A DNA stretch of 64,000 bases, taken from positions 62,001 to 126,000 of the forward strand of contig NZ_JAJGMW010000003.1 of assembly GCF_020782115.1 (NCBI RefSeq). Direction: 5' to 3'. The notes beneath the pieces are model-generated. The model was not told the origin of the DNA, did not search any database, and saw only the letters and a program-made list of their open reading frames with translations. Shown in pieces: positions 1 through 64,000 of the stretch. This DNA is from Leeuwenhoekiella parthenopeia. GTDB lineage: Bacteria; Bacteroidota; Bacteroidia; Flavobacteriales; Flavobacteriaceae. Each line of letters begins with the position of its first letter. Within the stretch, counting starts at the first letter, position 1. A program made the position numbers and the translations under genes.

Positions 1-916
1 TCAGGCCATGTCTTAGTTTCAGCTCAACCGAATCGGTAGGCGAATACGGCAGAAAAAGATTGGTAAACTCCCTATACGACATGGTTTCGGTATCCTGAAG
101 CCTGTAGCTGTCATCGGTCATCCCCAGTTGAACAAACAGGTTCCAGGCACGTGAGAAACCTACCCGGCGAATGGTGCCGCGGTATAAGGTCAAAATAGCA
201 TCCAGCCCATAAATGCTTCGGTACTTGAGTGAATTGCGGTTTGCGTAGGCTTCAAACCTTCCGTAGCCTTCCACATCCAGAAATTCGGTGCGTCTAAACA
301 GGCGATGATACGGGATGTATTTGTAGGTCCCTTCCTGAATAAATTCCGCAGCGCCACCTTGCCCGGCAAGCACTACGTTTCGCGGGTTCCAGGTAAATTT
401 ATAATTCCACAGGTTGGTATCGCTTTGGGGAGCAACCAGACCCCCACAAAACGATTCAAAAAGCAACATCTTGCCACCTGCATCGCGTATGCGGTCTATC
501 ACCTGCATCGCGCTCATATGGTCAATGCCCGGATCAAGGCCTATCTCATTCATAAAAACAAGGCCTTTGGCTTTTACCTCGGGATCCAAAGCCAGCATCG
601 CATCACTTATATAGGAAGCAGTAACCATGTTTTTACCAAATTTCAGACAATCGCGGGCAACCTCAATATGCAGGACCGCGGGCAACATACTTATGACCAG
701 ATGAGCTTCCTGAATAAACTGTTGCCGTGCTGCAGCATCGTCGATATTAAGCTCTACCGCTTTGGTGTTGGGGTGTGACGCACAAGCTTTGCGAGCCTGA
801 TTCAAATCGAGATCGGCTACTAGCAACTGCAATTGCTCCTCCTGAGATTTACTGGAAAGGTATTTTATGAGTTGGGCCGTTGACTTTCCGGCACCGATTA
901 TTAAGATTTTTCGCAT
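1..916 (-). CDS. Saccharopine dehydrogenase family protein, C-terminal part cut by the window edge
   Basis: The reading frame starts at the ATG at 916 and stays open to base 2, giving about 305 codons; the 3' end lies outside the window. The N-terminus (MRKILIIGAGKSTAQLI) is a Rossmann-fold dinucleotide-binding start with a GAGKS glycine loop, followed by a VADLDLNQA segment and an acidic turn, as in saccharopine dehydrogenase and lysine-ketoglutarate reductase proteins. Further on, the stretches ISMLPAVLHIEVARDCL and MNEIGLDPGIDHMSAM match the conserved core of this family. Bacteroidetes members are about 450 residues and probably act in lysine catabolism through saccharopine. The exact substrate is inferred from family only. 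Confidence 0.8.
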   Translation of the reverse strand, partial: MRKILIIGAGKSTAQLIKYLSSKSQEEQLQLLVADLDLNQARKACASHPNTKAVELNIDDAAARQQFIQEAHLVISMLPAVLHIEVARDCLKFGKNMVTASYISDAMLALDPEVKAKGLVFMNEIGLDPGIDHMSAMQVIDRIRDAGGKMLLFESFCGGLVAPQSDTNLWNYKFTWNPRNVVLAGQGGAAEFIQEGTYKYIPYHRLFRRTEFLDVEGYGRFEAYANRNSLKYRSIYGLDAILTLYRGTIRRVGFSRAWNLFVQLGMTDDSYRLQDTETMSYREFTNLFLPYSPTDSVELKLRHGL

Positions 917-1055
917 AGGAATGTAGTATTTTTGCCAAAGTTTAATTTACACAATTGCACTGCACAAAAAAGCTGTTTTAAAAGCATTCTATGAGGTTTT
1001 TGAAGAGATCATTTGAGCATCATATAACTGCAATTGCATTAACGTTTTGCGCAAC

Positions 1056-1442
1056 ATGAAAAAGAACATGCTCATCACCGGTGCCATTTTAGGCCTTCTT
1101 GCTGTCATTCTTGGTGCATTTGGCGCCCACGGACTAAAAGAAAGCCTGACTCCCGAAGCTCTAAACTCGTTTGAAACCGGTGTGCGCTACCAGATGTATC
1201 ACGCCCTACTCATGCTTCTTGCGGCTGCAAGCTTTTCACTACCGGAGAAAGCTTTAAAAGCACTTTTTTACCTGTTGCTGAGTGGTATTTTGCTCTTCAG
1301 CGGTTCTATCTATTTACTCACCACAAAATCACTCACCGGCATCGATATAAGCGCTGTAGCCTGGGTGACTCCCATCGGCGGAGCCTTGCTAATTGCGGGT
1401 TGGGCATTGCTCGTGCTTAACCTTATCAAATTCACAAAATAA
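1056..1442 (+). CDS. DUF423 (YgdD-like) small membrane protein
   Basis: This is a protein of about 128 residues with four hydrophobic segments and the DUF423 signature: a first helix ending in LGAFGAHGLK, followed by the FETGVRYQMYHALLML motif and a third helix with LFSGSIYLL. I chose the ATG at 1056; a TTG nine bases upstream is in frame but less likely. The family is a widespread inner-membrane protein of unknown function. The gene stands alone between the divergent saccharopine dehydrogenase gene and pckA. A TATTTTTG box at 927-934 could be its promoter, leaving a leader of more than 100 bases. Confidence 0.85.
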   Translation: MKKNMLITGAILGLLAVILGAFGAHGLKESLTPEALNSFETGVRYQMYHALLMLLAAASFSLPEKALKALFYLLLSGILLFSGSIYLLTTKSLTGIDISAVAWVTPIGGALLIAGWALLVLNLIKFTK

Positions 1443-1460
1443 TTAGTTAAAATTAGAAAA

Positions 1461-1486
1461 TTGAATTTATTATTACCGTATTTTTG
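1461..1486 (+). promoter_or_regulatory. Putative Bacteroidetes-type promoter of pckA
   Basis: A TATTTTTG box at 1479-1486 fits the TAnnTTTG -7 consensus of Bacteroidetes and lies 27 bases before the pckA ATG. A TTG sits upstream at 1461-1463, but the spacing of 15 is shorter than usual, so the -33 part is uncertain. Confidence 0.45.
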
Positions 1487-1513
1487 TCGCGTATTTATTA
1501 AAAATTCAATTTT

Positions 1514-3124
1514 ATGGCTTTATCTGCCCTATCTACGAAAACGATTTCGTTATCGCAATACGGAATCAAAAATGCAACAATCGCTTATCAACTGGATCCC
1601 GAAGAGCTACACGCTATTTGTGTAGAAAAGGGCGAAGGAAAGACCACCTCAACCGGTGCACTTGCGATCAATACCGGTACGTTCACCGGAAGGTCTCCAA
1701 AAGACCGGTTTATCGTAATAGATGAGCATACCCGGGACCAGGTTTGGTGGGGAGAAATCAACATCCCTTTTGATAAGACCAAATTTGAGCGCTTGCGCAG
1801 GCGCATGCTCACATACCTTTCAGACCGAAAACTTTTTGTACGTGACGCCTTTGCCTGCGCTGATACCCGTTACCGCATAGGTATTCGTGTAATCAACGAG
1901 AATGCCTGGTCTAATTTATTTGCTTATAATATGTTTCTGCGTCCTACCGATGCAGAACTCGATAACTTCAAAGAAGACTGGCTCATTCTTAATGCTCCCG
2001 GATTTAAAGCAAACCCTGAGCTTGACGGTACGCGTCAGGAAAATTTTGCCATCATCAGCTTTGAAGAAAAAACCGTTTTAATCGGCGGAACCGGTTATAC
2101 GGGCGAAATCAAAAAAAGTATCTTTTCAGTACTTAACTTCCTGTTACCGGTTACGCAGGAAACCCTGCCTATGCACTGCTCTGCTAATGTGGGCGAAAAT
2201 GGGGAAACCGCTATCTTTTTCGGACTTTCTGGCACCGGAAAAACCACACTAAGCGCAGATCCTGATCGCAAGCTTATAGGCGACGACGAGCATGGCTGGA
2301 CGCCTGATAATACCATCTTTAATTTTGAAGGCGGTTGTTATGCCAAAGTAATTAACCTTTCTGAAGAGCAGGAACCAGACATATTTAATGCGATTACAGC
2401 CGGTGCCCTGCTTGAAAATGTAGTTTTAGATGCCGATGGCGAAGTAGATTTTAGCGATACGTCAATCACGCAGAATACACGGGTGAGTTATCCCATTCAC
2501 CACATCAGCAACATTCAGACTCCATCGATCGGTAAAAACCCAAAGAATATCTTTTTCCTAACTGCCGATGCCTTTGGAGTCCTGCCTCCTATTTCTAAAT
2601 TGACTCCGGGACAGGCCGCTTACCATTTTATAAGCGGTTACACCGCAAAAGTAGCAGGTACCGAAGCGGGAGTCAACGAACCCATGCCTTCTTTTTCAGC
2701 TTGTTTTGGCGCACCGTTTATGCCGCTTCATCCTACTGTATATGCCGAAATGCTCAGCGATAAGATGAAAGAAGCCGGTGTAAATGTTTGGCTCATCAAT
2801 ACCGGATGGACCGGCGGACCTTACGGAATAGGCAAGCGTATGGCTTTAAAATATACCCGGGCGATGATCAATGCCGCTTTGAGCGGAGCTTTGGGCGAAG
2901 TCAATCACGAGAATTATCACATGCATTCCGTTTTTGGAGTCGCACAGCCCCGCACCTGTCCGGGTGTACCCGATAGTGTTTTGAGCCCCCGACAAACCTG
3001 GAACAACGACGAGGGTTATTATAAAACAGCTCATAAACTCGCTGCTGCATTTAAGAATAACTTTAAAAAATTTGAAGCTTACGCCAGTGAGGAGATTATG
3101 GCAGGGCAGCCACCATTGGGATAA
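1514..3124 (+). CDS. pckA: Phosphoenolpyruvate carboxykinase (ATP)
   Basis: The 536-residue product is full length for ATP-dependent PEP carboxykinase, which converts oxaloacetate and ATP to PEP, CO2 and ADP in gluconeogenesis. The P-loop GLSGTGKTTLSAD lies at about residues 237-249, followed by the metal-binding segment with IGDDEHGW. The substrate-binding motif TGTFTGRSPKDRF is near the N-terminus and NTGWTGGPYGIGKRM near residue 430. The gene appears to be monocistronic with its own promoter box upstream. No key residue is missing. Confidence 0.97.
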   Translation: MALSALSTKTISLSQYGIKNATIAYQLDPEELHAICVEKGEGKTTSTGALAINTGTFTGRSPKDRFIVIDEHTRDQVWWGEINIPFDKTKFERLRRRMLTYLSDRKLFVRDAFACADTRYRIGIRVINENAWSNLFAYNMFLRPTDAELDNFKEDWLILNAPGFKANPELDGTRQENFAIISFEEKTVLIGGTGYTGEIKKSIFSVLNFLLPVTQETLPMHCSANVGENGETAIFFGLSGTGKTTLSADPDRKLIGDDEHGWTPDNTIFNFEGGCYAKVINLSEEQEPDIFNAITAGALLENVVLDADGEVDFSDTSITQNTRVSYPIHHISNIQTPSIGKNPKNIFFLTADAFGVLPPISKLTPGQAAYHFISGYTAKVAGTEAGVNEPMPSFSACFGAPFMPLHPTVYAEMLSDKMKEAGVNVWLINTGWTGGPYGIGKRMALKYTRAMINAALSGALGEVNHENYHMHSVFGVAQPRTCPGVPDSVLSPRQTWNNDEGYYKTAHKLAAAFKNNFKKFEAYASEEIMAGQPPLG

Positions 3125-3202
3125 TTTAAAGGAGTATTAAGTATGATTCGATTCGTCTTATAAATTGGTATTTTCTTATTTTTTATAAAAAAGAATTGAA
3201 CC

Positions 3203-3442
3203 ATGGACTTGCAAACCAGAAAACTAGAATTCATTAAGGAATTCCTCAAAATCCAAAGTGAAGAAGTCCTATCGAGACTTGAAAAAGCTTTAAAAAAAGA
3301 GCACCTAGAGGAACAATTTGATTTTCTGCCATTTACGGAAGAAGAATTCAACTTTCGTATTGATAAGTCTTTGGAAGATTCTAAAAACCTGAAGTTGACC
3401 GAGGCTCATACATTGCTGGAGCAAATTAAGAAGTGGAACTGA
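3203..3442 (+). CDS. Antitoxin of a RelE/ParE-type toxin-antitoxin pair (module 1)
   Basis: This is an acidic and lysine-rich helical protein of 79 residues that starts at ATG 3203 and overlaps the following toxin gene by 10 bases, a coupling typical of type II modules. It begins MDLQTRKLEF, contains an EDSKN motif and ends in IKKWN. Its close paralogue is the antitoxin at 28156, which has the same length, start, motif spacing and overlap. The family is common in Flavobacteria but is usually left as hypothetical, so the antitoxin role rests on the linked toxin. It would neutralise the toxin and repress the operon. Confidence 0.75.
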   Translation: MDLQTRKLEFIKEFLKIQSEEVLSRLEKALKKEHLEEQFDFLPFTEEEFNFRIDKSLEDSKNLKLTEAHTLLEQIKKWN

Positions 3443-3750
3443 AGCTATTTTGGACTGATTTTTCTCAATCCGAACTTAAAAAAATCTACAGGTATTACAG
3501 AGAGCAGGCCGGTTTAAGAATTGCTCAAAAGATTGTTGAGGGAATTTTAAACGAGAGTTTAAAGCTTATTTCGCAACCTCGACCCGGACAAGTTGAACCA
3601 CTCCTGAAGCATCGAAACAAAGAATTCCGGTATTTGATTTATAAAAATTATAAGATTATCTACCTGATTCTTGAAGAACAGAATAGGATTGATATACAAG
3701 ATGTTTTTGACACGAGACAAAATCCACGTAAAATAGAGCGTACCAAATGA
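3433..3750 (+). CDS. RelE/ParE-family toxin (module 1)
   Basis: The 105-residue protein has the ParE/RelE layout: a first beta strand (LKLFWTDFSQSEL), a helical pair with IAQKIVEGIL, the RPGQVEPLL turn, then EFRYLIYKNYKIIYLI and a last strand ending in VFDTRQNP. The final DTRQNP motif is typical of ParE-type toxins in this phylum. Initiation is from GTG at 3433, inside the antitoxin gene. The predicted target is mRNA on the ribosome or DNA gyrase; the sequence alone does not decide. A strong hairpin terminator follows. Confidence 0.85.
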   Translation: MELKLFWTDFSQSELKKIYRYYREQAGLRIAQKIVEGILNESLKLISQPRPGQVEPLLKHRNKEFRYLIYKNYKIIYLILEEQNRIDIQDVFDTRQNPRKIERTK

Positions 3751-3785
3751 AAAAGACCGTTCAGAAATTCTGAACGGTCTTTTTA
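3750..3785. terminator. Bidirectional rho-independent terminator between module 1 and hemD
   Basis: A near-perfect inverted repeat AAAAAGACCGTTCAGA / TCTGAACGGTCTTTTT with a three-base loop is flanked by A and T runs. It can end the toxin-antitoxin transcript on the plus strand and hemD on the minus strand. Confidence 0.9.
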
Positions 3786-3806
3786 TATTTTAGAAAGTTA
3801 GGTTTT

Positions 3807-4562
3807 CTACTTTTTATTGTTCACCTCGTCTATATACTTTTCTAAAGCCATAGTCATGGAAGGCGTTTCCGGTGTAGGCGCCATAATGTTTACTTTAAGA
3901 CCGGCCTCTTCAACTGCACGTACGGTTGAGTTACCAAAAACTGCAATACGCGTCTCGTTTTGCTTAAAGTCAGGGAAATTCTCAAATAAGGATTTGATTC
4001 CGCTGGGACTGAAGAATACCAAAATATCATAAGTCACATCTTTAAGGTGCGACAAATCACTGGTAACGGTTCGGTAAAAAATACCTCGATCCCAATTCAG
4101 GTTGAGTTCTTCAAGAACTTTAGGCACTTCGGGTTTTAATATGTCTGACGATGGAAGCAAAAACTTCTCATTCTTGTATTTTTTCAAAGTAGGTCCAAGC
4201 TCTGTAAAGGTGCGTTTCCCTACATAGATTTTTCGCTTGCGATACACCACATATTTCTGCAGATAATAGGCTACCGCTTCACTTTGGCAAAAATACTTCA
4301 GCGTATCGGGCACTTTATAGCGCATCTCATCAGCTATTCTGAAAAAATTATCAACCGCATTACGGCTGGTAAGAATGATGGCAGTGTATTTATTCAGGTC
4401 AATTTTTTGATGTCTAACTTCCTTGCCTGAAACCCCTTCTACATGAATGAAAGGAATGAAATCAACTTTTACTTTTTTCTTTTCTTGTAACTCAAAGTAT
4501 GGGGAATTTTCAACCTTTGGTTCTGGTTGTGAAACCAAAATAGTTTTCACTTTCATAGACAT
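3807..4562 (-). CDS. hemD: Uroporphyrinogen-III synthase
   Basis: This 251-residue protein belongs to the HemD family, which closes hydroxymethylbilane to uroporphyrinogen III in haem biosynthesis. Supporting segments are the N-terminal TILVSQPEP, the IILTSRNAVDNFF motif near residue 65 and the C-terminal ILVFFSPSGIKSLFENFP, in which the serine-rich loop of the second domain is visible. It is transcribed with the DUF4271 gene upstream (11 bases apart), an association that recurs in Bacteroidetes. ATG 4562 and ATG 4556 are both possible starts. Confidence 0.88.
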   Translation of the reverse strand: MSMKVKTILVSQPEPKVENSPYFELQEKKKVKVDFIPFIHVEGVSGKEVRHQKIDLNKYTAIILTSRNAVDNFFRIADEMRYKVPDTLKYFCQSEAVAYYLQKYVVYRKRKIYVGKRTFTELGPTLKKYKNEKFLLPSSDILKPEVPKVLEELNLNWDRGIFYRTVTSDLSHLKDVTYDILVFFSPSGIKSLFENFPDFKQNETRIAVFGNSTVRAVEEAGLKVNIMAPTPETPSMTMALEKYIDEVNNKK

Positions 4563-4573
4563 TCTTCTAAATT

Positions 4574-5239
4574 TTAGCGCAACACTTCACTAAATAGCTT
4601 ATATAAAATGAAGTAGGGTGCGATTTCAAGAGCGCAAAGGTACAAAATAAAATAAAACAGGTTGTTGAAAATTAACTTTTCATACCTGCGAAACGTGTTG
4701 AAAAGACTGATTAGGTTAAGGATTAAAAAGATACCTATTACTATTTGCAATACAAGTAGCGATGGCTCTGCCGCATAGACAAAAAAGGCGTTTACCGGAA
4801 TCAGGATTAAAGCAAAATAACTGCGGTAACTCAGTTTATAAAACTGATAGGTATCCAGATGATCTTCGCCCTTAAAAAGCACTCCCAGGGTGCGCTCGGT
4901 AAAAAATTTGAGCGACACAAAAACCACGTAGACCAGCGTAATACGCACATAACCCACAAACGGACTTATGGTTTTAAACAGTTCGTATTTCTGAGCCACC
5001 AGAAAGACAAACAAAGAGATTGATAAAAACTGTACTGTAAACAGCAGCAGATTAAACGGATGTTCAAACTGGATATCTTTACTCGACTTGAGCAGGTATT
5101 TTTCATTCAGCGGCAGCTCACCAAAATCTACAAATTTAGATTCATAAGCCACCCGCGCAGCAGCAATGAGCACCAGGCAGCCCACCAGCACCAGGGTGAT
5201 CCAGTCATTACTTATCAGGTTTCGCTCTATTGCCTGCAC
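4574..5239 (-). CDS. DUF4271 integral membrane protein
   Basis: The frame is open from 5374, but that longer version would overlap the start of the divergent glycosyltransferase gene. I prefer GTG at 5239, which gives about 221 residues beginning MQAIERNLISNDW, a typical DUF4271 start. The protein has about six hydrophobic helices, including DWITLVLVGCLVLIAAARV and VQFLSISLFVFLVAQ, and a conserved LKFFTERTLG segment. The function of the family is unknown. Co-transcription with hemD is likely from the 11-base gap. The start choice is the weak point. Confidence 0.75.
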   Translation of the reverse strand: MQAIERNLISNDWITLVLVGCLVLIAAARVAYESKFVDFGELPLNEKYLLKSSKDIQFEHPFNLLLFTVQFLSISLFVFLVAQKYELFKTISPFVGYVRITLVYVVFVSLKFFTERTLGVLFKGEDHLDTYQFYKLSYRSYFALILIPVNAFFVYAAEPSLLVLQIVIGIFLILNLISLFNTFRRYEKLIFNNLFYFILYLCALEIAPYFILYKLFSEVLR

Positions 5240-5320
5240 TTTACCGTTTTTGGAGAGGTTAAAATTACTATAAAACGCAGAGTTTAGCGAAATGCCGCTC
5301 TTATTAATATTCAAAATAAG

Positions 5321-5328
5321 TACATTTG
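5321..5328 (+). promoter_or_regulatory. Possible -7 box for the glycosyltransferase-pyrC operon
   Basis: TACATTTG matches TAnnTTTG and ends 17 bases before the ATG at 5346, so the leader would be very short. No clear -33 TTTG was seen. Confidence 0.35.
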
Positions 5329-5345
5329 TCCTTAAACTACTGTAG

Positions 5346-6077
5346 ATGGCAAGTTCGCTCGTCATAATCCCCACCTATAACGAAGCAGAAAACATAGAGA
5401 AGTTGTTACGCAATATTTTTGCGCAACAACGGGCGTTTGAGGTGCTTGTAGTTGACGATAACTCACCAGACGGCACAGCTACCCTGGTAAAAAGTTTACA
5501 GCAGGAGTTTATAGACCGGTTACACATTTTAGAACGACCCGGTAAAAACGGTCTGGGCACTGCTTACATAGCAGGCTTTAAGTGGGCGCTGCAAGGCAAA
5601 TACTCATATATTTTTGAGATGGATGCAGACTTCTCCCACGCACCAAATGATTTGGTAAGACTCTATAATGCCTGCGCCCGTGGCGGAGCAGATCTTGCAA
5701 TAGGCTCTCGCTATATCACCGGGGTTAATGTGGTAAACTGGCCTATGGGACGGGTATTAATGTCCTATGTCGCGTCTAAATATGTGCGGTTTATAACAGG
5801 GATGGATGTGGCCGATACCACAGCAGGATTTATATGCTATAAACGCAGGGTTTTAGAAAAAATTAATCTGGACAAAATCAAATTTGTAGGTTATGCCTTT
5901 CAGATTGAAATGAAATTTAAAGCCTATCTTCTGGGCTTTAAGATTACCGAAGTTCCTGTTATTTTTGTTGACCGTACCAAAGGCACCAGCAAAATGAGCA
6001 GCAGCATATTTAGTGAAGCGGTTTTTGGGGTAATTACTATGAAAATGAAAAGTCTTTTTAAACGTTACGATATCTAA
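5346..6077 (+). CDS. Polyprenol monophosphomannose synthase-like family 2 glycosyltransferase
   Basis: The 243-residue protein has a GT-A fold of the DPM1 type: IPTYNEAENIEKLL at the N-terminus, VVDDNSPDGTA near residue 36, the EMDADFSHAP metal-binding stretch near residue 93, and FKITEVPVIFVDRTKGTSKM near the end. It lacks the C-terminal membrane helices of eukaryotic versions. It would transfer a sugar, probably mannose, from a nucleotide donor to a polyprenyl phosphate at the inner membrane. It is directly followed by pyrC with no gap, as in many Flavobacteria. Confidence 0.88.
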   Translation: MASSLVIIPTYNEAENIEKLLRNIFAQQRAFEVLVVDDNSPDGTATLVKSLQQEFIDRLHILERPGKNGLGTAYIAGFKWALQGKYSYIFEMDADFSHAPNDLVRLYNACARGGADLAIGSRYITGVNVVNWPMGRVLMSYVASKYVRFITGMDVADTTAGFICYKRRVLEKINLDKIKFVGYAFQIEMKFKAYLLGFKITEVPVIFVDRTKGTSKMSSSIFSEAVFGVITMKMKSLFKRYDI

Positions 6078-7418
6078 ATGGAAAAAGTTTTAATCAAGGA
6101 TGCACATATCGTAAATGAAGGAAGTATCATTCACGGCGATGTATATATTGAAGATGGCATCATCAAGGAAATCAACAGCAGCATCAGTGTAAAATCTCCT
6201 GATGTGCACATTTTTGATGCCGAAGGGCGGCATTTGCTTCCCGGGGTCATTGATGATCAGGTGCATTTTAGAGAGCCGGGGCTTACGCATAAAGCCGATA
6301 TAGGATCAGAATCTGCAGCGGCAGTTGCCGGTGGCATTACCTCTTTTATAGAAATGCCCAATACTAACCCGCAGACCACCACTATAGAAAAGCTTGAGGA
6401 AAAGTTTGCCATCGCGGCAGAGAGCTCTTATGCCAACTATTCGTTTATGTTTGGTGGCACTAATGACAACCTCGAAGAAATTAAAAAGCTCGATAAGAAA
6501 GCCTGTGCCGGTCTGAAATTATTTTTAGGAAGCTCTACCGGTAATATGCTGGTTGATGATGAAAACGTGCTTCGCGAAATTTTTAAAAGCACAGACCTCG
6601 TTATCTCGGTGCATTGTGAAGATGAAGAAACCATACGCAAGAATATGGAAATATACACCGGCCGTTATGGTGATGACATTCCTATCAACCTGCATCCCAT
6701 CATTCGCAGTGAAGAAGCCTGTTACCTGTCTTCTTCAAAAGCCATTGCTCTGGCTAAAGAAACCGGTGCACGTTTACATGTATTTCATCTTTCTACAGCG
6801 AAAGAAATGGAGCTGTTTACCAATAAGATTCCGCTGAAAGACAAAAAAATCACGGCTGAAGTTTGCATTCACCATCTGTGGTTTTCTGATGCTGATTATG
6901 ACGAGAAAGGAACTTTAATTAAGTGGAATCCCGCGGTTAAAACGCAAAGCGATCAGGATGCCCTTTGGGAAGCTTTACTAGATGATCGCCTCGATGTGAT
7001 TGCTACAGACCACGCCCCACATACGCTTAAAGAAAAGCAAAATGTGTACACCAAAGCGCCCAGTGGCGGGCCACTGGTTCAGCACGCGCTTCCGGCGATG
7101 TTAGAGATGTATCACGAGGAAAAAATAAGCCTGGAAAAAATCGTCGAAAAAATGTGCCACAACCCGGCCATTCTTTTTGATGTGGAAAAACGAGGTTTTA
7201 TAAGACCTGGTTATCACGCAGATTTGGTTCTGGTGGACCTCAACAACCCGTGGACGGTGACTAAAGAAAACATTTTGTACAAATGCAAATGGTCGCCTTT
7301 TGAAGGAAGCACCTTTAAATCGCGTATTTCGCACACCTTTGTAAACGGAAAACTCGCTTACAAAAACTTTAAAGTGTACGATGAACGCTATGGGCAGCGA
7401 TTAACCTTTGACCGATAA
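6078..7418 (+). CDS. pyrC: Dihydroorotase
   Basis: The 446-residue amidohydrolase carries the zinc ligands of dihydroorotase: DDQVHFREPG near residue 60, the lysine position in CAGLKLFLGSSTG near residue 145, the histidines in VISVHCEDE and LHVFHLST, and the catalytic aspartate in VIATDHAPH near residue 312. It makes dihydroorotate from carbamoyl aspartate in pyrimidine biosynthesis. It sits in the middle of a three-gene operon, zero bases after the glycosyltransferase and overlapping the next gene by one base. Confidence 0.95.
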   Translation: MEKVLIKDAHIVNEGSIIHGDVYIEDGIIKEINSSISVKSPDVHIFDAEGRHLLPGVIDDQVHFREPGLTHKADIGSESAAAVAGGITSFIEMPNTNPQTTTIEKLEEKFAIAAESSYANYSFMFGGTNDNLEEIKKLDKKACAGLKLFLGSSTGNMLVDDENVLREIFKSTDLVISVHCEDEETIRKNMEIYTGRYGDDIPINLHPIIRSEEACYLSSSKAIALAKETGARLHVFHLSTAKEMELFTNKIPLKDKKITAEVCIHHLWFSDADYDEKGTLIKWNPAVKTQSDQDALWEALLDDRLDVIATDHAPHTLKEKQNVYTKAPSGGPLVQHALPAMLEMYHEEKISLEKIVEKMCHNPAILFDVEKRGFIRPGYHADLVLVDLNNPWTVTKENILYKCKWSPFEGSTFKSRISHTFVNGKLAYKNFKVYDERYGQRLTFDR

Positions 7419-7894
7419 TGCGTAACCTAAGCCTCCTCATACTGGTTTTCTTATCCCTTTTTGCCTGTCAAAATGTGGAACGGCCTGAAAAGCCCGACGC
7501 TTTTATTGAGGAGGAAAAAATGATTGATATCCTTTACGACATCAGCGTAATTAAGTCGTTGAAAACTTACAACATCAACGAGATGCGAATGCTCGACATA
7601 AAACCCGAAAGTTATATCTATGACAAGTATGATATAGACAGCATTCAGCTTGCCGAAAACATCAGTTATTACGCAGTTGACTTTAATGAATATGCTGAAC
7701 TTTGGGAAAAAGTGCGCGCACGTCTGGCTGCCAAACAGGAAGAAGTCGAAGCAGAAATTGCAAAAGGTGATAGTATACAACGTGTTAAGTCAAAACCAAT
7801 TCCTGATTCTTTAAAAAATCGAAAAATTCCGCAAAGCGAAATGCCTAAAGGACTTCAGATGAATGACTCGCTCGTGGAGTCGGTTAGCGGTTAA
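7418..7894 (+). CDS. DUF4296 lipoprotein
   Basis: This 158-residue protein has a lipoprotein signal (LLILVFLSLFACQN, cysteine at about residue 16) and the DUF4296 pattern: PEKPDAFIEEEKMIDILYDI, then YIYDKYDIDSIQLAENISYY. The C-terminal third is charged and probably disordered. The function of the family is not known. Its start overlaps the pyrC stop by one base, and its last 11 bases overlap the convergent epimerase gene. Confidence 0.85.
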   Translation: MRNLSLLILVFLSLFACQNVERPEKPDAFIEEEKMIDILYDISVIKSLKTYNINEMRMLDIKPESYIYDKYDIDSIQLAENISYYAVDFNEYAELWEKVRARLAAKQEEVEAEIAKGDSIQRVKSKPIPDSLKNRKIPQSEMPKGLQMNDSLVESVSG

Positions 7895-8888
7895 GATGAC
7901 GGGCTACCCGCTTTAAAGTTTCAGAAAGCGGTGTGTATTCAAAACTCAATTCCTCTTTCAGCTTTGCTGAACTGTATACACTCGCTGAATATGCAGATCG
8001 TGCAGTACTTCTGAAGAGTTTTCGCTTTTTACCAAATAAACCCGCGAGCCAGTCTAAACGCCAGGCCAGTTCGAGTTGCCATTTTTTGAGCATTTTTGAA
8101 GGGGTTTGCACCCCAAGGGCTTCGGCGATTTTTTGAAAGAGATCTTCAAATTTCAGGTTATAGCCTACTAAAATATAGCGCTCATTTTTGATTTCGCTTT
8201 GCATAAGGCGCAGCAAGGCGCTTACCACATCCTGCACATCTACAAAACCGGAAGCTCCGGGAACATTATAACGCAATCCATTTTTAACCTGTCTGAAAAA
8301 CGCACCGCTGCCCGAACTGTAAAAACCTTCTCCCAGAATAACCCCGGGATTTACCATCACCGCATCGAGTCCTTCCTGAGTACCACGCCATACCTCAAGT
8401 TCTGAGGCAAATTTAGAAATGCTGTAAACGCTGTTGTCTTTATTGGCTTCCCAATGTGTTTCTTCGGTAATTTTCTTTTTTGACTCGCCCAGTGCCGCCA
8501 CCGAACTCACGTAACCAAATTTTTTTACGCCAAACTCCAGACTCAGATTGACCATGTTTGCGGTACCTTCCACATTGATTTTCTGAAGCCGGTTAAAGCG
8601 CTTGGGGTTAAACGAAATGAGTGCGGCACAATGATACACATAGTCCACGCCTAGGAAAGCTTCAGTCAGCGCGGGAATATCAGTCACATCTGCTTCAACC
8701 CACTCGATGGTTTCAAAAGCAGCAGGAGTTGCCTGAGCCTGCTCATTTTTCCACCGAAACAAATCGGCTACCGAATCAATACTTTTACGGGTTCTGTAGG
8801 TGGCACGCAGGTTTTTTTCGCCTTGCGCGATCAATGCATACAACAGATGCGAACCCACCAAACCGGTACCTCCCGTGACTAAAATCAT
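7884..8888 (-). CDS. NAD-dependent epimerase/dehydratase family protein
   Basis: The protein is an extended short-chain dehydrogenase of about 334 residues. It starts MILVTGGTGLVGSHL at the ATG at 8888 (a frame open to 8939 adds 17 residues without homology). It has VDYVYHCAALISF near residue 77, the YSISKFASE catalytic Tyr-Lys motif, and VMVNPGVILGEG. This resembles the dihydroflavonol reductase-like subgroup common in Flavobacteria. The substrate cannot be told from sequence. The gene is convergent with the pyrC operon and divergent from tyrS. Confidence 0.85.
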   Translation of the reverse strand: MILVTGGTGLVGSHLLYALIAQGEKNLRATYRTRKSIDSVADLFRWKNEQAQATPAAFETIEWVEADVTDIPALTEAFLGVDYVYHCAALISFNPKRFNRLQKINVEGTANMVNLSLEFGVKKFGYVSSVAALGESKKKITEETHWEANKDNSVYSISKFASELEVWRGTQEGLDAVMVNPGVILGEGFYSSGSGAFFRQVKNGLRYNVPGASGFVDVQDVVSALLRLMQSEIKNERYILVGYNLKFEDLFQKIAEALGVQTPSKMLKKWQLELAWRLDWLAGLFGKKRKLFRSTARSAYSASVYSSAKLKEELSFEYTPLSETLKRVARHLNR

Positions 8889-8945
8889 AGCGGCTAAGTT
8901 AACGATATTCTTGCGTTCTTGCCGTGATGCTTTGGGCATTATATT

Positions 8946-8953
8946 TATCTTTG
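8946..8953 (+). promoter_or_regulatory. Possible -7 box for tyrS
   Basis: TATCTTTG fits TAnnTTTG and lies in the intergenic region about 130 bases before tyrS. The -33 element is not clear. The leader between the box and tyrS shows no structure I recognise. Confidence 0.3.
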
Positions 8954-9081
8954 CAGCCTTAAAATAGTCACGAGACGACTGGCTGCAGATGTTTTAAAGA
9001 GATGTTTTTTTTACATCGATAAGAATCAGGCAGCATTAAGAACAAACTTTTAAATCGCGTATATCGCGAAAACTAGCAATT

Positions 9082-10380
9082 ATGATTACCAATTTTGTTG
9101 AAGAACTGCAATGGCGTGGGATGATTCACGATGTGATGCCCGGTACCGAAGAACACCTTATGGAACAAATGCGCTCTGCTTATGTGGGTATAGACCCTAC
9201 GGCAGACTCCCTTCATATTGGGCACTTGGTAGGTGTGATGATGCTTAAACATTTTCAGCAATGTGGTCATCGCCCCATAGCACTGGTAGGTGGTGCGACC
9301 GGGATGATAGGTGATCCTTCGGGCAAATCTGATGAACGCAATCTGCTTGATGAAGAGACCCTGCGCCACAATCAACAAGCCATTAAAGAGCAACTTTCTC
9401 GCTTTTTGGACTTTGAATCTGATGAAGAAAATGCAGCTCAGCTCGTAAACAATTACGACTGGATGAAAGACTTTAGTTTCCTGAGCTTTATACGCGATGT
9501 GGGCAAACACATCACCGTAAACTATATGATGGCTAAAGATTCGGTTAAAAAACGCTTGTCTGCTGAGTCTGCCGAAGGAATGAGTTTTACCGAGTTTACC
9601 TATCAACTTGTTCAGGGTTATGACTTTTTACACCTCTACCGCGAGAAAGATTTAACGCTGCAAATGGGCGGAAGCGACCAGTGGGGGAACATCACTACCG
9701 GGACCGAATTGGTACGCAGAATTGCCGGCGGCAAGGCCTATGCCATGACCTGCCCGCTAATTACCAAAGCAGACGGGACCAAATTTGGAAAGACTGCAGG
9801 TGGCAATATCTGGTTAGATGCTGAGCGCACCTCGCCTTATAAATTTTACCAGTACTGGCTGAACACCAGCGATGAAGATGCTGCCAAATACATCAAGATC
9901 TTTACCTTTTTAGGAAAAGAGGAAATCGAAAATCTGATTGCCGAGCATCAGGAAGCGCCACATCAGCGTGCCTTGCAAAAACGCCTGGCCGAAGAAGTTA
10001 CTATAAGCACGCACGGTATAGAAAACTATGAGAATGCGGTTAAAGCTTCAGAGATTCTCTTCGGAAAATCTACAGCTGCAAACCTTAAGGCGCTTAACGA
10101 GAAGACCTTTTTAGATGTTTTTGAAGGGGTTCCGCAAGCGGAAGTAAGCCGTGGTGAGATTGAAGCCGGTCTGGATATCGTAGCCGCGTTGGCCGAAAAA
10201 ACCGGTTTTCTGCAATCGAACGGGGAAGCCAGACGCGCCCTGAAACAAAACTCCATTTCAGTTAATCAGGACAAGGTGGAAGACGGCTATACCATTACTA
10301 CTGAAGATTTGATCAACAACCGCTTTGTATTGTTACAGCGCGGAAAGAAAAATTACTTTGTGATCCGGGTGCTGGATTAA
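9082..10380 (+). CDS. tyrS: Tyrosyl-tRNA synthetase
   Basis: The 432-residue class I synthetase has the HIGH-type motif in [11 protein letters not shown] near residue 47, the tyrosine-binding YQLVQGYDF and [11 protein letters not shown] segments, and the KMSKS-equivalent TKFGKTAGG near residue 237. The C-terminal 80 residues form an S4 RNA-binding domain ([18 protein letters not shown]). It charges tRNA-Tyr. The gene is monocistronic and ends at a hairpin terminator. Confidence 0.96.
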
Positions 10381-10406
10381 ACCTTTAAAAGGTGCTAAAT
10401 AATAGG

Positions 10407-10439
10407 AAACCCTCCATCATAACTGATTGAGGGTTTTTT
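10407..10439 (+). terminator. Terminator of tyrS
   Basis: The inverted repeat AAACCCTC / GAGGGTTT is separated by 13 bases and followed by a T run. It lies directly before the end of the convergent toxin gene. Confidence 0.8.
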
Positions 10440-10442
10440 ATT

Positions 10443-10754
10443 TCATATATTTTTACGTCTGAGCATTTTAGAAGGATTACGCCTTACATCAAAAACGTCA
10501 ACGATTAAAATTACGTTCTCTGTAATTCGGTAGATAACTTTATAGTTTCCGACCAAGAAATAGCGATGATTCTGATTTTTCTCGACTAAAGTTGGTTCTA
10601 TTTGACCCAGCTTTGGATACATGCGAAGTTTTGCAGTAGCTGATAATATTTCTGTTCTAATTTTGTGCGCAACTGAGCGGCTGACATTTTCTACGTAGTA
10701 ATCAAATACCTCTTTCAAGCTTTGGATTGCAAAACCAGACCAAACCAGTTCCAT
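10443..10754 (-). CDS. RelE/ParE-family toxin (module 2)
   Basis: This 103-residue protein shows the ParE/RelE pattern: WSGFAIQSLKEVFDYY, then VAHKIRTEIL, a PKLGQIEP turn, HRYFLVGNYKVIYRI and a final VFDVRRNPSKM. It is encoded six bases after its antitoxin on the minus strand. It is related to the toxins of modules 1 and 4 but has a different antitoxin partner. Whether it is a ribonuclease or a gyrase inhibitor cannot be told from sequence. Confidence 0.85.
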   Translation of the reverse strand: MELVWSGFAIQSLKEVFDYYVENVSRSVAHKIRTEILSATAKLRMYPKLGQIEPTLVEKNQNHRYFLVGNYKVIYRITENVILIVDVFDVRRNPSKMLRRKNI

Positions 10755-10760
10755 AAGGGA

Positions 10761-10991
10761 TCACCAATTCTTTGATGATTGCTCCAAATCATCTTGAGTT
10801 TTAAAATCACCTTTCTCGTAACGCGCTTCAGACTCCTGAACTCGGGTTTTTAATACCTCATCAGATAAATCAAACTTCGGCAGGATTATTCCTTCGTCAT
10901 CCAATTCTAAGAGTCTTTCAATTAATTCGTCAATCGAAAATTCTTCCGGAAAATTCTCAAGCTCTTTTTTCAATTCTGTCTTCGAAAGCAT
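10761..10991 (-). CDS. Antitoxin of module 2
   Basis: A small acidic protein of 76 residues beginning MLSKTELKKELENFPEEFSI, with an N-terminal helical region like addiction-module antitoxins and a charged C-terminus that would wrap the toxin. It precedes the toxin gene by six bases. I do not see similarity to the module 1 and 4 antitoxins. The role is assigned from position and size. Confidence 0.7.
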   Translation of the reverse strand: MLSKTELKKELENFPEEFSIDELIERLLELDDEGIILPKFDLSDEVLKTRVQESEARYEKGDFKTQDDLEQSSKNW

Positions 10992-11020
10992 ATCTTAAAT
11001 TTTACAGAAAGTTAAACAAA

Positions 11021-11053
11021 AAACCCATTCAACAGAAGCTGTCGAATGGGTTT
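11021..11053 (-). terminator. Terminator of the zinc metallopeptidase gene
   Basis: The inverted repeat AAACCCATTC / GAATGGGTTT is followed on the minus strand by TTTTTTG, which fits termination of the metallopeptidase transcript before the toxin-antitoxin module. Confidence 0.8.
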
Positions 11054-11076
11054 GAGCTTTACAATACTTTTAAGTA

Positions 11077-11769
11077 TTAGCGTCGGCTTCCCAAAATCTG
11101 AAGCGCAAAGTACAATAAGGTTGCCAGCGAACCAATCGCTGCAACCACATAGGTACGGGCAGCCCATTTAAGCGCATCTTTAGCACCGTCGTGTTCCTGT
11201 CGCGTTAACATGTTTGCCGATTCTAACCAGGCCAGGGCGCGGTTACTGGCGTCGTATTCAACCGGCAGGGTGATAAATGCGAAGATTGTACCCATCGCAA
11301 ACAATCCAAGTCCAATAAGTGCCACAGTCATTCCCAGACCGCTACCTATAATGGACATGAGCACCACACCACCAATGATTACAAACGTAGACATACGTGA
11401 TGCCACACTTACCACAGGCACGAGCTTAGAACGCATCGTCAACCAACTGTAGGCTTTGGCGTGTTGCACAGCGTGACCGCATTCGTGGGCGGCTACTGCT
11501 GCAGCGGCGGCATTACGCTCATTATACACCGGTTCACTCAGGTTTACGGTTTTATTTGCCGGGTTGTAATGGTCTGTCAACTGACCCTGCACTGAAATCA
11601 CCTTGACGTCATTAATCCCATTATCACTAAGCATTTTACGGGCAATCTCGGCACCGCTCATCCCATTTTGCAAGTGTATTTGTGAATACTCCTTAAACTT
11701 GCTTTTCAATTTGCTACTTACAGCCCAACTTACCAATGCGATAAGTCCCACCAGAATGTAGTAACCCAT
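11077..11769 (-). CDS. Neutral zinc metallopeptidase, YugP-like membrane protein
   Basis: The protein has an N-terminal membrane helix, the zinc motif HECGHAVQH near residue 95 and two or three further hydrophobic helices, as in the Zn_peptidase_2 (YugP) family. The start at 11769 (MGYYILVGLIALVSW) is chosen because a perfect AGGAGG lies four bases upstream; the longer start at 11787 would place that site inside the gene. The product has 230 residues. The family is thought to be a membrane-bound peptidase of unknown substrate. It is monocistronic. Confidence 0.88.
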   Translation of the reverse strand: MGYYILVGLIALVSWAVSSKLKSKFKEYSQIHLQNGMSGAEIARKMLSDNGINDVKVISVQGQLTDHYNPANKTVNLSEPVYNERNAAAAAVAAHECGHAVQHAKAYSWLTMRSKLVPVVSVASRMSTFVIIGGVVLMSIIGSGLGMTVALIGLGLFAMGTIFAFITLPVEYDASNRALAWLESANMLTRQEHDGAKDALKWAARTYVVAAIGSLATLLYFALQILGSRR

Positions 11770-11773
11770 ATAT

Positions 11774-11779
11774 CCTCCT
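11774..11779 (-). promoter_or_regulatory. Ribosome binding site that sets the metallopeptidase start
   Basis: AGGAGG on the minus strand stands four bases from ATG 11769. Strong Shine-Dalgarno sites are uncommon in Bacteroidetes, so this one is informative about the start. Confidence 0.65.
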
Positions 11780-11965
11780 GTTATCATCTTTTTTAAAATT
11801 TAGTGTATTAAAACTAAAGAATATTCAGCAATAAATACACCGAAAATCATTTCTGCCGTTTTGGCAAAGAATTCAAAATCTAAAGTTGAAAATTCAATGC
11901 TACCGACTTGAAAAAATTACAGCGTAGCATTTTGTATTTTTAAGTTTGTGCTTCTTATTTCCAAT

Positions 11966-11987
11966 TCCTCCTTTGGGGGCTAGGGAC
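11966..11987. repeat. Degenerate copy of a GC-rich palindromic element next to the leuS stop
   Basis: The sequence CCTCCTTTGGGGGCTAGGGA is a weakened copy of the 24-bp elements found inside leuS at 12449 and 13388. By my alignment about 17 of 24 positions agree with the copy at 13388. It touches the leuS stop codon. Confidence 0.5.
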
Positions 11988-14900
11988 TTAGCCCACAAAG
12001 TTCACAATCTTACCGGGCACAACGATTACCTTTTTAGGTTCGCGGCCATCCAAATACTCCTTCGTTTTCTCGTGTGCACGCACGGCTTTTTCAATTTCTT
12101 CTTTAGAAAGATCCAGCGGAAGCTCCATCGTAAATCGCATCTTTCCGTTAAAGGAGATGGGGTATTCCTTACTGCTTTCTACCAAATGCTTTGGATCAAA
12201 CTTCGGAAAGGGCGCAGTTGCTATCGAACCTTCATGACCCAGCAAACTCCACAATTCTTCTGCGATGTGTGGCGCGTAGGGCGAAATCAACACAGCCAAT
12301 GGCTCCAGCACCTCGCGGTTGTTGCATTTTAAAGCTGAAAGTTCATTAACCGCAATCATAAAGGTTGATACCGAAGTATTGAAACTGAAGTTCTCAATAT
12401 CTTCCTGTACTTTCTTGATGGTTTTATGCAGGGTTTTCATGGCCTCCTGCCCCCCGGCCCCCGAAGGGGGAGTATCATCTACATAAAACTCACCCAGGTT
12501 TCCATTGGGTTCAGTTTTGTGGTACAGCTTCCATAATTTTTTAAGGAAGTTGTGCACCCCGGTGATCCCGGCAGTATTCCAGGGTTTTGCCTGCTCTAAC
12601 GGACCTAAAAACATCTCGTACATACGCAAAGTATCGGCGCCGTATTCCTCACAAATATCATCGGGATTAACCACGTTGTATTTGGATTTGGACATTTTTT
12701 CGACTTCGCGAGATACCTTTATACCTACTTCATCAAATGGGCTATTATTTGTTTGCTCACCTTCTTCATTAAGTATCAATGCGTTGTGATGAGCTGAGCT
12801 CCACTCCCGAAATTTCGAAATATTGACAAAATCTTTACTATTTACAAATTCTACATTAACGTGAAGTGGTGTAAATAGTAAATTAACCTCAATCCCTTTT
12901 ATAGCTTCAGTTGTATTTTCAAGAATAAAATCACATACTTTCTTTCTTAAATCTAAATTTTCGTTTGATTGACCTTCGAGTTTGACGACAGCATTATAAT
13001 CTAGAAAAATGGGATTTAATGTTGGTATTGTCTTTTCAGTACCATTAATAGATTGATAGCCTGAAACCCTATGAACAAACGCACTCTCCCCCAAAATCAT
13101 TCCCTGATTGATCAGCTTTTTAAAGGGTTCTTCAACCGGTGCAAAACCGCGGTCTTTAAGGAATTTCACCCAAAAACGGCTGTACAATAAATGCCCGGTG
13201 GCATGCTCGCTACCGCCAATATACAAGTCCACATCCTGCCAATAGTCCATCGCTTCTTTTGAGGCAAAAGCCTCGTCGCGCAGGGCTTTCTCCATATATC
13301 TGAAGAAATACCAGCTTGACCCTGCCCAACCGGGCATGGTGTTTAGTTCCAGCCCATAAACCCCAGAAGGCAAATTATCAGCATCAGCTCCCCCTTTGGG
13401 GGTTGGGGGGCTTACAACTTCGTTTTTATTTGTGTCCCAATGCCACTTCGTGGCACGACCTAATGGCGGTTCGCCTTCTTCGGTGGGCAGGTATTTCTCT
13501 ACCTCGGGTAATTCCAGAGGCAGATATTTGGGATCTATAGTTTGAGGCATTCCGTCCACATAATAGACCGGGAAAGGTTCGCCCCAGTAGCGCTGACGGC
13601 TAAAGACCGCGTCGCGCAAACGGTAATTGACTTTGCCTTTACCGGCGCCTAATTTTTCAAGCTCCTCTATCGCTTTGGGAAGCGCTTCCTTGTAAGCAAG
13701 CCCGTTTAAGAAGTCAGAATCTTTAAGCGGAGTTGCGTCCTTTTCGGCGTAAGCCTGCTCACTGATATCAACGCCTTCAAATATATTTTTAATCGGAATG
13801 TTGAAATGCCTTGCAAAATCCCAGTCACGTTGATCGCCGCAAGGCACCGCCATAACCGCACCTGTACCGTAACCGGCCAAAACATAGTCGCCAATCCAGA
13901 TCGGGATAGGCTCTTTAGTAAACGGATGCTCAGCATACGCCCCGGTAAAAGCACCTGAAATGGTTTTTACATCGGCCATACGCTCGCGCTCGCTGCGCTT
14001 GGCTGTCGCCTCGATATAGGCATCTACTTCAGCCTTTTGCTCTGGCGTGGTGATTTCCTTTACAAGATCCAACTCAGGTGCCAGCGTCATAAAGGTCACC
14101 CCAAAAATCGTATCGGGGCGGGTGGTGAAAACACCAATTTTGAATTCTGAATTCTGAATTCTGAATTCTACAGAAGCTCCTTTTGAACGGCCGATCCAGT
14201 TAGTTTGTGAATCTTTAAGCGGCTGCGGCCAGTCGATATCCTGCAAACCGTCTAGTAAACGCTGGGCGTAGGCGCTGATGCGCATACTCCACTGCGTCAT
14301 TTTCTTACGTACCACGGGATGCCCGCCACGTTCGGAAACGCCGTTAACGATCTCGTCGTTTGCCAAAACCGTCCCCAATGCGGGGCACCAGTTTACTTCG
14401 GTCTCAGCAAGGTAGGTAAGGCGGTATTTTAATAAGATTTCCTGTTTCGCTTTCGCGGAAGCGGTATTCCAATCCTCAGCGCTAAACACCTCAACGTCAT
14501 CATCACAAACTGCATTAACCGAAGCATTCCCTTCGGCTTCAAATCTGGCGATCAGCGTATCGATGTGTTCGGCTTTGTTGGTGTCGTTGTTGTACCAGCT
14601 TTCAAAAAGCTGAATAAAAATCCACTGCGTCCACTTATAGTATTCCGGGTTTGAGGTGCGTACCTCACGGCTCCAGTCAAACGAAAAGCCTATTTTATCG
14701 AGTTGCTCGCGGTAACGCGCAATATTGGTTTCGGTAGTGATTGCGGGGTGCTGCCCGGTTTGAATCGCATATTGCTCAGCCGGAAGCCCAAACGAGTCAT
14801 ACCCCTGCGGATGCAAGACATTAAAACCCTGATGACGCTTATAACGCGCGTAGATATCACTGGCGATGTAGCCAAGCGGGTGCCCCACGTGCAGACCTGC

Positions 14901-15035
14901 CCCTGAAGGATAGGGAAACATATCCAGTACATAATATTTGGGCTTATCGCTGTTGTTTTCGGCTTCAAAAGTTTTGTGTTCTTTCCAAAACTGTTGCCAT
15001 TTTTTCTCTATCGCGTTAAAATCGTAGTTCATCAT
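11988..15035 (-). CDS. leuS: Leucyl-tRNA synthetase
   Basis: The 1015-residue class I synthetase has the HIGH-type motif in PYPSGAGLHVGHPLGY near residue 43, the editing domain with GVFTTRPDTIFGVTFM near residue 300, and VEKMSKSKYNVVNPDD near residue 780. It is longer than usual for the family. Part of the extra length comes from short repeat-derived stretches translated in frame: a fourfold GAATTCT repeat near residues 289-298 and two 24-bp GC-rich palindromes near residues 541-549 and 854-862. These fall in variable regions between conserved motifs, so the enzyme is probably functional. The gene is divergent from ftsX. Confidence 0.96.
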   Translation of the reverse strand: MMNYDFNAIEKKWQQFWKEHKTFEAENNSDKPKYYVLDMFPYPSGAGLHVGHPLGYIASDIYARYKRHQGFNVLHPQGYDSFGLPAEQYAIQTGQHPAITTETNIARYREQLDKIGFSFDWSREVRTSNPEYYKWTQWIFIQLFESWYNNDTNKAEHIDTLIARFEAEGNASVNAVCDDDVEVFSAEDWNTASAKAKQEILLKYRLTYLAETEVNWCPALGTVLANDEIVNGVSERGGHPVVRKKMTQWSMRISAYAQRLLDGLQDIDWPQPLKDSQTNWIGRSKGASVEFRIQNSEFKIGVFTTRPDTIFGVTFMTLAPELDLVKEITTPEQKAEVDAYIEATAKRSERERMADVKTISGAFTGAYAEHPFTKEPIPIWIGDYVLAGYGTGAVMAVPCGDQRDWDFARHFNIPIKNIFEGVDISEQAYAEKDATPLKDSDFLNGLAYKEALPKAIEELEKLGAGKGKVNYRLRDAVFSRQRYWGEPFPVYYVDGMPQTIDPKYLPLELPEVEKYLPTEEGEPPLGRATKWHWDTNKNEVVSPPTPKGGADADNLPSGVYGLELNTMPGWAGSSWYFFRYMEKALRDEAFASKEAMDYWQDVDLYIGGSEHATGHLLYSRFWVKFLKDRGFAPVEEPFKKLINQGMILGESAFVHRVSGYQSINGTEKTIPTLNPIFLDYNAVVKLEGQSNENLDLRKKVCDFILENTTEAIKGIEVNLLFTPLHVNVEFVNSKDFVNISKFREWSSAHHNALILNEEGEQTNNSPFDEVGIKVSREVEKMSKSKYNVVNPDDICEEYGADTLRMYEMFLGPLEQAKPWNTAGITGVHNFLKKLWKLYHKTEPNGNLGEFYVDDTPPSGAGGQEAMKTLHKTIKKVQEDIENFSFNTSVSTFMIAVNELSALKCNNREVLEPLAVLISPYAPHIAEELWSLLGHEGSIATAPFPKFDPKHLVESSKEYPISFNGKMRFTMELPLDLSKEEIEKAVRAHEKTKEYLDGREPKKVIVVPGKIVNFVG
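12449..12472 (-). repeat. In-frame 24-bp palindromic element inside leuS (copy B)
   Basis: On the coding strand the element reads from CTCCCCCTTCGGGGGC to a G-run. It adds about eight codons (TPPSGAGG) to LeuRS without shifting the frame. It differs from copy C at three positions and lies in the opposite orientation to it. Confidence 0.75.
13388..13411 (+). repeat. In-frame 24-bp palindromic element inside leuS (copy C)
   Basis: The element reads CTCCCCCTTTGGGGGTTGGG plus GGGC on the plus strand, which is the non-coding strand of leuS, so it is translated from the reverse side as SPPTPKGG. It is 21/24 identical to copy B. Both orientations keep an open frame. Confidence 0.75.
14142..14169. 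repeat. Fourfold tandem repeat of GAATTCT inside leuS
   Basis: Four perfect 7-bp units lie head to tail and are translated as EFRIQNSEF just before the GVFTTRPDT motif. The array is self-complementary because GAATTC is a palindrome. Confidence 0.8.
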
Positions 15036-15047
15036 GAATTGGTTTTC

Positions 15048-15084
15048 CAGACCTCACAGGTTTTAAAAATCTGTGAGGTCTTTT
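15048..15084. repeat. Perfect hairpin in the leuS leader / leuS-ftsX intergenic region
   Basis: AGACCTCACAG and CTGTGAGGTCT form an 11-bp perfect stem with a loop of about 11 bases. On the plus strand it ends in TTTT, but no plus-strand gene lies upstream, so it is not an obvious terminator. It lies just upstream of the leuS start on the minus strand. Palindromes of this sequence type recur between genes in Flavobacteria, so it may be a dispersed repeat; a leader hairpin for leuS is the other option. Confidence 0.6.
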
Positions 15085-15229
15085 AAGAAGCGGCAAATTT
15101 ACGATTTTAAAGGGATTTATCGTTTTGGCTTTGGGAAAGCACGAGCGGAGATTCACCAGGCGCTTTCAGTTTCTCAAAGCTCTTCATACAAAAAAGCTTA
15201 AGCTTACGTTTAAGAAGCACGAACTTTAG

Positions 15230-15237
15230 TATTTTTG
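15230..15237 (+). promoter_or_regulatory. Putative -7 box of the ftsX operon
   Basis: TATTTTTG matches TAnnTTTG and lies 32 bases before the ftsX ATG. No exact TTTG is present at the -33 distance. Confidence 0.45.
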
Positions 15238-15269
15238 CCCCTTAGTGTTCTAAAACAGTAACGAATAAT

Positions 15270-16148
15270 ATGGCCTCATCTTTTGAAAAATTTCAGCGTC
15301 GCAGATTAATTTCCTCCTATTTTTCGGTGGTATTGAGTATCGCGCTGGTGCTGTTTTTATTGGGTGTGCTGGGTCTTTTGGTGCTCAATTCTAAAAAAGT
15401 AGCAGACCACTTTAAAGAGCAGATTGCCCTTACCATTTACCTGAAAGACGAAGCAAAAGACGTTGAAATCAAACAGCTTGAAAAGAGCCTGGCACTCGCC
15501 GAGTACACCAAATCAACGCGATTTGTATCAAAAGAAGAAGCTGCTGAAGAGCACAGCAAAGAAATTGGCGAGAATTTTATGGATTTTCTGGGCTACAATC
15601 CCCTGCAAAACTCCATTGACGTGTACCTGAAAGCAGATTTTGTGGATGCCAACCGGGTGAAGGAAATTGCAGATGAACTCACCGCTAAGGATTTTGTAGA
15701 CGAGGTCAACTACGACCAGCCGCTTATCTCTTTGCTTAACGATAACATCAAAAAAATAAGTCTGTGGATTGTCATCATCAGCGGGGTCTTTACCCTGATT
15801 GCAGTTTTGCTGATCAACAGCGCGATCCGGCTTTCGGTATATTCTAAACGGTTTACCATTAAAACCATGCAAATGGTAGGAGCTACCAAAGGTTTTATAC
15901 GTCGCCCGTTTATCTGGCTAAGTATGAAACTGGGTATGGTAGGCGCGGTAATCGCTCTTGCAGGGATGGCCGCCGTATTGTATTACCTCAACCAGACTTT
16001 CCCGGAGTTGGAATTGCTGGCAGATCCGGTGATTTTAGCCATTTTATTTGTGAGCGTGTTTGCAGCAAGCATTGTGATTACCTGGTTCAGTACTTTTTTA
16101 GCCACACAACGCTTTCTGAATTTGAGAACAGACGAACTCTATTATTAG
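15270..16148 (+). CDS. ftsX: Cell division protein FtsX, permease-like
   Basis: The 292-residue protein has the FtsX topology: a cytoplasmic N-terminus, a first membrane helix at about residues 20-45, a periplasmic domain with LTIYLKDEAKD and FMDFLGYNPLQNSIDVYL, then three membrane helices in the FtsX/MacB permease domain including YSKRFTIKTMQMVGATKGFI. With FtsE it controls peptidoglycan hydrolysis at the septum. It heads an operon with DUF3098, uppP and truB, which is conserved in Bacteroidetes and links division with cell-wall lipid recycling. No ftsE is present in the window. Confidence 0.93.
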   Translation: MASSFEKFQRRRLISSYFSVVLSIALVLFLLGVLGLLVLNSKKVADHFKEQIALTIYLKDEAKDVEIKQLEKSLALAEYTKSTRFVSKEEAAEEHSKEIGENFMDFLGYNPLQNSIDVYLKADFVDANRVKEIADELTAKDFVDEVNYDQPLISLLNDNIKKISLWIVIISGVFTLIAVLLINSAIRLSVYSKRFTIKTMQMVGATKGFIRRPFIWLSMKLGMVGAVIALAGMAAVLYYLNQTFPELELLADPVILAILFVSVFAASIVITWFSTFLATQRFLNLRTDELYY

Positions 16149-16215
16149 ACTTAAGATATCAAACAAGAGATTTTAGACAAAAACTCTTAAACCATTAACT
16201 TTTAACCCCTTCAAA

Positions 16216-16521
16216 ATGGGAGAACAAAAGCGGAAAAAACAAAACGAACTGCACCGCAGCAGTTTCATCTTTAAAAAGAAAAATTATCAGGTGATGCTTA
16301 TAGGCCTGGGCGTGATTGCCCTGGGTTTTATCCTGATGTCTGGCGGTGGCAGTGACGATCCTAATGTGTTTAACCCGGAGATCTACCACTGGAGACGCAT
16401 ACGCCTGGCTCCGGCTTTGGTATTGATAGGTTTTGGGATCGAAGTCTATGCGATTTTGCTGAATCCCGATGCTAAAAAAGAATCTTCTGAAACATTTCCA
16501 AAAGATAAAGGCACCAAGTAA
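16216..16521 (+). CDS. DUF3098 membrane protein
   Basis: This 101-residue protein has a basic N-terminus, two membrane helices and the DUF3098 core: the NYQVMLIGLGVIALGFILMS segment, followed by a DDPNVFNPEIYHWRRIRLAP motif. Its function is unknown. It lies between ftsX and uppP, with its stop codon directly touching the uppP ATG, which suggests translational coupling and a cell-envelope role. Confidence 0.88.
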   Translation: MGEQKRKKQNELHRSSFIFKKKNYQVMLIGLGVIALGFILMSGGGSDDPNVFNPEIYHWRRIRLAPALVLIGFGIEVYAILLNPDAKKESSETFPKDKGTK

Positions 16522-17319
16522 ATGGATATAATCGACGCGATAATACTGGGTATTATACAAGGTCTCACCGAGTTTTTACCGGTATCTTCAAGCGGTCATC
16601 TGGAGCTTGGGAAAGCCATTTTAGGCGACAGTACCGTGCCCGAAGAAAGCCTATTGTTTACTGTAGTCTTACACTTTGCAACCGCGCTAAGCACGCTGGT
16701 TGTATTTAGAAAAGACATTTTTGACATTGTAAAAGGGCTTTTTCAGTTTAAATGGAATGAAGAAACTCAATTTGCAGTCAAAATTGTGCTTTCGATGATT
16801 CCGGCGGTTATCATCGGGTTGTTTTTTGAAGAACAATTAGAATCGCTTTTTGGCGGAAACATTCTGCTTGTTGGTATGATGCTTATCATCACCGCCTTAT
16901 TGCTTTGGCTTGCCGATAAAGCCAAGGACACCCAGAAACCCGTAAGTTTTCAAAACGCCTTTACCATAGGTGTGGCACAGGCCATCGCAATGCTTCCCGG
17001 GATTTCCCGAAGCGGCGCGACGATTTCCACTTCGGTTTTATTGGGAAATGACAAGGCCAGAGCAGCCCGTTTTTCGTTCCTGATGGTGGTTCCCCTGATT
17101 TTTGGAAAGATTGCCAAAGACCTTTTAAGCGGAGACATCACCACCGAATCGGGCAATTTTACTGCGCTTTCTGTTGGTTTTGTTGCAGCATTTATAAGCG
17201 GATTGATCGCCTGTACCTGGATGATTAAACTGGTTAAAAAGAGTAAATTATCCTGGTTTGCCATCTATTGCCTTATTGTAGGCGTCATTGCGGTAGGCTT
17301 TGGCTATTACAACCTGTAA
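16522..17319 (+). CDS. uppP: Undecaprenyl-diphosphatase
   Basis: The 265-residue polytopic membrane protein carries both catalytic signatures of the BacA/UppP family: GLTEFLPVSSSGHLELG near residue 14 and PGISRSGATIS near residue 157. It dephosphorylates undecaprenyl diphosphate to recycle the lipid carrier for peptidoglycan, which can also give bacitracin tolerance. It is the third gene of the ftsX operon. Confidence 0.95.
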   Translation: MDIIDAIILGIIQGLTEFLPVSSSGHLELGKAILGDSTVPEESLLFTVVLHFATALSTLVVFRKDIFDIVKGLFQFKWNEETQFAVKIVLSMIPAVIIGLFFEEQLESLFGGNILLVGMMLIITALLLWLADKAKDTQKPVSFQNAFTIGVAQAIAMLPGISRSGATISTSVLLGNDKARAARFSFLMVVPLIFGKIAKDLLSGDITTESGNFTALSVGFVAAFISGLIACTWMIKLVKKSKLSWFAIYCLIVGVIAVGFGYYNL

Positions 17320-17349
17320 TCCCAAAGAACAAGATCACACACATCATTT

Positions 17350-18054
17350 ATGCAATTTTCGGAAGCAGACTTTAAAGAAGGTCAGATTTTACTTTTTGAC
17401 AAACCGCTCAACTGGACTTCGTTTCAGCTGGTGAACAAAGTGCGCTGGCTCATACGTAAAACCTACAAGATCAAAAAGATTAAAGTGGGTCACGCCGGCA
17501 CACTAGACCCGCTTGCAACCGGTTTGCTCATCATCTGCACCGGAAAATTCACCAAGCGTATTGAAGAATTTATGGGTCAGGAAAAAGAATATACCGGCAC
17601 CATTGTACTGGGCGCCACCACTCCTTCCTACGACCTGGAAACCGAAATTGACGCTGTATTTCCCACGGCTCACCTCAGCGAGGAAGCCATTCACGCGGCA
17701 ACAGCCCAATTTACCGGAAGCATTATGCAACAACCACCGGTTTTTTCGGCATTAAAAAAAGATGGAAAACGCCTGTACGAGTTTGCACGTGAAGGTAAAG
17801 AAGTTGACATTCCCAGCCGGGAAGTGCAGGTTTCGGCTTTTGAAATCACACGTATCGCACTTCCGGAAGTTGATTTTCGCATCAGCTGCAGTAAAGGGAC
17901 GTACATCCGCTCCCTTGCACATGATTTTGGTAAAGCTTTAAATTCCGGCGGGCATCTTTCCGCTTTGCGAAGAACAAAAATTGGTGATTTTGAAGTGAAT
18001 ACCGCCACCGGTCTCGAAGCTTTTGAAGCTACTCTGGACGCTTCTGTTTTGTAA
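17350..18054 (+). CDS. truB: tRNA pseudouridine(55) synthase
   Basis: The 234-residue protein shows the TruB core: DKPLNWTSFQLVNKVRW at the N-terminus, the catalytic aspartate in GHAGTLDPLATGLLI near residue 55, and CSKGTYIRSLAHDFG near residue 182. It converts U55 to pseudouridine in tRNAs. It lacks the longer C-terminal PUA domain, as usual for Bacteroidetes TruB. It is the last gene of the ftsX operon. A CTTGCG/CGCAAG hairpin at about 18075-18100 may be its terminator. Confidence 0.95.
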   Translation: MQFSEADFKEGQILLFDKPLNWTSFQLVNKVRWLIRKTYKIKKIKVGHAGTLDPLATGLLIICTGKFTKRIEEFMGQEKEYTGTIVLGATTPSYDLETEIDAVFPTAHLSEEAIHAATAQFTGSIMQQPPVFSALKKDGKRLYEFAREGKEVDIPSREVQVSAFEITRIALPEVDFRISCSKGTYIRSLAHDFGKALNSGGHLSALRRTKIGDFEVNTATGLEAFEATLDASVL

Positions 18055-18069
18055 AGACAATTCCGGGCA

Positions 18070-18093
18070 CGGCTCTTGCGTTTTGTTTAACAG
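18070..18093 (+). repeat. Left copy of a perfect 24-bp direct repeat flanking toxin-antitoxin module 3
   Basis: The sequence begins CGGCTCTTGCG and ends TTTAACAG. It is repeated without change at 18890-18913, on the other side of the HigBA-like pair. The distance between the copy starts is 820 bases. Confidence 0.85.
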
Positions 18094-18200
18094 GTCGCAA
18101 GGTTTAATTTGCTAAAATATTTCTTTACAAAACCTTTTGAAGCCTCAAATAACCTAATCTAAAATTTGGCGAATGTTATCTTTCGAGATAACTTTATAAG

Positions 18201-18533
18201 ATGATCCGGGAAATAATTTTCTACGAAGACCATTTTATGAAGTTTTACCTTGGACAGGATGAAAAGGTAAAGCAAAAAATTAAATATGTTTTCGAGTTGA
18301 TTAAGCAGGTTGACCGGGTTCCTGAAAAATTCCTGAAACATTTGACAGGAACAAACGGGCTTTATGAAATACGAGTAGCATACCAATCAAATAGCTATCG
18401 GATTTTTTGTTGTTTTGATGACGGTAAACTCGTAGTCCTTTTTAATGCGTTTCAAAAAAAGACGCAAAAAACTCCACAAAAAGAAATTGACACAGCAGAG
18501 CGTTTAATGAATGCCTATTTTAAGATAAAATAA
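18201..18533 (+). CDS. HigB-like toxin of the phage-derived Gp49/RelE group (module 3)
   Basis: The 110-residue basic protein begins MIREIIFYEDHFMKFY and has the Gp49-like core: FLKHLTGTNGLYEIRVAYQSN, then YRIFCCFDDGKLVVLFNAFQKKTQKTP and a helical tail with EIDTAERLMNAY. These toxins are ribosome-dependent mRNA interferases in characterised members. The toxin precedes the antitoxin, the order typical of higBA. The gene pair is enclosed by 24-bp direct repeats, which suggests it arrived as a unit. Confidence 0.88.
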   Translation: MIREIIFYEDHFMKFYLGQDEKVKQKIKYVFELIKQVDRVPEKFLKHLTGTNGLYEIRVAYQSNSYRIFCCFDDGKLVVLFNAFQKKTQKTPQKEIDTAERLMNAYFKIK

Positions 18534-18538
18534 AGCTT

Positions 18539-18838
18539 ATGGAAAAGTATAAAGATATAAAGACATTTGACGAACTGATCGAGTTAGAACACGGAGCAAT
18601 TGGAACGGAAAGCCGCAACAGCTATGAAGAAAGCGCACAACTATTTATCATTAGTGAAATGCTTAAAGCAGCCCGAAAAGAGGCAAAAATGACCCAGAAA
18701 CAGCTTGCAGAAAAAGCCGGAACTAAAAAAAGCTACATCTCAAAAATTGAGAACGGAAAAGCGAATATTCAACTTTCAACCTTAATCCGAATTTTTGAAC
18801 AAGGATTGAATCGTAGAGTTGGATTCACTTTTCTATAA
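18539..18838 (+). CDS. HigA-like XRE antitoxin (module 3)
   Basis: The 99-residue protein has an N-terminal extension and an XRE helix-turn-helix at about residues 41-90 (ARKEAKMTQKQLAEKAGTKKSYISKIENGK). It follows the toxin by six bases. It is expected to bind the toxin and repress the promoter before 18201. Its C-terminus is short, ending in RRVGFTFL. Confidence 0.88.
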   Translation: MEKYKDIKTFDELIELEHGAIGTESRNSYEESAQLFIISEMLKAARKEAKMTQKQLAEKAGTKKSYISKIENGKANIQLSTLIRIFEQGLNRRVGFTFL

Positions 18839-18889
18839 GCAAGATTATACGGTCTAGCAACCCGTTAGCCGGAACAAAGGGTTGCTTCG

Positions 18890-18913
18890 CGGCTCTTGCG
18901 TTTTGTTTAACAG
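18890..18913 (+). repeat. Right copy of the 24-bp direct repeat
   Basis: It is identical to 18070-18093 over 24 bases and then diverges on both sides. It lies 33 bases before the TonB-like gene. A GCAACCC/GGGTTGC inverted repeat at about 18856-18884, just upstream, could be the antitoxin terminator. Confidence 0.85.
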
Positions 18914-18946
18914 CATACCACCGCGGCTTTTTGTATTTTTATAGCC

Positions 18947-19684
18947 ATGAAAATGACCTCGCAGGATAAAGCCATGTTGATCACCTTTAGCGGTGCGGCT
19001 TTTCTTTTTGTGGTATTTCTGTTTCTTACCGTAAAACCTTACGACACTTCGCAGGTAGAAGAATTTATTCCTATCCCTATCATTCAGGATGAGCCTAAAG
19101 AAGAACCAACGCCTCAAGAAGTCGAAGAACAAAAGCAATTGCAGTCTCAGCAAATTACCAATCAGGCACAGAGCAGCAACCGGGAAGTTCGGGAGGCCAA
19201 CCGCTATTTTAGCCAGCAAAATCAGGTTAACGACGCATTGAAAACGGATTCTGAAACGCTGGAACCTTCAGAAGATACGGATGGTGAAGATGAAAACTTT
19301 CCCGATTACCGGGAGCGTATCGCACTCTTACGCCAAAAACGAAGGGAAGAACAATCTGCCGGAGATTCAAAAACGGCCGAAAAAATTTCAAAAGTAAACA
19401 CCTCGAGCTACCGCCGTAGTACGGTGACGTATCAGCTTAAAGACCGTAATGCCGTGCAAATTCCTAATCCTGTGTACACCTGTGATGCCACCGGAAAAGT
19501 GGTAATCAATATTGAGGTTAACGGCAGTGGCGGGATTATTAAAGCCTACTTCAACAAAAGCGCTTCGAGCACGTCTAATGGCTGTTTGGTAGATCAGGCA
19601 TTGGAGTATGCTGAGAATGCCATATTCAACAAAAGCGACCGTGCCACACAGCTAGGTTCGATTACATTCGAGTTTCAAGGTTAA
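18947..19684 (+). CDS. TonB-like energy transducer / membrane-anchored protein
   Basis: The 245-residue protein has an N-terminal membrane helix (AMLITFSGAAFLFVVFLF), a periplasmic segment rich in Pro, Glu and Gln (residues 40-150), and a C-terminal domain VYTCDATGKVVINIEVNGSG in which two cysteines are visible. This layout matches TonB-family proteins of Bacteroidetes, but the C-terminal domain is divergent. No exbB or exbD is present, so a role in envelope energy transfer is tentative. Its last 23 bases overlap the convergent thioredoxin-like gene. Confidence 0.6.
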   Translation: MKMTSQDKAMLITFSGAAFLFVVFLFLTVKPYDTSQVEEFIPIPIIQDEPKEEPTPQEVEEQKQLQSQQITNQAQSSNREVREANRYFSQQNQVNDALKTDSETLEPSEDTDGEDENFPDYRERIALLRQKRREEQSAGDSKTAEKISKVNTSSYRRSTVTYQLKDRNAVQIPNPVYTCDATGKVVINIEVNGSGGIIKAYFNKSASSTSNGCLVDQALEYAENAIFNKSDRATQLGSITFEFQG

Positions 19685-20300
19685 GCACGCGCAAAATCTC
19701 GATCAATTCGCTCAAAATCGATTCCCCTTTATCTTTATTGTACCAAAGCTGCAGCGACTCTCTAAATTCCGAAGTGATCTCACCGTGTTCTGCTTTAAAA
19801 TCTTCAACCAGCTTTTTTGCAGCCGAAGAGCGCGAACCCCAGGAAGCTAAAACTTCTTTGGTATGCGGATCCTGAATGACCAATTTTGGAATTGCCTTAG
19901 CTCCGTTTGATAAAAAGGCGTCCATCAATTGGGGATGATCGTCCCGCAATACCACTCTGAAGTCAATATTGGGTAGGATTTCAGCTATTTTTTGCATCAC
20001 GGCAGTTGCCGGGGGCGCGTCACCACACCAGCTTTCGGTGAGCAACAGCCAGTTCAGCGGGCGGTCAAAACCACTGATGAGTTCCTGCTCAGCTTCAGTG
20101 AGCTTAAAGGTTTTATCCCAGCGTTTCATACGGCGGTCGTTGAGCAGGGTGTAATTTGATAAAGCTTCGGTTTGCGTATGGCCGGTGCTGGTAAACGATT
20201 GGGCATGCGAGCCCACCAGCAACCGGTAATCTGCGTAGGTCATTCCAGCTTTAAAAGATTGGGTGACCAAATCCTGGCGTTCTAAAGTAGTTATTTGCAT
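19662..20300 (-). CDS. Thioredoxin-like family protein
   Basis: The 212-residue protein has a thioredoxin fold in its centre, with LLLTESWCGDAPPATAVM near residue 95. The usual CxxC is replaced by a single cysteine (WCGDAP), as in the TRX-like group common in Bacteroidetes and Bacilli. The cis-proline region is KAIPKLVIQD. There is no signal peptide, so it is cytoplasmic. The redox function is uncertain because one active-site cysteine is absent. Confidence 0.8.
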   Translation of the reverse strand: MQITTLERQDLVTQSFKAGMTYADYRLLVGSHAQSFTSTGHTQTEALSNYTLLNDRRMKRWDKTFKLTEAEQELISGFDRPLNWLLLTESWCGDAPPATAVMQKIAEILPNIDFRVVLRDDHPQLMDAFLSNGAKAIPKLVIQDPHTKEVLASWGSRSSAAKKLVEDFKAEHGEITSEFRESLQLWYNKDKGESILSELIEILRVLNLETRM

Positions 20301-20393
20301 AGACTAGAAGTCGGGCATTTTTTAACAAACTTACAGTCCCACACAGGCTTTCAGCCAATAGATTCAATATCTTTAAGGTCTAAATGCAGGACT

Positions 20394-20972
20394 ATGAATA
20401 AGCACAGGTGTGGCTGGTGTGCAGGTGATGCGCTGTACGAAGCCTATCACGATACCGAATGGGGCGTGCCCATTTATGACGACAACACTATTTTTGAATT
20501 TTTAATTTTGGAAACCTTTCAGGCAGGACTCAGCTGGATCACGATTTTGCGCAAGCGCGAAAACTTTCGCGAAGCGCTGGATGATTTTGACTACAAGAAG
20601 ATTGCCAATTACGGGGATGAAAAATTAGAAGAACTGCTCAACAACCCCGGAATCATTCGCAATAAACTGAAGGTTTACGCGACCGTGAGCAATGCCAAAG
20701 CCTTTATGAAAATTCAGGAGGAGTTCGGTTCGTTTTCCAAATACATCTGGAGTTTTGTAGATCACAAGCCCATTCAAAACCAGATTGAATATTATAAAGA
20801 AGCTCCGGCTACTACGGCAATTAGTGATGCCTTATCTAAAGACCTAAAGAAGCGAGGCTTTAAATTTACCGGCTCAACCGTAGTTTATGCGCATATGCAG
20901 GCCACCGGAATGGTAAATGATCACGAAATAAATTGTTTTCGATACGAAGAAGTAAAAGCAATGAGTTTATGA
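20394..20972 (+). CDS. tag: DNA-3-methyladenine glycosylase I
   Basis: The 192-residue protein starts MNKHRCGWCAGDALYEAYHDTEWG, with the zinc ligands and base-recognition residues of TagI, and continues with FEFLILETFQAGLSW and LRKRENFREA. It removes 3-methyladenine from alkylated DNA in base excision repair. The frame is open further upstream to 20295, but homology begins at ATG 20394. Its stop overlaps the start of the next gene (ATGA). Confidence 0.94.
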   Translation: MNKHRCGWCAGDALYEAYHDTEWGVPIYDDNTIFEFLILETFQAGLSWITILRKRENFREALDDFDYKKIANYGDEKLEELLNNPGIIRNKLKVYATVSNAKAFMKIQEEFGSFSKYIWSFVDHKPIQNQIEYYKEAPATTAISDALSKDLKKRGFKFTGSTVVYAHMQATGMVNDHEINCFRYEEVKAMSL

Positions 20973-21523
20973 AACACCCAATTTTAGCTTTACTGATTGC
21001 ACTCTCCAGCCTTACCTACGCACAAAACGTCAAGCAGGAGTTTGAACAGGGCATAGAGGCCGATGAGATGCCTCAAGCGGCGATCCGGTATTTACAAAGC
21101 CTGGAAGGAACTAAAAAGCGGCTTCAGTATTACCGCGAGCAGGACGGTGATCGGCAGAGTTTTGAAGCCAAGTTTAAGATTGGCAGATCAAAATACAGTG
21201 CAGAGTTTGACCGGGACGGAATGCTGGAAGACATTGAAATCATACGAAATCAAAAAGAAATGGGGACCAGCCTGACAGCTGTAAATGACTATCTGGAGAC
21301 CAATTTTGAGCGGCATCGTATTGAAAAAATACAGGCGCATTATGAACCAAAAGCTGCATTTGACACAGCCAATCCCGGAATACCCGATGCCTGGGAAATT
21401 ATTGTAGCTACAAAAAACACAGAAAACAAACTGGAGCGTTTTGAGATGACTTTTGACGCTGATGGTAACTTTTTAAAATCCCGTAAAGTGGTACGCCAGT
21501 CTTATGAATTTCTCCTTTTCTAA
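20969..21523 (+). CDS. Secreted protein of unknown function, PepSY-like features
   Basis: The 184-residue protein begins with a clear signal peptide (MKHPILALLIALSSLTYAQ) and contains AAIRYLQSL, KFKIGRSKYSAEFDRDGMLEDIEI and FEMTFDADGNFLKSRKVV. The two xxFDxDGxxL stretches resemble PepSY-like proteins of Bacteroidetes. I do not recognise a specific family. It is coupled to tag by a start-stop overlap and overlaps the DUF2490 gene by 20 bases. Confidence 0.7.
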   Translation: MKHPILALLIALSSLTYAQNVKQEFEQGIEADEMPQAAIRYLQSLEGTKKRLQYYREQDGDRQSFEAKFKIGRSKYSAEFDRDGMLEDIEIIRNQKEMGTSLTAVNDYLETNFERHRIEKIQAHYEPKAAFDTANPGIPDAWEIIVATKNTENKLERFEMTFDADGNFLKSRKVVRQSYEFLLF

Positions 21524-22178
21524 AGTATTTGTACTAATACTGCTGCCTTTTGGCCTATTTGCTCAGGACACACGCTACCTAAGCCAGCACGAGATTGCCT
21601 TTAATTACAGTCCGCCGTCTCGCTGGAGCTATAATTTTGAAATCACCAACCGCAACACCTTTCCGGAAGAAGACAAGCCCTACTCGGTGCAGCATCTGGA
21701 GTTTTCGCACTTTACGACTTATGAGAGTGGGTTCTACGGCAGTTTGAGTTTGGGATTACGCTATCGCAACCGGGACTGGTTTGAGCCCGGCCGCAGTAAC
21801 GAGCTGCGACTTACGCAACAGTATAATTATGCCCGTAATTACAACCAATACCGGCTGGGACATCGTTTTAGAATCGAGCAGCGCTTCTATGATACTGAAA
21901 CCGTTCACCGTGCACGTTATCGTCTCAATCTGGACTTTCCGTTGCAGGGATTACGGCTTGATGATGGGGAATTTTACACCGCAATAAGTCTCGAGACCCT
22001 GTACAGCATTTCGGCGTTGGAAAAGCCTGAACTCAATCAGCGATTTACCTTAACTCTCGGAAATCAGATCAGCGGCACCCTGAAACTGCAAATCGCTGCT
22101 GAGTGCCGAAAGGAAGATTTAACACTAGATCAGGAAAATCGCGTGTTTTTCTATACTTCGGCAAAGATTAAGCTTTAA
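21504..22178 (+). CDS. DUF2490 outer-membrane beta-strand protein
   Basis: The 224-residue protein has a signal peptide ending LLPFGLFAQ, then a run of alternating amphipathic strands (SLSLGLRYRNRDW, YRLGHRFRIEQRF, RARYRLNLDFPLQGL, NRVFFYTSAKIKL) as in DUF2490 proteins. These are predicted beta-barrels of unknown function in the outer membrane. It is the last gene of the tag transcript. Confidence 0.82.
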   Translation: MNFSFSKVFVLILLPFGLFAQDTRYLSQHEIAFNYSPPSRWSYNFEITNRNTFPEEDKPYSVQHLEFSHFTTYESGFYGSLSLGLRYRNRDWFEPGRSNELRLTQQYNYARNYNQYRLGHRFRIEQRFYDTETVHRARYRLNLDFPLQGLRLDDGEFYTAISLETLYSISALEKPELNQRFTLTLGNQISGTLKLQIAAECRKEDLTLDQENRVFFYTSAKIKL

Positions 22179-22192
22179 GCTGAAAAGAATTC

Positions 22193-22834
22193 TTACTGAA
22201 GATATTCCAAAAACTTTTCCCGTGAAATTTCGCGTGCGCCCATGCTATCCAAATGCTCGTTATACACCTGGCAGTCTATGAGTTTGTAATCGAGCTTTTG
22301 AAGTTTTCGCGCCAGCGTAATCAAAGCGACTTTACTGGCATTGCTTGCGTGGCTAAACATACTTTCACCACAAAACACCTTTTTATCGGCCAGGTTGATC
22401 CCATATAAACCGCCCACCAGCTTAGCATCCTGCCACACCTCAACAGATTCTGCAAGACCTTCTTCATGCAGTTTGATGTAGGCTTCAACCATCTGGTTTG
22501 TAATCCAGGTTCCGTGCTGCCCGTCTCGTTTTACACGCTTGCAATTCAAAATCACATCGGTAAAGCAGGTGTTGTAAGTAACTTTGAAATGCCCCTGGTT
22601 AAATACATTCCGCATAGATTTTGAAACATGAACTTCTTCAGGAAAAAGAACCATGCGCGGGTCTGGAGACCACCACAACACCGGCTGACCGTCATTATAC
22701 CACGGGAAAATCCCTTTTGCATAGGCATCCTTGAGACGGCTTAACGACAAATCTGCGCCTACTGCAAGCAGACCGTCTTCATCTGCATGGCGGTAATCTG
22801 GAAATGGTTGATCTGAGGTGATATAGACGATAAT
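22193..22834 (-). CDS. aat: Leucyl/phenylalanyl-tRNA-protein transferase with an apparent ATT start
   Basis: The protein attaches Leu or Phe from tRNA to N-terminal Lys or Arg of proteins for the N-degron pathway. Family motifs are ADEDGLLAVGADLS, GIFPWYNDGQPVLWWSPDPR and GGLYGINLADKKVFCGESMFS. The first of these lies upstream of the first usual start codon (TTG at 22750). The frame from 22750 back to a TAA has no ATG, GTG or TTG. ATT at 22834 gives IIVYITSDQPFPDYRHADED, the length and start expected for Aat (about 213 residues). Either initiation is at ATT, or a base error hides an ATG. Confidence 0.85.
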   Translation of the reverse strand: MIVYITSDQPFPDYRHADEDGLLAVGADLSLSRLKDAYAKGIFPWYNDGQPVLWWSPDPRMVLFPEEVHVSKSMRNVFNQGHFKVTYNTCFTDVILNCKRVKRDGQHGTWITNQMVEAYIKLHEEGLAESVEVWQDAKLVGGLYGINLADKKVFCGESMFSHASNASKVALITLARKLQKLDYKLIDCQVYNEHLDSMGAREISREKFLEYLQ

Positions 22835-22855
22835 GCTAGATTTTAGAGGGTATAA

Positions 22856-22900
22856 ACCGGAAACCCCCGAAACTTAGTGAAAGTATCGGGGGTTTCGGTT
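22856..22900 (-). terminator. Terminator of the DUF3127 gene
   Basis: The inverted repeat with arms GAAACCCCCGA and TCGGGGGTTT, separated by about 15 bases, lies just after the DUF3127 stop and before aat on the minus strand. The T run after it is short. Confidence 0.7.
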
Positions 22901-22915
22901 TGTTTTAACGCGATT

Positions 22916-23290
22916 TTAGAACGGTAAATCGTCGTGATCGTCATCATCAAAGTCTGATGCCGGCTCAAACTGATCTGCAGGTGGTACCGGAGGCACGCTT
23001 CCTGCCGGTGCAGATTGATCTGCATTTTCAATTCGCCATCCGTTAAGACTGTTGAAATATTTGGTTTCACCCTGTGGGCTTACCCACTCGCGACCTCTAA
23101 GATTGATGCTGATTTTTACGTTTTGTCCCGGTTTAAAGTTGTTGAGCAAATCGGTTTTATCCTGTACAAACTCGACCATGATGGTTTGTGGATATTGTTC
23201 TTCGGTAATTACAACTATTTCCCGCTTTTTGAAGCCGCTACCAAAGGTTTGAACGTCTCCTATAAGTTTTACTTTTCCTTGTACTTCCAT
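22916..23290 (-). CDS. DUF3127 OB-fold protein with an SSB-like acidic tip
   Basis: The 124-residue protein begins MEVQGKVKLIGDVQTFGSGF and continues with FKKREIVVITEEQYPQ and PGQNVKISINLRGREW, the DUF3127 pattern, which looks like an SSB-type OB fold. After a flexible linker rich in Ala and Pro it ends in DDDDHDDLPF, the same type of tail by which SSB recruits repair proteins. It is not the main SSB of the cell. Its function is unknown; binding of single-stranded DNA is an inference. Confidence 0.85.
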   Translation of the reverse strand: MEVQGKVKLIGDVQTFGSGFKKREIVVITEEQYPQTIMVEFVQDKTDLLNNFKPGQNVKISINLRGREWVSPQGETKYFNSLNGWRIENADQSAPAGSVPPVPPADQFEPASDFDDDDHDDLPF

Positions 23291-23321
23291 TTTCTTCTGT
23301 TCTTCTTTAAATTTTAATGTC

Positions 23322-24203
23322 TTAAGCCAAAATCAATTTCCAGGCTTCCTGTATCTTATTGTTGCTGATCAATTCCTGTATTTTACTATGCAGGGCAGGG
23401 CTGTTTTTAGCTGCTGCCAAATCTTTAAGTTCGGCTTCCGTTTCTAAAAAAGCCTGAATTTCTTCCGTTTGCGGCAATACATCAACATTGCCCAGACGTC
23501 CCAAATCGTTTCCGGTGAGGATGCTGCTGGTTCTAAAGGCTTCCGGAATCTGATCAACACCAACCCCTAAGTTACGCAAAGGTTTTGGCACTTCAAACAT
23601 CCCGTCAATCGCACGGGTGTACCAGTTGCCTCCCATTCGGGCTACCAGATCAATCTTATGATCGTCAATAGTACCCGCTTCGGTGAGAACGTTTTCGTGC
23701 AAATGCATACGCACCACCTCGCAAATCACCAGGTTTCCGGCGCCGCCCTGATCTCCCATAGCGACAACTTCTTTCACTTTACATTCGAGCTGTACCGGCG
23801 ATTCTTTCACCCGAAAGGGCTTCACCGCTTCAGACTGTACCTTGGTAAAACCGGCTTTTATAAACTCGTCAACACCCGCATCATATTCGGTACTGGCCAA
23901 TGACATTTGCTGTACCATCGCATAATTTACAATATTAATCACGACCTCTTTGGTCTCCAAAATATTGTCTAAGGTATGCTTGGTCGTATTGTCTCTGCCG
24001 CGACGCACGGGCGAAAACACCACGATAGGCGGATTAGAACTAAACACGTTAAAAAAGCTGTACGGTGCAAGATTAGGCCTGCCCTCAGCGTCCAGAGTGC
24101 TGGCAAAAGCAATAGGCCGCGGACTCACAGCCCCCGCAAGAATACCGTAAACCGTCGCATTATCGCTGGCGGCCGGATCAAGTGTTTGAGTCTTAAATTG
24201 CAT
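23322..24203 (-). CDS. Flavin reductase family protein (FMN-binding split barrel)
   Basis: The 293-residue protein has the flavin reductase-like start: YGILAGAVSPRPIAFASTLDAEG, then NLAPYSFFNVFSSNPPIVVFSP and KEVVINIVNYAM, which line the FMN pocket. It continues with LECKVKEVVAMGDQG and a helical C-terminal extension of about 80 residues. It probably reduces or binds FMN as a partner of an oxygenase; the substrate is unknown. It is monocistronic. Confidence 0.88.
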   Translation of the reverse strand: MQFKTQTLDPAASDNATVYGILAGAVSPRPIAFASTLDAEGRPNLAPYSFFNVFSSNPPIVVFSPVRRGRDNTTKHTLDNILETKEVVINIVNYAMVQQMSLASTEYDAGVDEFIKAGFTKVQSEAVKPFRVKESPVQLECKVKEVVAMGDQGGAGNLVICEVVRMHLHENVLTEAGTIDDHKIDLVARMGGNWYTRAIDGMFEVPKPLRNLGVGVDQIPEAFRTSSILTGNDLGRLGNVDVLPQTEEIQAFLETEAELKDLAAAKNSPALHSKIQELISNNKIQEAWKLILA

Positions 24204-24360
24204 CCCGCAAAGGTAGGCATACGCAGGTACACTTAAAACCGTTTTACAGACAATAATTCTTTGAGAAATGCTTTATATTTAATCGATGTCGATGAGCCTT
24301 AAGCACAGCTAAAAATTAGCACCGCCTTATAATCAACCCGACTTTTTAAGACCTCAGTTT

Positions 24361-25512
24361 ATGAAGTTTAACAGAGATCAGCGCTTTGTACGCTGGTTTA
24401 TCATTTTTGCAGCAGTTGTCATCACGGCACTGATTTTATGGAATGTCTCGCTGTTTTTTGATCAGCTGAAACAGGCCGAGCGGGATCGTATGGAAATCTG
24501 GGCTTCGTCAATGGAAGCTTTAAATACCGAAGACATCAACCAGTATTATGCGCTAAGCCAAAAAATCAATAGCCGCAACCAGTACATCCCCATCATTATT
24601 ACCGATTATAAAGACAGTATTGTTAACAGCATCAATATCCCAAAGGGGGTTCTCGATAACCCGCAGCGCTCTCAGGAAATGCTTCGGGAAATGGCGGCAG
24701 AAAATGAGCCCATACGCATAGACATTTTGGGGGGCGATCTTTGGTATGCCTATTACGGGCATTCACCGGTAATCAACCAGCTTAAGTATTTTCCCGTGGT
24801 GCTGGTCATCATTGTCATTCTCTTTATTGCGGTTATTTATTTTTTTTACGCCACGTCAAAAGCTTCAGAACAAAACCTGCTCTGGGCCGGTATGGCCAAA
24901 GAAACCGCGCATCAAATAGGCACACCCTTGTCTTCTCTCGTAGGCTGGACCGAAATTTTAAAAACCGAAAATGTCAACCCGGAATACATCGAGGAAATCA
25001 ATAAAGATATTGCGCGACTCGAGATTATAACCGGAAGATTTTCAAAAATAGGTAGCGTTCCGAAACTGGAAGCCAAAAACATCATTACCGTAACTCAGGA
25101 AGCATTTGAGTACCTGTCTAAACGCAGTTCTAAGCTTATCGATTTTCAAATTGATGTACCCCAGGGACAACTTTTTGTGATGCTTAACGAAGAGCTTTTT
25201 GCCTGGAGTATAGAAAATCTGGTTAAAAACGCCATCGATGCGATGAAAGGAAAAGGCACGCTTACCTTAATCATCAAAAGAGATACGCGCTATGCTAAAA
25301 TTCTCATTAAAGATTCCGGAAAAGGCATCCCAAAAATGAATTTCTCAACCATCTTTGAACCCGGTTACACAACAAAAACCAGAGGCTGGGGATTGGGACT
25401 TTCACTCACCAAGCGTATCATCGAAGAATATCACGATGGACAGGTTAGAGTACTTCACAGTGAGATCAATAAAGGAACAACCTTTCAAATTGCCCTTAAA
25501 CTTATCAATTAA
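24361..25512 (+). CDS. Membrane sensor histidine kinase
   Basis: The 383-residue protein has two membrane helices (about residues 11-31 and 140-162) around a periplasmic sensor region, then a HisKA-like phosphoacceptor in MAKETAHQIGTPLSSLVGW near residue 180. An HATPase domain follows, with the N box ENLVKNAIDAM, the G1 box KDSGKGIP and the G2 box TKTRGWGLGLSL. No response regulator is adjacent, so it is an orphan kinase here. Its TAA overlaps the ATG of the NUDIX gene, indicating co-transcription. Confidence 0.92.
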   Translation: MKFNRDQRFVRWFIIFAAVVITALILWNVSLFFDQLKQAERDRMEIWASSMEALNTEDINQYYALSQKINSRNQYIPIIITDYKDSIVNSINIPKGVLDNPQRSQEMLREMAAENEPIRIDILGGDLWYAYYGHSPVINQLKYFPVVLVIIVILFIAVIYFFYATSKASEQNLLWAGMAKETAHQIGTPLSSLVGWTEILKTENVNPEYIEEINKDIARLEIITGRFSKIGSVPKLEAKNIITVTQEAFEYLSKRSSKLIDFQIDVPQGQLFVMLNEELFAWSIENLVKNAIDAMKGKGTLTLIIKRDTRYAKILIKDSGKGIPKMNFSTIFEPGYTTKTRGWGLGLSLTKRIIEEYHDGQVRVLHSEINKGTTFQIALKLIN

Positions 25513-26099
25513 TGAACGACCGCCTTCGAAATATGAACGTGAGTATACTTTCAGACAACTGGTATACCCTCAAGAAAGTAGATTTTGAATATTTAAACAA
25601 TCAAAATGTCTGGGAAAAGCAATCACGAGAGGCCTACGATCGCGGGAATGGAGCCGTGGTATTGCTTTACAATCCCGATAAAAAAAGCGTGATTCTTACC
25701 CGGCAGTTTAGAATGCCCACCTACCTCAACAAAAATCCCGACGGGATGATGATTGAAGCCTGTGCCGGTCTTCTTGATGAAAACGACCCCAAGACGGCCA
25801 TTATTAAAGAGATTGAAGAAGAAACCGGCTACCGCATTACCGAGGTTGAAAAAGTTTTTGAATCCTATATGTCTCCCGGCTCTGTGACCGAAATTCTATA
25901 TTTTTTTATAGCTACCTATTCTAAAGAACAAAAGGTTTCTAAAGGTGGTGGCTCTGAGGATGAAACCGAAAATATTGAGGTGCTTGAATATGATTTTCAG
26001 GAAGCGCTGAGACTGATTAAAACAGGCGAAATTAAAGACGCAAAAACAATCATGCTTTTACAATATGCCCAAATAAATCTGGGAGATCTGCTCAAATAA
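25512..26099 (+). CDS. NUDIX hydrolase of the GDP-mannose pyrophosphatase (NudK) type
   Basis: The 195-residue protein has a Nudix box around residues 93-115: the sequence ACAGLLDENDPKTAIIKEIE followed by EETGY. Downstream are YMSPGSVTEILYFF and a glutamate-rich SEDETENIEVLE segment, all typical of NudK. Such enzymes hydrolyse GDP-mannose or ADP-ribose. It begins inside the stop codon of the histidine kinase gene. Confidence 0.88.
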   Translation: MNDRLRNMNVSILSDNWYTLKKVDFEYLNNQNVWEKQSREAYDRGNGAVVLLYNPDKKSVILTRQFRMPTYLNKNPDGMMIEACAGLLDENDPKTAIIKEIEEETGYRITEVEKVFESYMSPGSVTEILYFFIATYSKEQKVSKGGGSEDETENIEVLEYDFQEALRLIKTGEIKDAKTIMLLQYAQINLGDLLK

Positions 26100-26132
26100 T
26101 TTATTTTCGCAGTACCAACCTAAGCTTGATTT

Positions 26133-26486
26133 ATGGCCGAAAACTACGTGAAATTTGGGGAATCAAAACTGCGCAATAACTGTCCTAAATGCTATGCTCA
26201 AGACGGATTGAAGTTTAGTTTTTACAATAAAATTGAAGATACTAAACTCTATACCCGTGCGACGAAACAGGTAAAAGGAGAGCTTAATTGCAGCCACTGC
26301 GAGTCTCAGATTTATCCTGCTTTATGGACCGATGAAATAGACCGAATCTATCTCTATAACCTGAAACGCGTAGGCAAACCGGAAACCTATCAACGCTTTA
26401 AGCCCCTCGCTATTTATATTTTGGCAGGAGTTGTTCTTGCAGGTGCTGCGGCAGCCTTTGGTATTTATTATTTAAAGACTAAATAG
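26133..26486 (+). CDS. Small membrane protein with a zinc-ribbon-like Cys motif
   Basis: The 117-residue protein has two CxxC pairs, NCPKC near residue 18 and CSHC near residue 49, which can form a zinc ribbon, and a C-terminal membrane helix (LAIYILAGVVLAGAAAAFGIY). I do not recognise the family. It may belong to the kinase-NUDIX transcript, 33 bases downstream. Its last 8 bases overlap the convergent HIT gene. Confidence 0.65.
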   Translation: MAENYVKFGESKLRNNCPKCYAQDGLKFSFYNKIEDTKLYTRATKQVKGELNCSHCESQIYPALWTDEIDRIYLYNLKRVGKPETYQRFKPLAIYILAGVVLAGAAAAFGIYYLKTK

Positions 26487-26868
26487 CCTCGTTGATTTCC
26501 TGAGCCAAAGCCGCCAATTCTTCAGAAGACATGGCCATTTTATTCAGGAAACGGGCATCTTCCATTGTAGTAAGCGGAATTAAGTGTACGTGAACGTGCG
26601 GAACTTCAAGCCCTATAACAGAGACGCCAATACGCTTGCAATCCACTACTTTTTCCAATCCCAAAGCAACCTTTCGGCTGAAAGCCATAAGCTCCATATA
26701 ATCGGTTTCCGAAAGGTCAAATAGCTTGTTTACTTCCTTTTTGGGGATACACAAAGTGTGGCCTTTAGCATTCGGGTTGATATCCAGAATGGCGATATGC
26801 TTATCGTCTTCTGCTACAATGTGACCCGGGATTTCCCGATTGATTATTTTGGTAAAGATTGAAGGCAT
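26479..26868 (-). CDS. HIT family protein
   Basis: The 129-residue protein begins SIFTKIINREIPGHIVAEDD and carries the histidine triad as HVHVHLIPL near residue 93, where the family has HxHxH. HIT proteins are nucleotidyl hydrolases or transferases acting on purine phosphoramidates or dinucleoside polyphosphates. It follows greA on the minus strand; the 126-base gap between them is largely filled by an octamer tandem repeat that ends eight bases before its ATG. Confidence 0.93.
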   Translation of the reverse strand: MPSIFTKIINREIPGHIVAEDDKHIAILDINPNAKGHTLCIPKKEVNKLFDLSETDYMELMAFSRKVALGLEKVVDCKRIGVSVIGLEVPHVHVHLIPLTTMEDARFLNKMAMSSEELAALAQEINEAI

Positions 26869-26876
26869 CTGGCGAG

Positions 26877-26955
26877 GGTTATTGGGTTATTGGGTTATTG
26901 GGTTATTGGGTTATTGGGTTATTGGGTTATTGGGTTATTGGGTTATTGGGTTATT
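26877..26955 (+). repeat. Minisatellite of almost ten GGTTATTG octamers
   Basis: Nine perfect 8-bp units and seven bases of a tenth fill the space between the greA stop and the HIT start. On the transcribed (minus) strand the unit is CAATAACC. Because eight is not a multiple of three, all frames stay open through the array. The array lies in the HIT leader. Confidence 0.95.
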
Positions 26956-26994
26956 TAAAAAAGATATTTCATTTTGCATATTTCGTATTTCCAA

Positions 26995-27471
26995 TCAGTC
27001 TCTGCTGATTTCCAGAATATCAAACTTCATGGTGCCATTAGGAACGCTAACCTCGGCGACCTCCCCTTCCTTCTTGCCTAAAAGTCCTTTACCTATAGGA
27101 GAATCTACCGAAATCTTTCCGCTTTTCAGGTCGGCTTCACTTTGTGCAACCAGCTTATAGGTCATCACGGCTCCATTAGTCTGGTTCTTGATTTTTACGG
27201 TAGAATGCACCAAAACTTTTGAGGTGTCTAATTGCGACTCATCGATTATACGCGCATTAGCCACGATCTCCTCCATTTTAGAAATACGCATCTCCAGCAT
27301 TCCCTGAGCTTCCTTAGCCGCATCGTATTCGGCATTTTCACTCAAATCGCCTTTATCGCGTGCATCGGCTATGGCCTGTGACGCTTTAGGACGCTCAACA
27401 TCTTTAAGCTGATTGAGCTCATCCTTTAATTTTTTTAATCCTTCCGCAGTATAGTATGATACTTTACTCAT
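26995..27471 (-). CDS. greA: Transcription elongation factor GreA
   Basis: The 158-residue protein has the N-terminal coiled-coil (GLKKLKDELNQLKDVERPKA), the acidic tip region DARDKGDLSENAEYDAAKEAQG, and the C-terminal FKBP-like domain with KISVDSPIGKGLLGKKEGEVAEV. It rescues backtracked RNA polymerase. It is probably co-transcribed with the downstream HIT gene. Confidence 0.96.
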   Translation of the reverse strand: MSKVSYYTAEGLKKLKDELNQLKDVERPKASQAIADARDKGDLSENAEYDAAKEAQGMLEMRISKMEEIVANARIIDESQLDTSKVLVHSTVKIKNQTNGAVMTYKLVAQSEADLKSGKISVDSPIGKGLLGKKEGEVAEVSVPNGTMKFDILEISRD

Positions 27472-27638
27472 AACTTCGTTTCTTTATGCACAATGTGTGT
27501 GGTGTATTTTCGTTTTCAGGGTGTGTTTACTCCAAAATGGAAAAGGCCAGAGGTATAAACACAAAAAATCCCATTATAAACGGGATTTGTAGTGCTAATA
27601 TACGAAATTATTAATTCTTAGTTCTAAAATCTCACAAA

Positions 27639-28088
27639 TTGACAATGTCGTTTTCTTCGGTTTACCTAAAAAAAATTAGCTGTATTCTGGGTTTAGTACT
27701 CGTAATGAGCTCCTGCAGTTCTGATGATGCCCGTATTAACAATCCCAATCTCACGCCCATTGCTTTCAGCGTTAGCCTAAATACCAATTTACCGGAATAT
27801 AGCAATTTGCAATTCCCCGGTAATGCAGTTTATGTAGCCAATGTGGGAATACAGGGTGTTTTTGTAATCAACACCGGTACGGGAATACGTGCATGGGAGG
27901 CTGCAGATCCCAATCACGTGCCTAATCAATGTTCGGCAATGGTTTTAAACGGGGTTGAAGTAAGCTGCTCCTGTGAAGACAACACCTATAATTTGTACAC
28001 CGGTCAGGATAAAGCTCAGGGCCAGCCTTATACCCTGCTTCCGTATCGGGTTGCTCAGGAAGGAAGTTTGATTATTATTTCGAATTAG
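27639..28088 (+). CDS. Rieske-like lipoprotein with altered iron-sulfur ligands
   Basis: The 149-residue protein has a lipoprotein signal (ILGLVLVMSSCSSDD) and a C-terminal half that follows the Rieske pattern: HVPNQCSAMVLNGVEVSCSCEDNTYNLYTGQ, then YTLLPYRV. A Rieske site needs CxH and CxxH; here only cysteines at CS and CSC are seen and the histidines are missing, so a normal 2Fe-2S cluster is unlikely. Similar degenerate proteins occur in Flavobacteria. Its function is unknown. Confidence 0.7.
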   Translation: MTMSFSSVYLKKISCILGLVLVMSSCSSDDARINNPNLTPIAFSVSLNTNLPEYSNLQFPGNAVYVANVGIQGVFVINTGTGIRAWEAADPNHVPNQCSAMVLNGVEVSCSCEDNTYNLYTGQDKAQGQPYTLLPYRVAQEGSLIIISN

Positions 28089-28155
28089 GTTTACAACTCT
28101 TTGGCTTTTTAGTGTTTTTGTTGTTTGTATATTTAAGAATAAATAAAATCGCATT

Positions 28156-28398
28156 ATGGATTTAGAAACTCGAAAAATATCATTTGTTCAGGAATTTTTA
28201 CGATTACAAAATGAGGAAATCGTAACTGGTCTTGAAAATTTGATGCGTAGAAAAAAAGCAGAATTGCTCGATAAAAATCTCAAACCCTTGTCAATTGAGG
28301 AATATAATGCTGAGATTGATCAGGCAATGGAAGACTCAAAAAACGGCCGAATGATTAAAGCTGATGAATTACAATCGAAAATTAAGAAATGGAGCTAG
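28156..28398 (+). CDS. Antitoxin of module 4, paralogue of the module 1 antitoxin
   Basis: The 80-residue protein begins MDLETRKISFVQEFL and has MEDSKNG and IKKWS, aligning over its whole length with the antitoxin at 3203. The gene overlaps the toxin by 10 bases, exactly as in module 1. The antitoxin role follows from the linked toxin. Confidence 0.75.
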   Translation: MDLETRKISFVQEFLRLQNEEIVTGLENLMRRKKAELLDKNLKPLSIEEYNAEIDQAMEDSKNGRMIKADELQSKIKKWS

Positions 28399-28706
28399 AG
28401 GTTTACTGGTTGCAATTGGCCGAAAGTAAACTCGAAGACATATACGGTTATTATTCCCTGAAAGCAGGGAAAAGAATAGCCAGAAAACTAGTAAGCGGAA
28501 TAGTAGATAAAACAATAGGTCTCGACAAAAATCCTGAAATAGGTCAAATAGAAACTATTTTAGAACACAGGGATCATGAATTCAGGTATCTGGTTTTCAA
28601 AAATTATAAAATCATTTACTGGATCAACTACGAGTTTAAACGTATTGAGATTGCAAATGTTTTTGACACCAGACAGTCTCCTGAAAAAATGGATGATATC
28701 CCATAG
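28389..28706 (+). CDS. RelE/ParE-family toxin (module 4)
   Basis: The 105-residue protein starts at ATG 28389 (MELEVYWLQLAESKL) and aligns end to end with the module 1 toxin: IARKLVSGIV, PEIGQIETIL, EFRYLVFKNYKIIYW and the final NVFDTRQSPEKM. Both modules probably derive from one duplication or from two gains of the same family. It is convergent with the TonB receptor gene. Confidence 0.85.
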   Translation: MELEVYWLQLAESKLEDIYGYYSLKAGKRIARKLVSGIVDKTIGLDKNPEIGQIETILEHRDHEFRYLVFKNYKIIYWINYEFKRIEIANVFDTRQSPEKMDDIP

Positions 28707-28760
28707 GGGATAAAAAAGTTTCAACTTGATTCTTCAGCCCTTCAATTTAAACCAAAAAAA

Positions 28761-28792
28761 AAACTGCCCGAAGATTAACCCCGGACAGCTTT
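28761..28792 (-). terminator. Terminator of the thiamine-regulated TonB receptor gene
   Basis: On the minus strand CTGTCCGG and CGGGCAG form a stem with a loop of about ten bases, followed by a run of ten T. It lies about 20 bases after the receptor stop. Confidence 0.8.
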
Positions 28793-28813
28793 CAATTACT
28801 CAATCATAAAGTT

Positions 28814-31036
28814 TTAAAATCGAACGCTGGCACCCACTAAAAAGTTGATTTTTGCCTGCGGATAGTATCTTGCTTCTTCAATGGTTTTTACCGTTCCTGG
28901 ATTGGAAAAATCATCATCGTAGGTATAAAAATAGCCATTGGAGACGTATTCTTCACTTAGGAAATTGTTTACTAGCAACGTAAGTGTAATCGATTTGGCA
29001 AAGCCCAATGCTCCCAAATCATACTGTGCATTGAAGTCATTTACAAAATAGGCATCCAGCTTCGAGCTTTCTGCATCAATGTTGCCTAAATACTGCTCGC
29101 CAACATATTTAGACAATAATGACAGCCGCAATCCTTTCGTTGGAAAATAATCTATACGGTTTGCTGTCACGACATTTGGCGAATAGGAAATATTGGTATT
29201 TCCTAAATTCTGAAGTTCCCCATCCCGCTCAAAGAAAAAATCCCTATTTTTATTGGTACTCAACGCAATGTTAGGTGTCGTAGCCAGCATACCCGGTATG
29301 ATCTCCAGGCCTGCCTCAATCTCCACACCCAGTCTATAGCTTGATCCGCTGTTTTGACGAATGGGCGCTCCCACATCATCAATAGCACCGGTAAGCACGA
29401 GTTGATTGCGGTAATCCATATAATAGGCATTAGCATAAATCCGGGCGCGATCTGTAGTATATCGGTAGCCCAATTCAAAATCATTAAGACTTTCAGGAAC
29501 GGGATTTCCGTTTTCAAAATCGGTACGGTTGGGTTCGCGATTGGCCCGTGCGTATGACGCATAGATACGATTTGATTCATCTAAGGTGATAGTCACACCG
29601 GCTTTGGGATTAAAAAACGAATAGTTCTCGTCGATTATAAAATCTTCGCGGTCGTTATCTATCCCGTCTGTCTCATAACTTATAAAACGGCCCTGTACAT
29701 CTCCAAAGACACTCCATATATCGTCAATTCTCCAGGTTGCTTTGGCAAATGTGGTAAACTCGTTCTTATCTGCAGTACCAAAATAGTAGCGGTATCCGGC
29801 TTCTTCAGTCTTCGAAAAATAGCGGGCCCAGACAATTTCGCCATAATGATCTCCACTATACAAACTACCAAAAATCCCCGCATCAAAATCGATGTTTTCG
29901 TCAGAATAATTGGTGGTCAAATTCGCCACATAATAGCGGTTATCTAACCAGCGACGGCGTATTAAATCGGTATCGGTTTGCAATTCGCCATCTACTTCAT
30001 AAGGCTCCCAGCCTAAAGCTTCAAATGTTGCATCATTGGTGTACATTATATTTTCATAATACCAGGAATCCACATATTCCTCATAAAATCCGCGCCCCAT
30101 GGTATAGTTCAACGCCAGATTTGTAGACCAGCCGCCACCGTACTTCTGGTTCCACAATAGCTGCACATGATCCTGCTTGTAATTATCAACCTGATTGTTG
30201 TAAAAGCCTTCAAAATTGCCTTCATCATCATACTGAAATCCTATGGGATTAAACCTGCGATCTGTTGCCAGGGTTTCGGAATCAATCCCGTTCCAGGACT
30301 GATAAGTGATCTCATGGCCACCAAAAACGATAGCTTTAAGCAAGGTGTTTTCATCCCGGAAAGAACCCTGAAGAAAATAAGATTTCAGATCTGAACTGGC
30401 GCGATCTACATAGCCGTCTGATTTAATGGCCGAAAGCCTTCCGGAAAAACTAAAATGATCACTAATGAGGCCGGTACCGAATTTTACATTAGCCCGGCTG
30501 GTGTTAAACGATCCGCCCGAAGCATTTACTTCGGCATACGCTTTATCGTCTGCCGCATCGGTCAGGATGTTTAAGCTGGCTCCAAAAGCTCCCGCACCGT
30601 TTGTAGAAGTCCCCACCCCGCGCTGCAATTGCACGCTCTGGATAGAACTGCTAAAGTCCTGAAGGTTCACAAAAAAAGTTCCCAGACTCTCTGCGTCGTT
30701 ATACGGAATACCGTTTATAGTCACATTGATTCCCTGATTTCCCGTACCCCGTACCCGGAATCCTGTGTAACCAATGCCGGCACCGGCGTCTGAGGTGGTG
30801 ACCACACTGGGCAGGTAGTTGAGCAAAATAGGCAAATCCTGCCCCAGATTGCGCTCCTCGATTTCCTGTTTAGAAAGGTTGCTGTAGGTGATGGGAGAGT
30901 CGGCATCAACCCTAATGGATTGCACCAGAACTTCGTCCAGTTTGTTGACTTCGGTCGTGTCTATGACCGGTTTTTGTTGTGCGAGTGCGCCAAAAGTTGT
31001 TAGGCTGGCAGCACAGGCGAATAAAAGAGTTTTCAT
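28814..31036 (-). CDS. TonB-dependent outer-membrane receptor under TPP riboswitch control
   Basis: The protein of about 740 residues starts MKTLLFACAASLTTFGALAQ at ATG 31036 (the frame is open to 31069). It has a plug domain (LPILLNYLPSVVTTSDAGAG, GFRVRGTGNQGINVTINGIPYNDAES) and a beta-barrel ending in NFLVGASVRF, with a terminal aromatic residue as in outer-membrane proteins. The leader contains a TPP riboswitch, so the likely cargo is thiamine or a precursor such as HMP or a thiazole. This class of thiamine-regulated receptors has been predicted before in Bacteroidetes. No other transport gene adjoins it. Confidence 0.9.
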   Translation of the reverse strand: MKTLLFACAASLTTFGALAQQKPVIDTTEVNKLDEVLVQSIRVDADSPITYSNLSKQEIEERNLGQDLPILLNYLPSVVTTSDAGAGIGYTGFRVRGTGNQGINVTINGIPYNDAESLGTFFVNLQDFSSSIQSVQLQRGVGTSTNGAGAFGASLNILTDAADDKAYAEVNASGGSFNTSRANVKFGTGLISDHFSFSGRLSAIKSDGYVDRASSDLKSYFLQGSFRDENTLLKAIVFGGHEITYQSWNGIDSETLATDRRFNPIGFQYDDEGNFEGFYNNQVDNYKQDHVQLLWNQKYGGGWSTNLALNYTMGRGFYEEYVDSWYYENIMYTNDATFEALGWEPYEVDGELQTDTDLIRRRWLDNRYYVANLTTNYSDENIDFDAGIFGSLYSGDHYGEIVWARYFSKTEEAGYRYYFGTADKNEFTTFAKATWRIDDIWSVFGDVQGRFISYETDGIDNDREDFIIDENYSFFNPKAGVTITLDESNRIYASYARANREPNRTDFENGNPVPESLNDFELGYRYTTDRARIYANAYYMDYRNQLVLTGAIDDVGAPIRQNSGSSYRLGVEIEAGLEIIPGMLATTPNIALSTNKNRDFFFERDGELQNLGNTNISYSPNVVTANRIDYFPTKGLRLSLLSKYVGEQYLGNIDAESSKLDAYFVNDFNAQYDLGALGFAKSITLTLLVNNFLSEEYVSNGYFYTYDDDFSNPGTVKTIEEARYYPQAKINFLVGASVRF

Positions 31037-31139
31037 CCGTAAAATGATTTTTACGAATAAAAGGGGCAATTATTCCGTGTTACTATTAGTTAATAAATGC
31101 AATGTTGCTTAAAATTCAACCGATCGTCACCGGCATTTT

Positions 31140-31238
31140 AAGCGTTTCCCTTGGCAGCATTATCCGCCCAGGTTCATTGGGTATGATCTCAGCTCGCTTT
31201 CCGGTCACCCGGAAGTTTAAGCACCCCTTTGAGATTAG
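31140..31238 (-). promoter_or_regulatory. TPP (THI-box) riboswitch
   Basis: Read on the minus strand, the leader has AAAGGGGTGC, then GCTGAGATCATACCCA, TGAACCTGG, GGATAATGC and AAGGGAAACG in the order and spacing of the THI box. The conserved CUGAGA and the GGAUAAUGC with AGGGA pairing are present. It ends about 105 bases before the receptor ATG. A GC-rich inverted repeat (CCGGTGACGATCGG region, 31121-31134) follows and may be part of the expression platform. Confidence 0.95.
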
Positions 31239-31319
31239 GCGGCAAATGTAAGGCAATAAAACTGTTTTTATAAAAGATTTAAGGAGTTTTCCCTGCTTCA
31301 GACTTAATTTTAATTTTCA

Positions 31320-33731
31320 ATGAAAAACACCAAAAGATCCATAACGCTCAAAGTACTTACTGGTTATATAATGATCGGATTGCTCGTATTTTTGGCTATT
31401 TGGCTTATTTACCCCGAATTAAAAAAAGTAATCTACCCCCCTCAACAAGAGCAGACGGCCAATAAAAAACTCACGTACATCAGCAACGCGCTTAGTTATT
31501 TATACAAGGCTGAAACTATAGGCAGAACCGCTATGGCCACGGGGTCTCTAGATCAGTTTAATACCTATACCCAGGTGGCAGACAGTATTGATCAGGCGAT
31601 AGACTCACTACAGTTAATTACTGCAAGAAAAAATCAAAAAACGCAGCTCGACAGCATTCAACTATTGCTGGGTGAAAAAACCAAGAATATCAAAACCATG
31701 GTGCGCCTGCGCCAGGAGCAATATTCACGTAATTATTATGACGAAGCTTTATCTGAATTGATCAAAGAAGACATCTATTTTGAAGATTACGCTAATGATC
31801 CGCGACTCGATTCTTTGGACCCCTATTCAAAAAAAGTAGTGGTTGATTTGATGGAATACATTAGAAAAGACAACGCCGATAAAGATCAAAACATGACGGC
31901 AATGGCCCAAACCGTTAGGGAAACCCTTGCCAGGATCGAAGCTCGCAAGAAAGAACTGGAATTAAATATCATCAACAGGGAAAACAATTTACTGGGTAAT
32001 GATCGTAACCTCAACCTGAAAATTCGCAATCTCTTAAACGCTCTTGAACGCGAAAGTTCTCTTACGGCAAGAGAGCGCGAGGCAGAACTCAATAACCGCA
32101 TTGCTGCTATTACTAAAACACTTCAAATCATAGGCCTTATAAGTATCGTCCTGGCAATCGGGTTTATCATACTTATTTTCAAAGACGCCTCACGCAGCCA
32201 GCAGTACAACAAGGACTTGCAGAAAAGCAACGAGGTGACTCAATCGCTTTTAAAAAGCCGCGAACAATTGATGGCTACCATCACGCACGATATGCGTTCG
32301 CCATTAAATACGGTCATAGGTTTTACCGATTTGCTCAAAAAAACACCCTTAGAACCCAAGCAACAGCGCTATCTGGAAACTGTAGAAAAATCTGGAGATT
32401 ATATTCTGAATCTGGTCAACGACCTGCTCGATTTTTCAAAACTTGAAGCCGGTAAAATCAAGATTGAAAACATTCCGTTTAATCCTGAAAAACTTGTAAA
32501 TGATGTGCTTGTCGTGAGTTTACCCAAACCGCTTAAGGAAGGGATTGAGATAACTACACATATAGGCGAAGAAGTAAATCAGCTATTTATAAGTGATCCC
32601 TTTCGCATAAAGCAAATTTTAAGTAATCTCGTAACCAACGCTTATAAATTTACCCAGAGCGGAAGCATTACAATCACAGCAAATTACCAATCGGGTGAGT
32701 TAATTTTTAAAGTTATAGACACCGGATGCGGAATTCCTAAAGAGCAACAAGAGCATATTTTTAAAGAGTTTGCACAGGCCGAAAAAACCACCCAGCGTAA
32801 ATTTGGAGGCTTTGGTCTGGGACTTTCTATTTCCCGGCGACTTACCACATTGCTCAAAGGTGACCTGAAATTAGAAAGCACACCTCATAAAGGGAGTACG
32901 TTTACCCTAATCATACCGGTTAAAAAGTCAGGACAGCTTGAAGAAAGTCCTTCAAAAAATCAAAGCCCGGCAGCCACAGAAAAAATTCTTATTCAGCACG
33001 TTTTGCTGGTAGATGATGAACCGGCACAATTGCAACTTGCCCGGGCATTATTTGCAAATTATGATTTGCAGGTAACTACTGCTTTTAACGGAGCGGAAGC
33101 TTTAGAACTCCTCAATAAAAATAGACCTGATCTTATTCTTACAGACATTCAAATGCCGGTGATGGATGGAATTTCATTGATAAAAGAATTGAAAAAAAGC
33201 AAACAGTTAAAAACAATTCCGGTTATTGCGCTTAGTGGTAATGCTACCTTAAAAAAATCAGATTACCGGTTTTTCGGGTTTGCCACGCATTTAGAAAAAC
33301 CCTTTAAACCCGCTGATCTCATACAGACTGTTGAGACTATCGGGATGCTGAAAACCAAAGCTTCAATTGCAGAAGGGGATCACATAGAATCAAAAAAAAC
33401 GCATTTCTCACTAAATCAACTACGGGCTTTTACCGGAAATGATCAACAGGCGCTAGCCAGCATACTGCATATTTTTACCACCAGTACAGCTGAAAATCTG
33501 TTAGCATTAGAGCAAAACAAGCACGATACTGACAGTATTAAAGAGATTGCTCATAAAATGTTGCCTATGATCCGGCAACTTGAAGCGCACACCTTAATCG
33601 CCCTTCTGGAAAAGCTGGAAGGTTTAAAGCCTAATGAGCAGCCAAAAAGTAATCTTTCAGAAATTCTTGCAGAAGTACGGGAGCAAAGTCAGATTTTGCT
33701 CGAAGAAATCGGGCAGTATCTTAAAGCTTAA
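31320..33731 (+). CDS. Hybrid sensor histidine kinase with receiver and Hpt domains
   Basis: The 803-residue protein has a membrane helix at about residues 12-30, a long extracytoplasmic helical region (30-260) without recognised fold, a second helix near 268-286, a HisKA domain with ITHDMRSPLN near residue 322, and HATPase with NLVTNAYKFT, DTGCGIP and FGGFGLGLSIS. A receiver follows, with VDDEPAQ and LTDIQMPVMDG near residue 603, then an Hpt-like domain with IAHKML near residue 743. Such a His-Asp-His chain can pass phosphate to a separate regulator, most simply the sigma-54 regulator encoded convergently with an 11-base overlap. Confidence 0.93.
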   Translation: MKNTKRSITLKVLTGYIMIGLLVFLAIWLIYPELKKVIYPPQQEQTANKKLTYISNALSYLYKAETIGRTAMATGSLDQFNTYTQVADSIDQAIDSLQLITARKNQKTQLDSIQLLLGEKTKNIKTMVRLRQEQYSRNYYDEALSELIKEDIYFEDYANDPRLDSLDPYSKKVVVDLMEYIRKDNADKDQNMTAMAQTVRETLARIEARKKELELNIINRENNLLGNDRNLNLKIRNLLNALERESSLTAREREAELNNRIAAITKTLQIIGLISIVLAIGFIILIFKDASRSQQYNKDLQKSNEVTQSLLKSREQLMATITHDMRSPLNTVIGFTDLLKKTPLEPKQQRYLETVEKSGDYILNLVNDLLDFSKLEAGKIKIENIPFNPEKLVNDVLVVSLPKPLKEGIEITTHIGEEVNQLFISDPFRIKQILSNLVTNAYKFTQSGSITITANYQSGELIFKVIDTGCGIPKEQQEHIFKEFAQAEKTTQRKFGGFGLGLSISRRLTTLLKGDLKLESTPHKGSTFTLIIPVKKSGQLEESPSKNQSPAATEKILIQHVLLVDDEPAQLQLARALFANYDLQVTTAFNGAEALELLNKNRPDLILTDIQMPVMDGISLIKELKKSKQLKTIPVIALSGNATLKKSDYRFFGFATHLEKPFKPADLIQTVETIGMLKTKASIAEGDHIESKKTHFSLNQLRAFTGNDQQALASILHIFTTSTAENLLALEQNKHDTDSIKEIAHKMLPMIRQLEAHTLIALLEKLEGLKPNEQPKSNLSEILAEVREQSQILLEEIGQYLKA

Positions 33732-35079
33732 TCCCGTAGTGTTTTAATTTATTATAAAGCGTTTTTCGGTCGATATCCAGCAGGCGTGCAGCTTTACTTT
33801 TATTTCCTCCCGCCTGTTCCAGAGCATCCAGTATGCGCTCCTGCTCATTTTCGGCATTATAAAGCGAAAAGGGATTATGCGTTGTATCGCGCTTCACCAG
33901 CAATTCTTGTGGTAAAATTGAAAGGGGAATAATCTCATCGGTACTCAGCAAAACCGAACGTTTAACTACATTTTTTAATTGTCTCAGATTGCCCGGCCAC
34001 TCATAATTCTTTATCGCTTCGACAGCCTCGTCTGAAAACCCGGTTACCTGTTTTTCCAACTCTGCGTTTGCCTGATCCAGAAGAACATAAACAAAAAGCA
34101 TCAAATCTTCCCGACGCTCCTTAAGACTGGGCATCCTGATCGAAAATTCATTCAACCTGTGATAAAGATCCTCCCTAAACTCACCAGCTTCAATGGCTTT
34201 TTCCAAATCTTCGTTGGTTGCTGCTATAACCCGTATGTCTACTGAAATTTCAGTATTACTACCCACGGGCTTTACTTTGCGCTCCTGTAATGCCCTCAGG
34301 AGCTGTACCTGCAACTCGTAAGACAAATTACCTATTTCGTCAAGAAATAAGGTTCCGCCATTTGCTGCTTCAAAATGCCCCACTTTGTCAGAGACAGCTC
34401 CGGTAAACGAACCCTTTACGTGACCAAAAAACTCACTCCCGGCCAGTTCTTTTGGTATTGCACCACAATCAACAGCTATAAAAGCAGCTTCCTTTCGCTT
34501 ACTCTTATCGTGAATACTTTTGGCTACATATTCCTTCCCCGTACCGCTGTCACCTATGATTAAAATAGACATGTTTGTTGGGGCAACGAGATCTACATAA
34601 TTATTCAGCTTTAACGCTGCATCGCTCACACCTACTATAAAGTCTGATTTCGCGCCCGAAGTACTCCCTGATACAGCTCCGGTTGATTTCGTATTTTGTT
34701 GGTCTGCACCTTCCTGGGGCTTTACTTCAAGATTTTTTTTAATGATGCTGAGAAGTTCATCGGGACGTACCGGTTTTGAAATATAATCAACAGCACCCCG
34801 CTTCATCGCTTCGACAGCTTTATTCACTTCAGCATAACCGGTCATCAGGATAACCGGACACACCTTACTGCTGTCATTTACCCACTTCAATATACTCAGC
34901 CCATCGTCGTCAGGCAATCGCACGTCGGTAATGATCAGATCAAATTGCTCTTCTTTCAACTTATTCTTAGCCTGAGATGCTGTGAAGGCAGCAGTCACCT
35001 GAAAACCGTTCTTTTCTAAAAAGGTTTCCAGCATTTTACAAAATGCCACATCATCTTCTATTAGTAATATTTTGGCCAA
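33721..35079 (-). CDS. Sigma-54-dependent response regulator (NtrC family)
   Basis: The 452-residue protein has a receiver (LLIEDDVAFCK, phosphoacceptor in LIITDVRLPDDDG near residue 53), a AAA+ domain with Walker A GDSGTGKE near residue 177, GAFTGA (GSFTGAVSD) near residue 228, Walker B GGTLFLDEIG, and a C-terminal Fis-type helix-turn-helix (NKSKAARLLDIDRKTLYNKL). It activates RNA polymerase with sigma-54. The gene is convergent with the hybrid kinase, its probable partner. No clear -24/-12 promoter was found nearby. Confidence 0.95.
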   Translation of the reverse strand: MAKILLIEDDVAFCKMLETFLEKNGFQVTAAFTASQAKNKLKEEQFDLIITDVRLPDDDGLSILKWVNDSSKVCPVILMTGYAEVNKAVEAMKRGAVDYISKPVRPDELLSIIKKNLEVKPQEGADQQNTKSTGAVSGSTSGAKSDFIVGVSDAALKLNNYVDLVAPTNMSILIIGDSGTGKEYVAKSIHDKSKRKEAAFIAVDCGAIPKELAGSEFFGHVKGSFTGAVSDKVGHFEAANGGTLFLDEIGNLSYELQVQLLRALQERKVKPVGSNTEISVDIRVIAATNEDLEKAIEAGEFREDLYHRLNEFSIRMPSLKERREDLMLFVYVLLDQANAELEKQVTGFSDEAVEAIKNYEWPGNLRQLKNVVKRSVLLSTDEIIPLSILPQELLVKRDTTHNPFSLYNAENEQERILDALEQAGGNKSKAARLLDIDRKTLYNKLKHYGIKL

Positions 35080-35197
35080 ACCGATAAATTTTATTTAAAA
35101 GTACAAACACCTTTAATTTTGCTAGAGTTCCGTATCCTAAAAAAGGTTAAACAAACCCATTTTTAAGAGAACGTTCCAGATAGGTATATGGTATACG

Positions 35198-35232
35198 CAA
35201 AAAAGCCCCGACTTGCATCGGGGCTTACCTTT
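35198..35232 (-). terminator. Terminator of the two small secreted-protein genes
   Basis: AAGCCCCGA and TCGGGGCTT form a perfect stem with a six-base loop, followed by TTTTTT on the minus strand. Confidence 0.88.
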
Positions 35233-35282
35233 TGAATCATTAACCATTCTACAATTAAGAATTCAAAAATGGGAAACTTAAC

Positions 35283-35612
35283 CTACTCTTTGGGCTCAAT
35301 CCATTCACCGGCAGCATTGATGTATGCTGTTTCGGCTTCAGCTCCTTCTTTTTCAAGCGTGAGTTTAAAAGTTTTCATTTCGGCATCTGCCCAGGCTTCA
35401 GTCACAGTTGCACCGGCCTTATCTTCTTTTACCGCATCTGTTACTGTAACAGGCAGATCAGAAACTTCAATAGGCGTGTATTTTTGAACGGGTGCTTCTA
35501 CCTGTGTTTTCGCTACGGCCATCTCACCACCGGTTTGTTCCTGAGCATTTATATTCTGTGTAGCGAAAAGCAAAGTTGCTGCTGCGGCTACGGTCATTAC
35601 CAGATTTTTCAT
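35283..35612 (-). CDS. Small secreted PepSY-like protein, copy 1
   Basis: The 109-residue protein has a signal peptide (MKNLVMTVAAAATLLFATQNINAQ) and a mature domain with ALTVT-type strand pattern: VTDAVKEDKAGATVTEAWADAEMKTFKLTL, then AETAYINAAGEWIEPKE. It is a tandem paralogue of the next gene upstream. The fold resembles PepSY/BLIP-like domains by strand pattern. Its function is unknown; it is presumably periplasmic. Confidence 0.75.
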   Translation of the reverse strand: MKNLVMTVAAAATLLFATQNINAQEQTGGEMAVAKTQVEAPVQKYTPIEVSDLPVTVTDAVKEDKAGATVTEAWADAEMKTFKLTLEKEGAEAETAYINAAGEWIEPKE

Positions 35613-35664
35613 AATTAAAGTATTTTGTGCACGAGTAGTGCGGATTATTGAATTTGATTAAAAT

Positions 35665-36000
35665 TTATTTTTTCTGAATTTTCACCCACTTACCTTCTTC
35701 ATTGATGTAAGCTGTTTCCATCTCAGCGCCTTCAGCCTGCAACATGAGTTTGTAGACTTTGAGTTTCTCATTGTAGAACGCCTGATCAACAGTTGCCCCG
35801 GCCTTATCTGCCGCTACTGCAGCAGTTACTTTTTCAGGTAAAGCTGAAGTTTCTACCTTTTCAAACCCATCCTGTTGTACAGGTGCCTGAACTTCGGTTT
35901 TGGTCATCGCTACATCTTCTGAAACGTTTTGAGCATTTATATTTTGTGTTGCAAATAGCATTGTTGCTGCTGCAGCTGCGGTCATAACTAGACTTTTCAT
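35665..36000 (-). CDS. Small secreted PepSY-like protein, copy 2
   Basis: The 111-residue protein has a nearly identical signal peptide to copy 1 (MKSLVMTAAAAATMLFATQ) and a similar mature part: AAVAADKAGATVDQAFYNEKLKVYKLML, then METAYINEEGKWV. The signal peptide is more conserved than the mature part, which suggests an old tandem duplication followed by divergence, or gene conversion at the 5' end. Both genes are on the minus strand with a 52-base gap. Confidence 0.75.
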   Translation of the reverse strand: MKSLVMTAAAAATMLFATQNINAQNVSEDVAMTKTEVQAPVQQDGFEKVETSALPEKVTAAVAADKAGATVDQAFYNEKLKVYKLMLQAEGAEMETAYINEEGKWVKIQKK

Positions 36001-36162
36001 AATTTTTAGATTTTATAGAATTGTAATTTGTTTTATTCAAGAGTTTCATTCGTAAACTCGGGAGATATAATAACAAGATTGTACCAAAACCTGAAGCAGA
36101 CCTATTGATCCTATAAAGTTTTGAATACTAGATAACTAAAAAATACTGCGAAGAATCAGAAA

Positions 36163-36186
36163 CTGTGGAACAGCATATATTCCACA
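36163..36186. repeat. Small hairpin CTGTGGAA / TTCCACA
   Basis: The inverted repeat precedes the PepSY-like gene copy 2 on the minus strand and shares its TGTGGA/TCCACA arms with the adjacent terminator-like hairpin at 36189. Confidence 0.5.
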
Positions 36187-36188
36187 AA

Positions 36189-36215
36189 AAAAGTGTGGAT
36201 TTTTTCCACACTTTT
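36189..36215 (-). terminator. Terminator, probably of the arfB-like operon now cut off by the mobile element
   Basis: AAAAGTGTGGA and TCCACACTTTT form an 11-bp stem with a five-base loop, followed by seven T on the minus strand. The nearest minus-strand gene upstream outside the element is the arfB-like gene at 44344. Without the element, this hairpin would lie about 120 bases after it. The region from 36001 to 36274 holds no gene. Confidence 0.7.
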
Positions 36216-36274
36216 AGAAAACATTTATCTGAAAACTAAAAATCTATAATCGATTTTTAAAAGTAAAGTTTTAG

Positions 36275-36301
36275 TTTTTTAAAAACCTATCTTAACTAAA
36301 T
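36275..36301 (+). repeat. Left terminal inverted repeat of the Mu-type element
   Basis: It is 27 bases, containing AAAAACCTATCTTAACTAAA, and is the perfect reverse complement of 44255-44281. Confidence 0.9.
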
Positions 36302-36306
36302 AAAAA

Positions 36307-36350
36307 GAGAGTTTAAAAAGTGGTGAAAAACATATATTATCCAAACTCTC
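36307..36350. promoter_or_regulatory. Inverted repeat just inside the left end
   Basis: GAGAGTTT (36307-36314) and AAACTCTC (36343-36350) are perfect 8-bp arms 28 bases apart, between the terminal repeat and the first ORF. They may be an operator or an accessory transposase site. Confidence 0.45.
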
Positions 36351-36369
36351 ATTTTTGTATATTTGCTTT

Positions 36370-36546
36370 ATGAAGACTGCTAATCCATACGCTAATAAAG
36401 AGGGAAGACCTGTATTAGGTAAATTCTTTGAATTTGCAGCGTGGGAACGTGAGCAGGAACTAAAAAGGCGTTCTAAACTACCTAATAACGAAATAGAACG
36501 CCTTGAAGCTGCTGAAAACAACTTAGCTAACAAAATGCTAAGTTAA
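36370..36546 (+). CDS. Small protein of unknown function at the left end of the element
   Basis: The 58-residue product begins MKTANPYANKEGRPVLGKFFEF and is a charged helical protein without recognised domain. A TATATTTG box at 36358-36365 lies directly before the ATG, so the transcript would be almost leaderless if that box is used. The gene runs against the other left-end gene, with a 4-base tail overlap. Its position at the end of a Mu-like element resembles cargo or late accessory genes. Confidence 0.5.
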   Translation: MKTANPYANKEGRPVLGKFFEFAAWEREQELKRRSKLPNNEIERLEAAENNLANKMLS

Positions 36547-37136
36547 TCATCTTGAAGCTCTAATAGTACCTTATACGGCTTATTACTGTAAGCCTTAATC
36601 TCGTAGGCTTGCACATTCTCACCTTTAGTAAAAGGAAAACTAAACTCCTCAATAACGATTTCTAAGATACCCAATTCATTCAAGGGGTGAGAATACACAC
36701 TTAAAGACTGTGCCTCTCTTAAAAAGACTGCAAGCAGCTGAAAATCATATATAGGAAAGCAATCCTCATACTTACCATACATTATAGAACTCATTAAAAT
36801 ACCTTTGATGTTTATTTCATAATCATCTTGGTTCCAACGCTCTTTAATAGTTCCGTTAAGTGCCTTTCCTGGCTTATTTGAAATTTTGCGAGGTTTACGC
36901 CTTATTATAGTGTTTTTGCCTTGAATATCAACTATAGGTTCATAAGGCAATAAAAATTTGACTTTACGTGGTTCTGTCTCTCCGGGAGGTATTATGATTG
37001 CTTCAAGATATAAAGGGAAATATTGATTTTCAGCCGATATAAACGATCTTTGAGAAAGACTTATATCATTGACATCCTGTACAAATAAGTCCTGTACAAT
37101 CTTAGGCAAATAATTATTAAAGTTATCTGTATTCAT
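36543..37136 (-). CDS. Phage-like protein of unknown function, possibly DUF6046
   Basis: The 197-residue protein starts MNTDNFNNYLPKIVQDLFVQ and has a core KERWNQDDYEINIKGILM, then ELGILEIVIEEFSFPFTKGENVQAYEIKAYSN. This strand-rich pattern resembles the DUF6046 family of Bacteroidetes phage and prophage proteins, which sits near tail or baseplate genes; I am not certain of the family. It is separated from the capsid gene by a terminator and 178 bases, so it has its own promoter. Confidence 0.6.
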   Translation of the reverse strand: MNTDNFNNYLPKIVQDLFVQDVNDISLSQRSFISAENQYFPLYLEAIIIPPGETEPRKVKFLLPYEPIVDIQGKNTIIRRKPRKISNKPGKALNGTIKERWNQDDYEINIKGILMSSIMYGKYEDCFPIYDFQLLAVFLREAQSLSVYSHPLNELGILEIVIEEFSFPFTKGENVQAYEIKAYSNKPYKVLLELQDD

Positions 37137-37200
37137 AGTTTTAATTTATATTTTTGAAATTGATTGGTGCTATGGTTATTTATTGACTTCGCATCCCCAG

Positions 37201-37232
37201 AGCCGCTAAAGTGAGTACACATTTTAGCGGCT
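37201..37232. promoter_or_regulatory. Hairpin upstream of the DUF6046-like gene
   Basis: AGCCGCTAAA and TTTAGCGGCT form a 10-bp perfect stem separated by 12 bases. On the minus strand it has no T run, so it may be an operator or leader structure; on the plus strand it is followed by TCTTTATT. Confidence 0.5.
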
Positions 37233-37244
37233 TCTTTATTACGC

Positions 37245-37274
37245 AAAAAACCGTCTATAGAAATAGACGGCTTA
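37245..37274 (-). terminator. Terminator after the capsid gene
   Basis: AAGCCGTCTAT and ATAGACGG form the stem, followed on the minus strand by TTTTTT. It ends the ner-to-capsid operon. Confidence 0.85.
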
Positions 37275-37314
37275 ATGACCTGAGAAACTTCTTTTAAAGA
37301 ACGTTTAGCGAATC

Positions 37315-38193
37315 TTAGACCTTAGAGCCTACTATTGCGCCTATTGCTTTATTACGTATTGGCAGAGCTATAAATCTCTTATCAAATCCTACTACCGTAG
37401 CTCGTAACTCTGGATCGTTTTGACGCTCATACATTTTAACTGTACCGTCTGCTTTCATAACCTCTTCTGAAGAGAAAGCAAAAGAGCTAAACGTATCAGT
37501 TTCTTCTGCTATAGAACCAAAAGGCTTTTTCTGAAAAGTGGTAGCGTTGTAAAGAGGATTCTTAGTGAACTCTAACATGTTGAAACCTGCAAATCTTTTT
37601 GGCTTACCATTTACAAAGTCAGTAATATCCTTAAAGGCTTTTAAATCGTGTAAAATTAAATCCTCAGTGTGATGAGGGTCTAAAACTAGATAACGCATAT
37701 CGTAAGGGACATCTAAATCGTCAAACTTGCGTTTTAACAATAGAATATTTTCAACAGTTACACGCTTTGTTCCCTCTCCATTGTCTGCTCCTGTAGTTGG
37801 GATGACTGGTGTTAATATTCCATCAGCATTAGGGGCGTAAGCGTGTGCAGCTTTCATAAAGGTTTTCTTTCTCAGGCTCATTCTATGACCATAAAGAACC
37901 GTTTCCATTTTATCGTAACTGCGTTCTACTTCATCTGGATGCCTCACTAAGGTATTCTCAGTTTCAAATAAATCTAGCTCAAAAGACAAAGGCGTATCGT
38001 CACGCTCTTTTATCACAATTGGGTAGGTTGTATTGTTTATCAATACATCAGGATCAAATCCAGCATCAGCCATATTGATAATATCATACTCAGCCATCGG
38101 GCTAAAGTCTCGGGCAAAGTTTAGAAATGATGCCTCGGGATAATAATGTTTCATAATCTGGCTAGTCCAGATTTGCTTGTTTAGTGTACTCAT
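37315..38193 (-). CDS. Major capsid protein, HK97-fold type
   Basis: The 292-residue protein resembles major head subunits of Mu-like and other tailed phages. It has an N-terminal helix-rich arm (LNKQIWTSQIMKHYYPEASF), the NTTYPIVIKERDDTPLSFELD strand region expected of the E-loop, VENILLLKRKFDDLDVPYDMRYLVLDP, which matches the spine helix and following strand of the P domain, and a C-terminal VVGFDKRFIALPIRNKAIGAIV strand. It lies 18 bases after the prohead protease gene, the standard arrangement in head modules. It is the last gene before a terminator. No decoration, portal or terminase gene follows. Confidence 0.8.
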   Translation of the reverse strand: MSTLNKQIWTSQIMKHYYPEASFLNFARDFSPMAEYDIINMADAGFDPDVLINNTTYPIVIKERDDTPLSFELDLFETENTLVRHPDEVERSYDKMETVLYGHRMSLRKKTFMKAAHAYAPNADGILTPVIPTTGADNGEGTKRVTVENILLLKRKFDDLDVPYDMRYLVLDPHHTEDLILHDLKAFKDITDFVNGKPKRFAGFNMLEFTKNPLYNATTFQKKPFGSIAEETDTFSSFAFSSEEVMKADGTVKMYERQNDPELRATVVGFDKRFIALPIRNKAIGAIVGSKV

Positions 38194-38211
38194 GTTTATA
38201 TAAAATTTAGA

Positions 38212-39084
38212 TTATTTTTTAAATTGATTATCAACGAGCTGTTGAAATAAAACGGGATTGTTTTCTAGTTCCTTAGGAGCGTATAATCTGTAGTCTTCTA
38301 AATCCCATTCAGCTTTAGCCTTGGTGCTAGTATCCTTACCAGAATTGGTGATTTTACGCTGCTCAACGAGTTCTAAAAGCGATAAGGTTTTAAGATTTAA
38401 CAAACTCATTACAGTAGCCTTACCCTTTTTAAAATCCTCTTTAAATAGCTTTGTGTAAAGCTCTTTTGTAACTGGGTCTAACTTCTTACGTTCGCTCAGT
38501 AGTTCAAGTAATTCATGAGCCTCTTCCTCTTGATGGTTTTCTACTTTTTCTATCTGAGCTTTGAGTTTGATATTTTCAGAATTCAGGTTTTGAACTAGTT
38601 TTAATATCTGGGAGTGTTCTGGGGTCTGATACAGCTTTAATAAATTTGTTGCTGTATTGGTTGCCGTTAATTGTATTAGGCTTAGTTCTGCTAACTCTTC
38701 ATCATTATAAAGGCGTAAGGCATTTTGATTTGAGCCAACATCAACAATTGATATTTCATAAAGCTTGCATTTTTTTATAGTATCGCCCGCTCTATCATCA
38801 GGATTAAACTTTATACCTACGCTTGCGCTCTTTAGAAAGCCTCTCTCAACCTTTCCTGCTATCTCCTTAGCTTTGGGGTCATCCATATCAAAAACGGCAT
38901 CAGCGTAAAGCTTATCACTTTCTACAGATAGGTTTTCCCAACGTCCAATTATAGTGGGGCGTTCGTGCATATAAAGCATAATAGGGTTTCTCTCAAATTG
39001 GGTAAGATCAATACCGCTTGTGAGTAGTTTAAAGCCGTGATCGTTTAGGCTCTCGTCTGATACTAAAAATCTGTGTTTCTTCAT
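38212..39084 (-). CDS. HK97-type prohead protease with C-terminal scaffold-like region
   Basis: The 290-residue protein has the serine protease pattern of phage prohead proteases: histidine in IMLYMHERPTIIGRW (H40), serine in GFLKSASVGIKF (S88), and the later LYEISIVDVGSNQNAL segment near residue 110. Residues 150-290 are helical and charged, with heptad-like ENIKLKAQIEKVENHQEEEAHELLELL, a likely internal scaffold (delta domain). It would assemble and mature the capsid made by the next gene. It lies 5 bases after an unknown ORF. Confidence 0.83.
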   Translation of the reverse strand: MKKHRFLVSDESLNDHGFKLLTSGIDLTQFERNPIMLYMHERPTIIGRWENLSVESDKLYADAVFDMDDPKAKEIAGKVERGFLKSASVGIKFNPDDRAGDTIKKCKLYEISIVDVGSNQNALRLYNDEELAELSLIQLTATNTATNLLKLYQTPEHSQILKLVQNLNSENIKLKAQIEKVENHQEEEAHELLELLSERKKLDPVTKELYTKLFKEDFKKGKATVMSLLNLKTLSLLELVEQRKITNSGKDTSTKAKAEWDLEDYRLYAPKELENNPVLFQQLVDNQFKK

Positions 39085-39089
39085 TGTTA

Positions 39090-39428
39090 TTATTTAAGGT
39101 TATGTATATCTCTAAAATCTCCTTTGTTGTATCGGTCATCCAGTAAAGCATCTAAAAACTCAGATTCTTCTAAAGTGACCATTTGCGAAGCCACTTTTGA
39201 AAGCCCGTAGATTACATCTATATCAACTTTATCGTAATCGTTTAACTCCATAAATGAAAGATCTTTAATGGCGTTAATGATGCTTCTTAATGCTTTGGCT
39301 TTCTCAAGATGTGTATCAAACGAAACCAAAGCGGTAGTTAAAGGCTTGTCAAGTGTTTGCTCTTTTGAAAAAAAACAGTTAACCTCTTTTAAGGCTTCCA
39401 TGTTTATTTTTGTGATTCTATTTTCCAT
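39090..39428 (-). CDS. Unknown protein between the MuB-like and head genes
   Basis: The 112-residue acidic helical protein begins MENRITKINMEALKEV and ends FRDIHNLK. No domain is recognised. It lies 25 bases after the 144-residue ORF and 5 bases before the protease gene, so it belongs to the same transcript. Its position could fit a head-assembly or regulatory role, but this is only positional. Confidence 0.65.
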   Translation of the reverse strand: MENRITKINMEALKEVNCFFSKEQTLDKPLTTALVSFDTHLEKAKALRSIINAIKDLSFMELNDYDKVDIDVIYGLSKVASQMVTLEESEFLDALLDDRYNKGDFRDIHNLK

Positions 39429-39453
39429 AATTTAAAAGCGTTTTAAAAGGTTA

Positions 39454-39888
39454 TTATTTACCGTTTCTTCTTGTTTTTCTAGAGGGTAGCTCTCCGTACA
39501 TTTCACGGTAGTGTTTATTGAAAAAAATCATTTCTTTACGGCTAATACTTAAGTCATTCACAACGCTGATATATATTAAGCCTAAGCAGTAGTTTTTATC
39601 TTTTTTACCACGGTCATCTATATGACCTACTGCCTTTTCATATTTTATCAAATGCACCAACAATTTATCAACCTCCCCTATGTGCATTTGATACCAGTTC
39701 CAGAACTGAGGCAGTTTAAGCAAGTACATATTATTAGGGTGATGGCGTTCTAGCATAAGATTGCCATACTCCCAGATCATTACATGCCAATCTTCCTCAG
39801 TGATTTCAAATAAATCCATTAGAAGCTCTTTATCTTTAGCTATTACCTTCTTTGATTTATTACCTTGCGATTGCGTTGTTGTTTTCAT
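39454..39888 (-). CDS. Unknown protein after the MuB-like ATPase
   Basis: The 144-residue protein has a basic N-terminus (NKSKKVIAKDKELL), a central WHVMIWEYGNLMLERH segment, and a very basic end LPSRKTRRNGK. Its start overlaps the stop of the ATPase gene (ATGA). No family is recognised. It is conserved in position with the small early genes that follow A and B in Mu-like phages. Confidence 0.65.
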   Translation of the reverse strand: MKTTTQSQGNKSKKVIAKDKELLMDLFEITEEDWHVMIWEYGNLMLERHHPNNMYLLKLPQFWNWYQMHIGEVDKLLVHLIKYEKAVGHIDDRGKKDKNYCLGLIYISVVNDLSISRKEMIFFNKHYREMYGELPSRKTRRNGK

Positions 39889-40715
39889 TCTGAATACTTT
39901 AAGTTGTGAATAGAATTGCGTACATATCTGAAATTGCCTAGCCTGTACATAGCTCGAATGCTTTCTTCATCGGTTACACCGTTATTCATACAGATGCTTT
40001 TTATCTCAAGCTTACTAGGCTCTACTAAGTGTTGCCATTGAGCTACACGGCCGTAGAATTCTGGCATTCCTATTTTGTTTTTGTCTGAGCCTTTTTTGAT
40101 ATTCAATAAGAGGTATTCTACACCTGCTATAATGATTCCGGCATTGTTCTCTATACCGTCCAGCATATCTTGTATGTACATCAGGCAATTAGCGGAAAGC
40201 TTACTGGCTTCATCGATAATCAAAAGGGAATCCTCTTTTTTATTGAACTCTTCAATGATATATTTAACCATTTCAAAGTCTGAGGCTAAGTAATTTATAC
40301 CCATTGATTTTAGTATCTCGCTTAAGAACTGCTTAGACCTCATAGAACGGGTACAAGTGACCATAAACGTGTTAGAATGGCTCTCGTAATAGTTTACTAA
40401 GGCGGTTGTTTTACCTGCACCTGTGTAACCTATAATACCTATCATTGTGCGACGGTTACGAGCTTCATCGCATTTGTTTTGAACGGTTGAAAAGTTTGTT
40501 GTTTCAACTATAGCCCAATCTTTAGCCCTGAAAAAGCTTTTGATTTTGTGCAGCATACTATCGTTTACACGCTCCCAAACATTATTTTGAATATTAGAGA
40601 GGGTAGCAGAACTAACACCTATCATTTCGGCTAGTTTCTTCTGGCTCACTTCTTTTTTCTGAGTAAATTGACTAACTAAGTCTTGAATCTCTTGTTGTAA
40701 TTCGGTTTTTTTCAT
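39885..40715 (-). CDS. MuB-like AAA ATPase with N-terminal helix-turn-helix
   Basis: The 276-residue protein has an XRE-like HTH at about residues 20-62 (VSQKKLAEMIGVSSATLSNIQNN) and an AAA domain with Walker A GYTGAGKT at 96-103, Walker B LLIIDEA at 164-170, and a sensor-like NAGIIIAGVEYLLL. This is the MuB/TniB arrangement: an ATP-dependent DNA-binding protein that selects target DNA and activates the transposase. It follows the transposase gene by about 20 bases. Confidence 0.93.
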   Translation of the reverse strand: MKKTELQQEIQDLVSQFTQKKEVSQKKLAEMIGVSSATLSNIQNNVWERVNDSMLHKIKSFFRAKDWAIVETTNFSTVQNKCDEARNRRTMIGIIGYTGAGKTTALVNYYESHSNTFMVTCTRSMRSKQFLSEILKSMGINYLASDFEMVKYIIEEFNKKEDSLLIIDEASKLSANCLMYIQDMLDGIENNAGIIIAGVEYLLLNIKKGSDKNKIGMPEFYGRVAQWQHLVEPSKLEIKSICMNNGVTDEESIRAMYRLGNFRYVRNSIHNLKYSE

Positions 40716-40735
40716 AGTTTTGAGTAACTTTTATA

Positions 40736-42898
40736 TCATTTTTGGTTGGGCTTTCCAACCACTTTTAAAGAGCCTAATTTGAGGGGCTCTTTTTTTTGTA
40801 ATAACCTCTCGTGTGCATCAGGGTTAACACCTTTTCGGGTGATGACTTTGATAGGTTTAAAATTGCGCTCCTCTTCATCATCTTTACTTATATTCTTTTG
40901 TTGTAAAAACAGATTATGGAGTTTAGTCTCCTCAGCGTTAACCGTGTTTTTATCTAGGCTTAACGGGTGTGCAATTTCTAGTTCATCTTTATTAATAGCC
41001 CTAAGTCCCTTATCTATAATATCCTCGGTTTGCTCTTTTAAGAAATTGTTGTAGCTCTTATTTTTAGCCTCAATTATGGCAGTTTTAAGCTCTTCATTTT
41101 CGTCTCTATCTGCTACAGACATGTGTATATCTACGGCTTTACGACATTCACAAATAGGTGTGTCATGCTCCAAATCAAACAGCATAACCGTATCTAGATC
41201 GTTAGGATCATAGCGCACTGCAACCCTAACCCCTTGCAAAGTGGCTTTAAGTTCATGTTGGTGTATCTCGTAGCAATATTCTGTTTTGCGGTATTTTAAC
41301 TTAACCATACCACGTTTTATAGTATGCTTGGTTTTAGTCCAGAACATAAGCGCTGTTTTAACTGCATCCATTTCTACAGCTTTTGGCTTTGGCATACCTC
41401 TGTAAACAGTACTAGGGGCTTTCTTTTCGCCTAGTGAGCGTTGGTTATAGGTTGCAATCATTACAGAAATACGATGCATCATTTCTTTAGTGGTAACAGT
41501 TCGTTTTCTGGCTATTTCTGCTAAAAAATCATCATTAGGACGAGCGTTTAAACGCTTGCTTTTTATACCCTCACCTATGTAGTCATCGTATAAGGCACAC
41601 TCTACAGATTGAAATGCACCAAAGAACCGCTCTATGTAAGATTTATCTTTTGCATTGCGTACTTTGGAATGTCTCCAGTAAACAGATAGCTTTTCCATTT
41701 GAGCTTTTAGCTCTATAATTTCTTCGGTCTTATTTGCAGAAAAGTTGTCTGAAACGATCTCAGCAGGTAGATGCCCCTCACTCATTACAGCCATTTTAAG
41801 AGCTTGCATAATGCTATAGCGGTCTTCGCTATGTGCAATATCAAAACCTACTATTTTACGGCTGCAAACGTCTATAACAGCAAATAAATAGAGCCTTATA
41901 ACCTTAGTGCGGCTCTCATTCCAACAGAAAAACTGCACAGGAGTACCGTCTATCATCCACACATTACCCGGGTATGTAGGTAATTTTCTAACAGCGTGTG
42001 GTAATAACCAATCGTCAAAATGTTTCGCACCGTATCTATGTTGATTTACAAGGGTTTTAAACTTCTTATCCTTACTCATTAAGCTTTTAACCCAACTTTC
42101 AGTAACTGTAGGTTTGCCCTCCTGTAAACAGTGGTGATTTATTAAATCTGTAGCAACACGGTAAGCGTAAACTTTAGGATGACTCAATATAGAAAGCGCT
42201 AAAGCCTTGTGAAATTCGTCTGTTTTCTGGCGGTGATTGTTCTGCTTTGTATTCTTTATAGCAATCATTTCTATAAAACTTTGATCGCTATACTCTCTAG
42301 CCTCTCTGAGGTCTTTTAAACGCTTTCTAAAGTGAACAAGGCTATCAGTATTAGTAGTTAGTGTTACGCGTGTTCTAACGTCTAAATAGTGGTCAAAACC
42401 TACAGAAACCTTACCTCTAAAGGCTTTGTACTTTGTTCCTGTAATTTCGAGCATTCTAACCCAAAACGCATGATCTTTGGCAGATTGAGCCGCAAGCTCT
42501 TCACAACGTTTAGGATTGTGGGCGTACCACTCACGGTAAGTTTCTAAATATTTAAACCATTGGGTATTGTAAGCCTCTACTAATGACTGTCGCTCTTTGT
42601 CAAACCTAAAAAGCTTATCTTTCTCAGCTTCTTGTAGGGCTTTTTCTAGTGCTTCTTGTTGCTCTAGGTATTGTTTTTTAGCATACTCATTTGAAGTTGG
42701 TATATTGTATTTCTTCCGACTTCTTGGCGGTACGCTATCAAGATTAACCAAATAACCTTTTCCGTTTGGGTTTGGAATGTTTTCCCACGAGTTTGACTTA
42801 CCAGTGCGGAACTCCGATAAAGCTTTTAGAACAAAGCCTTCGGACATTCCTAATTCTTCAAGTACATGATGAGAAACAAAACCTATCATACTAACCAT
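40736..42898 (-). CDS. MuA-like DDE transposase
   Basis: The 720-residue protein has an N-terminal DNA-binding region (residues 1-60 with HHVLEELGMSEGF), helical end-binding domains, and an rve-type core with catalytic D317 (WMIDGT), D384 (EIVSDNF) and E423 (YIERFFGAF). A beta-barrel domain follows (VKLKYRKTEYCYE), then a basic C-terminal part for the ATPase contact. It is the enzyme for replicative transposition. The start is ATG 42898, overlapping the Ner-like gene by 8 bases. All catalytic residues are present, so it may be active. Confidence 0.94.
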   Translation of the reverse strand: MVSMIGFVSHHVLEELGMSEGFVLKALSEFRTGKSNSWENIPNPNGKGYLVNLDSVPPRSRKKYNIPTSNEYAKKQYLEQQEALEKALQEAEKDKLFRFDKERQSLVEAYNTQWFKYLETYREWYAHNPKRCEELAAQSAKDHAFWVRMLEITGTKYKAFRGKVSVGFDHYLDVRTRVTLTTNTDSLVHFRKRLKDLREAREYSDQSFIEMIAIKNTKQNNHRQKTDEFHKALALSILSHPKVYAYRVATDLINHHCLQEGKPTVTESWVKSLMSKDKKFKTLVNQHRYGAKHFDDWLLPHAVRKLPTYPGNVWMIDGTPVQFFCWNESRTKVIRLYLFAVIDVCSRKIVGFDIAHSEDRYSIMQALKMAVMSEGHLPAEIVSDNFSANKTEEIIELKAQMEKLSVYWRHSKVRNAKDKSYIERFFGAFQSVECALYDDYIGEGIKSKRLNARPNDDFLAEIARKRTVTTKEMMHRISVMIATYNQRSLGEKKAPSTVYRGMPKPKAVEMDAVKTALMFWTKTKHTIKRGMVKLKYRKTEYCYEIHQHELKATLQGVRVAVRYDPNDLDTVMLFDLEHDTPICECRKAVDIHMSVADRDENEELKTAIIEAKNKSYNNFLKEQTEDIIDKGLRAINKDELEIAHPLSLDKNTVNAEETKLHNLFLQQKNISKDDEEERNFKPIKVITRKGVNPDAHERLLQKKEPLKLGSLKVVGKPNQK

Positions 42899-43115
42899 TT
42901 AGATTGTTCTCACACTCTTCTATTGAAGCCTGAATTTTCTTCCTAACCTTAATAATCGCTTTATTCATTTGAATAAAGGTTTTAAACGAGCAGTCCTCAC
43001 CGTTTAAAAAGTTGTAAACTGTTTTATGAGATAAACCGCTTTCCTCAACAATTAATTTTTTTGAGCCTCTTGGAAGATTAGCATAGACTTCCTTCAATTT
43101 TTCGTTTATTTGCAT
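42891..43115 (-). CDS. Small Ner/Cro-like HTH regulator
   Basis: The 74-residue protein carries a helix-turn-helix (KLIVEESGLSHKTVYNFLNG) at about residues 19-38. It is the first gene of the leftward operon, facing the repressor across a 104-base region with palindromes, the place occupied by ner in Mu and cro in lambda. It probably shuts down repressor transcription. Confidence 0.75.
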   Translation of the reverse strand: MQINEKLKEVYANLPRGSKKLIVEESGLSHKTVYNFLNGEDCSFKTFIQMNKAIIKVRKKIQASIEECENNLNG

Positions 43116-43144
43116 ATCAGTTACCGATTAATTATGACACAAAT

Positions 43145-43215
43145 ATATCAATAATTGATATTTAAATACCTAAAAATGAAATTATTTTTTGATAGACTAA
43201 CTAAATCAATAATTA
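43145..43215. promoter_or_regulatory. Operator region between repressor and Ner-like genes
   Basis: A perfect 17-bp palindrome ATATCAATAATTGATAT lies at 43145-43161, and a related site with ATCAATAATTA lies at 43205-43215, just before the repressor ATG. A third, weaker relative (CGATTAATTATGA) is at about 43129. This arrangement fits a switch bound by the two HTH proteins. Confidence 0.65.
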
Positions 43216-43219
43216 TGTT

Positions 43220-43828
43220 ATGAGTGAGTACCGTGAAATTTTCAGAGCAATAAGAAAAAAGAATAAACTTTCTCAAGAGGAATTTGGAGAGGCTCTAGGG
43301 GTTAGTAGAAGTGCAATAGGTCAGGTTGAGTTAGGGAAAAACAATATGTCTGGCGATATGGCCATTAAGATATCTGAGAAATTCGGGGTTTCTATCGAAC
43401 ACTTGTTAAGTCGTGATTTAACTGGGGTTTTGAGTGATCTTGATATAGATCAGGTGATTCCTAATGAATTCGATGTATGGGAGAATTTAGACTTTCACGC
43501 GGAATCAGGTTACATACTTCACGCGATAGATAAAATTGAGGTAGCAAAAATATTGATCGATAAATTCCGCAAAGACAAAAAACTGAAAGCTGAGCCTCTT
43601 ATTTATGACACTATCAGTGCAAATAATAATTTAGAATCACTCAAACAACAGTTTTTAAAGGAATCAAATGGTTTTCAGCAGAACCCTAAATTTGTCTACA
43701 AACTAAAAAAACTCATAGACGCCTGTCTTCAAGCTATTTATATTGATCTCTTCAATACAGTGGGTATGGGTTACGATGGATGGAATGAATATTATAAGTC
43801 TTCACCAAGGTTTAATAACAAAAAGTAA
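43220..43828 (+). CDS. XRE family repressor of the element
   Basis: The 202-residue protein has an N-terminal XRE domain (residues 5-63, with KLSQEEFGEALGVSRSAIGQVE) and a C-terminal domain of unknown fold that lacks the Ser-Lys autoprotease pattern of LexA/CI. It is transcribed away from the transposition operon, as the Mu c repressor is. It would keep the element silent. How it is inactivated cannot be seen. Confidence 0.85.
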   Translation: MSEYREIFRAIRKKNKLSQEEFGEALGVSRSAIGQVELGKNNMSGDMAIKISEKFGVSIEHLLSRDLTGVLSDLDIDQVIPNEFDVWENLDFHAESGYILHAIDKIEVAKILIDKFRKDKKLKAEPLIYDTISANNNLESLKQQFLKESNGFQQNPKFVYKLKKLIDACLQAIYIDLFNTVGMGYDGWNEYYKSSPRFNNKK

Positions 43829-43904
43829 CCTAAATAGTAAGTCTACCGTAATAAAATGACACTTAAATATCAAAATGACACGTAATTTTATATAGATTTG
43901 TTCT

Positions 43905-44126
43905 ATGAATTACGATGAGAAAAAAAAAGGTACAGAACGTAACAAATTACTACGCTACAAAAAGATTTTAGACGTTTACCTAGAACACAAAACAGAAGAT
44001 ATACCAACAGCTGTAGTATATCGCAAGTACATCTACCCACAATTTTTTATTAGCCGCACAACGCTTTATGCGGTTTTAGGTACGCCAGTAAACAAATTGC
44101 TCAAAGAACTGGGCGAAGACGTCTAA
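43905..44126 (+). CDS. Small HTH-like protein near the right end
   Basis: The 73-residue basic protein starts MNYDEKKKGTERNKLLRYKK and has a segment YIYPQFFISRTTLYAVLGTPVNKLLKEL that could form a helix-turn-helix. It lies between the repressor and the right-end binding-site array. No family is recognised. A role in end binding or regulation is inferred from position. Confidence 0.6.
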   Translation: MNYDEKKKGTERNKLLRYKKILDVYLEHKTEDIPTAVVYRKYIYPQFFISRTTLYAVLGTPVNKLLKELGEDV

Positions 44127-44130
44127 AACG

Positions 44131-44163
44131 CGGTTTAATCTCCTTTTAAATGGCGTTTAATCA
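44131..44163. repeat. Two related GCG(G)TTTAATC sites inside the right end
   Basis: GCGGTTTAATC at 44131-44141 and GCGTTTAATC at 44154-44163 lie 23 bases apart, close to the iteron array. They may be further protein-binding sites. Confidence 0.4.
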
Positions 44164-44178
44164 CTACTTTACAGAAGA

Positions 44179-44255
44179 AAATAACGGTATAAACACTTTA
44201 TAGCGATATGCAGCTATTTAAAATAACGGTATAATATCGCTAAATAGCGGTATAA
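44179..44255 (+). repeat. Iteron array at the right end, likely transposase binding sites
   Basis: Three near-identical 14-bp units AAATARCGGTATAA begin at 44179, 44221 and 44242, and a weaker one begins at 44198, so spacings are 19, 23 and 21 bases (about two helical turns). The terminal repeat begins one further step away. This resembles the arrays of 22-bp sites bound by MuA or TnsB. No such array is seen at the left end. Confidence 0.75.
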
Positions 44256-44281
44256 TTTAGTTAAGATAGGTTTTTAAAAAA
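44255..44281 (-). repeat. Right terminal inverted repeat of the Mu-type element
   Basis: It is 27 bases with AGTTAAGATAGGTTTTTAAA, the perfect reverse complement of the left repeat. Outside it the sequences diverge completely. The 62 bases from here to 44343 carry no gene. Confidence 0.9.
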
Positions 44282-44343
44282 TCGCCTAAAACGCTGTGAA
44301 GCCTTATTTTTACTAGCTTGAAGCCCTTTTTTTAGTGTTTCTC

Positions 44344-44769
44344 TTAAGATATGTTTTTAAAAGACGGGGATAAATCAGGCGGTTTACGGTTTGCCTTTTT
44401 CTGGGCGTTTTGCTTTTTAGATTCGAGCCTACGCTTTTTGGACGCCAAAGTAGGCCGGGTCTTTTTTCGTTTTTTGGGTATTACCAAAGCTTTCTCAAGC
44501 AACTGGACCAAATTTTTAAAAACTTCTTCCTTGTTTTTATGCTGACTTCGGCTTTGATCGTAGGACAATACCAACTGGTTCTCTGTAGTGAGTTTGGAAG
44601 CCAAACGTTGACCTAATCGCTCTTTTTGCTCCTCTGTAAAAACAGCCGAAGCTTCAAGATCCCAGTGTAGCATGACCTTTGTAGATGTCTTATTCACGTG
44701 CTGGCCTCCGGGACCACTACTGCGCACCGCTTTAAACTCACATTCAGATTGCAGGATTTCCTTATTCAT
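44344..44769 (-). CDS. arfB: ArfB-like peptidyl-tRNA hydrolase / release factor family protein
   Basis: The 141-residue protein has the GGQ motif in VRSSGPGGQHVNKTSTKVML near residue 22 and a basic C-terminal tail rich in Lys and Arg that binds the mRNA channel in ArfB. It rescues stalled ribosomes. The tail ends SPSFKNIS, encoded in bases that look like a diverged copy of the element terminal repeat. It is the last gene of a six-gene minus-strand operon. Confidence 0.88.
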   Translation of the reverse strand: MNKEILQSECEFKAVRSSGPGGQHVNKTSTKVMLHWDLEASAVFTEEQKERLGQRLASKLTTENQLVLSYDQSRSQHKNKEEVFKNLVQLLEKALVIPKKRKKTRPTLASKKRRLESKKQNAQKKANRKPPDLSPSFKNIS

Positions 44770-46313
44770 TAAGACTGCGCCTGGTGAGCCGGTTTTAAAA
44801 GATCATTCACCGTTTTAACCGGGTTGAAAGTTTCCAGAGGTACTTCAACAAACAAGGTGTTCCAGCGGGCCATTGCGCCATTCCACAATCCCGGAAGTTC
44901 GAGGGCTTTAATCTCGTTACTGCCATCGGTTTTATAAGCGATAAAAGCCAGATCGGGATTTACGTAGTCGAGCAGGTTGTATTTTTCGCCCTTGTAATTG
45001 CGCACCCCGGCAACAATATCAACCGGATTGAAATGGGTAGACTGTTTGAAAATTTCCTGCTGATCTGCATCCTTTTCATTCACCTGAGCGCTTTCAATAA
45101 TCTGAAGGGCTACTTTTCCGCTTTCATCTTCCACCCAAAACGGTCCGCCGCCGGGCTCACCTTCATTCTTAACCATTCCGCAAACGCGAATAGGACGATC
45201 AAGCAATTCGGCTAAATACGCTTTCTTTTCGCTCTTCGAAAAACTCATATAGGCATCATCAATACGCGTACTAAAATCTTCTTTTAAAAATGCGACCAAT
45301 TCATCAAGCTGGGCATCGGTGATGCTGTCTTCGTCTAAAAGTGCTGCATATTTAAAAACCTGCTCCTGCTTTTTAAGCAGTAAACCGGCCAAAATACGCT
45401 TGGAGCGTGCCAAAGCGTGAATCTGATCCTGTACCAAAACATTATCAATGTTTTTGATAAAAATCAAATCGGCATCCACATCGTTGAGATTTTCAATAAG
45501 CGCCCCATGACCGCCCGGTCTAAATAATAATTTACCGTTTTCCTGACGGTACAATTTATTATCCATCGTAACCGCAACGGTATCGGTTTCCGGTTTCTGA
45601 AACGAATAACTTACGTCAAAATTCACCCCCGTGGTATTGCTTACCGAAGCATGAATGGTATCGTATTCCTTCCTGAAAGCTTCTTCGTGCTCCGGAGAAA
45701 CCGTAAAATGCAGGGATGCGTGATCGTTTTTAGCCGCATAGGCCGCTGCCTCGTGCAAGTGCTCTTCAAAAGCAGTTGCCTTATAACAACCGTAATAGTG
45801 AAAGGGTATTAAACCTTTGGGCAAACTGCCGTAATCTTCACCATCTGATGCCATCATGGTTTTGATAAAAGCATATTTTTTGGCATTCTCATCCTCCAGA
45901 GCCGATTTATCAAGCTTATCCATAATATGATGGTAAAACGGAAAGTTTTCGTAGCCATCAAAAAAAGCCTGCATATGTTTATCACCTGTGCGCTCTAAAA
46001 ATGCATCAATAGGTTCTTTTTCGGGATTGTATTCTTCGAGAAACTGATAGATTTTTTTAAACATTCGGCTGGCTGCGCCAGATGCCGGAGTGAATTTCAA
46101 TAAATCGAGTTCTTGCTTTTTACGTTCATAAGCGTCAAGGTATTGTAACTCCTCATCGTTTGAAAGTTTAAAAATACCATCAGAAACGGTTGCGGGCGCG
46201 ACAAGCTTAACGTTGGGCACTCCGTTTACAAATAGTTCAATCTGTGATTTGACCTGATCGAGCGTCAACCCATGATTTTTAATTTCGTTGATTTCCTGGT
46301 CTGTAAAGTTCAA
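44769..46313 (-). CDS. DUF4301 family protein
   Basis: The 514-residue protein matches DUF4301 of Bacteroidetes: PVTVSDGIFKLS-like start, LLKFTPASGAASRMFKK near residue 75, KGLIPFHYYG near 165, RPGGHGALIENLNDVDADLIFIKNIDNV near 268. The SGAASRM and GGHGALI motifs suggest a nucleotidyltransferase-like fold. Its function is unknown. Its stop overlaps the arfB ATG by one base and its start overlaps the kinase gene. Confidence 0.85.
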   Translation of the reverse strand: MNFTDQEINEIKNHGLTLDQVKSQIELFVNGVPNVKLVAPATVSDGIFKLSNDEELQYLDAYERKKQELDLLKFTPASGAASRMFKKIYQFLEEYNPEKEPIDAFLERTGDKHMQAFFDGYENFPFYHHIMDKLDKSALEDENAKKYAFIKTMMASDGEDYGSLPKGLIPFHYYGCYKATAFEEHLHEAAAYAAKNDHASLHFTVSPEHEEAFRKEYDTIHASVSNTTGVNFDVSYSFQKPETDTVAVTMDNKLYRQENGKLLFRPGGHGALIENLNDVDADLIFIKNIDNVLVQDQIHALARSKRILAGLLLKKQEQVFKYAALLDEDSITDAQLDELVAFLKEDFSTRIDDAYMSFSKSEKKAYLAELLDRPIRVCGMVKNEGEPGGGPFWVEDESGKVALQIIESAQVNEKDADQQEIFKQSTHFNPVDIVAGVRNYKGEKYNLLDYVNPDLAFIAYKTDGSNEIKALELPGLWNGAMARWNTLFVEVPLETFNPVKTVNDLLKPAHQAQS

Positions 46314-46870
46314 TTTAGTCTGGTGTTTAGTTGATTGGTAATTTGTTTGATGCGCTCCTCCAGATTGCCTTTAACGAGCATATAGGGCCGGTTGTGTTGA
46401 ATTAACGCCTGTTCAAAAAGCCTGAACATCTCTTCACGCTGGCCGGGTCGATCTCTTAGATCATCTGCCTGCCAGGGCACATCTATATAAGTAAGAATAT
46501 ACAGATCATATCTGGAAGTCAAAGCGGCCTCCCGCACGCGCTCATCACACCAACCGTCAAAATAGGCCTCACTGTAAACCATTGTTTCCAAGAGGTCTGT
46601 ATCACAAAATACTATTTTTTCTTCAGAATTAACAGCGGTGTTTTCCAATTTCATTTGTCCGGCAGCAATGGGGAAAATATCATGAGGCTCGCAAATTTTT
46701 TGCTGCTCATCCCATTTTTGCTGAAGGTACTCGCGTGCAAATTCGGGTACCCAGGTGCCGTTGTAGTGTTCTGAAAGTTTTTGGGAAAGCGTAGTCTTGC
46801 CGGTACTCTCCGGACCGAAGAGTACGACTTTTAAGCAATTACCGGGTTTTTGTTGAGGTATTTTTTCCAA
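46310..46870 (-). CDS. NadR-like nicotinamide riboside kinase / AAA ATPase
   Basis: The protein of 186 residues begins with TTG at 46870 (LEKIPQQKPGNCLKVVLFGPESTGKTTL). The P-loop GPESTGKT and the VPEFAREYL motif are those of the NadR ribosylnicotinamide kinase domain, followed by FCDTDLLETMVYSEAYF. The frame is open to 46981, but that part overlaps pnuC and lacks homology. Together with PnuC just upstream (40-base overlap) it would trap and phosphorylate nicotinamide riboside for NAD synthesis. Confidence 0.85.
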   Translation of the reverse strand: MEKIPQQKPGNCLKVVLFGPESTGKTTLSQKLSEHYNGTWVPEFAREYLQQKWDEQQKICEPHDIFPIAAGQMKLENTAVNSEEKIVFCDTDLLETMVYSEAYFDGWCDERVREAALTSRYDLYILTYIDVPWQADDLRDRPGQREEMFRLFEQALIQHNRPYMLVKGNLEERIKQITNQLNTRLN

Positions 46871-47463
46871 GAGATATAGCCGTAAATAGCAAGCCCAGTA
46901 AAAATAAGATATTGTAAACTGGTAAATGTGAAACCTTTGTAAAAATACAGCGGTACCGAAATTACATCTCCAAGTATCCAATAGATCCAGTTCTCAAGCT
47001 TGCGGCGCGCCATAAGCCACATTCCTACAAAGAAAATTGCTGTGGTAAACGTATCTACATAAGCCGTCCAGTCATTCCACTTATCAAAAGCCGTATACAC
47101 GATAAAGACAAAAACGATAGTGGCGATAAATAGGATTGCTGAAATCTGATGCTCTTTGGCAGTGGTTGATGTAATGGGCGTCACGTGCTCTGCATCTACC
47201 TTGCGCGTCCAGATGTACCAGCCGTAAACACTCATCGAAAAATAATAGGCGTTGATCATCATATCACCCAGTAAACCCCATTTAGCCAGTAAATACACGA
47301 AAATAGCGGTGCTGATCATCCCAGTAGGATACACCCAAATATTATTTTGCTTTGAAAACCATACTGAAAGCAAACCGAAAATAACACCTATTAGTTCCAG
47401 TACAATGGAAGACGTCTCATAATCGGAGTACTGCCCAAACAGGAAATCGAGTGTTTCAGCCAT
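46831..47463 (-). CDS. pnuC: Nicotinamide riboside transporter PnuC
   Basis: The 210-residue protein has about seven membrane helices and the PnuC motifs: VWFSKQNNIWVYPTGMIS near residue 35, YFSMSVYGWYIWTRK near 74, and WIYWILGDVISVPLYFYKG near 158. PnuC passes NR by facilitated diffusion, with trapping by the kinase encoded next. PnuT for thiamine is the alternative, but the NadR-like neighbour favours NR. Confidence 0.93.
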   Translation of the reverse strand: MAETLDFLFGQYSDYETSSIVLELIGVIFGLLSVWFSKQNNIWVYPTGMISTAIFVYLLAKWGLLGDMMINAYYFSMSVYGWYIWTRKVDAEHVTPITSTTAKEHQISAILFIATIVFVFIVYTAFDKWNDWTAYVDTFTTAIFFVGMWLMARRKLENWIYWILGDVISVPLYFYKGFTFTSLQYLIFTGLAIYGYISWKKYLNKNPVIA

Positions 47464-47466
47464 AGC

Positions 47467-48198
47467 TTAAATTCTAAAATTTCCGTTTTCAAAGGCGGTG
47501 CCTACGACAACAAGGTCTGCCCCGGCGGAATATGCACGTTCCAGCTGTTCCCGGGTTCTAATCCCACCGCCTACAATAAGTGGAATATGGATCGCTTCCT
47601 TCACTGCTTTTATAATTTCGGCAGAAACGGGAGTTTTTGCTCCGCTTCCGGCTTCGAGATAAATTAATTTTTTACCGGAGTATTGCCCTGCAAGCGCAAC
47701 GGCTACAATATGACCAGGATTATCCTGCGTGAGCGGTTGCGTTTTGCTCACCCGCTGCACTGCGGTCTCAGTACCTCCGTCAATCAGGATATAGCCGGTG
47801 GGAATGATTTCTAAGGCTGAATTTTTCAGCTTATCGACCGATTTGATTTGTTGCCGAATGAGATACTCGGGGTTTTCACCCGAAATCAAACTCAAAAAAA
47901 GAAGCGCATCTGCTTCGGCGGTTATCTGATTGTGATCCCCCGGAAAAAGAACCACAGGCAAACCGGAATGTTTTTTAAGCTCCCGTACCGCAAGCTGTGT
48001 TTGTGCTGCGGTTGCCGTGCTTCCGCCTACAAAAAGGTGTGTGGTGTGATCAGGAAGCGCTTCAATCTGCTTTTCCAGATCCTGAAGCCTTAGTTCTTCA
48101 GGATCAAAAAGAATCGCAAAGCAAGGCTGCCCGAGTGCTGCTGCCCGCTCCAGTTGTGAGTAGATAACACTTCCGCTATGCGTAAAATTGCTGATCAT
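47467..48198 (-). CDS. Geranylgeranylglyceryl phosphate synthase family protein
   Basis: The 243-residue TIM-barrel protein has LFDPEELRLQ near residue 30, FVGGSTATAAQ near 56, VVLFPGDHNQI near 81, IPTGYILIDGG near 132, and IPLIVGGGIRTREQLERAYSAGADLVVVGTA near the end. This is the GGGPS/PcrB family; group II bacterial members make ether-lipid precursors. It sits between a phosphopantetheinyl transferase and pnuC. The lipid product in this organism is not known. Confidence 0.9.
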   Translation of the reverse strand: MISNFTHSGSVIYSQLERAAALGQPCFAILFDPEELRLQDLEKQIEALPDHTTHLFVGGSTATAAQTQLAVRELKKHSGLPVVLFPGDHNQITAEADALLFLSLISGENPEYLIRQQIKSVDKLKNSALEIIPTGYILIDGGTETAVQRVSKTQPLTQDNPGHIVAVALAGQYSGKKLIYLEAGSGAKTPVSAEIIKAVKEAIHIPLIVGGGIRTREQLERAYSAGADLVVVGTAFENGNFRI

Positions 48199-48827
48199 AG
48201 CGCCAGGGCGTAAACGCAGGTAAAACCTTCAAACTCCAGGAAATCGATCGCATAATTGCTTTTATTGCCTTCGTAACTAATACTTGCCGTGGTTTTTGAA
48301 TCCTCAAAATCGAAATCTTCCACATAGATATGCTTCAGAAAACTGATACCCTTAACCCCATAAATTTTATACAACGATTCTTTGGCACCCCAAACAATCG
48401 TAAGCTTTCGTATCAAAGCATCCTCATTGGCCAACGTGTGGTATTCCTTAAGCGGCGTAAAGCGTGAGGCGATACGCAGAATTTTATCGCGCTGCATTTC
48501 GATATCAATACCCACTTCGGTATCGTCGCTGACGATTATCGCCGTAAAATTATAGGAGTGGGTGATCGAGATGTATTTGCCGTCCCGAAGATGGGGTTTC
48601 CCATTATCGGTGTAGTACAAATCCTGATCGGTATAGCCCGCCTCGTGCAACAGGTGTCTGATGCTAAGGAATCCCCTTCGGTGCAACTCCGATTTCATAC
48701 TCTCTAAACGAGCTCTGCAATGCGAAGTCAGATTTACATTTTGTTCCAAATCTTCAAGAGGCTCTTCTACCTTCCAGATGTAAATCGAGGTAGTGGGATT
48801 TGGCGTTATTGTTTTGAAAAGTGGCAC
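48195..48827 (-). CDS. 4'-phosphopantetheinyl transferase superfamily protein
   Basis: The 210-residue protein carries the Sfp/EntD-type motifs: ISITHSYNFTAIIVS near residue 91, VGIDIEMQRDKILRIASRF near 108 (metal-binding acid residues), and VWGAKESLYKIYGVKGISF near 145. It transfers phosphopantetheine to carrier proteins such as ACP. It overlaps the next gene by 4 bases and heads the six-gene operon. The divergent gene is ahcY. Confidence 0.9.
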   Translation of the reverse strand: MPLFKTITPNPTTSIYIWKVEEPLEDLEQNVNLTSHCRARLESMKSELHRRGFLSIRHLLHEAGYTDQDLYYTDNGKPHLRDGKYISITHSYNFTAIIVSDDTEVGIDIEMQRDKILRIASRFTPLKEYHTLANEDALIRKLTIVWGAKESLYKIYGVKGISFLKHIYVEDFDFEDSKTTASISYEGNKSNYAIDFLEFEGFTCVYALAL

Positions 48828-48847
48828 GTTAAGTAGCGGATATTACG

Positions 48848-48855
48848 TATTTTTG
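48848..48855 (+). promoter_or_regulatory. Putative -7 box of ahcY
   Basis: TATTTTTG matches TAnnTTTG and lies 29 bases before the ahcY ATG. No TTTG was found at the expected -33 distance. Confidence 0.5.
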
Positions 48856-48884
48856 CAAAAAATAAGAATTGTAAATATAAGACT

Positions 48885-50201
48885 ATGTCAACGAAAACAG
48901 TGCAGTACGTTCCTTATAAAGTCAGAGATATTTCTTTGGCCGCCTGGGGAAGAAAAGAAATTGAATTGGCCGAAGCAGAGATGCCGGGCCTTATGGCTTT
49001 ACGTGAAGAATACGGAGCAGAGCAGCCTCTGAAAGGAGCTCGTATTGCCGGTTGTTTGCATATGACCATTCAAACCGCAGTTTTGATTGAAACCTTGGTT
49101 GCTTTAGGAGCTGACGTTACCTGGAGCTCCTGTAATATTTTTTCTACACAGGATCATGCCGCAGCAGCGATCGCAGCAGCAGGCATCCCGGTTTATGCGT
49201 GGAAAGGAATGAACGAAGAAGAATTTAACTGGTGTATTGAACAAACCCTGTTTTTTGGAGAAGACCGCAAGCCGCTGAATATGATTCTTGACGACGGTGG
49301 CGATTTAACCAATATGGTGCTTGATCAATATCCGGAATTAGGCCCCGGTATAAAAGGCCTTTCTGAAGAAACCACAACCGGAGTTCACCGTCTGTACGAG
49401 CGTATGAAAAAAGGCACACTTCCTATGCCTGCCATCAACGTTAATGACAGTGTAACCAAGTCTAAATTTGACAATAAATTTGGTTGTCGCGAGAGTGCTG
49501 TTGATGCCGTGCGTCGCGCAACAGATGTGATGCTTGCCGGTAAGCGCGTAGTAGTATGCGGTTACGGGGATGTTGGTAAAGGTACCGCTGCTTCTTTTAA
49601 AGGTGCTGGTTCTATAGTTACCGTTACCGAGATTGATCCTATTTGTGCCCTACAGGCTGCTATGGACGGTTTTGAAGTTAAAAGACTGGAAACCGTTGTT
49701 GCCAATGCAGATATCGTGATTACCACAACCGGTAATAAAGATATCGTACGCGGGGAGCACTTTAAAGCTATGAAAGACAAAACCATAGTATGTAACATCG
49801 GCCACTTTGATAACGAGATTCAGGTTGCCTGGTTAAACGAAAATTATGGTGACACCAAAGATGAAATCAAGCCTCAGGTAGATAAATATACCATTGACGG
49901 TAAAGACATTATTTTGCTGGCGGAAGGACGTTTGGTAAACTTAGGTTGCGCAACCGGTCACCCCAGTTTTGTAATGAGTAACTCTTTTACAAACCAGACT
50001 TTAGCACAGATTGAGTTGTGGAAAAACAGCGACAATTATCAAAACGAAGTTTATATGCTTCCTAAGCATTTAGATGAAAAAGTTGCTGCTTTACACTTAG
50101 AGAAAATAGGTGTAGAATTGACCAAACTTAATGAAGAGCAAGCCGATTATATTGGCGTTGAAGTTGAAGGGCCATATAAGCCGGAATACTACAGATACTA
50201 G
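48885..50201 (+). CDS. ahcY: Adenosylhomocysteinase
   Basis: The 438-residue protein has the SAHase core: [15 protein letters not shown] and [23 protein letters not shown] near residues 48-95, the NAD-binding [20 protein letters not shown] near residue 225, and the C-terminal [10 protein letters not shown] with the conserved tyrosine end. It hydrolyses S-adenosylhomocysteine to adenosine and homocysteine. It is monocistronic. Confidence 0.97.
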
Positions 50202-50237
50202 TTTAAGATCTGAGATTTTAAACTTTAGATATTAGAT

Positions 50238-50272
50238 AAAACCCTCGCAGTGATGCGGGGGTTTATTTTTTC
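50238..50272 (+). terminator. Terminator of ahcY
   Basis: AAACCCTCGCA and TGCGGGGGTTT form the stem with a GTGA loop, followed by TATTTTTT. It overlaps the end of the convergent gene. Confidence 0.85.
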
Positions 50273-51141
50273 ACCAGAGTCATCTGCGCTTTTTCGCCCT
50301 TTTTAAGGTTTGTTATGGTACGAACGAAGTTGGGTGTATCTTCTACTTCAAGACGCACCGTATTAGGTGCAGAAGTACCTTCACTCACCGCCTCAACACG
50401 AATAACCGTCTGAGGTTTTGCCAGACGAACTTCCAGTATTTTTTTGTCGTGTAAAACCGTATAATTTTCCAAAACGGGTTTATCATCAATAAATAAATTA
50501 ACCTGATCTCCGTCTTCCTTTCCGGCATCATAAATCACGAGCTTGATCTTTTGATCCCGCGTGTAAATATTCAGGTTTTCGTTTTTAGCAATTATGTTTC
50601 GGCTTATGGTATCAAGCACTCGGCCCACGCTCACTTTCTGTTTTACGGAGTCTGCGATTCGGCCGGTACGCTGAATCTTGCGATCTATTTTTACCAGACG
50701 CTCAGCGATTTTACCCTGATCGTTGAGTAAAATTTCGCCATTCAGACATTTAGTCCCATCGGCATACTTTCCTTTAAATGCACCGCTAAAAGCACCGGTA
50801 CGGTCTAAATTGCGCACCTTTCCTTCAAAATGAACAAAGCAAAAATCCTTTTGCACCACCGGAGACTTGGTGTACACAATATCGTATTCTGAAAATGTAA
50901 GGCGACTATTTTTTTCGTCGTAATAGCCTTTAATATTCGATTTTGTCTCGTGTTTACCCGTGTAATCGGTTAATGAATATCCTTTGATGGAATCGTTTAC
51001 CTTTTCAAAGGTAAGCCGGTAACTGATGAAGGACGAATCATTTAGTTTTATAACCCCCAGGTAGTCATAGCTTTGAGCAAACAGGCTAATCGATGAAAAG
51101 AGAAAAATTAAGAAAAAGGAAAATTTATTTTTAAGAATCAT
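50263..51141 (-). CDS. Secreted protein of unknown function
   Basis: The 292-residue protein has a signal peptide (FFLIFLFSSISLFAQ), an N-terminal beta-rich domain with GKHETKSNIKGYYDEKN and FSGAFKGKYADGTKCLNGEI, and a C-terminal domain with KLVIYDAGKEDGDQVNLFIDDKPV, a pattern seen in calcium-independent beta-sandwich proteins of Bacteroidetes. I do not recognise a named family. It is divergent from the TM2 gene. Confidence 0.75.
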   Translation of the reverse strand: MILKNKFSFFLIFLFSSISLFAQSYDYLGVIKLNDSSFISYRLTFEKVNDSIKGYSLTDYTGKHETKSNIKGYYDEKNSRLTFSEYDIVYTKSPVVQKDFCFVHFEGKVRNLDRTGAFSGAFKGKYADGTKCLNGEILLNDQGKIAERLVKIDRKIQRTGRIADSVKQKVSVGRVLDTISRNIIAKNENLNIYTRDQKIKLVIYDAGKEDGDQVNLFIDDKPVLENYTVLHDKKILEVRLAKPQTVIRVEAVSEGTSAPNTVRLEVEDTPNFVRTITNLKKGEKAQMTLVKK

Positions 51142-51185
51142 ACTTTTTACTCGTACTTTTAGGAAACTAATTTAATACATTAACT

Positions 51186-51530
51186 ATGAACTTAAGAATT
51201 ACTTTTCTTTTTGCTTTACTACTTATGGTAAGCATTCCGGCATTTGCAGGATTCCCTGTAGAGCGCCGTGCAGCAGCAGAAACAACTACTCTTGTTGCAA
51301 ACGAAGATGAAGCTGCTGACGAACTGGTAAGCCCTGCTGCTTATGCACTAGATAGCCAAATGACAGCCCTTTTACTATGGGTTTTCTTATGGCCTTTTGC
51401 TGCTCACCGCTGGTATCTTAAAAGTCCAATAGGATGGAACATTTTATTTATCCTCACTTTTGGAGGTTTAGGTATCTGGGCAATTGTTGACCTTATCGAC
51501 ATCATTACCGGAAGCTATCCCGGACTATAG
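51186..51530 (+). CDS. TM2 domain-containing protein
   Basis: The 114-residue protein has an N-terminal signal-like helix, then a TM2 domain with two membrane helices: ALLLWVFLWPFAAHRWYLKS and WNILFILTFGGLGIWAIVDLIDI. The central turn with HRWYL is the TM2 signature. The role of bacterial TM2 proteins is unknown. It is a single gene ending in a strong terminator. Confidence 0.88.
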   Translation: MNLRITFLFALLLMVSIPAFAGFPVERRAAAETTTLVANEDEAADELVSPAAYALDSQMTALLLWVFLWPFAAHRWYLKSPIGWNILFILTFGGLGIWAIVDLIDIITGSYPGL

Positions 51531-51550
51531 TCTAAAGCCTTTTTAAATTA

Positions 51551-51582
51551 TAAAACCCGCCAGAGTCCTGGCGGGTTTTTTT
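51551..51582. terminator. Bidirectional terminator between the TM2 and phytase genes
   Basis: AAAACCCGCCAG and CTGGCGGGTTTT flank a four-base loop, with a T run on the plus strand and an A run on the other side. Confidence 0.9.
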
Positions 51583-51607
51583 ATTGGTCACTAATTTTGA
51601 AGAACGT

Positions 51608-52630
51608 TTATTTCAGTTTACCCAAATCGTAATAATAAAAAGTACCATCATCATTCATCGCGACAAACAAACCGTTTTTAAACGTTCCATTTAAAGGAAC
51701 AGTAACCACCTCACAACCATCTGTTTCGGTAGTTGTAAGGTTTAAAGCCTTAATAAATGCGTTAGTCTTACGATCGTAAAGATTAAACTGCCCACGCTGC
51801 TGGTCTGAAACGATAATCATCCCACTACCATCAGGGTAAGATGCAATCGCAATCCCTTCAATGTCTTCTAAAAAATCCTCCTGACCAAAAGCTGCCAGTT
51901 GCTCATTCCCTTTAGAAGGTTCTGCATAATATTTTTTTACGCTATCCCCTTCGTCAGAATAGTAAACATAGCCCAGAGCATCATCAACAGCAATAGCCTC
52001 TATTTCTTTCTTACCACTAAAGCTTCCAAACTTACGCACAAGGTCAAATCCTACAAGGCTGTCTGCTTTTGAAGTAATTTTATATTGGTAGAGGTAATTC
52101 TCCAAAGGACCTGTTTTGCGCCCCACTATTGCATAAAACGCTCCATCAATTGGAGATTTATAAAGGCTCACCCCCATTGGGTATTGAAATGCTTCATTGC
52201 TATCATCGTCAAAAACCGGAAAGCCCCCGCCGTCCAATGCTTTCATATCGGGCACTGAGTAGATGCGTAGCATTTTCCGTTCCCGCTCGGTAAAGGCAAT
52301 GATGTCTGTTTCGGTAGAATCGGTTAAAGGAAAACCATATCGCAAATCGACATTATTGGGACGCTCAATATTTGTAATCGATTTTTCGGGAATGATCTTT
52401 CCTTCCAAATCAAAGGCGAAAACTCCCCCGTCTGTATCCTTATCTGTACCAAAAACAATGCTGGCCGAAGCATCTTGTGCATTAATCCAGATCGCAGGAT
52501 CATCGGTATCATAGTTTACGTGTTCGGTAATAATATCCGGTTTAATTTCGGTCAATTGCGACTTTTTACTTCCGCAGGAAACTAAAATAATTACTGTGCT
52601 GCATGCAGCGATATACTTAAATTTTTTCAT
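51608..52630 (-). CDS. Beta-propeller phytase lipoprotein
   Basis: The 340-residue protein has a lipoprotein signal (IILVSCGSKK) and the beta-propeller phytase pattern: YDTDDPAIWINAQDASASIVFGTDKD near residue 42, ERPNNVDLRYGFPL near 90, a DDALGYVYYSDEGD segment near 217, and EGIAIASYPDGSG near 262. It would hydrolyse phytate at the cell surface in a calcium-dependent way. Its start directly follows the stop of the TonB receptor gene, so the pair is one transcript for organic phosphate uptake. Confidence 0.9.
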   Translation of the reverse strand: MKKFKYIAACSTVIILVSCGSKKSQLTEIKPDIITEHVNYDTDDPAIWINAQDASASIVFGTDKDTDGGVFAFDLEGKIIPEKSITNIERPNNVDLRYGFPLTDSTETDIIAFTERERKMLRIYSVPDMKALDGGGFPVFDDDSNEAFQYPMGVSLYKSPIDGAFYAIVGRKTGPLENYLYQYKITSKADSLVGFDLVRKFGSFSGKKEIEAIAVDDALGYVYYSDEGDSVKKYYAEPSKGNEQLAAFGQEDFLEDIEGIAIASYPDGSGMIIVSDQQRGQFNLYDRKTNAFIKALNLTTTETDGCEVVTVPLNGTFKNGLFVAMNDDGTFYYYDLGKLK

Positions 52631-55459
52631 CTAGAATAAATCATATTTTATACCAAAGGTCAAACGTGTGCTGTAGTATTCCATTTGCATGGTAAGGTTT
52701 TTCACTCCCTGATAATAACGCAATGGCTGGTTTGTAATGTTGTTTAAATTGGCATAAACCTGAAGGTTTCTGGATATGAAAACGGTCGCGTTAAAATCCA
52801 GGAAAAACTGCTCGTCATAAAAACGATCTTCAAAGGCATTACCGCCTAATTCATCTATATAGGCATCAGAATAGTTTGCCGAAAGACGAGCACTAAACAC
52901 CTTATCTGCATACGAAAGTGATGCGTTAAACATATTAGGTGAAGAACCCGGCAGTTCCAGATCACCGCGCATATCGCCGTCTTCGTTAGCAATACCTTTA
53001 GCTTCAGAATTTAGATAGGTGTAGTTAGCATAAATACCGAAGTTTTTAAGGAAGCCGGGAAGGAAATCAAGCTGACGCTGAAAGGCTAATTCTGCGCCAA
53101 AGATGCGTGCTTTATCCCCATTTAGCGGCTTATATAATTCATAACCCGTGGTTTCTTCTTCTGAAACACTGGTGTAAATAAAATCATTCAAATCTTTGTA
53201 AAACACCCCTCCCGAAAGAATCCCAACAGAACTGAAGTATCTCTCAGCCATAAAATCAAAATTCATCGAAGTGGTAGGATTCAACTGCGGGTTACCAACA
53301 GAAACCTCATCATCTTCACGCTGCCTGTACGGCACCAGGTCGATGTAATTAGGCCTTGCCAATGTGTTAGTCCAGGCAAAACGCAATACCGTATTTTCTG
53401 AAGCATTATACTTAAAATGTACACCGGGTAAAACATTGGTATACGTACTCTCATCATTGATCTGCGTAAATGCTTCGGGTTCATCAACGTCAAAGCTGTT
53501 ACCGGTACTTTCAATACGCGTATTTTCGACACGAAGCCCCGCAATAACACTCAGTTTATCTGACAGTTTTTGATTGGTCATCACATAACCTGCATAGACA
53601 TTTTCGGTTACGTCAAAATTGTCACCCAGATACTCATCGGGTACTGCTTCGCCTTCAAATGCCGCATTATCATTCAGGTTAAGGCTGCCCAGAAACTCTG
53701 GTGACGCAAAAACTCCCGGCTTATATTTAGCTCCCGCCAAAAAATCATTGTCATTATAACTACGCTGATCTACCATTGCCAGGTTGTCTAACGCAGCGTT
53801 AAGCGGTGTATATTCGAAGAAATTATTGGCTCTGTTTTTATTTTTAAAACGGCCACGCACCCCAAACTTTACGGTGCCATCACCATGGGTAAAGAAATCT
53901 GCAGGAAGCTCAAAATTTGCAAAGAAATTCACATCCTTTTCTTCGGTAAACTGATATTCTTCAGTCAATTCATCTAATTCAAATTCTGAAAAATCTTCTG
54001 CAGCTACGGGTGTATGAATAGGCTTACGTGTATCGTTGATTTCGTTGTTAATTTCACATTCTGTAGCATACACCAGATAACGCTCGTTAGGCCGCTCTTC
54101 TGACGCCTTGGCATAAGAACCCATCCAGGTGAATTTCAGGTTTCCAAAAAGGTGATTCCCACCTAAACTGTAATTCTGCATCCGTTGATCTTCAAGGCGT
54201 CTGTTCTGAGTTCGACCACCGGGGATACCTCCTTTAGTCTCCCGCTTTACTTCTACCGGAAAACGGGAAGGTGTATTGTTTACCATATCAAAATCGCCTT
54301 GCAGAATGTCTTCAGCATCTAATACCTCGCTTGAATAAGCGAAGCGATTTTCACGGTCGTCCCGCCAGTTGTACATGGTTTTCAGGTAAACCTCGTTGTT
54401 TTCATCGAAATTGTAATCAAAATTGGCGGAAAAACTGCGTCTTACACGTTGCACCAAATACTTGCGGTTTTCATAAACACTGGCATAGGGATTTACAGCT
54501 TCTTCCACTTCCTCGCCATCTGCATTGGTGTATGAAAAAGTATCAGACCATTCAGCTTCTACATTATCACTGCCAAAATCATTATCATTTATAGAGGCTG
54601 AAACCATCCAGCCAAATTTTTTATCCCTGGTGCGGTCACCTACTAGAAACGATCCGCTCCAAATACGTTTATCGGTGATAAAATTGATTCCCGAGCCACC
54701 TGTGGCCGAAAGTCTGAAACTTTGCGGAGTAGAGCGCGTCACCAGATTTACCGAACCCCCTAAGGCATCGGCATCCATATCAGGGGTTACGGCCTTATTC
54801 ACCTCAATGGTCTGGATCATATCAGAAGGAATAAGGTCCATCTGCACATTACGGTTATCTCCTTCTGCTGAAGGGATACGGCTTCCGTTTAAGGTCACCG
54901 AGTTTAATTGTGGAGCAAGACCTCTAACGATAATGTTACGGGCTTCGCCCTGATCAACCTGCATCGTGATCCCGGGAATACGCTTAGTCGCGTCACCAAT
55001 ATTAGCATCCGGAAATTTCCCAATTTGATCTGTAGAAACAACATTGGTGATGTTTACATTGTTTTTCTGCGTATTTAATGCTCTGGCCTGACCACCCGCA
55101 CTAAACCCTACAAGTTGTACATCGTCAAGTTCTGTTTCTTCCGAAGCCAATAAAATAGAAACTGAGGTAGTCTTTCCCGCTGTTACGGTTATTTCTTTAT
55201 TGGTATCTGAAAAACCAAGATACTTAATAGTAAGGGTATGGTTGCCTTCCGGTATTTCCACAAAGGTGAATTTTCCGTCCTGATTAGAAACAGCACCTTT
55301 ATTAAGGTTCTTTATCATGATTGCGGCACCGGGAACGTTGATGCCGTATTCATCTGTTATTACTCCCTGAATAATGCCCTCCTGTGCAGATAATCCGGAA
55401 TAATTTAAGGTAAAAAGCAGCGTTACAATAAGCAACTTTAAACTGGTAATTAATTTCAT
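52631..55459 (-). CDS. TonB-dependent receptor paired with phytase
   Basis: The 942-residue protein has a signal peptide, a carboxypeptidase regulatory-like domain (IQGVITDEYGINVPGAAIMIKN) at about residues 28-110, a plug domain with KRIPGITMQVDQGEARNIIVRGLAPQLNSV near 165, and a beta-barrel ending in TRLTFGIKYDLF. It is followed directly by the phytase gene. The likely cargo is phytate or an inositol phosphate; this is inferred from the neighbour. A TAAATTTG box at 55482-55489 may be its promoter. Confidence 0.92.
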   Translation of the reverse strand: MKLITSLKLLIVTLLFTLNYSGLSAQEGIIQGVITDEYGINVPGAAIMIKNLNKGAVSNQDGKFTFVEIPEGNHTLTIKYLGFSDTNKEITVTAGKTTSVSILLASEETELDDVQLVGFSAGGQARALNTQKNNVNITNVVSTDQIGKFPDANIGDATKRIPGITMQVDQGEARNIIVRGLAPQLNSVTLNGSRIPSAEGDNRNVQMDLIPSDMIQTIEVNKAVTPDMDADALGGSVNLVTRSTPQSFRLSATGGSGINFITDKRIWSGSFLVGDRTRDKKFGWMVSASINDNDFGSDNVEAEWSDTFSYTNADGEEVEEAVNPYASVYENRKYLVQRVRRSFSANFDYNFDENNEVYLKTMYNWRDDRENRFAYSSEVLDAEDILQGDFDMVNNTPSRFPVEVKRETKGGIPGGRTQNRRLEDQRMQNYSLGGNHLFGNLKFTWMGSYAKASEERPNERYLVYATECEINNEINDTRKPIHTPVAAEDFSEFELDELTEEYQFTEEKDVNFFANFELPADFFTHGDGTVKFGVRGRFKNKNRANNFFEYTPLNAALDNLAMVDQRSYNDNDFLAGAKYKPGVFASPEFLGSLNLNDNAAFEGEAVPDEYLGDNFDVTENVYAGYVMTNQKLSDKLSVIAGLRVENTRIESTGNSFDVDEPEAFTQINDESTYTNVLPGVHFKYNASENTVLRFAWTNTLARPNYIDLVPYRQREDDEVSVGNPQLNPTTSMNFDFMAERYFSSVGILSGGVFYKDLNDFIYTSVSEEETTGYELYKPLNGDKARIFGAELAFQRQLDFLPGFLKNFGIYANYTYLNSEAKGIANEDGDMRGDLELPGSSPNMFNASLSYADKVFSARLSANYSDAYIDELGGNAFEDRFYDEQFFLDFNATVFISRNLQVYANLNNITNQPLRYYQGVKNLTMQMEYYSTRLTFGIKYDLF

Positions 55460-55481
55460 TTTTTTGATGTTTTGTTTGCAC

Positions 55482-55489
55482 CAAATTTA
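55482..55489 (-). promoter_or_regulatory. Possible -7 box of the TonB receptor-phytase operon
   Basis: TAAATTTG on the minus strand fits TAnnTTTG and lies 23 bases before the receptor ATG. No -33 TTTG at the right spacing. Confidence 0.35.
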
Positions 55490-55623
55490 CCGGAGCCCTT
55501 TAAAGACGGGCTAAATTAAAGTCTAACAAATTGTAAAGATTCAGGATTTTAGAGGGCTACATCAAGGCAACAATTACCTAAATTTTACACAGCCTTAACC
55601 TTTGTGAAAAGAACAGGCCTCTT

Positions 55624-57219
55624 TTATAAATTCAACATAAAACCGGCGAGCTCTTCCTGTGTTTCAATAGGAAGTTTCTTGCGTAAACGATACCGGGCGA
55701 CCCGTACGCTGTCTGGAGTAATTCTTAGGATAGAGGCGATCTCTTTTGAAGAAAGATTCAAACGTAAAAGCAGACATAAGCGCAGCTCTGTTGCGGTGAG
55801 TTTTTGAAGGGATTTCTCATTTAAATTGGTGACAAACCCGGGATGTATCTCTTCAAAAAGCAGCATAAACTGATCCCACTCGTTATCCTCTTTCAAATGC
55901 ACTTCCAGATCCTGTGCAATTTCATTGATTTTAGCAGGGAGGTCCATGCGCTTACGCGAACTCAACTTTTGCAAGGTACCCGATACGTCTTCGATCACCT
56001 TATTCTTTTGAGCAATGGTTAAACTGTATTTTGATAAGGTTGCGGTCTTAAGCTGAATCTCACTTTCCAGATTGCGTGCTTTCTCTGCCCGGGTCTCGAG
56101 TTCGGCTTCCAGAGCCCGCTGTTTATAAAGCTGAAGATCTAAAGCAGCCTGACGCTTCTTTTTCTTTAAATAGAACACTATGATGCCCGAAGCTATAAGT
56201 GTAAAAACCAATAAAGACAAGGCCAATAACCGGGCTTTAGAAGTTTTGTTTTGCTCTTGCAGTAAGGCTATTTGAGCCTCATTCTCGCGGGTATCAAAAA
56301 TAGTTTGTAAGGCATTGAGCTGGCTGAAATTCTGAGAGTAAAACTGATCTTCCTTAAGCTTCTCATACTTAAGTAAAAACCGGTGGGCATTTTCAAAATC
56401 CCCGATTAAAGCATAGGTTTTTGATAAATCCTTATATGCACTGGTGATTTGATGTGTATTGGCATAGTTCTGTGCCAGGTTCAGAGCCTGGTAGGTTTTA
56501 GTTAGTGCCGTAGAATAATCTCCTGTTTTCCGGTAAATATCAGACAGGTTGTTTAGGGCATTAACCTGTCGCTCATCTCCGACTGCTTTAAAATACACAT
56601 AGGCTTTTTCAAAATACAGATAGGCCTTTTTAAAATCCCCCAAATCCTCGTAAACACTGCCTATACTTTCATTTACCGATGCCTCGCCCACAGCATCCTT
56701 TAAAGTTTCATAAACCGCAAGACTTTGGCGCTGAAACGCCAAGGCTTTATGAGGATTCTCCTGCTTTTCCCAGCAGGCCCCTATGAGTTGTAAACTTTTG
56801 GCTTTAATTCTTAAGTTTTTGGTTTTTACCGAAAAATCTAAACTTCGGTTTAGATAATACCGGGCTTTAGAATAGTTATACAGCGCGATGTAGATTTCGC
56901 CCAAACTGATATTGATAGTTGCCGAATACAACTCGCTATGTTGAGTTTTTTCTTCGGAAGCAAGCTTGTAATGCTCCACAGCCTGCGTATAAATCTGGGC
57001 GTTTTTATAAAACTCTGCCAGCTGATACTGTTTAGCATAGATACTATCTGCATTTCCGTCCTGCAGAGCACGGTCCAGCTGTGTTTTATAGGAATAAAAT
57101 AAAGAATCATTAAATGCCTGAAACGTGTAAGAATCTGCACTAGCCTGGGCAAACACCGGCCGGGTCAGTACTAAACAGATACTCACAACAGAATATGCAA
57201 AAAATCGTAATGGGTTCAA
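55624..57219 (-). CDS. TPR sensor with LuxR-type helix-turn-helix
   Basis: The 531-residue protein has a signal peptide, tetratricopeptide repeats at about residues 40-300 (for example VNESIGSVYEDLGDFKKAYLYF and NALNNLSDIYRKTGDYSTAL), a membrane helix (LALSLLVFTLIASGIIVFYL), a cytoplasmic coiled coil, and a C-terminal LuxR/GerE HTH (TATELRLCLLLRLNLSSKEIASIL). This one-component architecture is common in Flavobacteria. It lies upstream of the phytase operon on the same strand and may control it; that is only positional. Confidence 0.85.
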   Translation of the reverse strand: MNPLRFFAYSVVSICLVLTRPVFAQASADSYTFQAFNDSLFYSYKTQLDRALQDGNADSIYAKQYQLAEFYKNAQIYTQAVEHYKLASEEKTQHSELYSATINISLGEIYIALYNYSKARYYLNRSLDFSVKTKNLRIKAKSLQLIGACWEKQENPHKALAFQRQSLAVYETLKDAVGEASVNESIGSVYEDLGDFKKAYLYFEKAYVYFKAVGDERQVNALNNLSDIYRKTGDYSTALTKTYQALNLAQNYANTHQITSAYKDLSKTYALIGDFENAHRFLLKYEKLKEDQFYSQNFSQLNALQTIFDTRENEAQIALLQEQNKTSKARLLALSLLVFTLIASGIIVFYLKKKKRQAALDLQLYKQRALEAELETRAEKARNLESEIQLKTATLSKYSLTIAQKNKVIEDVSGTLQKLSSRKRMDLPAKINEIAQDLEVHLKEDNEWDQFMLLFEEIHPGFVTNLNEKSLQKLTATELRLCLLLRLNLSSKEIASILRITPDSVRVARYRLRKKLPIETQEELAGFMLNL

Positions 57220-57294
57220 AGGCTACACATAAAATCAACAATATAGCCCGCCCATATTACTCAGAGATTATCTCAAGTTTAAAAAGCTGTAAAT

Positions 57295-57333
57295 AAAAAA
57301 AGCGTCTACCTCAAATGAGATAGACGCTTTTTA
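57295..57333 (-). terminator. Terminator of rplU-rpmA
   Basis: AAAGCGTCTA and TAGACGCTTT form the stem, followed by a T run on the minus strand, directly after the rpmA stop. Confidence 0.88.
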
Positions 57334-57352
57334 ATGATAAACAAACTCTTAA

Positions 57353-57616
57353 TTAAGCTTCTGCGCTAGGCACTATAGAAACGTAAGATTTGTTGTCTTT
57401 CTTTTTGGTAAACTTAACGATACCGTCCACTTTAGCGTGAAGGGTATGATCTTTACCACCGTAAACATTCTCACCTGGGTGATGTGTGTTTCCACGTTGT
57501 CTAACGATGATGTTACCGGCAACAGCAGCCTGACCACCAAATATCTTAACACCTAGACGTTTAGATTCTGATTCTCTACCGTTCTTAGAACTACCTACTC
57601 CTTTTTTGTGAGCCAT
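57353..57616 (-). CDS. rpmA: Ribosomal protein L27
   Basis: The 87-residue protein has the L27 start [28 protein letters not shown] and continues with [20 protein letters not shown]. Initiation is directly at mature MAHKKG, without the cleaved leader seen in Firmicutes. It follows rplU by 34 bases. Confidence 0.97.
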
Positions 57617-57650
57617 CTTATTCTAGTTTTAAGGTTATACTTTAACAGGA

Positions 57651-58310
57651 TTATTTTTCGATCCCGCCGTCTAATTTCTCTTGTAATTCTTTAAGCTCAT
57701 CCCACTTACCTTCAGCAGCTAAAGCAGCTTGCTTTGGCCATGTGTCTGTAACGATGTGGCTTAATCTTGAGCTGGCTTCCGTAAGGATTTCGCTCAATTT
57801 CTCTGGAGTTGAAGCTGCAACTTTAGCAAAGGTATCAATACCTGCTGCTACTAATGCTTCTGCAGCCTTAGGGCCTGCACCTTCGATCTTTTTAAGATCA
57901 TCTCCTTTTGATGAAGCTTTAGCTTTCTTTTCTGCCTTTGGGGCTTCAGCTTTTGCCTCTTCTTTTTTCTCTGCCTTTGGAGCAGCTTTTTTACCACCTT
58001 TAAGAGAAATATCACCAATTACAATCTCGGTTAGAGATTGACGGTGACCATTTTTCTTTTGATAGCCTTTACGTCTTTTCTTTTTGAAAACAATTACTTT
58101 GTCTCCTTTTAAGTGACGTGAAATCTTTGCTCCAACAAGAGCTCCTTCTATAGCCGGGGCGCCTAAAGTGATGTCGTCACCATCTCCTGCAAGAAGAACT
58201 TTATCGAAAGAAACCTCGTCTCCTTCTTCTCCTGACAGACGGTTTACAAATACCTTCTGATCTTTCGCAACTTTAAATTGCTGCCCTGCTATCTCTACAA
58301 TTGCGTACAT
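57651..58310 (-). CDS. rplU: Ribosomal protein L21 with a C-terminal helix-hairpin-helix extension
   Basis: The first 100 residues are L21 (MYAIVEIAGQQFKV, with KRRKGYQKKNGHRQSLTEI). After a Lys/Ala/Glu-rich linker (residues 105-145), an extension of about 75 residues follows, with LKKIEGAGPKAAEALVAAGIDTFAKVA, a helix-hairpin-helix pattern. The total is 219 residues, twice the usual L21. Such extensions recur in Flavobacteria. The start is the ATG at 58310; a longer frame to 58367 lacks homology. Confidence 0.93.
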   Translation of the reverse strand: MYAIVEIAGQQFKVAKDQKVFVNRLSGEEGDEVSFDKVLLAGDGDDITLGAPAIEGALVGAKISRHLKGDKVIVFKKKRRKGYQKKNGHRQSLTEIVIGDISLKGGKKAAPKAEKKEEAKAEAPKAEKKAKASSKGDDLKKIEGAGPKAAEALVAAGIDTFAKVAASTPEKLSEILTEASSRLSHIVTDTWPKQAALAAEGKWDELKELQEKLDGGIEK

Positions 58311-58364
58311 AGCGTTGTGTTTATAAAATAAGTTAAAACTTAAACCTTCCGGCTTAAGAGGGCG

Positions 58365-58395
58365 CAAATATACGGCTATTTACTTATTATACAAA
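58365..58395 (-). promoter_or_regulatory. Promoter of rplU-rpmA
   Basis: On the minus strand TTTG (58392-58395) and TATATTTG (58365-58372) are separated by 19 bases, an exact match to the Bacteroidetes housekeeping consensus. The leader would be about 50 bases. Confidence 0.8.
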
Positions 58396-58410
58396 CCTAT
58401 AAATAGAAAA

Positions 58411-58878
58411 TCAGGAGATGTTTTTTGAAGACTTCTTTTTGGGATTCCAGCTTTGCTTAAACAACTGCATAAAGCTGAGGGTGAGTACTGCACTCGTTGC
58501 AAAGCCCATAATAGCCACTACAAAAACCACGCTACCCAAACTGGTGTTGTAAGTGGTTTCCCATTTGGAAATCATCACACTTAAAAAATCCGGGTTTAGA
58601 TTGGCTGCATACAGGGCGAAAAACGCAGTGAATAATATCGTAGATACAAAGCCGGTAACAATGCCCACTGCAAAGCCGTCACCATACTCAAAGTCCTTTC
58701 CCTTGCTTAGTTTATAATACTTAATAGCCTCGTAGATCCCGAAGCCGGTTATGACTCCATTAAACAAACTGTAAATAGGATTGGTATGGAGGCCAAATAA
58801 GGCCAGCACTAAAAAATAAGCAATTAATCCGGCGGTAATTGCAATTCCGAAACGTATGGGTAAAGCTACTTTAAGCAT
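58411..58878 (-). CDS. DUF4199 membrane protein
   Basis: The 155-residue protein has four membrane helices and the DUF4199 pattern: GIAITAGLIAYFLVLALFGL, YEAIKYYKLSKGKDFEYGDGFAVGIVTGF, and a last helix with ATSAVLTLSFMQLF. Its function is unknown. It lies alone; the 205 bases upstream contain no recognised element apart from AT-rich sequence. Confidence 0.85.
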   Translation of the reverse strand: MLKVALPIRFGIAITAGLIAYFLVLALFGLHTNPIYSLFNGVITGFGIYEAIKYYKLSKGKDFEYGDGFAVGIVTGFVSTILFTAFFALYAANLNPDFLSVMISKWETTYNTSLGSVVFVVAIMGFATSAVLTLSFMQLFKQSWNPKKKSSKNIS

Positions 58879-59083
58879 GCTATTTTTTGATTTTTAGGAT
58901 TAATTCTAAATTTCAGGATTTCAATTTCAAAATCAGCTAAAAAGCTGTTAAAAATTTAATTATTCAATGCTCCATTACCACAAGTAGTGAGCGCATTATT
59001 CATAACTATTAAAAATCAACACCGGTCCTTGTAACATATAGGCTACAGGTGCTACTTATAGTTTAAATTTTAAAATTTTACTT

Positions 59084-60403
59084 ATGAAAAAGACGTTTTT
59101 ATCAATTGCTTCTATTACTGCGCTTGGCTTTTCGCTTTGCGCTCAGGAAGTAGCTTTTGAAGAATACGATTTAGATAACGGCCTGCACGTTATTCTACAT
59201 CAGGATAATAATGCTCCTGTGGTGACTACAGCAGTTATGTATCACGTGGGCGGTAAAGACCGGGAAGATGGTCGCACAGGTTTTGCACATTTTTTTGAAC
59301 ATCTTCTTTTTGAAGGCACCGAAAATATAGAGAAAGGCAAATGGTTTGAGATCGTAAGCTCCAACGGAGGAACCAACAATGCAAACACGTCTCAGGATCG
59401 TACGTATTACTATGAAGTTTTTCCTTCAAACAATTTGGAGTTGGGATTATGGATGGAATCGGAACGTATGCTTCACCCTATAATCAAACAAGAAGGTGTT
59501 GACACCCAAAACGAAGTAGTCAAAGAAGAGCGTCGCTTACGTTATGACAATTCACCTTACGGTCAGTTTTTATTTGCCATAAGTGAGCAACTCTTTGAAA
59601 AGCACCCCTACAAAGATCCCAATGTAGGGTATATGGAAGATCTGGATGCTGCTTCACTTGAAGAGTTTCAGGCTTATTTTGATAAATATTATAAGCCCAG
59701 CAATGCCGCACTGGTCGTTGCAGGTGATATTGATATCGCAAAAACCAAGAAAATGATTCAGGACTATTTTGGTCCTATCCCCAGCGGTCCGGCTTTAGAA
59801 CGTACCTATCCACAGGAAGATCCTATAACCGAAACCAAAAGGAGTACCTTTTACGATCAAAACATTCAGGTTCCCGCAATACTTACTGCATACCGTACAC
59901 CGGGCTACGGAAGCCGTGACGCTTATGTGCTTAATATGATTTCTTCGTATCTAAGTGATGGTAAAAGCTCTAAGCTTTACAAAAAGATGGTTGATGAAGA
60001 AAAGAAAGCTTTACAAATAGGCGCCATCAACCTGGAGCAGGAAGATTACGGGATGTATATTATTTACGGGCTTCCGCTTGGCGAAACCAGTTTAGAAACC
60101 CTGCTTGAAGGGATGGAAGAAGAAATTACAAAACTGCGCAATAACCTTATTTCTGAAAGTGACTACGAAAAGCTTCAGAATAAGGCGGAAACCAATTTTG
60201 TGAATTCCAATTCAAGTGTTGAAGGTATAGCGAGCACGCTTGCGACAAACTATATGCTTTACGACGACACCAACCTCATCAATACTGAAATTGATATTTA
60301 CCGCTCCATTACCCGCGAAGAAATCAAAGAGGTGGCTAACAAATATTTGAAGCCAAATCAACGTGTTGAAGTAGAATACCTGCCTAAAAAAGACGAACAA
60401 TAG
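59084..60403 (+). CDS. M16 family zinc peptidase, active subunit
   Basis: The 439-residue protein has a signal peptide (ASITALGFSLCAQ) and the inverted zinc motif HFFEHLLFEGT near residue 68 with the downstream glutamate in NEVVKEERR. It is thus the catalytic half of an M16 clan pair, located in the periplasm. The next gene encodes the partner. An M16A/M16B pair of this kind forms a heterodimer that degrades peptides. Confidence 0.92.
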   Translation: MKKTFLSIASITALGFSLCAQEVAFEEYDLDNGLHVILHQDNNAPVVTTAVMYHVGGKDREDGRTGFAHFFEHLLFEGTENIEKGKWFEIVSSNGGTNNANTSQDRTYYYEVFPSNNLELGLWMESERMLHPIIKQEGVDTQNEVVKEERRLRYDNSPYGQFLFAISEQLFEKHPYKDPNVGYMEDLDAASLEEFQAYFDKYYKPSNAALVVAGDIDIAKTKKMIQDYFGPIPSGPALERTYPQEDPITETKRSTFYDQNIQVPAILTAYRTPGYGSRDAYVLNMISSYLSDGKSSKLYKKMVDEEKKALQIGAINLEQEDYGMYIIYGLPLGETSLETLLEGMEEEITKLRNNLISESDYEKLQNKAETNFVNSNSSVEGIASTLATNYMLYDDTNLINTEIDIYRSITREEIKEVANKYLKPNQRVEVEYLPKKDEQ

Positions 60404-60455
60404 ACTGAAGGATAGTTTCAAGCCTTTGATAAGTCATTCCATAAAAAACATTTAG

Positions 60456-62525
60456 ATGAAAAAATTAATATTAAGCCTTCTCCTTACCTGCAGTCTTGGT
60501 GCTGTAGCTCAGGTTGACCGAAGCACCCAGCCCAAAGCCGGCCCTGCTCCCGAAATAAATTTAACCGAACCACAAACCTTCAAACTTAAAAATGGACTGC
60601 AGGTCATCGTGGTAGAGAACCATAAATTACCACGGGTATCCTACACACTTACCTTAGATAACCCGCCTATCGCTGAAGGAGAAAAAACCGGAGCAGCTAC
60701 GCTTTCGGGCGCACTTTTGGGCAAAGGTTCAACCAGCATCAGTAAAGATGACTATAATGAAGAGGTAGATTATATGGGAGCCCGGGTAAACTTTGGCTCA
60801 CAATATGCCTCTGCCAGCGGACTTTCCCAGTATGCCAACCGCATTTTAGAACTACTCGCAGACGCAGCGATCAATCCTAATTTTACTCAGGAAGAGTTTG
60901 CAAAAGAACAGAAACTCTTAATTGAAGGTCTGAAGACTAACGAAAAGAGTGTTGAAGCAGCTGCCTCAACCTTAAGCCGCGCCTTACTTTACGGCAAAGA
61001 CCATCCTAAAGGAGAGTTTGAAACACCCGAAGGTGTTGAAAAAGTTACCCTTGCAGACGCTAAAGCTTTTTACGACAAGGCATTTATCCCCAACAATGCG
61101 TATCTGGTTGTAGTGGGCGATGTAGATTTTAAAGACATCAAAAAAGAAATCACTAAAAACTTTGAAGACTGGAAACCGGGCGCTGCTCTTTCTAATGAGT
61201 ATAAAACTCCTGAAAATGTCGCCACAACAGAAATCAATTTTGTAGATATGCCTAATGCTGTTCAGTCTCAGGTAATTGTAGAAAATCTTGTTGATCTCAA
61301 AATGAGCGATCCCGACTACTTCCCTGTACTTATGGCTAACCAAATATTAGGCGGCGGCGGCGAAGGCCGACTTTTCCTGAACTTAAGAGAAGATAAAGGC
61401 TATACCTACGGTGCTTATTCAGGCATTGGAAATGATAAATATGGGAAGACCACATTCAGTGCTTCAGCTAGCGTGCGCAATATGGTAACAGACAGTTCTG
61501 TGGTTGCTTTTCTTGAAGAGATAGACAGAATACGCCAGGAACCGGTTTCAGAAAAAGACCTGAAAAATGCCAAGGCAAAGTATGTGGGAAGTTTTGTTCG
61601 CTCGTTAGAACAACCTGCAACAGTTGCCCGTTTCGCTTTAAACATTGAAACCGAAAATCTACCGAAAGATTTTTATCAGAACTACCTCAGTAAAATCAAT
61701 GCAGTAACGCTTGAAGATGTGCAGCGTGTAGCTAAAAAATATTTTCTTGCAGACAACGCCCGAATTATCATAGCCGGAAAAGGCAGCGAGGTTATTGAAA
61801 ACCTTGAAAAGGTACAATTTAAAGGCAAAACCATTCCGGTTAAATATTATGATAAGGAAGCCAATGCGGTTGAAAAACCAACATTTGAAATCGCAGTTCC
61901 TGAAGGAGTAACAGCAACCACGGTTCTTGAAAACTACATCAAAGCTATTGGCGGCAAGGAAGCGATTGCAAATGCAAATGCTATTACAATGCTGGGTGAA
62001 GGCAGCGTACAGGGCACTCCCTTAAAACTCACTATCAAGAAAACCGATAAAGGGCAGTTCTTACAGGAAATTTCGGTGATGGGCAATGTGATGTCAAAGC
62101 AGGTTTTAAACGGCGATAAAGCTTCAATTTCTGCGCAGGGACAGACCATGACTCCCAATGAAGAGCAAATCGCTGAGCTCAAAAAAGGAGCTGCGATTAT
62201 ACCTGAGCTCGATATGATCAACGACGAGACTATCGCATTAAGTAAAATTGAAAATGTAGATGGTCAAAATGCCTATGTGCTAAACCTGAGTGATTCTAAA
62301 AAAGCATTTTATGCTGTAGAAAGCGGTTTAAAACTGAAGGAGGAAACCACCAGAGAAATGCAGGGTCAAAGTTTTGTACAAACTGTTACTTATGGTGATT
62401 ACAAGCCGGTACAGGGTATCATGTTTCCTCATAAACTGGGGCAATCAATGGGTCCGCAGAATATTGAGTTTACCTTTTCAGAAATAAAGGTAAACGAAGG
62501 CGTCAGCGACGCAGACTTTCAATAA
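60456..62525 (+). CDS. M16 family peptidase-like, non-catalytic subunit with C-terminal extension
   Basis: The 689-residue protein has a signal peptide (LILSLLLTCSLGAVAQ) and two M16 domains over residues 35-470. The HxxEH motif is replaced at the equivalent place (GALLGKGSTS), so it lacks zinc binding, while NLREDKGYTYGAYSG in the second domain is kept. Residues 480-689 form an extra domain starting VLENYIKAIGGKEAIANANAI that looks like a lipoprotein-carrier-type fold (LolA-like, tentative). It lies 52 bases after its partner. Confidence 0.88.
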   Translation: MKKLILSLLLTCSLGAVAQVDRSTQPKAGPAPEINLTEPQTFKLKNGLQVIVVENHKLPRVSYTLTLDNPPIAEGEKTGAATLSGALLGKGSTSISKDDYNEEVDYMGARVNFGSQYASASGLSQYANRILELLADAAINPNFTQEEFAKEQKLLIEGLKTNEKSVEAAASTLSRALLYGKDHPKGEFETPEGVEKVTLADAKAFYDKAFIPNNAYLVVVGDVDFKDIKKEITKNFEDWKPGAALSNEYKTPENVATTEINFVDMPNAVQSQVIVENLVDLKMSDPDYFPVLMANQILGGGGEGRLFLNLREDKGYTYGAYSGIGNDKYGKTTFSASASVRNMVTDSSVVAFLEEIDRIRQEPVSEKDLKNAKAKYVGSFVRSLEQPATVARFALNIETENLPKDFYQNYLSKINAVTLEDVQRVAKKYFLADNARIIIAGKGSEVIENLEKVQFKGKTIPVKYYDKEANAVEKPTFEIAVPEGVTATTVLENYIKAIGGKEAIANANAITMLGEGSVQGTPLKLTIKKTDKGQFLQEISVMGNVMSKQVLNGDKASISAQGQTMTPNEEQIAELKKGAAIIPELDMINDETIALSKIENVDGQNAYVLNLSDSKKAFYAVESGLKLKEETTREMQGQSFVQTVTYGDYKPVQGIMFPHKLGQSMGPQNIEFTFSEIKVNEGVSDADFQ

Positions 62526-62547
62526 GAGTTAATTAGATTTAGCTGCA

Positions 62548-62578
62548 AAGACCGACCTAAGCGTCGGTCTTTTTTTGT
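62548..62578 (+). terminator. Terminator of the M16 peptidase pair
   Basis: AAGACCGAC and GTCGGTCTT form a stem with a short loop, followed by TTTTTTG. It overlaps the end of the convergent transporter gene. Confidence 0.88.
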
Positions 62579-63450
62579 TTACGCCCCGAATTCACAAGAT
62601 ACACTCCGGCCAAAATTACCAGGGCTCCTATCCCATGCATCCAGGTAAATTGCTCCCCATCGAGTATACCCCAAAAAATACCAACCACCGGAATCAAATA
62701 GGTAACCGAAGTTGAAAAAACCGGCGAGGAGATCTGGATGAGTCGATTAAACAGGATTTTTGCAATCCCGGTTCCCACAACCGAAAGCAAAGACACATAA
62801 AGCAGGGCTTCAAACACCCTGTCATTTGAAAAATCCTTTTCCGGCAAGCCGGCAAAAAAACCTACAATCAGTGCCGGCACGATCATCACGGCAAAATTAC
62901 CCACGGCGATAGCTTTTGAAGACACTTCCTGAAGTTTAGCCTTTATAATATTGGCATTGGCACCATAGCACAAGGCTGCAAAAATGACCAGCCCGGCAAA
63001 CCAGTAATTCTGGTCAGGATTAACCGATACGCCATTAAAAATAAGTAGCGCAGCTCCTGCCAGACCAACCAGAACTCCCGAAAATTGAAGCCCCGTAAAA
63101 CGCAGTTTAAAGGCGAAATAGCCTATCAAAATAGTGAAAAGTGGCACCAGCGAGTTGAGCACCGAAACAATACTGCTGTCGATTTGAGTTTCGGCAAAAG
63201 AAAACAGAAATACAGGCAAAAAAGTACCGCATAAAGCACTTAAAGCAACCCAGGGCCATTGGTTACGGGTTATGGTTTTTAACGATTTAAAACCGATGGC
63301 AAAAAGAAAAGCAGTTGAAAAAATAATGCGGATGGCACCAAGTTGAAACGGACTAAAGCCTCCCAGCGATTTTTTAATCAGAATATACGAGCTTCCCCAA
63401 ACCAGTGAAAGAATAATGAGATACAGCCACTTTTTTTGATCGCTTTGCAT
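62557..63450 (-). CDS. EamA/DMT family transporter
   Basis: The 297-residue protein has ten predicted helices in two EamA repeats: the first begins LYLIILSLVWGSSYILIKKSLGGFSP, the second ILIGYFAFKLRF...GLAGAALLIF and ends with LIPVVGIFWGILDGE. It exports small metabolites or amino acids; the substrate is unknown. The last residues overlap the M16 terminator. Confidence 0.9.
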   Translation of the reverse strand: MQSDQKKWLYLIILSLVWGSSYILIKKSLGGFSPFQLGAIRIIFSTAFLFAIGFKSLKTITRNQWPWVALSALCGTFLPVFLFSFAETQIDSSIVSVLNSLVPLFTILIGYFAFKLRFTGLQFSGVLVGLAGAALLIFNGVSVNPDQNYWFAGLVIFAALCYGANANIIKAKLQEVSSKAIAVGNFAVMIVPALIVGFFAGLPEKDFSNDRVFEALLYVSLLSVVGTGIAKILFNRLIQISSPVFSTSVTYLIPVVGIFWGILDGEQFTWMHGIGALVILAGVYLVNSGRKQKKTDA

Positions 63451-63500
63451 TGCGCAAAACTAGCTTTTTTAAACCGGCTGCATCGGTTTGGAGTATAATT

Positions 63501-64000
63501 TTACTCCTCGTCTTTCCAGCGTAAGCTTTCCATCAAATGCCTGATGTCTGTCTTGAGATAAGCGGCTGCTGGGAGTATACTGTCGTAATTAGGCGTTACG
63601 TTGAAGTAGATAGAACCGGTGATGAAGTGCGAAGTGCTGTCAGTAACGTAAAATTGAGATTGTGAAGCCGCATTACCCGTTACATCGTAAAACATCCCAT
63701 AAACCCGGTACTCGGGATTGATGTATTTTTCTTCAATGATATTGTCTGCCTTGACCACGTGCTCGTAGGTAAGTTTCTGAGCATCGGTAAGCAATTGTCT
63801 GATGTTTCCATCTACTTTGCGATAGGTAAGATATAAAGCACCATCGAGGCCGGGATATTCTAAAACTGCCGAGCAATCTTCCTTATATTTTACCTTAGCC
63901 TCTGTGTTTTTCATAAAGCCGTACGGACAATCATCTCCGCTGTAATCTACATACTCAGGAGCCTCATAATCCAGGGCTAAAAATCCGTTGGGTTTGGGCA
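63501..64000 (-). CDS. gldD: Gliding motility lipoprotein GldD, 5' end cut by the window edge
   Basis: The frame runs from the window edge to the stop at 63501, giving 166 codons of a protein that is normally about 190. It reads PKPNGFLALDYEAPEYVDYSGDDCPYGF, then CSAVLEYPGLDGALYLTYRKVDG, and ends LRHLMESLRWKDEE-like (DIRHLMESLRWKDEE). These are GldD segments. GldD is essential for flavobacterial gliding and type IX secretion. The missing N-terminus would hold the lipoprotein signal. Confidence 0.88.
   Translation of the reverse strand, partial: PKPNGFLALDYEAPEYVDYSGDDCPYGFMKNTEAKVKYKEDCSAVLEYPGLDGALYLTYRKVDGNIRQLLTDAQKLTYEHVVKADNIIEEKYINPEYRVYGMFYDVTGNAASQSQFYVTDSTSHFITGSIYFNVTPNYDSILPAAAYLKTDIRHLMESLRWKDEE

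Follow-up and report, generated by a model that had tools for sequence, protein, structure and literature searches.

The window analysed here, a 64,000-nucleotide stretch of the Leeuwenhoekiella parthenopeia genome, contains an intact Mu-type element of about 8 kb at positions 36275-44281. Its inverted ends are perfect over 27 bp, as the preliminary description had it, with the right terminal repeat (36275-36301, +) and the left, repressor-side repeat (44255-44281, -) complementary at 27 of 27 positions. Because the junction is a palindrome, TTTTTAAAAA, the outer T6/A6 of these ends may partly be target DNA, and the exact ends and target duplication of the element therefore cannot be fixed. 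Three 21-nt direct repeats (family D2, beginning AAATAACGGTATAA) lie at the left end (44179-44262, +). The element is present in one copy only in its own genome. The insertion site is empty in seven of 12 other congeners, where the two flanks are 17-101 bp apart (G001, G003, G005 and G008-G011, the left flank in G011 being matched over just 56 bp); only the right flank was found in G002, G004 and G007, both flanks less clearly in G006 and neither in G012. A full-length phage at this site in related strains, named beforehand as an observation that would speak against a compact element, was found in none of the 12 congeners.

Starting from the left end, the element encodes a small protein, e73 (43905-44126, +), a repressor of the HTH_3 family identified by profile matches (43220-43828, +), a Ner-like small regulator (42891-43115, -), a MuA transposase (40736-42898, -; phrog_310) with an intact DDE triad (D317, D384 and E423) and a MuB-like AAA ATPase (39885-40715, -; phrog_296) with a Walker A motif at 96 and LLIIDE at 164. 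Profiles and residues thus bear out the repressor, MuA and MuB of the preliminary description, and the proposed Ner-like gene matches PHROGs weakly (phrog_2136, E 0.002; phrog_6223, E 0.007). MuB was rejected as a terminase small subunit, as its two weak matches of this kind (E 0.007 and 0.016) fall inside the HTH/ATPase part and were read as HTH/ATPase noise. The best of five AlphaFold2 models of e73 is all-helical with a pLDDT of 86.6 (49-65 in the others) and had no PDB match at E 0.001; the position of the gene, and only its position, raises the idea of a late regulator. Downstream of MuB are u144 (39454-39888, -; 144 aa) and u112 (39090-39428, -; 112 aa), both without a Pfam match, with PHROG matches all at E 0.015 or worse for the former and a single one at E 0.05 for the latter; the profile search for terminase or portal homology that had been suggested for these two ORFs gave no such match.

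The head genes already recognised in the preliminary description are confirmed as well. The prohead protease (38212-39084, -) matches Peptidase_S78 (PF04586, E 2.5e-9) and phrog_80, and its C-terminal part, diverged in the alignment, is perhaps scaffold-like. The major capsid protein (MCP; 37315-38193, -) matches phrog_267 (E 7.6e-14) and scores 21.9 against Pfam Phage_capsid_2, below the cut-off of 25. A terminator had been placed after the capsid gene, and two terminator-like hairpins do lie between it and the next gene (37195-37282, no strand assigned), one from the scan (37200-37233, +) and the second read by eye and absent from the scan's list. That next gene encodes a DUF6046 tail protein (36543-37136, -; PF19512, E 6e-29; phrog_5233, baseplate hub), for which AlphaFold2 gave no usable model (pLDDT 35.5) and whose counterpart in phages sits between the tape measure and the baseplate hub. 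It had been overlooked, as had e73 and a further small gene, e63 (36370-36546, +), so that the earlier gene list was incomplete; terminase and portal, given there as missing, were not found here either, and one gene of the tail is present. The portal result covers ten element proteins scanned against Pfam and PHROG profiles (all but e63); no site-specific integrase family was among the matches of these ten either, the transposase being of the MuA type. All named genes have open frames whose length is normal by comparison with their relatives, with no broken genes or scars, in agreement with the preliminary description, and no further ORFs of at least 60 aa are left outside them. Taken together, the element has the repressor, MuA, MuB and inverted ends of a Mu-like phage and its own MCP and head protease, while the same scan and the ORF listing did not reveal a full head-packaging-tail-lysis gene set.

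The same genome also carries a full 37-kb Mu-like, Peternella-like prophage. Larger Mu-like prophages had been suggested as possible helpers, and this one is a candidate, having both genes and a left-end site in common with the element. Its products are 74% identical to e63 (54 aa), 69% to e73 (61 aa) and 49% to the DUF6046 protein but only 22% to MuA, and the two transposases belong to different lineages. In the element e63 and e73 are at opposite ends, whereas in the phage they are inside or beside the portal operon, with the e73 counterpart at its 3′ end on the early-gene strand. The left-end site (44217-44246, -), common to the element, the resident prophage and the G271 prophage, is identical at 26 of 30 positions to C12:78046-78075 of the resident prophage; its match score of 40 was equalled in none of 2000 shuffles (best 38), and it is the top match in the 64-kb window for a matrix built solely from the two phages (27.7 vs 17.3). 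We regard it as a candidate packaging (pac) or operator site. The site is set 35 bp in from the end of the element but about 127 bp in for both phages, so its role may be that of an operator and not of pac. Peternella_1 has a weaker look-alike (14.3) near its left end in the other orientation. The terminase type of the candidate helper occurs in two of 328 other genomes of the family. Thus an element that does not have all the genes of an infectious particle resides with a phage that appears compatible, as judged from shared genes and sites only.

The compact gene set was then to be sought in other genomes, its absence from all of them having been named as evidence against a defined element. 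Single-sequence MuA or MCP scans for close relatives found nothing; alignment-based patterns did find compact elements, and the form recurs. The scans yielded 23 further compact records corresponding to 21 other distinct elements, two of them doubtful, or 24 records and 22 distinct elements including the window. The doubtful members are L263, because ORFs resembling phage replication genes by eye come after it, and L273, because the first 93 MCP residues are missing inside the contig and the element looks damaged. Matches to TerL, portal, gp7, DUF1320, sheath and tape measure were absent from the 24 records, many of them short contigs; where the phages have their divergent terminase operon, most records show MuB or small ORFs. 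The compact MCPs are 50-75% identical to that of the window, as against at most 48% for the sampled phages among the matches listed. In a tree of the matches listed, with 71 phage MCPs for comparison, the 21 compact MCPs that reach 240 aa group into a single clade (SH-aLRT 100); phages are under-represented in this sample because the searches were seeded with compact MCPs and at most 80 matches per list were taken. Left out of the tree were two partial MCPs (L273, 202 aa, and L296, 196 aa, the latter but not the former cut by a contig end), duplicate MCPs (L262, L271 and L281) and L233, which is the same element as L147 (proteins 100% identical). Identity reaches 99.9% between L254 and L255 (4353 bp) and between L261 and L262 (6313 bp), each pair being counted as one element outside the tree. 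Five of the 71 phage entries (L175, L268, L306, L313 and L323) had no TerL match on their stretch and were labelled through sheath, portal or regX, a candidate small terminase subunit.

The window MuA is nearest to those of the compact elements L227 and L234 (44%; best phage 25%), and the four best matches of its MuB are all compact elements (46-64%; best phage 30%); the MuBs of Riemerella columbina, L257 and L148 are no nearer to it than some phages' MuB. A tail-hub gene is found in seven records representing six elements (PHROGs confirmed both of those tested) and is split in L257, whose junctions share 4 bp (CATG) and not a clean 5; two 4-kb forms have little besides protease and MCP; in L234 a small ORF between protease and MCP weakly resembles the HTH part of regX (36%, 52 aa, E 1.5e-4); and one compact element interrupts a host gene, by eye a glycerate kinase. 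In the phylum scan, the only compact-type MCP among 395 genomes was the window's own, the second match, G619, being rejected as a phage (MCP 33%, sheath gene). MCP relatives at E 1e-15 among 397 genomes of the family were seen in the window's own genome and in six more, each of the six having terminase and portal, and a DUF6046 scan left no compact element after screening. Three human-faecal phage records with 36-40% MCP identity (H1-H3) had the look of short elements. By eye, however, H1 and H3 read as pieces of full phages in which the capsid gene is followed by lysis-like and tape-measure-like ORFs.

Two named strains, Riemerella columbina DSM 16469 and Phocaeicola oris 14-104, contain compact relatives together with Mu-like prophages. 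In three MAGs with compact elements, which may be incomplete, the helper terminase was not found, so that a helper is present in two of the five relative-bearing genomes tested. The R. columbina element could be delimited through an uninterrupted copy of its own target; no left-end site common to it and the resident phage, whose end is known only approximately, scored above the control (26 vs 30). A 4-kb version that has no transposase occurs three times in P. oris, and it is here that the repeated insertion of one compact unit, anticipated for a defined element, is seen within a single genome. The junctions, three on the left and three on the right, include two perfect 5-bp duplications (CATTT and CTCTT) and a mismatched third pair (AATAT/CATAC). 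Among 68 phage loci, both ends of this version are best matched by the resident phage's own ends.

We consider it likely that the window element is a phage satellite living as a Mu-type transposon and dependent on the resident Mu-like phage. Its own MuA and MuB, whose genes are observed, would insert and replicate it, and its MCP and protease/scaffold would build the head shell, whereas portal, terminase, neck, most of the tail and lysis would be supplied by the resident phage. Packaging would be performed by the helper, whose machinery probably begins at the left-end site common to both. Packaging in Mu-type phages proceeds by the headful and from an integrated copy, and a 37-kb head that took up an element of 4-8 kb would therefore be filled largely with host DNA; this makes sense of a private, probably smaller capsid, as a small head would fit the satellite and exclude the helper. 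Left-end headful packaging is described for a Bacteroides Mu-like phage in part of one study (PMC12135933). The transposase-less P. oris form keeps ends that fit those of its helper and is thus probably transposed in trans. With somewhat less confidence, we extend this reading to several Bacteroidota groups, in which natural mini-Mus may be satellites of transposable phages that set their own headful length through shell and protease only, the smallest, 4-kb form needing the helper for all else, transposition included.

The preliminary description left a choice between such a satellite and a clean deletion derivative of a Mu-like phage, and recurrence, the single MCP clade and the three P. oris sites now support the satellite much better. 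An origin of the compact loci as independent wrecks of local phages, kept by chance, would agree with every identified gene being of phage type, with a MuA-MuB-protease-MCP order equal to that of phages minus the middle and with the damaged appearance of L273. Separate wrecks would hardly have produced one clade of 21 MCPs, however, nor do they account for e63 and e73 at the two ends of the element, transposases of different lineages in the element and its resident phage, or three copies in P. oris, and we find this account very unlikely.

Two other alternatives concern the use of the capsid. MCP and protease could act as a decoy that guards the host by poisoning assembly of the resident phage, the element itself being unpackaged; this would explain the missing portal and terminase, and redirection of helper capsids is a satellite trick described in part of the source consulted (PMC12409344). 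A protease, conserved ends, multi-copy transposition, tail proteins and the common left-end site suit a packaged element better, and we judge the decoy unlikely. It is more improbable still that the transposon, without any phage helper, uses the capsid for its own purposes, for example in vesicles or as a compartment holding DNA. The three MAGs and the two 4-kb forms would fit such self-use, but for its movement, if for nothing else, the transposase-less P. oris form should depend on a helper, and a helper-type phage is present in the window genome and both named strains.

Under the satellite interpretation, several known systems are comparable. P4, with its helper P2, and the SaPIs likewise have packaging sites and small regulatory genes in common with their helpers, as with P4 delta and P2 ogr; these satellites remodel the helper capsid, are not known to bring an MCP and use integrases. 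Laboratory mini-Mus and MITEs are likewise short and are mobilised in trans, by a transposase able to recognise their ends; mini-Mus are man-made and not known to carry a capsid gene. Winogradskyella phage Peternella_1 (Winoviridae) and other Bacteroidota Mu-like phages, whose layout the candidate helpers follow, begin with MuA-MuB like the element and have capsid and protease of the families found in it, but they are complete phages (33-40 kb) that possess terminase, portal and tail. According to the relevant part of a 2024 review (PMC11389934), MITEs are devoid of protein genes. Capsid-forming PICIs (cf-PICIs) resemble the window element in having their own MCP and head protease and no tail set, and the Streptomyces satellites MulchRoom and MiniFlayer in having their own capsid genes. 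As excerpted from one source, cf-PICIs encode MCP, protease, portal, connectors, both terminase subunits and HNH and need the helper for tails only, and MulchRoom and MiniFlayer encode terminases, portal, scaffold and adapter, with a tyrosine integrase as the lysogeny module where present (PMC10690885). In contrast to cf-PICIs, no portal, connectors or terminase were found in the window element, and its mobility is by MuA-type transposition.

The portion of the 2024 review on satellite families names P4-like, PICI, cfPICI, PLE, PICMI, VEIME and Tycheposon satellites, none of them Mu-type (PMC11389934), and no description of Mu-type capsid-carrying satellites was found in the open literature searched. 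If our interpretation is true, transposable phages have satellites too, a shell and a protease suffice for parasitising a Mu-like phage, and the need of such a satellite for its own capsid is concretely explained by headful packaging that starts from an integrated copy. Should the heads not be filled exactly, the elements would also carry flanking host DNA. As named hosts exist in R. columbina DSM 16469 and P. oris 14-104, these expectations are testable.

The element at 36275-44281 is delimited by perfect 27-bp inverted repeats, and comparison of its ends agrees with the preliminary description, as do the repressor, the Ner-like protein, a MuA (phrog_310) with D317, D384 and E423, a MuB (phrog_296) with Walker motifs, an S78 prohead protease and a major capsid protein (MCP, phrog_267), which are accompanied by two unknown proteins of 144 aa and 112 aa. 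The transposition and capsid genes are without breaks. The reported absence of terminase and portal also held, with no large-terminase or portal match among the ten proteins scanned, but that description had overlooked the gene of a DUF6046 tail protein at 36543-37136, along with the small genes e63, near the right end, and e73, near the left; beyond the named genes there are no ORFs of 60 aa or more. The element is present once in its own genome, and because its flanks lie only 17–101 bp apart in 7 of 12 other Leeuwenhoekiella genomes, it is an insertion. Since the junction is an AT palindrome and the adjoining intergenic DNA is unlike that of these congeners, no exact target duplication can be called.

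Two of the searches proposed in the preliminary description, for the same compact unit in other genomes and for larger Mu-like prophages as helpers, were productive. At least 24 compact records including the window, representing at least 22 distinct elements, were recovered, and a full Mu-like prophage was found in the window genome. Mu-like prophages were also found in Riemerella columbina DSM 16469 and Phocaeicola oris 14-104, which carry compact elements, as do MAGs of Tidjanibacter, Saprospiraceae and Flavobacteriaceae. Scanning IMG/VR with a protease alignment yielded, among the best 80 of 205 matches, two compact contigs similar over the whole protease; more came from scanning genome contigs and IMG/VR with MCP alignments (best 80 of 490 matches in the last scan). 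Terminase, portal, sheath and tape-measure references matched nothing in the 24 records, many of which are short contigs. Directly before the protease, phages carry a divergent terminase operon, whereas compact loci carry MuB or small ORFs. Three records qualify this picture: L234 has a small ORF with weak likeness to the HTH of regX, a candidate small terminase subunit, phage-replication-like ORFs follow L263 (by eye), and in L273 the MCP lacks its start. Both flanks are visible for the window element, R. columbina, P. oris, L257, whose insertion divides an apparent glycerate kinase gene, and, as judged by eye, Tidjanibacter L229 and L262.

An MCP tree of 92 rows, made by a quick method without bootstrap, places the 21 compact rows together in a single clade (SH-aLRT 100), nested among the other 71 rows, which are from phages. 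The MuA of the window element is closest to MuAs of compact elements, and its best MuB matches also come from compact elements, though three compact MuBs rank below some phage MuBs. Two protease kinds occur within the one MCP clade, S78 in the window, L147 and L230 and ClpP-type in L228, L256, L257 and L262. A baseplate hub gene is found in seven records, or six elements (L148, L235, L253, L254/L255, L259 and L257, where it is split into two ORFs), an assignment supported for two records by a further test. The compact type is rare in the genome samples searched: the window genome is the sole carrier among 397 genomes of its family, and again among 395 of the phylum. Separately, MCP relatives 37–39% identical to that of R. 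columbina lie on records filed as plasmids (NZ_CP137560.1 and OY726025.1; Segatella hominis and Phocaeicola massiliensis).

The resident prophage of the window genome (C12:41131-78201, 37,071 bp, coordinates read from sequence) is flanked by a 5-bp duplication, TATGT, and has PHROGs matches to terminase large subunit, portal, minor head protein, neck, sheath and hub in the layout of the isolated Winogradskyella phage Peternella_1. It interrupts an apparent type I restriction specificity gene, named hsdS from sequence and by eye from the translation across the junction. Identity to the window element is 74% for e63, 69% for e73 and 49% for DUF6046, and 44% for the protease (residues 1-142), 36% for MCP, 28% for MuB and 22% for MuA; by sequence, the small genes and tail protein are far closer to the prophage than the transposition genes are. 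In the C12 phage e63 and e73 lie within or adjoining the portal operon, in the element at opposite ends, an arrangement not explained by plain deletion of a Mu-like phage, which the preliminary description had entertained. In C12, in a related prophage of genome G271 and in G225, e73 adjoins the portal-operon end on the early-gene strand, a position that would suit a late regulator as a candidate role; P4 delta and P2 ogr are late regulators. The G225 phage (L032, L036, L037) has a shortened e73, no MuA match and a structural module for head and tail of the C12 type (terminase 63%); this module may have passed from one integration system to another. Genes of the e73 family also occur at G343:C3:63082-63279 and G099:C50:8103-8297 (L062-L066), beside lysis-like genes recognised by eye, in loci that none of the Mu, capsid or terminase references matched; these are perhaps tail-like particles or phage remnants sharing e73 as a putative regulator.

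A 30-nt stretch (26/30, same orientation) is common to the left terminal 155 bp of the window element and the C12 left-end region. Its score of 40 was not reached in 2000 shuffles (best 38), and when the C12 stretch was divided into 290 pieces, the runner-up to the one with the site scored 30. A matrix built from the two sites has its top match in the G271 prophage at the left end (18.3, next 13.5) and in Peternella_1 near the left end in opposite orientation (14.3), the remaining phages scoring 6–11 at positions unrelated to their ends; when the matrix is built only from C12 and G271, the element's site ranks top in the 64-kb window (27.7 vs 17.3). By BLAST against 68 phage loci, most of which end short of the phage ends, C12 is the best match to the window left end (E 0.001, next 0.013), at this same site. 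The MuAs of C12 and G271 are 66% identical and either is 22–25% identical to that of the window element, so a common transposase does not account for the sharing. In C12 and G271 roughly 127 bp separate the site from the end; in the element the distance is 35 bp. We read it as a putative packaging site; an operator is a possible alternative.

Two of the five genomes with other compact elements, both named strains, carry a terminase 44–45% identical to that of C12, and the three MAGs have none. Among 328 further genomes from the family of the window, 2 have this terminase type (E at most 1e-90), a rough background only, as R. columbina and P. oris belong to other groups. Each strain's prophage has repressor, MuA, MuB, portal, terminase, protease and MCP. 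The P. oris element (3,965 bp; protease, MCP, e73-like gene and small ORFs, with no transposase match) has ends that match those of the resident phage at 24/24 on the right and at 24/27 and 28/32 on the left; no other locus among the 68 matches both at E 0.01. The assembly holds three left and three right junctions; if the ends are placed by analogy with the resident phage, two pairs show 5-bp duplications (CATTT, CTCTT) and the third is mismatched. In R. columbina an uninterrupted target copy delimits the element, with a duplication of 5–6 bp, and no left-end site common to element and phage rose above control.

Intact transposition and capsid genes, insertion, a family, co-resident phages and common genes and ends are observed; the mechanism we infer from them is that, upon helper induction, the element would replicate by transposition and build its own heads, the helper would supply portal, terminase and tails, and packaging would begin at the element's left end, by which we again mean the shared site as a putative packaging site. 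A Bacteroides Mu-like phage is reported to package by headful from the left end, taking along 29–31 bp of host DNA at the left and 1–2.3 kb at the right (PMC12135933). By that rule a normal head that packaged a 4–8 kb element would be filled mostly with host DNA, which would give the element reason for its own, probably smaller, capsid. The cf-PICIs are described as encoding portal, connectors and terminases as well as MCP and protease, and the satellites of Streptomyces as having terminase and portal genes (PMC10690885); none of these portal, connector or terminase genes was found in the compact elements, which also differ from both in moving by MuA-type transposition. The portion consulted of a 2024 review names no Mu-type satellite (PMC11389934), and no description of such elements was found among the open PMC papers searched, so an earlier description is possible.

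Two further observations concern the surroundings of the window element. A near-perfect second copy of the element end, TTAAGATATGTTTTTAAAA, lies at 44344-44362, 62 bp outside the element, where the adjacent gene ends; not evident in the congener sequences examined at the site, it may be left from an older insertion or be a chance likeness. At 35283-36000 there is a tandem pair of paralogous small-protein genes, and some congeners have matches at several positions close by, which suggests that the copy number varies.
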